Of a stretch of DNA of 34,230 bases, positions 1 to 34,230 are shown in pieces (position 1 is the first letter of the stretch; every line of letters begins with the position of its first letter). Origin of the DNA: an uncultured bacterium (GTDB lineage: Bacteria; Armatimonadota; JACIXR01); NCBI GenBank assembly GCA_938041455.1, contig CALITO010000049.1:1-34230 (forward strand), in the 5' to 3' direction. The notes below the pieces were generated by a model. The model was not told the origin of the DNA and ran no database searches. It saw nothing but the letters and a program-made list of their open reading frames with translations. Made by a program: the position numbers and the translations under genes.

Positions 1-90
1 TTTTTAAATTGTGCTTTGCTGAATAATTTCTACTTGGAGCTCTTTAGCACACTTAGAATCCGACTTTCAAACAGCATTGGATGATATAGT

Positions 91-2919
91 TTAACCTCGC
101 CCCAGCTTGGCAAGTGTTTTCTCTAACCATTCCCTCGCTTCCTCGTCCTTAGCGTAGTAGGGCTTGCCCACCCCTATATTTCGGGGATACTCCAAAGCCT
201 TCTGGAAGCTTTCCAAAGCTTCCTCATATTTACCATCCTCAAACAACTTCTTTCCCCTTCCCAAATAAGCACGGTAATATATCTCCCGCATCCTCACCTC
301 GCCTTCCCAAGGGTGGAAAGTGTTGCTCATCAAGAGTTCTATCGTCTTATCATAATCGCCAAGTTCGAGATAAATTTCCGCTAACCGAGCAGCAACCTGG
401 CTCTTACTCCTTATCCCATCAGGAGCAGATAATAGAAGCTCGAGCCTCTTCCTCGTTTCTTTTCTTTCCCCTAAAAGCCTGTCCAGTTCCAAGTAGAGGC
501 GCCAATTCTTCTCCATTTCTATCGCTTTTTCATAATATTCCCTCGCTTTTTCAAAGTTTTCCCTCACCCTCTTGTAGCCAAGTGCGAGATTGCGATAAAG
601 AACAGGAAATCGCAAGTTTCCCCTTGCCCTTCCCCAAACTTCTAAAGCTTCATCTTCCCTTCCCAAAGCGTAGAGGAGGTTGCCTAAGTAATAGAGGGCA
701 CAGCCATCACTTGGGTTGTAACGAAGAGCGGTATCCAAAACATCCAAGCTTTCAAGTTGGTTGGGAAAGACGAAATTGGGCGCCTCTATAGAACCCCGTT
801 CAAATAACTTCCTTGCCCTTTCCTTCTCGCCCTTCCTATCCCAGATAAAGCCGAGGTAGTAATAAACCAGAGGATAAACCTTCTCCCTATCCTTCATATA
901 TTCCTCCAAAACCCCTATCCCCTCTTCCCAGAGCCCAGCGGAGATATAAGTCCTGGCTAAATCGAGATAATCATCCGCCTCGGAGAGGTAGGAATCTTGC
1001 GTTATTCCTATCTCACCATTGGGAAGAAGGGAGGGCAAGCCTTCTTCACGCCTAAGATACTTCCTGAAATTCTCACTCCCTTCCAGAAGATATTGTTCAA
1101 AGAGGGCAAGACTATCCAGGGGGTCGCTTACCAGTGCCATTTCCAGCATTTCCTTTGCCAGTTCCCTTCTGCCCTGTTTTCTCAACGCTACAGCAAGCAT
1201 CCCCATAGCCCTAATATCGTCTCCCCTTCTTTCCAAAGCTCTGCGGAACAGATCCTCTGCCCTTTGAAAATCCCCTTCTTTCATAGCAAGTTCCCCCAGA
1301 TAATAAAAACTCAGCGGTAAAAACTCCCCATCACGCACTCTCCAGAGGTGTTCCCTCGCTTCCTCGTTTCTATCCAGCAGTTTGAAGAGAAAACCAAGGT
1401 AGAAATGGGCTTGTCCATTATGAGGGTCTCTCATAAGAGCCCTTCTTAAATGCTCCTCGCTTCTCTCCCAAAGTCCTCTCTCCATATAAAGCCTTCCCAA
1501 AGCTATGTGGGCAAGGGAGAAACCCTCGTCCTCTTCCAATGCCCTGTGATATAATCTCTCCGCCTCCTTCTTCCGGTTGAAACGTTCCCTATCCAGTCCC
1601 TTAAGATAGAATACCTCGCTTACCTCCTTTACATCCTTTTCCCCCTTTACATCCTCCACTTCCTCTCTTCCTCCCTTTTCCTCATAGGAGATTATCTCTT
1701 TTCCCTCAACTAATACCTTGAGGGTTAGAGGGGCAGGAGAACGAGGTATATGGGGAGCTTGGGTGAATAAGGGATTTTGGGGGGAAAGAGGGGTTTCCAT
1801 TACATAAACTGGATTGCCGTTCTCCTCAAGGATTATTTTCGCTGAGGGGAGAGGAAGGGTTGTGTAAACCCCAAGGAAGATATTGCCTCCTTGGCGCAGT
1901 AGATTAACAGCGCAGAGCTCGTTTGCCTTGACAAGTCCCTTTATTCCCCTTATAGGATACCAGACTTCTCGCCACTTTTCCCTGGAATGTGGTAGGAGGA
2001 AGTCATAGGTTGATTGATCTTTGAAGCGTCCACTTTGTATTTCACAGTAGGGACCGTCACCGTCACTTAATATTTCCGCCCAAATGAGTCCATCATCGGC
2101 AGTGCCCCAAGTAAAGAATTTCTTCCCCACCGCATCAAAGCGGCTGGCGAAATGGACGGTGCCCATATCAAGAAAATGGTCATAAGCACAGAAGAAATCC
2201 TCCTTACAATTGCGGGCGAATAGGTCAACAGCGAACTTGTGATTTTTATACCAGGATAAGTCTACCCCCTCATTTATCGGGTATTGCACAGTAGTAGAGC
2301 CATAATAGGCAGACTTAACGGGGTAAATGAACTGCATTTTCTCATGGGCAGGAACGGCGGAATTGGACCAGAAGTAGAAGCGGTGGGGGAAAGGAGAAGG
2401 ATTATAAAGGGAGATAATCGTCTCAATATATGCCCTTCCTGGGTATAGTTTTACCTCCACAAGCCATTTCATTCCGCTTAACCTTTCCCTATTACCCACG
2501 ATTACGCTGGCGCTCCCGTCAGGATAACGGCGAAGTGCGTAGAGGACAGGAGAAACAGTCGTTGTGCTATGCCCCTTGGGGAAATTGAACTCTAACCCTC
2601 CCGATATCCAGGCACCCCGCAAGGCGAGGAGGGCAGGCTTTATCACACTGTTTTTGTAGAATATCTCCCTTCTCCCTATCTTATCATAGGCTGAGTAAAT
2701 CCTTCCTCCTATCCCAGGAAGAACTGTCAGGAGGAGATATTCGTTTTCCAAGAAGACCGCCTTATAAGAACTTTTAATCTTGCGGTCTGTGATATCGTCC
2801 AACATTGTGTAGGGATAGATAGCATCGTCTCCCTCCCTTTGGAAAGGAGGGAATGGGTCTTCCTCTCCAAGACAATAGGTTGGTATTTCTATTTTGTCTT
2901 CCCAAACTTTACTCTCCAT
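91..2919 (-). CDS. DUF5107 domain / tetratricopeptide repeat protein
   Basis: A 942-residue protein in two parts. About residues 20-345 match the DUF5107 type, with a GGRIYSAYDK stretch near residue 51 and a carbohydrate-mutarotase-like, beta-rich, Trp/Tyr/Phe-rich pattern. From about residue 440 to the end there are roughly a dozen TPR-like helical repeats of the form A-x3-LG-x2-Y...A...F-x-R-A. A Val/Lys/Glu-rich linker separates the parts. No signal peptide is visible, so it is probably cytoplasmic. DUF5107-TPR proteins are common in polysaccharide-degrading bacteria, but their substrate is not established; a sugar-binding scaffold is an inference. The ATG start is supported by GAGGTG eight bases upstream. 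It is transcribed away from the GH32 operon and may share control with it. I recognise the family, not a specific function. Confidence 0.85.
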   Translation of the reverse strand: MESKVWEDKIEIPTYCLGEEDPFPPFQREGDDAIYPYTMLDDITDRKIKSSYKAVFLENEYLLLTVLPGIGGRIYSAYDKIGRREIFYKNSVIKPALLALRGAWISGGLEFNFPKGHSTTTVSPVLYALRRYPDGSASVIVGNRERLSGMKWLVEVKLYPGRAYIETIISLYNPSPFPHRFYFWSNSAVPAHEKMQFIYPVKSAYYGSTTVQYPINEGVDLSWYKNHKFAVDLFARNCKEDFFCAYDHFLDMGTVHFASRFDAVGKKFFTWGTADDGLIWAEILSDGDGPYCEIQSGRFKDQSTYDFLLPHSREKWREVWYPIRGIKGLVKANELCAVNLLRQGGNIFLGVYTTLPLPSAKIILEENGNPVYVMETPLSPQNPLFTQAPHIPRSPAPLTLKVLVEGKEIISYEEKGGREEVEDVKGEKDVKEVSEVFYLKGLDRERFNRKKEAERLYHRALEEDEGFSLAHIALGRLYMERGLWERSEEHLRRALMRDPHNGQAHFYLGFLFKLLDRNEEAREHLWRVRDGEFLPLSFYYLGELAMKEGDFQRAEDLFRRALERRGDDIRAMGMLAVALRKQGRRELAKEMLEMALVSDPLDSLALFEQYLLEGSENFRKYLRREEGLPSLLPNGEIGITQDSYLSEADDYLDLARTYISAGLWEEGIGVLEEYMKDREKVYPLVYYYLGFIWDRKGEKERARKLFERGSIEAPNFVFPNQLESLDVLDTALRYNPSDGCALYYLGNLLYALGREDEALEVWGRARGNLRFPVLYRNLALGYKRVRENFEKAREYYEKAIEMEKNWRLYLELDRLLGERKETRKRLELLLSAPDGIRSKSQVAARLAEIYLELGDYDKTIELLMSNTFHPWEGEVRMREIYYRAYLGRGKKLFEDGKYEEALESFQKALEYPRNIGVGKPYYAKDEEAREWLEKTLAKLGRG

Positions 2920-2936
2920 AGTTTAACACCTCGCAT

Positions 2937-2964
2937 ATTTTAAACATTTTCAAAAAACCATCAA
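2937..2964 (-). promoter_or_regulatory. possible promoter of the DUF5107-TPR gene
   Basis: On the minus strand TTGATG (2959-2964) is followed after 16 bases by TAAAAT (2937-2942), which matches TATAAT at five of six positions. The predicted RNA start near 2930-2932 falls at the edge of the GAGGTG ribosome site (2927-2932), so the leader would be only about 10 bases. That tight fit lowers confidence. Confidence 0.35.
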
Positions 2965-3013
2965 GTTAAACCAAGATGGAGTAACGCACAGCCATTCCCT
3001 TATTTCTTTTTTG

Positions 3014-3042
3014 TTGAGGGTTCAGCCAACTTTTGCTACTGT
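3014..3042 (+). promoter_or_regulatory. possible promoter of the GH32 operon
   Basis: TTGAGG (3014-3019), 17 bases, TACTGT (3037-3042). The predicted RNA start is near 3049, which leaves a leader of about 30 bases with AAGGAG at 3067-3072, eight bases before the ATG at 3081. The -10 match is weak (TA...T). The rest of the 161-base divergent gap shows nothing else I can name. Confidence 0.33.
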
Positions 3043-3080
3043 TAAAAGTGGGAACTTATCCCTCATAAGGAGAAAACTCG

Positions 3081-4490
3081 ATGAAGAGAAGAGAAGAAAG
3101 ATTAAAATTAAGGGATGACCCTCATCGCCCAATCTATCATTTCCTCCCGCCTGCCAATTGGATGAACGACCCCAACGGATTAATTCAATGGTGTGGAACC
3201 TATCACCTATTTTATCAATACAATCCGGAGTTTCCAGCTCCAGTTTCCATATGCTGGGGACACGCTATTAGCAAGGATCTCGTCCATTGGGAAGATTATC
3301 CCGTAGCCCTTGCCCCATCCCCCGGCGGAGCGGATAAGGATGGCTGCTGGACGGGATGCGCCGTCAACGATAACGGAGTTCCCACCCTCATCTACACAGG
3401 CGTCTTCCCCGAGGTCGTTTGTATAGCAAGAGGTGACCCAGAGTTAGTTACTTGGGAAAAATATCAGGGAAATCCGGTTATCCCCGCTCCTCCTGAAGGG
3501 ATGAAGGTAACCGGATTCCGTGACCCCTATGTGTGGAGGGAGAAGGACGGCTGGTACCTCGTCCTCGGTTCGGGGATAAAGGGCAAAGGGGGACTCGCTC
3601 TGCTTTACAAATCTTCAGATCTCCAGCGCTGGGAATACCTCCATCCCCTTTGTGAGGGAAAGGAGGAGGAAACGGGATTTATGTGGGAATGTCCTAACTT
3701 CTTTCCTTTGGACGATAAGCATATCCTCATCGCTTCTCCCATTCCTCTTGGCTATCCTATCTATCTTTTAGGACGCTATGAAAGAAATCGCTTAAATGTT
3801 GAGAGGCTTGGTAAAGTGGATGGCTGTGCTCACTCCTTTTATGCTCCTCAGGTCTTCATTGATGGGGAAGGGCGACGCATTATGTTTGGCTGGTTAAGAG
3901 AACTGCGCTCCCCACAAGCACAGGAGGAGTCGGGTTGGTCGGGGGTAATGTCCCTACCCCGCTTATTAACGCTTAAGGAAGGGAAGCTCTCCGTTGATGT
4001 CGTGCCAGAAGTTGAAAAGCTTCGTTGTCAGCCTTATCACATCCTATTGGATATGGAGATAAGAGAAACTAAATGGTTTCCTATTCCGGAGATTCAAGGA
4101 GATGCTTTAGAAATAGGTGTAGTGCTAAGTTCCCATAATTCACGAGCGTTTGGAGTCATAATACGGAGGTCACCTATGGGGGAAGAGGAAACGCTCATCG
4201 GTTATGATAGAGAAAAGGGGGAAGTTTTCCTTGACGCCACCTGTTCCTCCTTAGATAGCTCCCTAACCAAGCCTTTCTGCTCTGCCCACTTGGAGCTTTC
4301 CGACAAACCTCTTTTCCTGCGAATATTCATAGACCGCTCGGTTGTGGAGGTATTCGTTAATCGTAAGTTAACCCTTACAACCCGCATATATCCTGCCCAC
4401 CGAGATAGCTTGGGAATAGGCTTATTCGTTAAGGAGGGAACAGCAAAGTTGGTGAAATTTGAAGCCTGGGCTATGAAGCCCATCTGGTAA
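3081..4490 (+). CDS. glycoside hydrolase family 32 beta-fructosidase
   Basis: Hydrolyses beta-fructofuranosyl bonds (sucrose, fructo-oligosaccharides, inulin or levan type). All three GH32 signatures are present: NWMNDPNG with the nucleophile Asp30, FRDP with the transition-state Asp148, and WECP with the acid/base Glu203. A five-bladed propeller should span about residues 15-320, followed by the beta-sandwich to residue 469. Length is normal for invertase, levanase or sucrose-6-phosphate hydrolase. There is no signal peptide, so the enzyme is probably cytoplasmic and acts on imported short fructans or sucrose. AAGGAG eight bases upstream fixes the ATG. It is first in an apparent operon with the two following genes. 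The exact substrate cannot be read from the sequence. Confidence 0.95.
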   Translation: MKRREERLKLRDDPHRPIYHFLPPANWMNDPNGLIQWCGTYHLFYQYNPEFPAPVSICWGHAISKDLVHWEDYPVALAPSPGGADKDGCWTGCAVNDNGVPTLIYTGVFPEVVCIARGDPELVTWEKYQGNPVIPAPPEGMKVTGFRDPYVWREKDGWYLVLGSGIKGKGGLALLYKSSDLQRWEYLHPLCEGKEEETGFMWECPNFFPLDDKHILIASPIPLGYPIYLLGRYERNRLNVERLGKVDGCAHSFYAPQVFIDGEGRRIMFGWLRELRSPQAQEESGWSGVMSLPRLLTLKEGKLSVDVVPEVEKLRCQPYHILLDMEIRETKWFPIPEIQGDALEIGVVLSSHNSRAFGVIIRRSPMGEEETLIGYDREKGEVFLDATCSSLDSSLTKPFCSAHLELSDKPLFLRIFIDRSVVEVFVNRKLTLTTRIYPAHRDSLGIGLFVKEGTAKLVKFEAWAMKPIW

Positions 4491-4519
4491 TAGCATATCA
4501 ATGAGGAGGTTGAAAGCAT

Positions 4520-5926
4520 ATGGATATGGAAGGACTTTATCAGAGGAGACTTGCACGATATATCACTGCTATGCAGGGAGGGACGCCCGATTGTGTCCCT
4601 ATCCGTCCCTTCGTTGCCGAGTTCGTGGCCAAATACGCCGGCTATACCTGCCAGGAGGTCACCCACGATTACGAAAAAGCTTTCCAAGCCACCCTTATGT
4701 GTTGCAGGGATTTCGATTGGGATGCCACTGTTGCCAATATGGTATATGTTTGGACGGGATTGACCCAAGCCATAGGGCTAAGGTATTATGCCATACCAGG
4801 TATAGACATACCGCCTGAGGTGGGTTTTCAATATCTTGAACCGCCGGAGGAGAAAGCATTTATGAAAGCCGATGAATATGACCAACTCATAGAGGATCCC
4901 ACCGCCTTCCTTTATAATGTCTGGCTTCCTCGTGTCTCTCGGGATGTGGTGCCCATAGGTGAGCCCGTTTCATACCGCAACAATCTCTCTTTCGTCAAAG
5001 GCGGAATGGCGATGCTCAAATATTTCACCGCTCTTGGAACACAAGTGGAAAGGATGAGGAAGGAAACAGGCACGGTATCAGCGATAGCGGGTATCCTTAA
5101 GGCACCTTTTGACATTATCGCCGACAAACTAAGGGGATATATAGGGCTAACAATGGATATGTTCCAGCAGCCGGATAAGGTCCTCAAAGCTTGTGAGGCG
5201 CTTCAACCCCACCTCTTCTATGTAGCCCTTACCACAGCCGACCCCAACAAGCAGGTGCCAATCGGTTTCTGGATGCATAGGGGATGTGTGCCCTTCGTGA
5301 GTATGGAGACATTCCGCTCCCACTATTGGCCAACCCTCAAGCCAATCATAGAAGAACTATGGAAAAACGGACACCAGGTGTTATTCTATGCTGAGGGAAA
5401 CTGGGATTACCACCTTGATAGCTTTAGGGAACTGCCGGAGGGAAGCATCATTTACCATGTAGACAAAGGTGATATTTTCAAAGTTAAGCGGAAACTTGGA
5501 GATAAATTCTGTATAAGCGGAGGGCTTCCCAATACATTGTTAAGCGATGGCACTCCTGAGCAAGTGCGAGCTTACTGCAAAAAGCTCATAGACGAGGTTG
5601 CTCGCGACGGGGGATACATAATGGATGCAAGTGCCATCATCCAGAACGATGCAAAGGTGGAAAATATAAGGGCTATGACCGAGTTCACCAGGGAATACGG
5701 CGTTTATTCTCAGGGGCATTCTCACTTACCTCAAGAAAAAGAAAGGGAAACACCCGAAGGAAATTCCCTAATGGCAAGAGGACATCCGGGTGTTTGCATA
5801 CCTTGGGAAGAGAAGGTTGAGGAAATTCCTCAAATCTCTGGGGATGAGGAACTTTTCCGAAGGATTTGGGAGGAGATAGAATCCCTTGGCTACTCTTACA
5901 TCTGGCAGATATTATTGTCTTTCTGA
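4520..5926 (+). CDS. uroporphyrinogen decarboxylase-like (MtaA/CmuA type) protein
   Basis: Belongs to the URO-D superfamily, probably on the corrinoid-methyltransferase side rather than true HemE. Visible are the N-terminal RxxxAMQGGTPDCVPIRPF pattern, an HxxC (His253, Cys256), and Cys331 in FCISGGLPNTLLSDGTPE, which resemble the zinc His/Cys set of methylcobamide:thiol methyltransferases. HemE would be about 340-350 residues; this is 468, with a tail of about 70 residues of unknown role. It lies 29 bases after GH32 with GAGGAGG upstream of the ATG, so it is probably co-transcribed. No corrinoid protein or partner methyltransferase is adjacent. URO-D-like proteins beside sugar enzymes are seen in related genomes, but the substrate is unknown; a demethylation role on sugars or aromatics is speculation. 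Confidence 0.8.
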   Translation: MDMEGLYQRRLARYITAMQGGTPDCVPIRPFVAEFVAKYAGYTCQEVTHDYEKAFQATLMCCRDFDWDATVANMVYVWTGLTQAIGLRYYAIPGIDIPPEVGFQYLEPPEEKAFMKADEYDQLIEDPTAFLYNVWLPRVSRDVVPIGEPVSYRNNLSFVKGGMAMLKYFTALGTQVERMRKETGTVSAIAGILKAPFDIIADKLRGYIGLTMDMFQQPDKVLKACEALQPHLFYVALTTADPNKQVPIGFWMHRGCVPFVSMETFRSHYWPTLKPIIEELWKNGHQVLFYAEGNWDYHLDSFRELPEGSIIYHVDKGDIFKVKRKLGDKFCISGGLPNTLLSDGTPEQVRAYCKKLIDEVARDGGYIMDASAIIQNDAKVENIRAMTEFTREYGVYSQGHSHLPQEKERETPEGNSLMARGHPGVCIPWEEKVEEIPQISGDEELFRRIWEEIESLGYSYIWQILLSF

Positions 5927-5939
5927 AAGGAGTTGATAG

Positions 5940-7910
5940 ATGATGTTAAAGAGAAAAATTTGGTCAGCGATATTGGCTATTTCTTCGCTTTCCTTAGCAC
6001 AGCGAATATGTGTATCTCCCGACGCCCTTTTCGTTGACAGTTCTTCCCTTCGTTCACTCAATATTTTCATTTATGTCCCCTCTACTACTTCAACCTATAC
6101 GCTGGGGGTTTTCGACCAAACCGACGACGAAGGGATAATTGATCAACCTTCTTCCTTTGTGCTATATGCCCCTGATGGTAGTCCTGTTCAACAATTGAAC
6201 AATCCTCGCCAGGGGGAGTGGTCCGATTATGAAATAGATGTAAAGGGACGCTGGGGGGTTTGGCGATTAACCGTTAGTGGCCCCAAACCTCCAAGCGGGC
6301 AAGGCCAAATTGCCCGCAACAATTTTCTTGTCCGCACCTTGGGGGAGGTTGACCCTTATATCAAGCTCGAACCCCGAGCGAGGATGTGGTTTTCTCCACC
6401 CCGCTTCGGCGCACCCCCCGTTCACAGTTTCATAATACAAGTTCCCCCTCTTAATAGATTGCGTCTAAATTTCATCCGCCCCCCGCAGGTGAATATAGTT
6501 CAAGTCCAATTAGAAGCACCAAAAGAAGCGCAATTCCTGAAAAAATGGGGAGGATTAGGAAGAGGAAATCCTGAATTCTTGGAAGTAAGCGGAGGAAATC
6601 TCCAAGGTCTTTGGAAGCTAACCATTAGCGATGTGAGGGAGAGTTATGCCCTGGGAATTGAACAGGAATTAAGAATCTTCTTCACAGATTCACCTTTAAT
6701 GGAAAATAAGTATGTTATACTAAAAACGGTGGGGGAAGATGGAAAAACTCCTCTCCCCGCAAGAGCAGACATATCCTCCCCTCAGACAAGGTTGGAGAGC
6801 TATGTCGTTTATACTGGCCTGAGCGGTTCCTCATATATTGCTCTTCTCCCCGACACCATCTACACAATAACTGTCTCCCGTGGCTTTGAGTATGAGCCTT
6901 ACACGCTCCTTGCTACAGCAGATGAGACGATTTTAACCGCTTATCTCCGCAAGGTACTTACTCGTCCTAAAGGCTGGTATTGTGGAGATACCCATATGCA
7001 CACCATTTACTCGGATGGAAATGATACCCCTCTCCAGATGGCGGAGGCAGGGTTGGGAGAGGGACTGGATTTTATCGTCCTTACCGACCACGGAGCTGGC
7101 CCAAATATACAGCATATCCTCACTGCTCATCAGGAGGGGATGGTCCTCTCCCAGCCAAATAGGTTCCTCGTCATCCCTGGTGAAGAATTCAGCGTTTCCA
7201 CCTATCACGCTAACATAATCAATGGGACTGTGAAAGAACTGGGAACAGTTTCCCTCCACCAACTTGTTCGGTCTATCCGGAAGATGAGCACCCAACAGCG
7301 TCCTCTGAGTATAAAGTTGAACCATCCTTATTGGAGTGGAACTCCTAAAGCTCCCGAGGTAGCGAGTGAAACACCCCTGTTGCCCTTGCTCGAACTCTGG
7401 AATGATGACCCCTCAAACGAGCCCCGCTCCGCCTATCTTTTGTGGGAACTTCTTAATAGAGGGTGGAAAGTTTTCGGGGATACTGCCACGGACACACATA
7501 ATAGAAAGACCTACAAAGTGGGAGCTCGGCGAACCTATGTATATCTCGGAGATTTACCCCTGACAGCCGAGAATGTCACCAGGTCACTCTCAGAGGGCCA
7601 CACTTTCCTCTCCCGTGGCGCACTCCTCTTCTTCTCTGTAGAGGGGAGAATCGCGGGTGAACAGGTTGTGTTGGGGAAAGAAAAACAAAGGCTCAAGTTG
7701 ACAGTGGATAGCATATCCCCCATCGACCGTTTAGAGTTGATTAACAACGGGAAAGTCGTGCACACTATACCTGTTGGCGGAGCCAAGAGATTCTCCGTTG
7801 AGTTAAGCCTACCCTTTGAGGCGGGATGGGTTCTCGCCCAAGTTTTGGAGAAAGACACTATATTCCCACTTGCTATGACGAACCCTATATTTCTTATTGC
7901 CACTCATTGA
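5940..7910 (+). CDS. secreted PHP-domain (CehA/McbA-type) metal hydrolase
   Basis: Residues 1-21 form a signal peptide (two Lys/Arg, hydrophobic core, SLA-Q cleavage). Residues about 22-340 are beta-rich and look like one or two sandwich domains. From residue 345 a PHP metal-dependent phosphoesterase-type domain follows: GDTHMHTIYSDG (His352, His354), LTDHG (Asp383, His384), a conserved GEEFS region, NHPYW (His462) and DTATDTH (Asp518, His520), which together can form the metal site. CehA/McbA relatives include carbaryl hydrolase and glycerophosphodiester-type enzymes, so ester or phosphodiester cleavage outside the cytoplasm is likely but the substrate is open. The AAAGGAG site (5926-5932) overlaps the stop of the upstream gene, which argues for one operon. 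An ATG ATG pair begins the frame. Confidence 0.85.
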   Translation: MMLKRKIWSAILAISSLSLAQRICVSPDALFVDSSSLRSLNIFIYVPSTTSTYTLGVFDQTDDEGIIDQPSSFVLYAPDGSPVQQLNNPRQGEWSDYEIDVKGRWGVWRLTVSGPKPPSGQGQIARNNFLVRTLGEVDPYIKLEPRARMWFSPPRFGAPPVHSFIIQVPPLNRLRLNFIRPPQVNIVQVQLEAPKEAQFLKKWGGLGRGNPEFLEVSGGNLQGLWKLTISDVRESYALGIEQELRIFFTDSPLMENKYVILKTVGEDGKTPLPARADISSPQTRLESYVVYTGLSGSSYIALLPDTIYTITVSRGFEYEPYTLLATADETILTAYLRKVLTRPKGWYCGDTHMHTIYSDGNDTPLQMAEAGLGEGLDFIVLTDHGAGPNIQHILTAHQEGMVLSQPNRFLVIPGEEFSVSTYHANIINGTVKELGTVSLHQLVRSIRKMSTQQRPLSIKLNHPYWSGTPKAPEVASETPLLPLLELWNDDPSNEPRSAYLLWELLNRGWKVFGDTATDTHNRKTYKVGARRTYVYLGDLPLTAENVTRSLSEGHTFLSRGALLFFSVEGRIAGEQVVLGKEKQRLKLTVDSISPIDRLELINNGKVVHTIPVGGAKRFSVELSLPFEAGWVLAQVLEKDTIFPLAMTNPIFLIATH

Positions 7911-7922
7911 TATTAGGAATTC

Positions 7923-9317
7923 TCATTTTCTCCACTCGTATTCCACTCCCCAGATGAACTCGTTTCGGGAGAAGATGCCCTCCACTCCTATTTGAAGGAA
8001 AGGATTCTTCCCCAAGTTTAGATAGAGGTCTCCTCTTGGATGGTTTAGGTCGTATACATTGAGATAAGCATAGGGAGGGAGGTCCATCCCGATGCCAAAC
8101 TTAGAATGAACGAGCCCCCCTCTGAGTTGGAAATTACCCCACCTCCAATTTCTCTGAAGGTCTATTTTATTGCTCTCCCCTATATCCCAGAGTCCTATTA
8201 GGAGCCCCTGATTGGGGAAAAGAAGCTGGGAGCCGAGGCGGAGGTTTTCCCTCTTTTCGTTGAAGGTAAGAGATGCTTTAGGCATTACCTCCAACTTACC
8301 CAAGCCCTTCAACTTTCTGGAAGCCTCCTGGAGTAGAGTCCTCGCCTCTTCCAAAGCTTCTCTTGCGGATTTAGCGCTCTCTTGGATATTTTGGATGAAC
8401 TCACGGTCTCCCGTCAGTTGTTTAATATCTGCTGTTATGCTTTCCAGATTTGCCATAGTTCTCTCCAAGGATGAAGAAGCAGATTGGAGACTGCCCGCTA
8501 TCGTTTCACTTTTAGCCGATGCCTTCCCGATCTCCTCCAGGATTCCCTCCAGTTGGTCGGAGATTGAAACGAGGCGATTTCTGAGGTCGCTTGTGCCATC
8601 CCGGATATTCTTAGTTGCCTGGGCGATGTTTTCCCTACTCTCTCCCAATAAATCCCTAAGAAAACCCATAGCCTCTTTGAGGTTTGAAGTGGTTAGCTCT
8701 ATATTTTCTCCACTTGCGAGGAGAATTTTGTCCGCGTTTTGGGCAAATCGGGCTATTCCCTCAACAGCGGTTGTAGCGTGGGAAAGCATAATTTGGACCT
8801 GTTGAATGGTCTTTTTAACATCTTCCCTCAATAGAGATGTTGTGGCTTCCCTAAGAGAAGATATATCCTCTTTCAAAGTTCCAACAAGGGACTGGATCTC
8901 CCCTGCCATCTCCTCAAGGCTTACTGGCACCTGCCCCATCACCGTTGCCCTTGTTCCCACTCTTTCTCCTCTTGGTTCACTCGGCCTTATTTCTATGTAT
9001 CTCTCACCGAAGATGGGGACGGTTATCTTTATGGAATAATTTGAATAAATCGCCACATCCTTTCTCAACCTAACCGTGACTTTTGCCTTTACATCGGGGG
9101 TAAGGGAAATATCCAAAACTCTACCAACTTCTACCCCAGCAAGGCGGACAGGTGCCCCTGGTTGGAGTCCGCTGGCATTGGGGAATAAGATATTGATTTC
9201 ATAACCTCTCCCTGTAGTCCACCATCCCTGAAGGGCAAAGACAAGCACAACTATGAGAGCAATTGCGAGCAAGACAAAAATCCCTACTTTTAATTCATTA
9301 ATCCTCCTTTCAACCAT
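7923..9317 (-). CDS. mlaD: MCE/MlaD-family lipid transport protein
   Basis: Periplasmic lipid-binding subunit of an Mla-type ABC system. The order is: one membrane anchor (about residues 11-31), an MCE domain (about 38-115, with FPNASGLQPGAPVRLAGVEVG), a long helical, probably coiled-coil segment (about 125-340), and a beta-rich tail (about 345-464) with repeated Gly and aromatic residues ending in EYEWRK. E. coli MlaD is about 180 residues, so this belongs to the long MCE-coil type that can reach across the periplasm. It starts 22 bases after mlaF and is third in mlaE-mlaF-mlaD. Its tail may dock in or on the outer membrane (inference). It ends 12 bases from the oppositely oriented PHP gene, with no clear terminator between. 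Confidence 0.93.
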   Translation of the reverse strand: MVERRINELKVGIFVLLAIALIVVLVFALQGWWTTGRGYEINILFPNASGLQPGAPVRLAGVEVGRVLDISLTPDVKAKVTVRLRKDVAIYSNYSIKITVPIFGERYIEIRPSEPRGERVGTRATVMGQVPVSLEEMAGEIQSLVGTLKEDISSLREATTSLLREDVKKTIQQVQIMLSHATTAVEGIARFAQNADKILLASGENIELTTSNLKEAMGFLRDLLGESRENIAQATKNIRDGTSDLRNRLVSISDQLEGILEEIGKASAKSETIAGSLQSASSSLERTMANLESITADIKQLTGDREFIQNIQESAKSAREALEEARTLLQEASRKLKGLGKLEVMPKASLTFNEKRENLRLGSQLLFPNQGLLIGLWDIGESNKIDLQRNWRWGNFQLRGGLVHSKFGIGMDLPPYAYLNVYDLNHPRGDLYLNLGKNPFLQIGVEGIFSRNEFIWGVEYEWRK

Positions 9318-9339
9318 AATTCCTCACTTCCTTTCCTCC

Positions 9340-10071
9340 TCATCTTCTCCGCAGGAAACTCTTTATCCATTCATCCTCGGAAAACTTCAATTCCTCCGGT
9401 GGGGCGACTTTTATTATTCTCCCTTGTCTCAATACCCCTATCCTATCGCAGATAGAGAAGAGACACTCCAAGTCATGTGTCACAACGATAGATGTTACTC
9501 CAAAGCGGTTTCTCGTATCCACTATCAACCTTTCTATGGCAAAGGCTGTTGGCGGGTCCAATCCCGCTGTGGGCTCATCATACAGCACTATCTTTGGGTC
9601 TAAAGCAAGCGCTCTCGCCAAAGCCACCCTCTTCTGCATCCCCCCCGAAAGCTGATGGGGGAACAATTCCTCTACCCCTTCTAACCCTACCGCCTTCAAT
9701 TTTTCTTCGGCGATTTTCCTCGCCTCTCCCTCGGGAATCTTTAGATGACGGAGGAGGGGAAAGGCAACATTCTCCCATATTCTTAGGGAATCGAAAAGAG
9801 CAGAATATTGGAAAACCATCCCCATCCTCTTCCTTATCTCGTTTAATCTCCTATCGTCCATATCCAGAATGTTCTCCCCCTCTATAAGGATTTCCCCCTT
9901 GGTGGGTTCTATCAAACGGAGGAGGAGGCGGAGAAGGGTCGTCTTGCCCTCTCCCGAGGGACCAACTATCCCTAATATCTCCTCCTTATAAATCACCAGA
10001 GAGAGTCCATCTATTATCCTCCTCCCGTTGACCTCGTAGATTAAATTCCTTATCTCTATCGCCTTCTCCAT
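9340..10071 (-). CDS. mlaF: Mla-type ABC transporter ATP-binding protein
   Basis: ATPase of the MCE lipid transporter. Walker A GPSGEGKTT (residues 37-45), Q-loop in MVFQYSALF, signature LSGGMQKR (near 141), Walker B IVLYDEP and the switch His in VVTHDLE are all intact. Length (243) is normal for MlaF. The YSALFDSL motif after the Q-loop is typical of the MlaF subfamily. The ATG lies two bases after the mlaE stop and has no clear Shine-Dalgarno sequence, so translation is probably coupled to mlaE. Confidence 0.94.
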   Translation of the reverse strand: MEKAIEIRNLIYEVNGRRIIDGLSLVIYKEEILGIVGPSGEGKTTLLRLLLRLIEPTKGEILIEGENILDMDDRRLNEIRKRMGMVFQYSALFDSLRIWENVAFPLLRHLKIPEGEARKIAEEKLKAVGLEGVEELFPHQLSGGMQKRVALARALALDPKIVLYDEPTAGLDPPTAFAIERLIVDTRNRFGVTSIVVTHDLECLFSICDRIGVLRQGRIIKVAPPEELKFSEDEWIKSFLRRR

Positions 10072-10073
10072 AG

Positions 10074-10829
10074 TTATTTAGGGGGAAACATAATTCTGGC
10101 GAGAAGGAAATCCGCAACGAAGATGAGGATTATCGATATGACTACGGAAGATGTTGTGGCCCTGCCAACTCCCTCAGCTCCCCCCTCCACTCTTAACCCT
10201 TCCCTACATCCTACAAGGGCTATTATCAAGCCGAAGATAAAGGCTTTAATCAATCCCATAAAGAGGTCGTATGGATCAAGGTAACGGAGGATAGAGGAAA
10301 CATAGGAAGCGGAAGGGACACCATAATTCACTGCCACGATATAGCCCCCAAGGTCACCCACTATGTTAGCATAGACCGTCATTATCACCAAGACAAAAGA
10401 GCTAGCTACCACTCTGGGTAGAACGAGGTATTGAACTGGGCTAACACCAATGGCTCTAAGAGCATCTATCTGTTCCGTTATCTTCATAGAACCTATTTCC
10501 GCTGCCATAGCCGAGCCTGCCCTCGCCGCTACTACCACACCGCTAAGCACGGGGGCAACTTCCCTCGCCATAGCGATGGCTACTCCCGCCCCTATGTAAT
10601 AGGATAGCCCGAGCTCAACCGAGACGGTAGCGGTGTAGAGGGCGGAGACCATGCCCGAGAAGGCGACGGTAAGGAGAGCTACGGGGAGGGATTGCACCCC
10701 TATCACATACATCTGCTTTAAGGTTTCCCTATGTTCTAACTCCCCTTTAAGGAAATAAGAAAGACCTGCGGAGAGAAGCATCCAAAGGTCTGCCCAGAAA
10801 CGAAAGAAGGAAAGGGCGTAAACCTGCAT
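10074..10829 (-). CDS. mlaE: MlaE-family ABC permease
   Basis: Inner-membrane permease of the MCE system, 251 residues with five or six hydrophobic segments. The family signature is clear around residues 90-140: AREVAPVLSG, AARAGSAMAAEIGSM, KITEQIDALRAIGV and YLVLPRV. First gene of mlaE-mlaF-mlaD. No ribosome site stands before the ATG; instead a TATACT -10 box ends nine bases upstream, which suggests a leaderless or nearly leaderless transcript. MlaB and MlaC homologues are not present here, which is common outside Proteobacteria. Confidence 0.94.
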   Translation of the reverse strand: MQVYALSFFRFWADLWMLLSAGLSYFLKGELEHRETLKQMYVIGVQSLPVALLTVAFSGMVSALYTATVSVELGLSYYIGAGVAIAMAREVAPVLSGVVVAARAGSAMAAEIGSMKITEQIDALRAIGVSPVQYLVLPRVVASSFVLVIMTVYANIVGDLGGYIVAVNYGVPSASYVSSILRYLDPYDLFMGLIKAFIFGLIIALVGCREGLRVEGGAEGVGRATTSSVVISIILIFVADFLLARIMFPPK

Positions 10830-10838
10830 TTCTTTAAA

Positions 10839-10866
10839 AGTATAGCAAAATTGGTGCTCTTAGCAA
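10839..10866 (-). promoter_or_regulatory. mlaE: promoter of the mlaEFD operon
   Basis: On the minus strand TTGCTA (10861-10866), 16 bases, TATACT (10839-10844). The -10 box matches consensus at five of six positions. The predicted RNA start near 10832 is two or three bases from the ATG at 10829. Confidence 0.5.
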
Positions 10867-10875
10867 TAATATAAC

Positions 10876-10904
10876 TTGCTACAACAAGGAGGAAGTGCTA
10901 AACT
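10876..10904 (+). promoter_or_regulatory. possible promoter of the DUF1559 prepilin gene
   Basis: TTGCTA (10876-10881), 17 bases, TAAACT (10899-10904). RNA would start near 10911, downstream of a GTG codon at 10895 and about 38 bases before the preferred TTG start at 10949. Its -35 box is the mirror image of the mla -35 box, nine bases away. Confidence 0.4.
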
Positions 10905-10948
10905 CAAATAAGGTCTATTCCTCTTTAAGTAGAAAGGAGGTGAGAAAG

Positions 10949-11686
10949 TTGCGGAAGCGGGGTTTCACTTTGATAGAATTGCTCGTCGTGATAGCGATAA
11001 TCAGCATTCTCGCCGGCATACTCTTCCCCGCCTACAGCAAAGCAAGGGAAAAAGCGAGGCAGGCAGCCTGTATGTATAATCTGAAGCAAATAGGGATGGC
11101 AATCTTGATGTATCAACAGGATTATGACGGGATGCTCCCCTGCGGTTCGGCTTGGAAGGGTGGCTTCGCTTGGCCTATTTGGCAGGGTAACATTTACCAT
11201 CCTCGTTGGTATCAACTACTGTTCCCTTACATAAGGAATCAGGATATATTCGCCTGCCCCTCCTATAGGGATTGGATTGGGAGTTGGCAAGTCCCCCCTG
11301 GTTGGTATGATAAGCCCGTAACCTATGGACGCTGGACGGCAAATTGGCTTTTATTCAGCCCTCTACCTCAACTTGACCCCGGAAGAAGCGATGCCAATAT
11401 CCCTGAACCCTCCAGTGTCGCTTTGGTCTCCGATTCCGCACACGCCGATGACGCAGCAGCATATGATGACAGCGGAAGACCCTTGGCTACCTGGTGGAGA
11501 GTTGCTTATGCCAACATCTGCTCAGTAGGATGCAATCCCTCCTGGGCAATGGAGACCTTCGCTCGCCATAGCAACGGGGCTAACATCTGCTTCGCCGATG
11601 GACATGTTAAATGGTTCAATAGCGAATATATCCACAGCCACTGGCTTGACTTCGTCATAGATAAAAACCCCATCTTCGGGTGGTAA
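10949..11686 (+). CDS. DUF1559-type prepilin-like protein (type II/IV pseudopilin)
   Basis: Starting at TTG 10949, the protein has a short basic leader (MRKRG), then the prepilin cleavage motif [10 protein letters not shown] and a single N-terminal membrane helix, as in type IV pilins and type II secretion pseudopilins. The globular part ends with an HX9DG-type motif ([17 protein letters not shown], about residues 214-230), typical of DUF1559 proteins, which are abundant in Planctomycetes, Lentisphaerae and Armatimonadota. An upstream GTG at 10895 would add 18 residues and make the leader too long; AGGAGG at 10935-10940 sits eight bases before the TTG and decides the start. No pilus or secretion machinery gene is nearby, so it is an orphan. 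The exported role (surface fibre, substrate binding) is unknown. Confidence 0.88.
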
Positions 11687-11704
11687 ACTAATTGTAAAGA
11701 GCAC

Positions 11705-11732
11705 TTGCTATCCTTTCTTCGCGATGTAAGAT
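11705..11732 (+). promoter_or_regulatory. possible promoter of the amidohydrolase gene
   Basis: TTGCTA (11705-11710), 16 bases, TAAGAT (11727-11732). RNA would start near 11739, just before AAAAGGAG at 11741-11748. The -10 box matches only four of six positions. Confidence 0.33.
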
Positions 11733-11758
11733 ATCCTCTCAAAAGGAGCTGAAAAAAG

Positions 11759-13015
11759 ATGAACCTTTATAATAGACTAAAAGAGGAAATCTATAAAATC
11801 CCTATCGTTGATACCCATGAGCATTTGATGTCGGAAGAGCAAAGGAATAGCCAACCCATAGACATCTTTTATTTCTTCGCTCACTATGCTTCCTCAGACC
11901 TTGTGTCTGGGGGGATGCCTCGTCAAACGCTGGAGAAAATAAGGAATACTTCCCTTCCCTTGGAGGAAAGATGGCGAGATTTCGCACCTTATTGGGAGAG
12001 AATTCGTTCCACAGCCTATGCTAAAGCCCTCTTAATCGCCGTGAGGGATTTGTTCCAGATAGATGGAATAAGCGAAGATACATATCTCGCTATCAGCGAA
12101 AGGCTCCGCGCTTCCCAGAAAAAGGGATGGTATCGCTATGTCCTCAAAGAAAGGGGGAATATCGCTCTCTCCCTCCAATATGTAGGGACGATGGATGTGG
12201 ATAGGGAGCTTTTTCGCCCCGTTGCCTATTACGACCATTTCATAACCGCTCGTTCCCGATGGGATATAAACACCCTTGAGAAAAACTACAATGTTTCCAT
12301 TCATTCCCTTGACGATTTTTTAAAAGCTTTGGATATAGCATTCGCAGGAGATGTCAAAGCGGGGGCAGTGGGGATAAAGAGTGGCTTAGCATATAGCCGA
12401 ATACTGCGCTACGATAAGGTTGCCAAGGCAGATGCTGAGCGCCTCTTCAATCGCATCTTTTCTCATCTCGGCGAGGGCTTGAGTTGGGAGGAGGCTAAGC
12501 CCCTTCAGGATTTCATAATGCATGAGGTGATAAAGCGAGCCATCAATTATAACCTACCTATCACCATTCACACCGGCCTTCAAGAGGGGAACGCTAACAT
12601 AATAACTAACTCAAATCCAACCCACCTCGTCAATCTCTTCCTGGAATACGAAGAAGCAAAATTTGACATCTTTCACGGTGGTTATCCCTATACATCCGAA
12701 CTCGCTACCCTGGCGAAGAACTTCCAAAATGTCTACATAGATATGTGCTGGTTCCACATTGTCTCTCCTTTCGCAGCAAGAAGGGCTCTCCACGAGTGGT
12801 TGGAAACTATTCCTCAAAACAAGATAATGGGCTTTGGCGGTGATTACATATTCGTAGAAGGTGCCTATGCTCATTCCCGTATGGCAAGGGATAATATCGC
12901 CATAGTGCTCAGCGAGAAGGTAGAGGAAGGGTATTTTAGCGAGGAAGAAGCACTCTTTATAGCTCAGCGTCTCCTCCACGAAAATCCCAAAGAGCTTTTC
13001 AATTTGGATATTTAG
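11759..13015 (+). CDS. amidohydrolase-superfamily (amidohydrolase 2-like) protein
   Basis: TIM-barrel metal hydrolase, 418 residues. The metal ligands typical of the superfamily can be followed: HxH after strand 1 (VDTHEHL, His20 and His22), His271 in TIHTGLQEG, His306 in FDIFHGGYP and Asp362 in GFGGDYIF. The fold resembles the Amidohydro-rel 2 group (decarboxylases, lactonases, and the distant uronate isomerases). The substrate is not recognisable. No signal peptide, so cytoplasmic. AAAAGGAG ten bases upstream supports the ATG. The next gene follows after 17 bases, so the pair may be co-transcribed. Confidence 0.85.
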   Translation: MNLYNRLKEEIYKIPIVDTHEHLMSEEQRNSQPIDIFYFFAHYASSDLVSGGMPRQTLEKIRNTSLPLEERWRDFAPYWERIRSTAYAKALLIAVRDLFQIDGISEDTYLAISERLRASQKKGWYRYVLKERGNIALSLQYVGTMDVDRELFRPVAYYDHFITARSRWDINTLEKNYNVSIHSLDDFLKALDIAFAGDVKAGAVGIKSGLAYSRILRYDKVAKADAERLFNRIFSHLGEGLSWEEAKPLQDFIMHEVIKRAINYNLPITIHTGLQEGNANIITNSNPTHLVNLFLEYEEAKFDIFHGGYPYTSELATLAKNFQNVYIDMCWFHIVSPFAARRALHEWLETIPQNKIMGFGGDYIFVEGAYAHSRMARDNIAIVLSEKVEEGYFSEEEALFIAQRLLHENPKELFNLDI

Positions 13016-13032
13016 GCTTTGAGGTATAGAAA

Positions 13033-14538
13033 ATGCGAATAGCTATGTCCTTGACTGTCTTCGTCTGCGGAGCAGCTGTTATGTGCCTTGAAATACTGGG
13101 ATTCCGAATGCTACCACCTTATTTCGGCAGTTCCATCTATGTCACAGGGAGTTTGATAAGCATATTTCTGCTCGCTTTGAGTCTCGGTTATTATCTGGGG
13201 GGACGCATCGCGGATAAAAAGCCTTCTCCAAAAGTATTAGGGCTCGTCATCCTGGGAAGCGGTGTGCTCATCGCCCTACTCGCTTATTATTTCCGTCCTC
13301 TATGTCAAACTATAGAGAGCTGGGGATGGCATACCAGATGGGGTTCCCTCCTCGCCTCTACCCTTCTCTTCGTCATTCCAGCAACACTTTTAGGGATGGT
13401 TTCCCCCTTCGCCATAAGGCTTTCCACACTTGCCATAGGGGATGTGGGGAAGACAGCGGGAAACCTCTACGCCATCTCCACAGTAGGGAGCGTGGTTGGC
13501 ACATTAGCAACCTCTTTTTATCTAATCGCACTCATCCGCCTTCACTTAATAATAGTAGGGTTAGGCGTAGTCCTTAGCCTTTTAGGACTCGCTCTCTTTT
13601 CCTTCCGTCCAAGAGTGCTTCTTTTTCTCCTCCTTTTATCCCCTCTCGCTCACGCGTGGTGGATGGTGGATTTGAGCAGTTTTAAAGTGCTGGAGACAAA
13701 GGAAAGCCTCTATCACTATATACTCATCGGAGAGGACAAGAATTGGCGGGTTATGCAATTCAACCGCACCGTCCAAAGCGGCATCTCCAAAAAGGATAAG
13801 ATAACCAGCATTGCTCCCTATACGGACGGCTTCCACCTAGGCTTAATCCTCGTTCCAAACGCTAAGAAAGTGTTGTTTATTGGCTGTGGAGGGGCAACTG
13901 GACCCCGTCAGTTCCGCGGGCTTTACCCCGACCTGCAGATAGATATCGCGGAGATAGACCCTGATGTTGTTAAATTGGCGAAGAAATACTTTTACCTAAC
14001 AGAGGATGACAAACTAAAAGTCTATGTGGAGGATGGGAGGGTCTTCCTCAATCGCTCCAAAGAGAAATACGACATAATAATTATGGATGCATACTTCGCT
14101 GAAGCTATTCCCTTTCACCTAACTACTAAGGAATTTTTGGAAATAGTTAAAAAGCGCCTCCAGCCTGGCGGGGTCATTATCTGTAATGTAATAGGGAGCG
14201 TGCGGGGTGTCAAAAGCAAGTATCCCCGCTCCCAATATAAGACATTGAGGCGGGTTTTTAGCACCGTCTATTTCTTCCCCGTCATACACGAATATGAAAA
14301 ACCCGAGAATTACGATGGGGAAATCTCCCGCAATATAATCCTCGTGGCAACCGATGGAAAGAAGTTAAGCAAATCTCAAATAGTTGATAGAGCGAGGAAA
14401 CTGCAAAAAGACATAATACCCTTTCTTACCTCCATCGCTTCTGCCCTTATAACCTCCGAAATATGGACAGCGGATGTCCCCCTCCTCCTCGATGACTACG
14501 CCCCTGTGGATGACTTGATCAAAGTTGCGATTGATTAA
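13033..14538 (+). CDS. membrane protein fused to a spermidine-synthase-like methyltransferase fold
   Basis: Residues 1 to about 215 hold some six or seven hydrophobic helices of the type found in fused MFS/spermidine synthase proteins (AVMCLEILGFRMLPPYFGSS near the start, SLGYYLGGRIADK in the middle). Residues about 220-500 form a Rossmann domain: VLFIGCGGATG (about 280-290) for the adenosyl donor, AEIDPDVV, VEDGRVFL, and IIMDAY with Asp352 where spermidine synthases keep a catalytic Asp, then DDYAPVDDL near the end. True SpeE lacks the membrane part. Whether the protein makes polyamines is unknown. GAGGT before the ATG supports the start. Confidence 0.87.
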   Translation: MRIAMSLTVFVCGAAVMCLEILGFRMLPPYFGSSIYVTGSLISIFLLALSLGYYLGGRIADKKPSPKVLGLVILGSGVLIALLAYYFRPLCQTIESWGWHTRWGSLLASTLLFVIPATLLGMVSPFAIRLSTLAIGDVGKTAGNLYAISTVGSVVGTLATSFYLIALIRLHLIIVGLGVVLSLLGLALFSFRPRVLLFLLLLSPLAHAWWMVDLSSFKVLETKESLYHYILIGEDKNWRVMQFNRTVQSGISKKDKITSIAPYTDGFHLGLILVPNAKKVLFIGCGGATGPRQFRGLYPDLQIDIAEIDPDVVKLAKKYFYLTEDDKLKVYVEDGRVFLNRSKEKYDIIIMDAYFAEAIPFHLTTKEFLEIVKKRLQPGGVIICNVIGSVRGVKSKYPRSQYKTLRRVFSTVYFFPVIHEYEKPENYDGEISRNIILVATDGKKLSKSQIVDRARKLQKDIIPFLTSIASALITSEIWTADVPLLLDDYAPVDDLIKVAID

Positions 14539-14581
14539 AAAGCGGGAACTCCAAGCCAAAATAGGGGGGAGATATGCCAAT

Positions 14582-14609
14582 TTGACGATAGCGGATACTT
14601 TGTTATAAT
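14582..14609 (+). promoter_or_regulatory. strong promoter of the ABC exporter gene
   Basis: TTGACG (14582-14587), 16 bases, TATAAT (14604-14609): five of six and six of six matches to the sigma70-type consensus. RNA would start near 14616, with a leader of about 40 bases that carries GGAGGTG (14640-14646), eight bases before the ATG at 14655. The rest of the 116-base gap (14539-14654) shows no clear terminator. Confidence 0.7.
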
Positions 14610-14654
14610 ATCCTTTTTAGTTTTTACATTCACCCCTCTGGAGGTGATGAAAGT

Positions 14655-17447
14655 ATGGTGAACTTAGAGGAACCACCATTACGGTTCCTAAACACTCTCA
14701 GGGAGGAGTTGGGGAGGGGAGAGGTTAAGTTATCAATTTCTACCGACCTTCCCGAAGAAAAGGACACCAAAGAATGGCTTATATTGACGGAAAAGCACCT
14801 GGCGATTTTAAAGGAGGGGGGAGGTAAGGAGGAGTTAAAGAAGTTGATTGCCTTGGAGGATATAGAAGATGTTCGCTCCATTCCTCTCGTGGGCTGTGGT
14901 GTGTTAGAAGCGAAGGTAAAGGGGGAGTGGGTTAGGCTTATCCGCTACTCCAATGTGTTAGCTTCCCAATTCGCCCTTGCCTCAAGGGACATCTCCCTCC
15001 TTAAAGAAGGGAAGAAGGAGATGCCGGCGGAAGAGGAGAGGCAAAAGTGCCCCAAGTGTGGGCTACCCCTTCCCTATGGCTCCCGAGTTTGTCCTCGCTG
15101 TCTTCCTAAGGGACAGATTTTAAAGCGTCTCCTCACCTATGCAAAACCCTATAAGTGGCCCCTCGTAATTGCGGGACTCATCTCCCTTCTTATCACGGGA
15201 TTTGACCTCCTCCCCATCTACATCAACCGCTATCTAATGGACCATGTCTTCGTTCCCGCTGATTCCCATTATCACCATAACCTGTTTATGAACCCGGAAG
15301 AGATGAGATATCTTCCTATAGCGCTGATTACAATGGTTTTATGCTTGCTCCTTGTGAGAGTGATAAGCACAACCTTGACAATTTTTCGGGGTAGGATCAC
15401 AGTTAAGACCGGACAAAAGATAGTCTATGACCTTCGCTCCTCCCTTTTCAAGAACCTTCAGCATCTCTCGGTTACCTTCTACGACCGTTATCCCACCGGT
15501 TCTCTCATATCCCGTATAACCCAGGACACCAGCGCATTGCAGGGATTTCTCGCTAATGATATCTATTTCTTCGCCGTGAACATCCTGCTCCTCATCGGCA
15601 TAAGTGCCATTCTCTTACAAATGAACTGGCGCCTTGCTCTCTTCACACTCATCCCCGCTCCCCTAATACTCGCTCTCGTGGGCTTCGTTTGGGGCTACAT
15701 CTATATGAACTTCCGCAGGCTATGGCACAGATGGAGTAGATTCGTCTCCGTCCTCAGCGATTCCCTCTCCGGTATCAGGGTTGTCAAGGCCTTCGCTCAG
15801 GAGCATAAGGAGGAGGAGAGATTTGACAAGAGGGCCCACGCACTTTTCGAAGCTGCCACAAGGGCTGGACAAACCCAGGTGACCTTCTCACCTATCCTCT
15901 CCACCCTCATAAGTTCTACCTCCCTCATAGTTCTCTACTTCGGAGGGAGAGGTATAATTGGGGGGGAGATATCCACGGGAACCCTATTTGCTTTCCTGAG
16001 CGCTCTGGGTATGCTGTTTGGTCCCCTCCAGGTAGTTATGGAGATGAGCAACAGCATCGCTAACGCCCTCGCTGCCTCCGAGCGAGTTTTTGAGATTATG
16101 GATATGGAAACTGAGGAATTAAACGAAAGCGAGGGAAAGGTCTCACTTCCCTACATTTACGGCAATGTGGAATTCCGCAATGTGACCTTCGGCTATGATA
16201 AGCATCAACCCATTCTCCACAATATAAATTTGAAAGTAAGGGCAGGAGAGATGGTGGGCATAGTGGGGCCAAGCGGAGCGGGTAAAACCACTATAATAAA
16301 CCTCATCTGTAGGTTCTATTTGCCAACAGAGGGGGAGATATTGATAGACGGCGTCAACATCAAGGACATCAATCTGCGAGACCTCCGCAGTCAAATAGGA
16401 CTTGTCCCTCAGGAACCTTTCCTCTTCCGAGGCACGATAGCGGAGAACATAGCCTACTCTCGTGTCGATGTGCGGCCAGAGGATATAATAAGGTCTGCAA
16501 AGGCAGCTAACGCCCACCACTTCATCACTTACTTCCCCGAGGGTTACGATACAGTGGTAGGTGAGAGGGGGGCAGGGTTATCGGGAGGGGAAAGGCAGAG
16601 GATAGCAATTGCCCGAGCTTTACTACATAATCCTCGCATCCTTATCCTTGACGAGGCTACCTCAGCAGTTGATACGGAGGCAGAGAAGCAGATACAGGAG
16701 GCGCTGTCTCGTCTCATTAGAGGAAGGACCACTTTTGCCATAGCCCACCGCCTTTCCACCCTCCGCATCGCAGACCGAATAGTTGTCCTTAAAGGGGGAC
16801 GGATAGTGGAGCAGGGAACAAACGAGGAGTTGCTCTCTCGCAATGGCGAATACAAGAGATTAGTCGAACTGCAGGCGGGGCCAGTAAGTGGACCCGAGAA
16901 ATGGGCGGTGAAAAGGGAGGAGATTGAGGAGATGGATATAGGACCCCTCTTCTTTCCCCCCAACACCATCAAGTTTGAGAGAACATTGGGCGGAGTGGTT
17001 AAACTTTATGCCGAGGGTATAGGTGAATTCCCAAAGGTAATATTGAGGAGACTTTTCCCCCTCTCTGATCCCACCCGTTATATAAGCGTTTGGAATGGCG
17101 ATTATAGGAGTGAGGAACAGTTCGGACAGGAGATAGGAGTTATACCGGATTTGGATATGTTGGACCCCAACTCCAGACGGGTAGTGGATGAGGAACTTAG
17201 GCGAACATATTACATAGCGAAGGTGAAGAAAATAAGATCGGTTAAGGACCTCTACGGGTTCACCGAGTGGATAGTGGAGACAGATATAGGAGAACGGAAA
17301 TTCCTCACTTGGGGCTTACACAATAGCGTAATAGATATGGGGGAACGTCGGTTGATAATCTGGGACATAGACAATATCTATTACGAGATAGAGGATTGGT
17401 CACTCTTAGACCCCAAAAGCCTATCCTATATAAAGCGGATATTGTAA
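14655..17447 (+). CDS. ABC exporter with PH-like, zinc-ribbon and DUF1854 domains
   Basis: A 930-residue single-chain half transporter. Residues about 25-120 are beta-rich with a final helix and look like a bacterial PH-like domain (inference). Residues 132-149 are a zinc ribbon (Cys132, Cys135, Cys146, Cys149). Residues about 160-450 are a six-helix type I exporter membrane domain. The ATPase has Walker A GPSGAGKTT (538-546), LSGGERQR from residue 642, Walker B with Asp666/Glu667 and His698. Residues about 770-930 match DUF1854 (FERTLGGVVKLYAEG; WNGDYRSEEQFGQEIG), a domain known beside ABC genes linked to cyanophycin metabolism. Usual exporters are about 580-620 residues, so roughly 150 residues are added at each end. 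Near-consensus promoter and GGAGGTG ribosome site. The cargo is unknown. Confidence 0.92.
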   Translation: MVNLEEPPLRFLNTLREELGRGEVKLSISTDLPEEKDTKEWLILTEKHLAILKEGGGKEELKKLIALEDIEDVRSIPLVGCGVLEAKVKGEWVRLIRYSNVLASQFALASRDISLLKEGKKEMPAEEERQKCPKCGLPLPYGSRVCPRCLPKGQILKRLLTYAKPYKWPLVIAGLISLLITGFDLLPIYINRYLMDHVFVPADSHYHHNLFMNPEEMRYLPIALITMVLCLLLVRVISTTLTIFRGRITVKTGQKIVYDLRSSLFKNLQHLSVTFYDRYPTGSLISRITQDTSALQGFLANDIYFFAVNILLLIGISAILLQMNWRLALFTLIPAPLILALVGFVWGYIYMNFRRLWHRWSRFVSVLSDSLSGIRVVKAFAQEHKEEERFDKRAHALFEAATRAGQTQVTFSPILSTLISSTSLIVLYFGGRGIIGGEISTGTLFAFLSALGMLFGPLQVVMEMSNSIANALAASERVFEIMDMETEELNESEGKVSLPYIYGNVEFRNVTFGYDKHQPILHNINLKVRAGEMVGIVGPSGAGKTTIINLICRFYLPTEGEILIDGVNIKDINLRDLRSQIGLVPQEPFLFRGTIAENIAYSRVDVRPEDIIRSAKAANAHHFITYFPEGYDTVVGERGAGLSGGERQRIAIARALLHNPRILILDEATSAVDTEAEKQIQEALSRLIRGRTTFAIAHRLSTLRIADRIVVLKGGRIVEQGTNEELLSRNGEYKRLVELQAGPVSGPEKWAVKREEIEEMDIGPLFFPPNTIKFERTLGGVVKLYAEGIGEFPKVILRRLFPLSDPTRYISVWNGDYRSEEQFGQEIGVIPDLDMLDPNSRRVVDEELRRTYYIAKVKKIRSVKDLYGFTEWIVETDIGERKFLTWGLHNSVIDMGERRLIIWDIDNIYYEIEDWSLLDPKSLSYIKRIL

Positions 17448-17477
17448 ACCCCATCTTTAATCCCGTAGCCGAAGTAT

Positions 17478-17506
17478 TTGACATAAAGTAACAAAACATT
17501 TAAATT
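17478..17506 (+). promoter_or_regulatory. ftsK: promoter of the ftsK-gltX operon
   Basis: Perfect -35 TTGACA (17478-17483), 17 bases, TAAATT (17501-17506, four of six). RNA would start near 17513, about six bases before the ATG at 17519. The other bases of this 71-base gap show no terminator for the ABC gene. Confidence 0.52.
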
Positions 17507-17518
17507 ATTGTTTTGGAG

Positions 17519-19705
17519 ATGCCCAACAGGAAAGGCAAGAAGAGACCCACTAAAGTCAAAGCGAAAATAAGGGAAAAGGAACCAAGGGAGATAACGCTGA
17601 GCCCTCTTACCTACGACGCCATCGGGATATTCCTTATCGCCCTTGGGTTAACCGTTCTCCTCGCCCTCTTCTTCAAAGAAGGGGGGTTATTGGCGGAGGC
17701 TTGTAGATATATCTCCCTTCTCTTAGGCGAAGGCTCCCTATTACTTCCCCTCGCCTTCTTCCTCCTTGGGATATCCACGCTCGTAAGGTTAGAGAAACAT
17801 AAGACCAAGAATGTATCCCTTGGTCTTTTCCTTTTCATCCTCGCCATCCTCGCCTTTCTCCACCTTCCTTTCTTCCGGTCCCTCAACTTATATGAGATTT
17901 GGCAACCTGCGGGTGAGGGAAAGGGAGGGGGATACATAGGTGCTGCCTTTTCCTTCCTCCTTTATAAAGCGGTGGGTTACTACGCTTCCTTCGTCCTCCT
18001 CTCCGCATTGGTTCTTATAAGCCTACTAATCATAGTAGGTTCCCCCATAAGGGAAATCACCCAGCAGTTGAGGAAGAAGCGAGAGGAACGCCCTCCAATC
18101 GAACCGACCCCGCCCTCGAAATTCCCCCCACTTACCCCTAAAGAGGAACCTAAAGGGACGCTGGAAAGGAAGTTCAGCCTCTCTTCCTTCTTCCGTCGCA
18201 GAGAGAAGAAGGAAGAGAAAGAGGATAAGGAAAAGAGGAAAGCCCTTGAGACAGAGAGCAAACCTCCCTCTAAGGCACCTTGGCAACTGCCCCCCTTTGA
18301 CCTCTTGAACAAGCCGCGTGATATTTCCGAGAGGCGTTTGGAGAGCGAGGCGAAAGAACATATAGCTATAATTACCCGCACATTAGCGGACTTCAATGTG
18401 CAGGCGGAGGTTGTTGAGGTATCTCGGGGTCCCACCGTAACTCGCTACGAGGTTCGCCTCGCCCCAGGCATAAAAGTCCACAAGATAGTCAGCTTGGCAG
18501 ATAATTTAGCTATGGAGCTCGCCGCTCAATCGGTAAGGGTTGAGGCACCCATACCGAGCAAGTCCGCCATAGGGATAGAGGTGCCGAACAAGGTGGCGAG
18601 CACTGTCTACCTTCGCCAACTCATCGAAAACGAAGAGTTCTGGAAGAACCACAACAAGCTCATCTTCCCCCTCGGATTAGATGTAGCAGGGAAACCGGTA
18701 TATGCTGACCTATCAGTTATGCCCCACCTCCTCATCGGTGGAGCGACAGGTTCGGGGAAAAGCGTTTTTCTCTCCTCCCTCATCGCATCCTTCCTTTATA
18801 AATTCTCCCCTGAAGAGTTGAGAATGATAATAGTTGACCCCAAGAGGGTAGAACTGACCCTGTTCGATGATATCCCCCACTTAGTTGAGCCGGTGGTTAA
18901 GGAGATCACGGATGTTATCATCGTTTTCCAAAAGGCGCTCAGGGAAATGGAGAGGCGATATGACCTCTTTGCTGAAGGGGGGGTGAGAAATATCTTCGGC
19001 TATAACCAGCGCTTCCCTGATGGCAAACTTCCTTATCTAATAATAGTGGTGGATGAGTTAGCGGATATTATGCTGACGAGGCAGAAGGCACAGGTGGAGG
19101 CGATGATTTGCCGGCTGGCGCAACTGGCAAGGGCAACGGGAATCCATCTCGTTATCGCCACTCAGCGCCCATCTGTGGATATAATAACCGGTCTCATAAA
19201 GGCTAACTTCCCCTCCCGCATAGCCTTCGCAGTTTCTACCCAAGTGGATTCCAGGGTTATTTTGGATACGGGAGGGGCGGAGCTCCTCATCGGTAGCGGT
19301 GATATGCTCTTTGCCCCCTTAGATTTTCCCAAGCCGATACGCATCCAGGCTCCTTATGTAAGCGAGAAGGAAATGGAAAGGCTTGCCGACTTCTGGCGGA
19401 AGCAGGGTGGCCCCACCCCCCTTGAGGAATGGGGTAAGCCCATAGTCCTCGGTGAACTCCTGCCCGAGGAGGCAAGCGATGATGAACTCTTCGAACAGGC
19501 AGTAAGGCTCGTCTCAACTCTCAGGCAAGCCTCTACTTCTCTTCTCCAGAGAAAGATGAAAATAGGTTATAACAGAGCTGCACGACTTATGGAGATGATG
19601 GAGGAAAGAGGCATAGTAGGACCCCAAGAGGGGGTCAAGCCAAGGGAGGTGTTAGTCACCCCCGAGGAAGTAGAGGAAATGTTTTCGGTAGGGGACAAGG
19701 AGTAA
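17519..19705 (+). CDS. ftsK: FtsK/SpoIIIE-type DNA translocase
   Basis: ATP-driven pump that moves chromosomal DNA through the division septum. After a basic N terminus come four membrane helices (about residues 30-185), a short, highly charged linker (about 190-265), the alpha/beta motor with Walker A GATGSGKS (408-415) and Walker B VVDELAD (Asp512, Glu513), and a C-terminal gamma winged helix (ASTSLLQRKMKIGYNRAARLMEMM, given here only as the region about 656-680) that reads polar DNA motifs. At 728 residues it resembles SpoIIIE more than E. coli FtsK. An in-frame TTG at 17513 is an alternative start. No spaced ribosome site precedes either. First gene of a six-gene run; rimO begins at the next base after the stop. 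Confidence 0.95.
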   Translation: MPNRKGKKRPTKVKAKIREKEPREITLSPLTYDAIGIFLIALGLTVLLALFFKEGGLLAEACRYISLLLGEGSLLLPLAFFLLGISTLVRLEKHKTKNVSLGLFLFILAILAFLHLPFFRSLNLYEIWQPAGEGKGGGYIGAAFSFLLYKAVGYYASFVLLSALVLISLLIIVGSPIREITQQLRKKREERPPIEPTPPSKFPPLTPKEEPKGTLERKFSLSSFFRRREKKEEKEDKEKRKALETESKPPSKAPWQLPPFDLLNKPRDISERRLESEAKEHIAIITRTLADFNVQAEVVEVSRGPTVTRYEVRLAPGIKVHKIVSLADNLAMELAAQSVRVEAPIPSKSAIGIEVPNKVASTVYLRQLIENEEFWKNHNKLIFPLGLDVAGKPVYADLSVMPHLLIGGATGSGKSVFLSSLIASFLYKFSPEELRMIIVDPKRVELTLFDDIPHLVEPVVKEITDVIIVFQKALREMERRYDLFAEGGVRNIFGYNQRFPDGKLPYLIIVVDELADIMLTRQKAQVEAMICRLAQLARATGIHLVIATQRPSVDIITGLIKANFPSRIAFAVSTQVDSRVILDTGGAELLIGSGDMLFAPLDFPKPIRIQAPYVSEKEMERLADFWRKQGGPTPLEEWGKPIVLGELLPEEASDDELFEQAVRLVSTLRQASTSLLQRKMKIGYNRAARLMEMMEERGIVGPQEGVKPREVLVTPEEVEEMFSVGDKE

Positions 19706-20989
19706 GTGAAGGTAGCTTTTATCAGCTTGGGCTGCCCTAAAAATAGGGTAGATACGGAAAGCTTGCTGTCATTGCTTTTGGAGCGAGGTTTTCATCTCTC
19801 ATCGGAGAAAGAAGCTGAGGCAGTGGTTATAAATACCTGCGCCTTCATAAAGCCAGCCGTTGAAGAATCTCTGAGGGAGATGAGGAGGGTAAAAAGAAGG
19901 GGGCAAATCCTTGCTGTCGTGGGTTGTTTACCCCAGAGGTGGAGGAGAAATCCCTCCTCTGTAGAGGCGGATGTTGTGCTTGGCTTGGGCAAAGGATGGA
20001 AGTTGCCAGAAGCGCTCCTCCGAGCAAAAAAGGGAGAGAGAAGTGTGGAAATCGGCGAGCCGGAACCCCTAAATACACCACCCCGTTATATACTCACCAC
20101 CTATCCCTACGCTTACCTGAAGATAGCCGATGGTTGCGATAATAGATGCAACTATTGCACCATCCCCCTCATCCGGGGCAGTTTTCACAGTAGGAAAGAA
20201 GAGGATATCCTAAAGGAGGCCCAAGAGTTAGCCCGCAGAGGGATAAAGGAACTGATTTTAGTCGCCCAGGAGACCACGAGATATGGATTTGATATAAATA
20301 GGGAGTTGACGCTTCCCAAGCTCCTTGTTAAACTATTGAATATTGAGGTCAAATGGATACGCATTATGTATATGCATCCCGCAAGGATCACTCCTTCCCT
20401 GTTGGAAACGATGGCTACCTCCGATAAAATAGTGAAATATTTTGACATCCCCTTCCAACATGTTTCTACCCGCATATTGAGGCTTATGGGAAGGGAGGGC
20501 TCAGGTAAGGAGTATTTGGCTCTTATAGAGAAAATACGCAAAGCCATCCCCAACGCCTGCTTTCGTTCCAGCTTCATTGTGGGGTTTCCCACGGAAAGCG
20601 AGGAGGATTTCCAGTATCTCCTCTCCTTCTTGGAGGAAGCGAAGCTCGACAAGGTGGGTTTTTTCCCCTTCTATGCCGAGAGCGAGGCACCCGCTTCTCG
20701 CTTACCATCTTTGGCAAAATCCCTTATAAAGGAGCGACTCGGGCAAGCGAGGGAACTTCAAAAGAGAATAGGGGAAGAGAGAAACAAGGAGCAGATTGGC
20801 AAGGAGTTGGAGGTTTTGTTGGAAGGCTTTCAGGGTGATAGGATAAGGGGACGCTCTTATAGAGAAGCACCCGAGGTCGATGGAGCGGTGTTTGTGAAAG
20901 GGAATACTTGCCGAGCAGGGGAGTTCGTGAGGGTGAAAATCCACGGCGCCGATAGTTATAACCTGTTTGCAGAGGAGGTTAAAGGATGA
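19706..20989 (+). CDS. rimO: ribosomal protein S12 methylthiotransferase RimO
   Basis: Radical SAM enzyme that methylthiolates the conserved Asp of ribosomal protein S12. The N-terminal UPF0004 domain binds one Fe-S cluster (Cys10 in SLGCPKN, Cys45 in NTCAF, Cys74 in VGCLPQR). The radical SAM motif is CDNRCNYC (Cys144, Cys148, Cys151). A C-terminal TRAM domain covers about residues 365-427. SLGCPKNRVDTE separates RimO from MiaB. The GTG start follows the ftsK stop directly, with AAGGAG only three bases before it, and agrees with the usual RimO N terminus. Its stop overlaps the next start as ATGA. Confidence 0.95.
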   Translation: MKVAFISLGCPKNRVDTESLLSLLLERGFHLSSEKEAEAVVINTCAFIKPAVEESLREMRRVKRRGQILAVVGCLPQRWRRNPSSVEADVVLGLGKGWKLPEALLRAKKGERSVEIGEPEPLNTPPRYILTTYPYAYLKIADGCDNRCNYCTIPLIRGSFHSRKEEDILKEAQELARRGIKELILVAQETTRYGFDINRELTLPKLLVKLLNIEVKWIRIMYMHPARITPSLLETMATSDKIVKYFDIPFQHVSTRILRLMGREGSGKEYLALIEKIRKAIPNACFRSSFIVGFPTESEEDFQYLLSFLEEAKLDKVGFFPFYAESEAPASRLPSLAKSLIKERLGQARELQKRIGEERNKEQIGKELEVLLEGFQGDRIRGRSYREAPEVDGAVFVKGNTCRAGEFVRVKIHGADSYNLFAEEVKG

Positions 20990-21249
20990 AACTCAAGATA
21001 TTTTGGCAAGAGGATTGTCCCCACTGCCCCCCAGCTAAGAAACTGGGAAAGGAACTGGAAAAAGAAGGAGTGGAAGTGCGATATTATAATGTCAAAACCC
21101 TTGAGGGACTTACAGAGGCTTCCTTTTACAGCGTCTTATCTACACCAGGGATAATAATAGTGGATGACGACGAGGAAGAGATCGCCGGTTGGAGGGGCAC
21201 TACCCCCACAAAGGAGGAAATATACCGCTACCTGAACGAAAGTGAATAA
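20986..21249 (+). CDS. small thioredoxin/glutaredoxin-like protein
   Basis: An 87-residue thioredoxin-fold protein with a CPHC redox pair (Cys11, Cys14) right after the first strand and a cis-Pro STPGIIIV loop near residue 52. It is short, like glutaredoxin or NrdH-type redoxins. It overlaps rimO by four bases (ATGA) and the NrdG-like gene by eight bases, so the three are translationally coupled. The position beside an RNR-activase-like gene suggests that it supplies reducing power to ribonucleotide reduction or to the iron-sulphur enzymes next door (inference). Confidence 0.85.
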   Translation: MKLKIFWQEDCPHCPPAKKLGKELEKEGVEVRYYNVKTLEGLTEASFYSVLSTPGIIIVDDDEEEIAGWRGTTPTKEEIYRYLNESE

Positions 21250-21961
21250 ACCAAACGGGATAAAAGGGTTCATTGAGGTTTCCCTTCTTGACTGGGATGG
21301 ATTTATCTCCTCGGTGCTCTTCCTCCCTAACTGCAACTTCCGCTGTCCATTCTGCCAAAACTGGCAATTAGTAGATGAGCCGGAGAAGATAGAAGATGTT
21401 GATTGGACGATTATAGAGAACTATCTTAGAGCAAAAACAGAATGGATAGATGGAGTAGTCATAACGGGAGGGGAACCGACAATCTATCCCCAGTTAAGGC
21501 TTCTACTTGAAGAAATTAAAAAACTTGGCTACAAAATCAAGCTTGACACTAACGGTTATAATCCCTCGTTATTGAGAGAGCTTCGGGAGGAGGGACTCCT
21601 GGATTATATAGCGATGGATATCAAGGCACCCTTTGATGGAAGATATAAACTGGCGAGCGGGGTTGAGGAATTAGAGATAGAGAGATTGAAGGAAAGCATC
21701 AAACTTCTCATCCAGGGGAAAGTTGACTACGAGTTCCGCACCACCCTTGTTCCATCCCTCATAACCGCGGGGGAGATAAAGGAGATTGGGAAGGCGATAA
21801 GGGGAGCGAAGAGATGGGTGCTTCAGGAGTATCAACCCAAATCGGCAAGAAACGAGGCTTATCGTCAGTTGAAGCCCTATAAAAAAGAGGAAGTGGAATA
21901 CTTTGTTTCTTTGGGAAAGGAATATATAGAAGAGGTCTACTATAGAGGAAAATGGAGGTGA
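21242..21961 (+). CDS. NrdG-like radical SAM activating protein (anaerobic RNR activase family)
   Basis: Radical SAM protein of 239 residues with CNFRCPFC (Cys31, Cys35, Cys38), a GGEPT motif near residue 79 and LDTNGYNP near 102. The start GFIEVSLLDWDG resembles the TIGR02495 group annotated as anaerobic ribonucleoside-triphosphate reductase activating protein. In class III RNR systems this enzyme makes the glycyl radical on NrdD, but no NrdD gene lies in the window, and members of this group may serve other glycyl-radical enzymes. GTG start, eight-base overlap with the thioredoxin-like gene; the next gene follows after four bases. Confidence 0.82.
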   Translation: MNKPNGIKGFIEVSLLDWDGFISSVLFLPNCNFRCPFCQNWQLVDEPEKIEDVDWTIIENYLRAKTEWIDGVVITGGEPTIYPQLRLLLEEIKKLGYKIKLDTNGYNPSLLRELREEGLLDYIAMDIKAPFDGRYKLASGVEELEIERLKESIKLLIQGKVDYEFRTTLVPSLITAGEIKEIGKAIRGAKRWVLQEYQPKSARNEAYRQLKPYKKEEVEYFVSLGKEYIEEVYYRGKWR

Positions 21962-21965
21962 AACT

Positions 21966-23750
21966 TTGGATAAGACAGTTTCCCATTTATTGGAGGAGAC
22001 AATTCCAACTCGTTTATTTTACGAGTTGACGAGGGCTATCCTTTTGGAAAAGGGAGGAGCTCTGCCCCCTAAGGAGATAGCCCTTCTACTCGAGAGGGAG
22101 GGCTTCCGTCTCCCTCGCCGCCTCGTGAAATATCTCCTCTCCCTTTGGGAGGAGGGCATCCTAAAGAAGGAGGGAACTGTTAACCTTACCTATAGAGAAG
22201 AGCATACCGCACGCCCTCTCGAGGGGGAGGTAGATAAGATTTTGCGGAGCGTTGGGAAACCCCTCTCTCTGGAAAAACTATCCCAAGAACTGGCAATCGT
22301 CCAGAGACGCCTCCCCCAGATATATCTTCAATCACTTCCCCCGCTACTTTCTTCCCGCCCTAAGAAGTATTTTATCATAGGGGACAAAGTGGGGCTGAGG
22401 GATTGGTTGCTCCAAGTGGAGGAAGGAGCGAGCGAGGAAGAAGTAGTCTTCCTCAACTTCCTGCCCGAGGAGATACCCTCTTTGGAAAGTTGGTTACCCT
22501 TCTCCTCCTTTCTTAAAGGCGAGAACATCCTTGAGGAGACAAAGGCTCTCCTAAGGGAAAAGCCCGCCATCCCCCACAAGGTCCTCGCTTTCCTCGTCTG
22601 GAGGGCAAAAGGCACCGTGGATTCCCTTGAACTAATGGAGAAGATGCTGGAAGAGGGTAGTTTCTTTATGATGAAGCCGGCAAGCTGGCTCAATAGAGAA
22701 CAAATAACCTCCCTCTTACAAAACCTCCGGACAATAGAAATACCACCTGGGGCAGTGGAGCCGGAGCCCTTCGTTTTCGGTGAGGAAGAAAAGGAGATTT
22801 TACTATCTTATCTCAGGGAAAAAGGGAGAATAGCAGTAAAAAGGGCTGCAGAGGAGCTTTTCGAGCTCGAGGATGTAGATATAGAACAAGTGAAAACCAC
22901 GCTATCGGATTTTCTCAAAGAAAGGGGATTCCTTTGGTTAGGGGATGATAGATGGACTGAAGCGGAAAAACTCCCAATGGATATACTTGCTCTCCCTTCA
23001 GAAGTGGAAATAGACCGGAAATTCCAATACGAGGATTTGGACGGCGAACAACTGGAAGTGGAGTTAAGCGACGAGGGCTTGGAGAATGCCCTTCCCAAGT
23101 TACTAAAGGACCCCTTCGTTCAGGATACCGGTGACGAGGAGGATATAGAGATTGCTAAACCGAACGAGGAAATCCAACTCGTCATCCCCTACCATCATTA
23201 CATCTCGGGCACCCTTCCCGTGCGTAAATGGGAGAAAGCATTCTATCCCTCTGAGCCACATCTCCAACTGCTCACCTTCCTAACGGATAAAGGGGAAGAA
23301 TTGGAACTCTGGTTTAACAGAGACCTCCCCCTTATCTTTGGACTGAGGGATTGGTATGAGAAAAATCTCCCCCCATCTGGTGCCTTATTGAAGATAAGGA
23401 AAGAGCAGGAAATATATAAGATAATCTGGGAAGGAAAAACCCATCCCCTGCTCACCATTCCACCAAAGAGATTGAACGACCTCCTTAAACTCCGTGAGGA
23501 ACTCAAGGAACAACCCACTGTTGAGATCGTTCAAACTCTTCTGGAATATCACAAGAAAGCACATTTCTTCACGATTTTGAGCGAGGTGAATGTAATAAGG
23601 AGGACTCCGAAGAGGCGTGTAGCCTCCATCTTGAGTATCTTTCCTTGCTTCTATATGAGGGGTAAGGAAGAAGGGATCTTTTATTATGATTCTGCGAAGA
23701 GGGACGAGGTTATGAAACGAGCGAAGAAGAAGTATCTTATCACCAACTGA
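21966..23750 (+). CDS. unrecognised protein with winged-helix-like repeats and a beta-rich C terminus
   Basis: A 594-residue protein I cannot name. Residues about 8-75 and 78-130 read as winged-helix units (for example ELTRAILLEKGG, PKEIALLLEREG), and a third HTH-like unit lies near 280-330, so DNA or RNA binding is plausible. A very acidic stretch sits near 335-400. Residues about 405-590 are beta-rich (LELWFNRDLPLIFGLRDWY, GALLKIRK) and could be a small barrel domain. No catalytic motif is seen. The TTG start is supported by GGAGGTG with about eight bases of spacing. It sits four bases after the NrdG-like gene and three before gltX, so it is expressed with ftsK, rimO and gltX. Hypothetical. 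Confidence 0.85.
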   Translation: MDKTVSHLLEETIPTRLFYELTRAILLEKGGALPPKEIALLLEREGFRLPRRLVKYLLSLWEEGILKKEGTVNLTYREEHTARPLEGEVDKILRSVGKPLSLEKLSQELAIVQRRLPQIYLQSLPPLLSSRPKKYFIIGDKVGLRDWLLQVEEGASEEEVVFLNFLPEEIPSLESWLPFSSFLKGENILEETKALLREKPAIPHKVLAFLVWRAKGTVDSLELMEKMLEEGSFFMMKPASWLNREQITSLLQNLRTIEIPPGAVEPEPFVFGEEEKEILLSYLREKGRIAVKRAAEELFELEDVDIEQVKTTLSDFLKERGFLWLGDDRWTEAEKLPMDILALPSEVEIDRKFQYEDLDGEQLEVELSDEGLENALPKLLKDPFVQDTGDEEDIEIAKPNEEIQLVIPYHHYISGTLPVRKWEKAFYPSEPHLQLLTFLTDKGEELELWFNRDLPLIFGLRDWYEKNLPPSGALLKIRKEQEIYKIIWEGKTHPLLTIPPKRLNDLLKLREELKEQPTVEIVQTLLEYHKKAHFFTILSEVNVIRRTPKRRVASILSIFPCFYMRGKEEGIFYYDSAKRDEVMKRAKKKYLITN

Positions 23751-23753
23751 GAT

Positions 23754-25178
23754 ATGGTAAGAGTTCGCTTCGCTCCCAGTCCTACTGGTCATCTTCATAT
23801 GGGGAGCGCCCGCACGGCGCTCTTCAACTGGCTCTATGCTCGGAAGATGGGGGGAGTCTTCATCCTGCGCATAGAGGATACAGATTTGAGGCGAAATGTA
23901 GACGAAGCTTTCGGCGCCATCTTGGAAGCTATGAGGTGGCTGGGGCTTGATTGGCAAGAAGGTCCTTACTATCAATCGCAGAGGCTTCATCTCTATCGAG
24001 AGGTGGTAAAGCGCCTCCTTGAGGAGGGGTGGGCTTATCCCTGCTATTGCCTTCCCCAAGAGTTGGAAGAGAGAAGGAGGGAAGCCCTGAAGAGGGGAGA
24101 AAAACCTATGTATGATAGACATTGTAGGGACCTATCCCCAAAGGAGCGGGAGAAGTGGGAGAAAGAGGGAAGGAAGCCGGCAATAAGGTTCAAAGTCCCC
24201 CTCGAAGGGAAGACCTCTTTCCGGGATATAATCCGAGGGAGAATAGAGTTTCTCCATCAAGAGATAGAGGATTTCGTGATAATGCGCAAAGATGGCATCC
24301 CTACCTACAATCTCGCCTGTGTTGTTGACGACCACTATATGGAAATCACCCATATCATCAGGGGGGAAGACCATATCTCCAATACCCCCAAGCAAATCCT
24401 CATTTATAACGCATTGGGCTATCCCATTCCCCAATTCGCCCACCTCCCTATGATACTCGGTCCGGATAAATCGCGCCTTTCCAAAAGGCATGGTGCTACC
24501 TCCGTTAACGCCTATAGGGATATGGGCTTTTTGCCCGAGGCGGTGCTCAATTTCCTCGCCCTCCTCGGCTGGTCGCCGGGAGGAAACAGGGAGATAATCT
24601 CAAGGGAGGAGATGATAGAGGAGTTCGAGTTGGAAGGGGTGAAGAGACATCCCGCCGTATTCAATATGGACAAACTGATATGGCTCAATTCCCATTATAT
24701 GAAGACTTCCCCCCCTTCCCGCCTTGCCCACTTGGCGCTCCCCTTCCTCAAAAGAGAGGGATTAATAAAAGAGGGCGATTACCCAATCGAGATTTTGGAA
24801 AGGATTATGCCCCTCGTTCAGGAGCGAGCGAAGACATTGGAAGAGATGCCGAGATGGACAGATTTCTTCTTCAAACAAGAGATAGAATACGAGCAATCGG
24901 CGGTGGAGGAGTGGCTTCGGGACGAACTTCATCGGAAACTTCTTCTCTTGGCGAAAGAGGTTTTGGCGGTGCTTGAGCCCTTCACAAAGGAGAACATAGA
25001 GGTCGCTTTACGGGGGCTTGCTGAGAGAGAAGGGGTAAAGGCTAAGGAAGTATTTCATCCTTTAAGGGTAGCTGTGACGGGGAGAACGGTCAGCCCACCC
25101 CTCCTTGAATCCCTCGCCATCCTGGGCAAGGAGAAGACCCTTCAAAGGATAACCCAAGCCCTGAAATATGTGGGCTAA
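23754..25178 (+). CDS. gltX: glutamate--tRNA ligase
   Basis: Class I aminoacyl-tRNA synthetase that charges tRNA-Glu. The HIGH-type motif PSPTGHLHMGSA lies at residues 8-19, and the KMSKS-type motif SRLSKRHG at 240-247. The Cys pair near residue 99 (CYC) and the later Cys in RHCRDL recall the zinc-binding insert of bacterial GluRS. The C-terminal helical anticodon-binding region runs from about 320 to 474. Length is normal. Only three bases separate it from the upstream stop. Its TAA overlaps the TAG of the convergent glycosyltransferase gene. Confidence 0.97.
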   Translation: MVRVRFAPSPTGHLHMGSARTALFNWLYARKMGGVFILRIEDTDLRRNVDEAFGAILEAMRWLGLDWQEGPYYQSQRLHLYREVVKRLLEEGWAYPCYCLPQELEERRREALKRGEKPMYDRHCRDLSPKEREKWEKEGRKPAIRFKVPLEGKTSFRDIIRGRIEFLHQEIEDFVIMRKDGIPTYNLACVVDDHYMEITHIIRGEDHISNTPKQILIYNALGYPIPQFAHLPMILGPDKSRLSKRHGATSVNAYRDMGFLPEAVLNFLALLGWSPGGNREIISREEMIEEFELEGVKRHPAVFNMDKLIWLNSHYMKTSPPSRLAHLALPFLKREGLIKEGDYPIEILERIMPLVQERAKTLEEMPRWTDFFFKQEIEYEQSAVEEWLRDELHRKLLLLAKEVLAVLEPFTKENIEVALRGLAEREGVKAKEVFHPLRVAVTGRTVSPPLLESLAILGKEKTLQRITQALKYVG

Positions 25179-26341
25179 CCCGTTGTGTAGCCGTGGGGAG
25201 TCTTTGTCTCCCCCCAACTCTTGATGGTGAAACCTCGTAGGAAAGCAATCAGCCAGTGAAAGGAGAAGAGGAAGAAGAGGGGCAAATAGAGAACATCCTT
25301 CCACCTACCCTGACTAATTGCTCGGTAAAGGAAGAAAAGATACATCGCTACAAGGGAGAAGAGCCAGAGATGGACAGGGGGAAACCAATATGTGATATTT
25401 ATTCCCAAGCTCTTTAGGGGGAAGTAGATGACGGTGAGGAAGGCGCAAAGATACCAAGGAAAATAGAAAAGAGGGGATAACATATAAATAATGTCAAACA
25501 GGGGGAAGGGTTGCCATTTCCGTTTATTTATTATTCGCAGATGTCCCCTTATCCATCTCGCCCTCTGCCTTATTAGGGCTGACCAGTAAGGGGGCTTCTC
25601 ATCCAAGCACTCTACATCCGGGGCATATATCACCTTTATCCCTTTTTGAATCAGCTTGCAGTAAAGGTCAAAATCCTCTATTAATTCGTTTTCCCAAGCG
25701 TTTACCTCCTCCAAAATCCTCTTTCTTATGATTACCCCCGTTCCACCAATGGTGCAGGAAAGCCCTAAAGCACCTCTCCCCTCCCAAAAGGGCATACCGA
25801 AAAGGTCATATTCTATTTGCTGGCATTTGGTGAGAAGATTGAAATCGGCGTTCTTTGTGCCCAATCTAACCTGGAGAGCCTGAACCCGGGGGTGAGAAAA
25901 ATAGGATAGCACCTTCTTTAAAAAATCCTTTCCCACCCTGTTATCGGCGTCCATCTGGACGATTATATCCCCCGAGGAGTGCTGGAGAGCATAATTAAGG
26001 GCTAAAGCTTTTCCCGACTGAGGCGTCCTCAGCTCCACCACCTTGAGACGCTTATCAGTGAGAGAACGAGCTACCTCAAATGTCCTATCCTCACAATTAT
26101 GGCAAACCACTATTATCTCCAAATTAGGATAAGTCTGCTGGAGGAAATCATTGATTATCTCATTAATGACCTTTTCCTCGTTGTGAGCAGGTATGATGAT
26201 GGAGAAAAGCGGTGGGTCCACCAGTTTTCCCTCTTCCTCCCTTTTTCTGTAGGCAAGGCTGGAGAGTAGGACGAATAGCCAGGCAAAGGAGATTAAGAGC
26301 ATAAATATAGTGGCGGGAATGGTTAGGAAAGAGAGATCCAT
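25175..26341 (-). CDS. membrane family 2 glycosyltransferase (processive type)
   Basis: Transfers sugars from a nucleotide donor, probably building a polysaccharide at the membrane. After an N-terminal helix comes a GT-A domain: IIIPAHNEE (about residue 42), DAD (Asp131, Asp133) for metal and donor, ED (Glu222, Asp223) as acceptor-side base, and QRARW (259-263), the signature of cellulose, hyaluronan and NodC-type synthases. Three or more membrane helices follow to residue 388. The gene overlaps the stop of the upstream small membrane gene as TTGA; either that TTG (26350) or the ATG at 26341 starts it. Neither has a clear ribosome site, so coupling is likely. The product polymer cannot be read. 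Confidence 0.9.
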   Translation of the reverse strand: MDLSFLTIPATIFMLLISFAWLFVLLSSLAYRKREEEGKLVDPPLFSIIIPAHNEEKVINEIINDFLQQTYPNLEIIVVCHNCEDRTFEVARSLTDKRLKVVELRTPQSGKALALNYALQHSSGDIIVQMDADNRVGKDFLKKVLSYFSHPRVQALQVRLGTKNADFNLLTKCQQIEYDLFGMPFWEGRGALGLSCTIGGTGVIIRKRILEEVNAWENELIEDFDLYCKLIQKGIKVIYAPDVECLDEKPPYWSALIRQRARWIRGHLRIINKRKWQPFPLFDIIYMLSPLFYFPWYLCAFLTVIYFPLKSLGINITYWFPPVHLWLFSLVAMYLFFLYRAISQGRWKDVLYLPLFFLFSFHWLIAFLRGFTIKSWGETKTPHGYTTG

Positions 26342-26346
26342 AGCTG

Positions 26347-26631
26347 TCAAGCGGGAAGAGGAGGGGAGGGGGGAAGGAAACCAAGGGAGTAAATGAGCAC
26401 CATAAGGACGAAGATAAGGGATAGAATGACGAGTAAGAGAATGAAAAGGTCTTTTAGAGTCCTTATTCCCAAAAGATGGGCAAAGCCGAACGAAGTTTTT
26501 CCTTCCCTTTTAACGAGCAGGGCACCAGCGAAGAGAACGCAGACGAAGAAAAGGAAAAGGAAGAAGGGATAAAAGACCATCGGATTAAGGGAAAACAAGC
26601 GATATTTCTGGCTTCGCTTTGTTTTTTCCAT
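26347..26631 (-). CDS. small two-helix membrane protein upstream of the glycosyltransferase
   Basis: About 94 residues from the ATG at 26631; an in-frame TTG at 26646 would add five. Two strong hydrophobic helices (about residues 15-38 and 58-85) are joined by a short basic loop, and the tail is Pro-rich. I know no family for it. A GGGGAAGAAG purine run upstream of the ATG may be the ribosome site. It overlaps the glycosyltransferase gene, so a small partner subunit of that enzyme is a reasonable guess and no more. Confidence 0.65.
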   Translation of the reverse strand: MEKTKRSQKYRLFSLNPMVFYPFFLFLFFVCVLFAGALLVKREGKTSFGFAHLLGIRTLKDLFILLLVILSLIFVLMVLIYSLGFLPPSPPLPA

Positions 26632-26645
26632 AATCTTCTTCCCCA

Positions 26646-26674
26646 ATAATAGATGAAGGGTTGACTTTAGTCAA
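26646..26674 (-). promoter_or_regulatory. promoter of the small membrane protein and glycosyltransferase genes
   Basis: On the minus strand TTGACT (26669-26674), 17 bases, TATTAT (26646-26651, five of six). RNA would start near 26639, eight bases before the ATG at 26631. Its -35 box is the right arm of the palindrome TTGACTTTAGTCAA. Confidence 0.5.
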
Positions 26675-26689
26675 ATCTAAAAATATCCT
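26661..26689 (+). promoter_or_regulatory. promoter of the tandem GH-like genes
   Basis: TTGACT (26661-26666), 17 bases, TATCCT (26684-26689). RNA would start near 26696, with a purine-rich ribosome site at 26701-26710 and ATG at 26712. Its -35 box is the left arm of the same 14-base palindrome used by the opposite promoter. Confidence 0.45.
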
Positions 26690-26711
26690 TGGTCTTAAGA
26701 GGGAAGGAAAT

Positions 26712-28103
26712 ATGCGCGTTATCGTTATATTAATATGTTTTTTCTTGTGGGAACTTGCTTTGACCTCTGAGGTAAAGGGCACCATAGGGAGAGGACCTCT
26801 TAGGGTCCATCCTCAAAACCCTCGCTATTTCACGGACGACGGAAAGCGGGCAGTATATCTTACGGGAGTGGAGTATTGGGACATCCTGCGTGAGGATGGT
26901 TCTCCCGACCCCCGGGCTATGGACTACGAAAAATTCTTGGACATCGTAACACATCATCGTCTCAACTTCATAAGGTTGTGGCGGTGGAATGAGTTATTCA
27001 AGTTCAGTTTTCCTTTGGAGAACAAAATGTTTGGGAAACAAACTTTTTTCACTAGTCCTTCCCCTTGGCTACGCACCGGACCTGGAGTTGCAAAGGATGG
27101 TAAACCGAAGTTCGACCTAACGAAGTTCGACGAATCCTATTTCAAAAGACTTCGCCAAAGGGTAGAGATGGCTGGTAAAAGGGGGATATATGTTTCCGTT
27201 ATGCTCTTTGAGGGATATTCCATCCACAACTCCGATGCACCGTGGCGCTGGGATGGACACCCATTCAATAAGGAGAACAATATAAACGGTATTGATGGCG
27301 ATGCGAACGGAGACGGTGTTGGCTTGGAAGTCCACACCCTTGAGGTCCCGGAGGTCACAAGGATTCAAGAAGCCTATGTGCGCAAGGTCATAGATACCCT
27401 CAACGATTTGGACAATGTCCTTTACGAGATATCCAACGAAAGCCATTCCCAATCCACCGAGTGGCAATACCATTTCATCCGCTTCATAAAAAATTACGAG
27501 GCTAAAAAGCCCAAGCAACATCCCGTTTGGATGAGCACCCCTATTGGCATACCGGGTAATGACCTACTTTTTGAAAGCCCCGCAGATTGTATAGCCCCCT
27601 CCCCTCAAGGTGGTTATCGCGATGACCCTCCTCCCGCAGATGGCAAGAAAGTCATCCTCTCCGATACCGACCACCTCTGGGGAGCGCCCGGCGATTTCCA
27701 ATGGGTATGGAAAACATTCACCCGAGGTATGAACCCAATAAATTATGCAGAATTAGAGGATTTAGCCAATCCTTCTCCCAAACTGGGGGAGGCATTGAAA
27801 GCGATGAGCGTAACTCGTTGGGTAGCAGGACAAATCAACCTCGTTGAGATGGTCCCCCATCCAGAATTCGCTTCTTCACAATATTGTCTGGCGAACCCCG
27901 GCAAGGAATACTTAGTGTATCTCCCACAAGGAGGCGAGGTAATCGTAGACCTCTCCCCAAGTGAAGGAATTTTTGCCGTTAAGTGGATTCATCCTTCAAC
28001 AGGCAAAATCCACAAGGGAGAAAATGTGGAAGGAGGAAGAAAGGTTATCTTGCGTTCACCTTTAGAAGGGGCATCCGCTCTTTATATCAGAAATATAAGA
28101 TAG
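26712..28103 (+). CDS. secreted (beta/alpha)8-type glycoside hydrolase-like protein, copy 1
   Basis: A 463-residue protein with a signal peptide (about residues 1-20). A conserved opening, GPLRVHPQNPRYFTDDGKR, leads into a TIM-barrel like that of DUF4038/apiosidase-type proteins. Asn242-Glu243 in YEISNES matches the clan A acid/base position. The later strand carries SDTDHLWG (Asp318, Asp320) where a nucleophile would be expected. The C-terminal about 75 residues form a small beta domain (EYLVYLPQGGEVIVDLS) like a collagen-binding-like module. An upstream TTG at 26661 is rejected as start because it is the -35 box; the purine-rich ribosome site at 26701-26710 supports the ATG. A close paralogue follows after 13 bases. 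Substrate unknown. Confidence 0.82.
   Translation: MRVIVILICFFLWELALTSEVKGTIGRGPLRVHPQNPRYFTDDGKRAVYLTGVEYWDILREDGSPDPRAMDYEKFLDIVTHHRLNFIRLWRWNELFKFSFPLENKMFGKQTFFTSPSPWLRTGPGVAKDGKPKFDLTKFDESYFKRLRQRVEMAGKRGIYVSVMLFEGYSIHNSDAPWRWDGHPFNKENNINGIDGDANGDGVGLEVHTLEVPEVTRIQEAYVRKVIDTLNDLDNVLYEISNESHSQSTEWQYHFIRFIKNYEAKKPKQHPVWMSTPIGIPGNDLLFESPADCIAPSPQGGYRDDPPPADGKKVILSDTDHLWGAPGDFQWVWKTFTRGMNPINYAELEDLANPSPKLGEALKAMSVTRWVAGQINLVEMVPHPEFASSQYCLANPGKEYLVYLPQGGEVIVDLSPSEGIFAVKWIHPSTGKIHKGENVEGGRKVILRSPLEGASALYIRNIR
26792..26858 (+). repeat. 67-base perfect direct repeat, copy A
   Basis: Identical to 28221-28287 over all 67 bases, including silent codon positions. It encodes the opening motif PLRVHPQNPRYFTDDGKRAVY of the two paralogues (shown split: PLRVHPQNPR then YFTDDGKRAVY). 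Flanking bases diverge at once. Confidence 0.93.
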
Positions 28104-28116
28104 GGAGGCGAAGTTT

Positions 28117-29532
28117 GTGAAAGACAAAGTTTCGCTTATCTACAGTGGGCTGGTAGTTTCTCTGGGAACTTATTTCTCATTTATAGGAGCCCTTGTCTCG
28201 CCGAGAAACCCTCTATCAAAAGGACCTCTTAGGGTCCATCCTCAAAACCCTCGCTATTTCACGGACGACGGAAAGCGGGCAGTATATTTAACTGGTTCCC
28301 ACACCTGGTGCAATTTAGAGGATATGGGCTTAACTGACCCACCATATCCTTTTGATTTCTCCGCCTACCTTGATTTCCTTGGAAGACATAACCATAACTT
28401 CATTCGCCTATGGCGCTGGGAATTTCCTAAATTCCGCTACGACCCCGATGGACGCTTCTCCTTTACCAGACCCCATCCCTGGCGAAGAACTGGTCCAGGC
28501 TTGGCAAGGGACGGCAAGCTCAAGTTCGACCTAACAAAATTTGACGAATCGTATTTCAAAAGGCTTCGCCAAAGGGTAGAGATGGCGAACAAAAGGGGAA
28601 TATTTGTCTCAATTATGCTTTTTGAAGGGCACGGCTCCCAATTCGCCGCAAATGGCTGGGAGTTCCATCCCTTTCACCCCCAGAATAACATAAACGGAAT
28701 AGATGGCGGTGGGCTGGATTATTACACTCTGAAAAATCCCGAAGTCCTCGCCCTTCAGGAAGCCTATGTGAAGAAGGTCATAGATACCGTCAACGACTTG
28801 GATAATGTCCTTTACGAGATATGTAACGAGGCAGGCAACTATTCCACAGATTGGCAATACCATATGATTCGCTTCATTAAGGAATACGAATCCCAAAAAC
28901 CCAAGCAACACCCGGTAGGGATGACTTTCCAGTATGGAGGGGAAAGAAGCGGAAGGAATGCCGACCTTTTCAACAGTCCTGCGGACTGGATTTCCCCCAA
29001 TCCCCAGGGCGGCTACAGGGACGACCCTCCCCCAAGCGATGGTAAGAAAGTGGTCCTGAACGACACTGACCACCTTTGGGGCGAGGGCGGAAATCCCCAA
29101 TGGGTTTGGAAGAGCTTCACAAGGGGTCATAATCCACTCTTTATGGACAGAATATATGAACTGAGGAAGGAGGCATTCGCCTGGGGAGGGGAGGCACCCG
29201 AGGAGGATATTCCTCAAGCGGAGGAGATACGCAAGGCTATGGGAAACACCCTCCGCTTAGCACAAAGGTTCAATCTCGCCGATATGCTACCACTTCCCAA
29301 CCTTTCTTCTTCCCCCTACTGCTTAGCAAATCCCGGCACCTCCTACATCGTTTTCCTCCCCTCGGGCGGCGAGGTGAAAGTGGATTTGAGGAAGGTCAAG
29401 GGAAACCTAAAAGTGGAATGGATGCATCCCATTGAGGGTAACTTGATGCCAGCCGGGATTGTGGAGGGGGGAGATTGGAGAAGCTTCAAACCTCCCTTTG
29501 AGGGAGAGGCAGTTTTAGTGCTATCCAAGTAG
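28117..29532 (+). CDS. secreted (beta/alpha)8-type glycoside hydrolase-like protein, copy 2
   Basis: A 471-residue paralogue of the gene before it. The signal peptide or anchor covers about residues 1-30, then the same opening motif. Asn237-Glu238 (YEICNEA) and NDTDHLWG (Asp316, Asp318) match the first copy. It has an extra segment near residues 350-375 (EEDIPQAEEIRKAMG) and the same beta-rich end (SYIVFLPSGGEVKVDL). GTG start with GGGAGG upstream; probably one mRNA with copy 1. The stretch 28221-28287 is identical base for base to 26792-26858. Its TAG stop is the foot of a hairpin shared with the convergent gene. Substrate unknown, perhaps related to but not the same as that of copy 1. Confidence 0.82.
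   Translation: MKDKVSLIYSGLVVSLGTYFSFIGALVSPRNPLSKGPLRVHPQNPRYFTDDGKRAVYLTGSHTWCNLEDMGLTDPPYPFDFSAYLDFLGRHNHNFIRLWRWEFPKFRYDPDGRFSFTRPHPWRRTGPGLARDGKLKFDLTKFDESYFKRLRQRVEMANKRGIFVSIMLFEGHGSQFAANGWEFHPFHPQNNINGIDGGGLDYYTLKNPEVLALQEAYVKKVIDTVNDLDNVLYEICNEAGNYSTDWQYHMIRFIKEYESQKPKQHPVGMTFQYGGERSGRNADLFNSPADWISPNPQGGYRDDPPPSDGKKVVLNDTDHLWGEGGNPQWVWKSFTRGHNPLFMDRIYELRKEAFAWGGEAPEEDIPQAEEIRKAMGNTLRLAQRFNLADMLPLPNLSSSPYCLANPGTSYIVFLPSGGEVKVDLRKVKGNLKVEWMHPIEGNLMPAGIVEGGDWRSFKPPFEGEAVLVLSK
28221..28287 (+). repeat. 67-base perfect direct repeat, copy B
   Basis: Second copy of the repeat at 26792-26858, inside the second GH-like gene. The distance between copies is 1429 bases, that is, one gene length. 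Confidence 0.93.
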
Positions 29533-29547
29533 GGGTCATAACCCCTA
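29530..29547. terminator. stop-to-stop hairpin between convergent genes
   Basis: TAGGGGT, loop CATA, ACCCCTA: a seven-pair stem with a four-base loop. The outer three bases on each side are the TAG stops of the plus-strand gene (29530-29532) and of the minus-strand gene (29545-29547). A T run is only three long on the plus side and absent on the other, so it may end transcription weakly in both directions or protect 3' ends. Confidence 0.5.
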
Positions 29548-31779
29548 TTTGAGGAAAAACAGCCTCGTCTCTCCCTTCTTCAGCCTTAACTTGAACTGGT
29601 CTATATTCTTGCCTATGACCTCTCCAGTCAGAGCATCCTCAACGGTAGCCTTCTTCTTTAATTTAATCCTCCTCTCCCCCTCATCCCTCGCCGAGATGCA
29701 GAGGAAACCGTCATCCGCTTCAACCACATCGTCCATCTCGCTGAAGATATGAACGCCCGCTTCTTTGGCGATATTCCGCAACAGGGTTGAAGGCGCGGTC
29801 AATGTGCCGATATAGATTGTGTTATAAAACTTGCTCCGCTTCCTCCAGAGAGCGGGGAAGCCATTCTCCTCATATGTCCCCAGAACCTCCACTTCCCCCT
29901 CAGGATAGAACACAGGTGATAGTTGGTGATCCACGCCGAAATCGGCTACTTTTTCAGTGAGCGGGTTGCCCCCCATAACCTTTATTTGCCCCTTGATATT
30001 TCCCTCCTCCATCCTCATCTTCACCCCCAATAATTCCTCCATATTTTTGGCATCCAAGTAAGGGTCCTTTATCAAACCATTAGCGTAGAAGAAAACGCAA
30101 GTGCTACCTTGGCAATATCTCTTTATAGCCATTCTTTCCTTCTCTGTTAAGGCAAAGCAATTGAGGAAGATGTATAGTTTGGATTTAGGCACTCGTCCTT
30201 CCCCAAGGTCGTGGAGGTAATAGAAGCCCACAGGTGTGCCGAGGCGGTAGAGGGATTGGCGGATATAATAGAGTAAGGGAGTATTTATAGGGGGATAGGC
30301 TTGGCGCAGGTAGAAGTTGCTCTTCTCATCAACTATGACCGCTACCTCCGGCTTAAAAGATGGTTTACTGGTAAGATATCGATCGTAGATTCTCTTCAAT
30401 TTCCCCAGGTTCTGCCAAATGCCCTCGTCATCTAACCATCCGCTGGCGAAGAGGTCGAACCACCAACACCCCATTCGCCGGGGGAAAATGTGGGCGAAGT
30501 TGCGTTGGTGAACCCAATAGGTCTCCTCCGGATTATTTGAACCGCCATATGTGAAGTGGTCCCTCGCCTCGTCTTCCCTTTCCTTATTGTAGATATGGGT
30601 TCTGTGGTCGTCCTCGTTCAACCAGAGTTTGTTGTGGAGGGGGAGGGAATCGACGGCGGTCATAAAGGCACCTATTCCTCCCGCTCCCCTATCCCCATAG
30701 GAAATGGGGGAGACGAATACATCTATATAAGGGGAGTCAATTAGCCTTTTGAAGGCAAGGTGTCCGCTCTGCTGGACGCCGTAGGGCATCCCTCCCAGTT
30801 CAAAGATATAGCCGTAGAAATAGACCACTAACTTGCGCCCCTTTGTCGCCTCCTTAACCACTTTGGCGAACTCCTCCAAGGTTTCCGCCATAACGATGTT
30901 TTGGAACTCGTGGAAATCCACCAGTTTTCTCTCCTTTTTGGGGTCCCGGAAAAAGCCGAAGGAGGCGCTCATTCGCTCCTCTGGAGTGGGCAGGGTGACG
31001 GTGTCAAAGGTTATATCTGGCTCCCCCCAAGCTCTTCTGAGAGCTTCCTCCTTCCCATATTTCTCCTTTAGCCATTTGCGGAAAGCCTTCTCAAAGGCGG
31101 GCTCATAGCAATTGAGTTTGCCTTCCCAGGAATCATTGTAGAACCACTCCCCCGTGTTCTGCCCACAGGGATGATATCCGATGATATGGTCCCCGAACTT
31201 CTCCTCCAGGTGGCTCACCAGTTTCCTTAGAGCTTCGCCTGAAGCCCTCCTCCACTCCTCCGAAGCCACACTGGGCATCCCTCTTCCCCCTATCCAAACA
31301 ACCTCCCTACTATCCACCCACTTCCCATTCTCCAATTTCTTAAAGAGCATAATCGCATCAGGATGCTCCTCAAGCCACCAATCGGGAGTGCCCACGCTCA
31401 CCCTGGGGATTAACAAGGCTTCCGGATTACGAGCAAGGACCTTCTCTATCTCCCCGTCAATCCAACTGTAGTCCGGTTCCTCCCCGGGACGAGTTATCCA
31501 AGTATCTATACCACACCAGGACACAAGGTCAACTCCCTGCTTTCTCGCTAACTCTATGGCGTGGAGGGCTCTATCGCTTATAGTGCCATAGGAGCAATAA
31601 ATCAAGGGGACGAAGGGAATCTGGTTGAGGAAGATAACCGGTTTTTGCCCTAAGGGACGCACACTGGCCCTGAAAGATGGAGCAGGCTGAGAGGACAAAA
31701 TTATCACCCCCACAAAAATGGCAATGTAGAATTGAGACCTCTTAATCAACGGTATAACCGAGGGAAAAACCGTCAACAT
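29545..31779 (-). CDS. GH42-like beta-galactosidase-type hydrolase
   Basis: About 744 residues from ATG 31779. A signal peptide or anchor spans about residues 10-35 (IKRSQFYIAIFVGVIILSS). A TIM barrel follows with GQNTGEW (Glu211, acid/base position) and LWLNEDDHR (Glu389, nucleophile position), arranged as in GH42. Then come a trimerisation/GATase-like domain (about 450-620) and a beta-rich end. Overall similarity to true GH42 looks distant, so beta-galactosidase is a family guess; arabinose-linked galactosides or other glycans are possible. The open frame continues to a TTG at 31818, but a promoter covers that part. It lies 97 bases downstream of the GH127 stop and may be read from its own promoter and from GH127. 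Confidence 0.78.
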   Translation of the reverse strand: MLTVFPSVIPLIKRSQFYIAIFVGVIILSSQPAPSFRASVRPLGQKPVIFLNQIPFVPLIYCSYGTISDRALHAIELARKQGVDLVSWCGIDTWITRPGEEPDYSWIDGEIEKVLARNPEALLIPRVSVGTPDWWLEEHPDAIMLFKKLENGKWVDSREVVWIGGRGMPSVASEEWRRASGEALRKLVSHLEEKFGDHIIGYHPCGQNTGEWFYNDSWEGKLNCYEPAFEKAFRKWLKEKYGKEEALRRAWGEPDITFDTVTLPTPEERMSASFGFFRDPKKERKLVDFHEFQNIVMAETLEEFAKVVKEATKGRKLVVYFYGYIFELGGMPYGVQQSGHLAFKRLIDSPYIDVFVSPISYGDRGAGGIGAFMTAVDSLPLHNKLWLNEDDHRTHIYNKEREDEARDHFTYGGSNNPEETYWVHQRNFAHIFPRRMGCWWFDLFASGWLDDEGIWQNLGKLKRIYDRYLTSKPSFKPEVAVIVDEKSNFYLRQAYPPINTPLLYYIRQSLYRLGTPVGFYYLHDLGEGRVPKSKLYIFLNCFALTEKERMAIKRYCQGSTCVFFYANGLIKDPYLDAKNMEELLGVKMRMEEGNIKGQIKVMGGNPLTEKVADFGVDHQLSPVFYPEGEVEVLGTYEENGFPALWRKRSKFYNTIYIGTLTAPSTLLRNIAKEAGVHIFSEMDDVVEADDGFLCISARDEGERRIKLKKKATVEDALTGEVIGKNIDQFKLRLKKGETRLFFLK

Positions 31780-31789
31780 CTTTGGCGAT

Positions 31790-31818
31790 ATTATAAGGAA
31801 ATTGGGGAAAAATGACAA
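31790..31818 (-). promoter_or_regulatory. promoter of the GH42-like gene
   Basis: On the minus strand TTGTCA (31813-31818, five of six), 17 bases, TATAAT (31790-31795, six of six). RNA would start near 31782, about three bases before the ATG at 31779. No ribosome site is visible, which fits a leaderless message. Confidence 0.6.
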
Positions 31819-31876
31819 GGAGAAAGAGACAAGGGCAAAAAATTTTTCCGCTCAGCTGAAGGCAAGCCCGAAATAT

Positions 31877-34216
31877 TTATTCCTTGCCCTTTAAACTGCG
31901 CAAATCAAATATTCCTCCCGCCAGACAGCCAGGGTGCGCCTGAAAACGCACCGTTATCTTATTTTTGTCCTTTGTCAACTCCTTCGGAATGGGGTAAATC
32001 ACATAGAAGAAACGCCCTGGCTTGTTCATATCCAATTTCTGGGTCGCTATTACCACACCATCCACTAATACATCAAAAAGGCGCGCTCCATAATCGCTAC
32101 CCCAATATGTCACCGCTAATTCGGCGGGCTTCTCCCCATCCACCCGTAGTTCATAGGAGAACCATCCCCCGTTAGTTGCGTGCCGCCAACGCCTATTGAG
32201 AAAAGAACCCGCCTCCGTCCTCTCCCCCTGAAGATTATGCTCCCTCTCCGACGCCTCATCCCCTATTACAACCCTATCAACCGACCGAACTTCTATGTCC
32301 TTTCTCCTCTCCTCCTCTTCCCTCAACTCTTGTTCCCTCTTTTCCCATTCCCCGGAGGTGAGGAAATCCCAATAAACTGTATATCGCCTCTGATGAATAG
32401 CATATAGGGGAAGGAGTTCCCAGTCCTTAGGTCTACCTACTTTTTCGGTCCTGAAGTGAAGGGGTTTTCCCTCAAGCGGTTTGAGCCATTCCTCAATAGG
32501 TTGTTCCTCACTAACCAGAGCGGGGGGAATGGGCTCGCTTTCCTCTTGAGGTCCCAAATCCCCTGCAAGGACAATGGGACCATAAAGGATCGCCCGGCGG
32601 TTTGGATTATCGGGCATAGCCTCGTAATATAGTCGCATAGGAAGTCTCATTTCCACTGTGTCGCCGTTTTTCCAATTTCTTCTTATTGCGAGGTAACTCC
32701 CCGGCATCCCGCTGAGGGATGAGGGGGTGTTGTTTATCCAGAGTTGGGGCGGGCTTGCCAGCCAACTCGGACAGCGAAGGTAGAGGACTATTTCCGCAGG
32801 TTTATCAAGAAGGAAGTGAAGGCGCACCCTATCCTCCTCGGGAAACTTTGTCTCAAGGCGCAATGTCAGGCCCTTCTCTTTCCACTGCACTTCCGAGGGG
32901 ATGAAGAGGTTTACGAATAGCCCATCCTCACTATGGAAATAGACGAATTCCCCATAGCGAGCGTGGTTTTCCATACCTGTGCCCACACAGCACCAGAAAG
33001 AATCGTAGGGTGTAGAATAGACCTTGAAGGCACCCGGGCGGAGGGGCAGATAATAGATGACCATTCCAGTCTGGGGATTTTGAGAGGCGAGGATATGATT
33101 ATAGAGGGCTCTTTCATAGTAATCCGCCTTCTCCACGGAGGGTTGCCAGCCGAAGATATGCTTGGTCAGTTTCAATTGATTATAGGTCTTGCAGGTTTCC
33201 GCTGTCGTATCGGTGAGGCGGTCGCTGAGTTGGTCCGGAGGACCGAAAACCTCCCCCGATGTGAAGCCCCCAACTACATAGGCATGATGCTGGACAACCC
33301 TATCCCAGAAGAACTCCGCGATTATCCTATAGCGTTTATCACCGGTTAGTTCATAAAGCCTTGCTATACCTATAACTTTGGGGATTTGTGTATTACCGTG
33401 AAGACCCGGTAGGCAATCAACACCGTTTAGCAACGGCTCCATAATCGCCTTATGGTAGAAGCGCTTAGCCAGGGTTAAGTAGCGTTCCTCTTTAGTTCGG
33501 GCGTAGAGTTCGGCGAGAGATTCCATCATTCCCCCGTGCTCGTTAGAGAGCATAAGTTGGGTTTGCTCCTCGTTAAGTTTACTCAATGTTTCCTCTATCC
33601 AGTTCGCCAGTTTTACGGCTATTTCCAGGGCCTTCTCATTACCGCAGTAGCGATGGGCGTCCAGAAGCCCTGCTAAGAGTTTATGGATTACATACCAGGG
33701 TGCCCAAAAATGGAGATATGGTTCCAGATTGCCCCTTGCGAGTTCCTGAAACATCTGCTTACCCTGGGGAATGGCGGAGAGGTAGCCATTCTTATGAGCA
33801 TTTTGGCATTCCTCCAACTCGTTCACGATATACTCAATCCTCTTGTTGAAGCGTTCGTTTTTAGTAGCAGCGAACATCATAGAGCAAGCGGAGAGATAGT
33901 GACCGAGGGTATGGCCGGCAACCTGGGTTGTTTCCCAACCGCCGTATTTTGGAGCCTTTGGTTTCAGCCCCGCCTCCTCCCTAAATCCGCTTAGGAGCCT
34001 ATCAGGTTCGAGGCTTAGGAGGTATTCAGCGTTCAGTTCCATAGCTTTTTTGAATGGGCTGGGTAGGAGTCTCACATCTTCCAGGGGGAAGGGTTGAGCG
34101 TAGGGGGTAAAGACTTCTCGGGGAAAAGCGAGGTTCCATATGTTCATAAAAATCACCACCAGTTTGAGGATATAGAGAGACCCTTGGGTTAGGTTTTGTT
34201 GAATAAACATTTTCAT
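31877..34216 (-). CDS. GH127 beta-L-arabinofuranosidase family protein
   Basis: Likely releases beta-linked L-arabinofuranose, as HypBA1 does. The catalytic and zinc residues known from that enzyme are all in place: acid/base Glu322 in GGFTSGEVFG, Glu340 and Cys342 in AETCKTYNQ, and the Cys409-Cys410 pair in FWCCVGTG, where the first Cys is the nucleophile. An (alpha/alpha)6 barrel covers about residues 40-430, beta-sandwich domains follow, and the last 100 or so residues (TYWGSDYGARLFDVLVDG) are a DUF6805-like module. The start is uncertain: ATG 34216 gives a hydrophobic, signal-like N terminus, while ATG 34147 has GGTGGTGAT before it and would give a cytoplasmic enzyme. The upstream control region lies outside the window. 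Confidence 0.93.
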   Translation of the reverse strand: MKMFIQQNLTQGSLYILKLVVIFMNIWNLAFPREVFTPYAQPFPLEDVRLLPSPFKKAMELNAEYLLSLEPDRLLSGFREEAGLKPKAPKYGGWETTQVAGHTLGHYLSACSMMFAATKNERFNKRIEYIVNELEECQNAHKNGYLSAIPQGKQMFQELARGNLEPYLHFWAPWYVIHKLLAGLLDAHRYCGNEKALEIAVKLANWIEETLSKLNEEQTQLMLSNEHGGMMESLAELYARTKEERYLTLAKRFYHKAIMEPLLNGVDCLPGLHGNTQIPKVIGIARLYELTGDKRYRIIAEFFWDRVVQHHAYVVGGFTSGEVFGPPDQLSDRLTDTTAETCKTYNQLKLTKHIFGWQPSVEKADYYERALYNHILASQNPQTGMVIYYLPLRPGAFKVYSTPYDSFWCCVGTGMENHARYGEFVYFHSEDGLFVNLFIPSEVQWKEKGLTLRLETKFPEEDRVRLHFLLDKPAEIVLYLRCPSWLASPPQLWINNTPSSLSGMPGSYLAIRRNWKNGDTVEMRLPMRLYYEAMPDNPNRRAILYGPIVLAGDLGPQEESEPIPPALVSEEQPIEEWLKPLEGKPLHFRTEKVGRPKDWELLPLYAIHQRRYTVYWDFLTSGEWEKREQELREEEERRKDIEVRSVDRVVIGDEASEREHNLQGERTEAGSFLNRRWRHATNGGWFSYELRVDGEKPAELAVTYWGSDYGARLFDVLVDGVVIATQKLDMNKPGRFFYVIYPIPKELTKDKNKITVRFQAHPGCLAGGIFDLRSLKGKE

Positions 34217-34230
34217 TTAGAAAATAATCG

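What the first reader, a model, noticed from the sequence alone, without database searches (positions are those of the whole stretch)
21966..23750. Unrecognised winged-helix/barrel protein locked into the ftsK-rimO-gltX operon
The 594-residue protein has three or so winged-helix-like units, an acidic middle and a beta-rich end, and sits four and three bases from its neighbours. A large unknown nucleic-acid-binding candidate co-expressed with chromosome segregation, ribosome modification and tRNA charging deserves a family definition. It could be a transcription or repair factor tied to growth.
Basis: partly seen in the sequence, partly recalled or inferred. Interest (0 to 1): 0.55.

Follow-up and report, generated by a model that had tools for sequence, protein, structure and literature searches.

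The report
Phylum-wide winged-helix protein with B3-like fold
Nearly all Armatimonadota genomes examined carry an undescribed protein that looks like a row of winged-helix units related to an RNA polymerase accessory subunit plus one domain shaped like the DNA-binding B3 domain of plant gene regulators; it is probably a gene-expression factor, but that remains to be tested.

Summary
The 594-residue protein is real, conserved and unnamed: 235 of 255 Armatimonadota genomes have it, and no Pfam family matches it. The AlphaFold2 model (pLDDT 89.5) shows four winged helices, an acidic linker, a seven-strand/two-helix barrel and a fifth, basic winged helix. The barrel has the B3 fold: Z 11.0, 2.0 A over 93 residues to plant VAL1; the same half of a distant relative, folded alone, gave the same answer. 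Sequence methods see no B3. The winged helices have a weak RNA polymerase delta (HARE) signal, always below cut-off. rimO lies directly upstream in 32 of 60 regions, gltX downstream in 24 of 60; in 5 of 11 inspected genomes without the gene rimO lies within about 260 nt of gltX. Best reading: a transcription factor touching RNA polymerase or DNA. Fold and conservation are shown, function is inferred. The B3 unit, wH3 and wH4 are acidic on average, against simple DNA binding there. Occurrence outside the phylum could not be tested properly.

The parts
21954..21958 (+). GGAGG, probable ribosome-binding site (start codon TTG 21966)
   Evidence: sequence; TTG with GGAGGTGAAA upstream also in the two same-genus orthologues L002, L003
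21966..23750 (+). the gene: 594-aa multi-winged-helix / B3-fold protein
22002..22196 (+). winged helix 1 (residues 13-77)
   Evidence: model topology; hhalign to wH2 92%; Z 8.0, 1.1 A over 58 residues to a Z-alpha domain (5j6x)
22206..22415 (+). winged helix 2 (residues 81-150), the unit closest in fold to the RNA polymerase delta domain
   Evidence: 2m4k Z 8.6, 2.4 A, 73 residues; 2krc Z 8.2, 2.0 A, 68 residues; alignment to 6zca; W147 in 67 of 70
22428..22751 (+). winged helix 3 with helical lead-in (residues 155-262), acidic
   Evidence: secondary structure; hhalign 73-77% to wH2 and wH4; charge; not tested by a fold search of its own
22767..22973 (+). winged helix 4 (residues 268-336), acidic
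   Evidence: secondary structure; hhalign 93-95% to wH2; sub-threshold TIGR04567 hits on this unit in L023, L025, L111 (placed with the coordinates)
22974..23159 (+). conserved acidic linker (residues 337-398)
   Evidence: median net charge -13 over 70 orthologues
23160..23450 (+). B3-type pseudobarrel (residues 399-495): seven strands, two helices
23451..23747 (+). winged helix 5 (residues 496-594), basic, most conserved unit, ends in a K/R-rich tail
17513..19705 (+). ftsK (DNA translocase)
19706..20989 (+). rimO (439 bits, cut-off 357)
20986..21249 (+). thioredoxin/glutaredoxin-like small gene (below family cut-offs)
21242..21961 (+). NrdG2-type anaerobic ribonucleotide reductase activase (191 bits, cut-off 131)
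23754..25178 (+). gltX (593 bits, cut-off 290)

Best explanation
It is a conserved gene-expression factor of Armatimonadota. Shown (by prediction and comparison): a chain of four winged helices, an acidic linker, a B3-type pseudobarrel and a fifth, basic winged helix; by NCBIfam and PDB profiles the nearest named family of the winged helices is the RNA polymerase delta subunit, below its cut-off. Inferred: the delta-like units dock on RNA polymerase (as delta's N-terminal domain does between beta' shelf and jaw) or on another partner, while the basic fifth winged helix, perhaps with two loops of the B3 fold, holds nucleic acid; the acidic linker may modulate this as delta's acidic tail is thought to. 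The protein would tie RNA polymerase to certain DNA sites or states. Position between rimO and gltX fits a growth-linked housekeeping role.
For: Delta is the top PDB family of the whole-protein profile (6zfb E 5.7e-4, 2krc 1.7e-3, 6zca 5.1e-3). NCBIfam TIGR04567 (RNAP delta) is matched by 16 of 41 members, more than any other family, best E 5e-8; of the 20 members whose hit position I looked at 9 match, on wH3 (L029), wH4 (L023, L025, L111), wH5 (L004, L067, L073, L126) and one not placed (L118). Of 12 sub-threshold delta matches in 255 whole genomes 7 lie inside this gene. wH2 aligns with delta at Z 8.2-8.9. B3 fold from two proteins. wH5: R545, R546 and A553 in 69 of 70, S554, L556 and F562 in 70 of 70, median net charge +7. 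Delta's docking site and acidic tail: PMC7749165, passages seen.
Against: No direct evidence of RNA polymerase or DNA contact. All delta scores are below cut-off (best 33 of 42 bits), the window protein itself has none, and in the PDB profile search no single stretch is significant on its own (best 0.022). In Pfam HARE-HTH is only one of several weak families: DUF4777 matches more members (6 against 5 of 30) and Dimerisation has a better E (1.4e-4 against 7.6e-4). Delta's Z is only slightly above unrelated winged helices in the same list (7-8). For wH5 alone delta reaches only E 0.066, with an antibody chain among the best three, and wH5 is weakly linked to the other units (under 1 to 47%). 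The B3 unit has no sequence match to a B3 and a median net charge of -5; wH3 and wH4 are -7 and -6; the arm residue at 455 is R in 34 of 70 and P in the window. The neighbours are translation genes rather than transcription genes, and 20 of 255 genomes show no match.
Confidence: 0.45

Rival explanations
1. A translation or RNA-binding factor: tandem winged helices hold structured RNA, as the C-terminal winged helices of SelB do, and the gene works with rimO and gltX.
For: Neighbours rimO and gltX; SelB C-terminal fragments and RNA-bound Egalitarian winged helices appear in the fold lists (1lva, 2uwm, 2ply, 9rw rows; 2pjp and 9rv/9rw rows); wH1 aligns with a Z-alpha domain.
Against: These are ordinary winged-helix matches (Z 7-8.1) that lie below B3 and delta; no GTPase or other translation domain found; 23 of 60 regions have neither neighbour.
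Confidence: 0.2
2. Mainly a protein-protein scaffold in which the winged helices and the B3 fold no longer bind nucleic acid.
For: wH3, wH4, linker and B3 are acidic on average and the N-terminal units are the least conserved (mean pairwise identity 0.22-0.27 on every third row); the tandem winged-helix scaffold UFL1/DDRGK1 heads the Foldseek list.
Against: wH5 is basic with near-invariant arginines, and H411, G415, T416 and N451 in the loops of the barrel are kept in 57 to 68 of 70.
Confidence: 0.2
3. A chromosome organisation or segregation factor acting with FtsK, for instance marking DNA sites for it.
For: ftsK lies upstream in the window and within 2.5 kb upstream in 9 of 60 regions.
Against: 51 of 60 regions show no ftsK there (some regions are cut by contig ends).
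Confidence: 0.1
4. A restriction or modification reader, since B3 and HARE-HTH domains are known from restriction systems in bacteria.
For: B3 domains of BfiI, NgoAVII, UbaLAI and EcoRII, and LlaJI.R1, are among the fold matches; HARE-HTH has been proposed as a sensor of modified bases (PMC11037411, passage).
Against: No nuclease or methylase family found in the protein; only weak defence-library hits in one or two of 30 members (best E 0.0053); near-universal in the phylum, unlike EcoRII-N, 2 of 255.
Confidence: 0.05

Closest known systems
RNA polymerase delta subunit (RpoE of Bacillota, TIGR04567; HARE-HTH, PF05066)
   Same: Winged-helix units with a delta-like profile and fold; an acidic stretch in the same protein.
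   Different: Five units plus a B3 fold in 594 aa instead of one unit and a disordered acidic tail; all scores below cut-off; no genome of 255 in the phylum has a delta match over cut-off.
Plant B3 transcription factors (VAL1, FUS3, TEM1, ARF1, NGA1)
   Same: The whole B3 fold, seven strands and two helices; Z 8.6-11.0 in two models.
   Different: No sequence match, 8-15% identity in the structural alignments, net negative charge, bacterial, flanked by winged helices.
Bacterial restriction-enzyme B3 domains (LlaJI.R1 - B3 by my recollection -, BfiI, NgoAVII, UbaLAI, EcoRII)
   Same: Same fold; LlaJI.R1 Z 9.1-9.3, others 6.3-7.9.
   Different: No nuclease part; a conserved gene of a phylum rather than a scattered defence gene. 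These chains are longer (about 160 residues), which may lower their Z.
SelB C-terminal winged-helix array
   Same: Row of winged helices in one chain.
   Different: No GTPase part found; only generic fold similarity.

Membership tests
RNA polymerase delta (TIGR04567) | score over NCBI's curated cut-off of 42 bits | tested here: not met
   best member 33 bits; 0 of 255 genomes over cut-off, controls B. subtilis and L. lactis over it
RNA polymerase delta (TIGR04567) | one folded N-terminal domain plus disordered acidic tail | tested here: not met
   several folded units and a barrel, mean pLDDT 89.5 over 594 residues
RNA polymerase delta (TIGR04567) | binds RNA polymerase at the beta' shelf/jaw | not testable with these tools
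   -
HARE-HTH domain (PF05066) | sequence match to the family | tested here: inconclusive
   none in the window protein; 5 of 30 members at E <= 1, best 7.6e-4, bits not shown; 0 of 1 over cut-off in the window's genome
HARE-HTH domain (PF05066) | winged helix with an extra helix in the HTH (definition from PMC11037411, passage) | tested here: inconclusive
   winged-helix topology and delta match seen with three main helices in wH2; the extra helix was not compared residue by residue
B3 domain | seven-stranded open barrel with two helices | tested here: met
   strands 402-407, 416-418, 433-439, 445-451, 456-458, 473-480, 483-492, helices 421-426, 461-467; Z 11.0; repeated on L047
B3 domain | sequence match to a B3 family in Pfam or PDB | tested here: not met
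   no B3 family among the 17 listed for 70 members at E <= 1 nor among 4 PDB hits of the profile
B3 domain | DNA-contacting N-arm and C-arm | tested here: inconclusive
   loops 408-415 and 451-455, placed by strand order, hold H411 67/70, G415 68/70, N451 57/70, R455 34/70; domain net charge median -5; contacts not modelled
B3-type restriction endonuclease (EcoRII, BfiI) | nuclease domain in the same protein | tested here: not met
   no Pfam nuclease in the protein at E <= 10 or among the 15 families listed for 30 orthologues at E <= 1
SelB-type factor | EF-Tu-like GTPase part | tested here: not met
   no Pfam match in the protein and none of this kind in 30 orthologues

The most novel reading that the evidence does not exclude
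A phylum of bacteria has its own general transcription factor: a delta-array that sits on RNA polymerase and reads DNA with a plant-type B3 domain. That would be a bacterial, non-restriction, housekeeping B3 regulator, and a possible window on where the plant B3 domain came from.
Probability: 0.22. Interest if true: 0.86.

Novelty: new variant of a known kind. Interest (0 to 1): 0.6.

Why it matters
Both building blocks are known; the combination matched nothing in the libraries searched here. If it binds RNA polymerase it is a basal transcription factor of one phylum and shows delta-type domains used as an array. If its barrel binds DNA it is a bacterial B3 outside restriction enzymes, which bears on the origin of a major plant regulator family. 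The gene is a good target: usually one copy per genome, with natural losses for comparison.

Tried and rejected
Pfam on the single protein gave nothing; the NCBIfam hit to an aminoglycoside acetyltransferase (E 0.07, 13 of 300 bits) I take as chance. Pfam hits of members such as DUF4777 (6 of 30, best 0.0046), Dimerisation (2 of 30, best 1.4e-4) and HTH_12 (1 of 30) are weak; part of them are winged-helix families. Hits of the B3 and wH5 pieces are scattered. Antibody chains and Toll in the PDB profile searches were judged chance. A cluster found near 17 loci, window copy included in its make-up (cluster 1), was dropped: the window copy is a pilin-like protein. No RNA family reaches its gathering score in 17000-25600. 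Promoter- and terminator-like sites are 11 against 6.6 expected (sd 2.8) and 8 against 11.3, so transcription as one unit is inferred from spacing only. Viral fold library: none at E <= 0.001. EcoRII-N: 2 of 255 genomes, the window's not among them; I did not compare EcoRII-N with the barrel by hhalign. Neighbours in lineages without rimO or gltX were listed only in part and not identified. No search outside the phylum was possible with the genome search; the genome-contig scan confirmed 37 of 42 stretches, in records named for Armatimonadota taxa (Candidatus Hebobacteria being one by my recollection) or unclassified, but its single motif reaches only a part even of the Armatimonadota. wH3 and wH4 were not folded and searched alone.

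Full report
What is there. The ORF at 21966-23750 on the + strand codes for 594 residues, starts at TTG with GGAGG upstream, lies 4 bases after an nrdG2-type gene and 3 bases before gltX. The gene row is ftsK (17513-19705), rimO (19706-20989), a thioredoxin-like gene (20986-21249), nrdG2 (21242-21961), this gene, gltX (23754-25178); neighbours overlap or are at most 4 bases apart. No Pfam family matches the protein at E <= 10.

Conservation. In a first set of 61 relatives, the own genome included, 57 have it. In a search of 255 genomes of the phylum at least 80% complete, 235 have a match; of the 194 that are at least 90% complete and at most 5% contaminated, 184. By my reading of that table ten of the 235 show two matches and the rest one; some of the doubles are probably one gene in two pieces. 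Named records are Armatimonadota taxa (among them Chthonomonas, Fimbriimonas, Capsulimonas, Abditibacterium) or unclassified bacteria. Same-genus proteins are 67-68% identical to the window's, the other 27 in the alignment 23-30%.

Absence. With a broader profile 19 of the 20 negative genomes stay negative at E <= 10; G236 gives a weak hit (E 0.11) to the first winged helix. I looked for gltX in 30 chosen genomes, 13 of them negative ones; 11 of those 13 gave a gltX locus, all inspected. rimO was found upstream of gltX in 7 of the 11. From the end of the rimO frame to the first base of the gltX match it is about 16 nt (G249), 39 (G223), 51 (G251), 105 (G258) and 261 (G253); about 980 in G252; and about 540 in G236, where an 85-aa frame resembling the first winged helix lies between. 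The other four (G198, G227, G248, G255) showed no rimO in the stretch held. So where the order is kept the gene is a module between rimO and gltX. In a gltX tree of 24 genomes (4 of 28 with a match were left out, their gltX being split or cut) the 10 negative ones need three changes; nine of them sit in one well-supported group that also holds a positive genome (single gene, midpoint root for drawing only). I read this as loss from an ancestral state, with the G236 fragment as support; the two f19 negatives may be assembly gaps.

Linkage. I took 60 regions from positive genomes, chosen for spread and contig length. rimO is directly upstream on the same strand within 300 nt in 32 of 60, gltX directly downstream in 24 of 60, both in 19, either in 37, ftsK within 2.5 kb upstream in 9. 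Contig ends limit a few regions. The one region of the window's genus does not count for rimO, because other genes lie between. The 23 with neither include every sampled region of families f13, f32 and f33.

Fold. AlphaFold2 on the window protein with 37 orthologues gave mean pLDDT 89.5 and pTM 0.60: the domains are confident, their mutual arrangement is not. From the secondary structure I read winged-helix units at about 13-77, 81-150, 155-262 and 268-336, an acidic linker, a barrel at 400-494 and a fifth winged helix at about 500-575 with a K/R-rich tail. Profile comparison relates wH1-wH4 to each other (73-95%, except wH1-wH3 at 4-10%) and wH5 weakly (under 1 to 47%); pairs with linker or barrel stay under 6%. 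Only wH1, wH2, B3 and wH5 are covered by the listed fold matches; wH3 and wH4 rest on topology and profiles.

B3. Foldseek gives no match at E <= 0.001; UFL1/DDRGK1 chains head its list, and plant B3 domains appear with probability 0.97-1.00. VIA-align puts 19 B3 entries first (some by my knowledge of the protein rather than by title): VAL1 Z 11.0, 2.0 A, 93 residues, then TEM1, FUS3, ARF1, LEC2, NGA1 and others, with LlaJI.R1 at 9.3. As a second test I folded the C-terminal 198 residues of L047 alone (34% identical to the window there): pLDDT 92.8, pTM 0.85. The alignment shares its homologues with the first, so the test is not fully independent. The first 19 Foldseek rows are plant B3 chains, best E 2.1e-3; the first 20 VIA rows are B3 (Z 8.6-10.7), then forkhead winged helices at 7.5. 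In that list LlaJI.R1 has Z 9.1 and BfiI, NgoAVII, UbaLAI and EcoRII 6.3-7.2. Sequence methods see no B3, so common descent is not shown.

Delta. The whole-protein profile against PDB sequences has RNA polymerase delta as its three best hits (E 5.7e-4 to 5.1e-3), though no single stretch is significant alone. The wH5 profile has five delta chains among its best six hits, none below E 0.066, with an antibody chain third. NCBIfam TIGR04567 is matched by 16 of 41 members at E <= 0.1, best 5e-8. I looked up positions for 20 of the 41: 9 match, on wH3, wH4 or wH5, one not placed. All are below the 42-bit cut-off, and the window protein has no such hit. In Pfam, HARE-HTH (5 of 30 members) is one of several weak families. 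In 255 genomes no TIGR04567 match passes the cut-off; of 12 weaker ones 7 lie in this gene, 2 elsewhere, 3 could not be placed. wH2 aligns with delta structures at Z 8.2-8.9 (2m4k 8.6, 2.4 A, 73 residues; the 8.9 row, 9a6y, has rmsd 6.9), other winged helices in the list reaching 7-8.1. In B. subtilis the N-terminal domain of delta lies between beta' shelf and jaw and the tail is acidic (PMC7749165, passages only).

Residues and charge. Over 70 orthologues the median net charge is 0 for wH1, -1 wH2, -7 wH3, -6 wH4, -13 linker, -5 B3, +7 wH5; mean pairwise identity, on every third row, is highest for wH5 (0.41), then B3 (0.32). In plant B3 domains an N-arm and a C-arm contact DNA (PMC8398556, passage); the matching loops here, placed by strand order and not by residue alignment, keep H411 (67/70), G415 (68/70), N451 (57/70) and less so R455 (34/70).

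What is in print. Searches for HARE-HTH (51 papers, 30 listed), HARE-HTH with delta (1 paper), HARE-HTH or winged helix (20 of 3,552 listed), B3 with EcoRII, BfiI or pseudobarrel (15 of 33 listed in the last), Armatimonadetes signature proteins and Armatimonad-, winged-helix, B3 and HARE terms (12 of 631 listed) showed no description of such a protein. They cover open-licence PMC papers only and were read as titles and starts of abstracts. PMC6599366, PMC4081073 and PMC4267653 (passages) describe B3 in plant factors and in restriction enzymes. That non-restriction bacterial B3 proteins are otherwise unknown is my recollection, not a result.

Conclusion. Anatomy and conservation are solid, about 0.9. 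That it is a transcription factor touching RNA polymerase or DNA is the most likely mechanism, about 0.45, against RNA/translation, scaffold and segregation roles.

Noticed in passing
window 20986-21961: A thioredoxin-like gene and an nrdG2 activase sit between rimO and this gene; relatives of the nrdG2 protein were seen in 1 of 37 loci (L031, same genus) and in the same-genus region L068. The thioredoxin-like gene was not traced elsewhere.
   Followed up: partly
window 14655-17447: 930-aa ABC transporter with a C-terminal DUF1854, nearest to a cyanophycin-associated ABC transporter family but below its cut-off (591 of 880 bits).
   Followed up: no
L149 (G236), 1162-1419 on the gltX strand: An 85-aa frame resembling only the first winged helix lies between rimO and gltX, a likely remnant of the gene.
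   Followed up: partly
G031:C295:386-586 (no locus fetched): A 115-aa open frame outside this gene scores 28 bits (E 7.6e-6) to RNA polymerase delta, perhaps a stand-alone delta-like protein.
   Followed up: no
L031-L067, gene starts: 32 of 37 orthologue starts, chosen by best ribosome-binding site, are GTG or TTG and 5 ATG; the choice rule may bias this.
   Followed up: no
L130, L131, L132: EcoRII-N type genes occur in 2 of 255 genomes of the phylum, G094 and G216.
   Followed up: no
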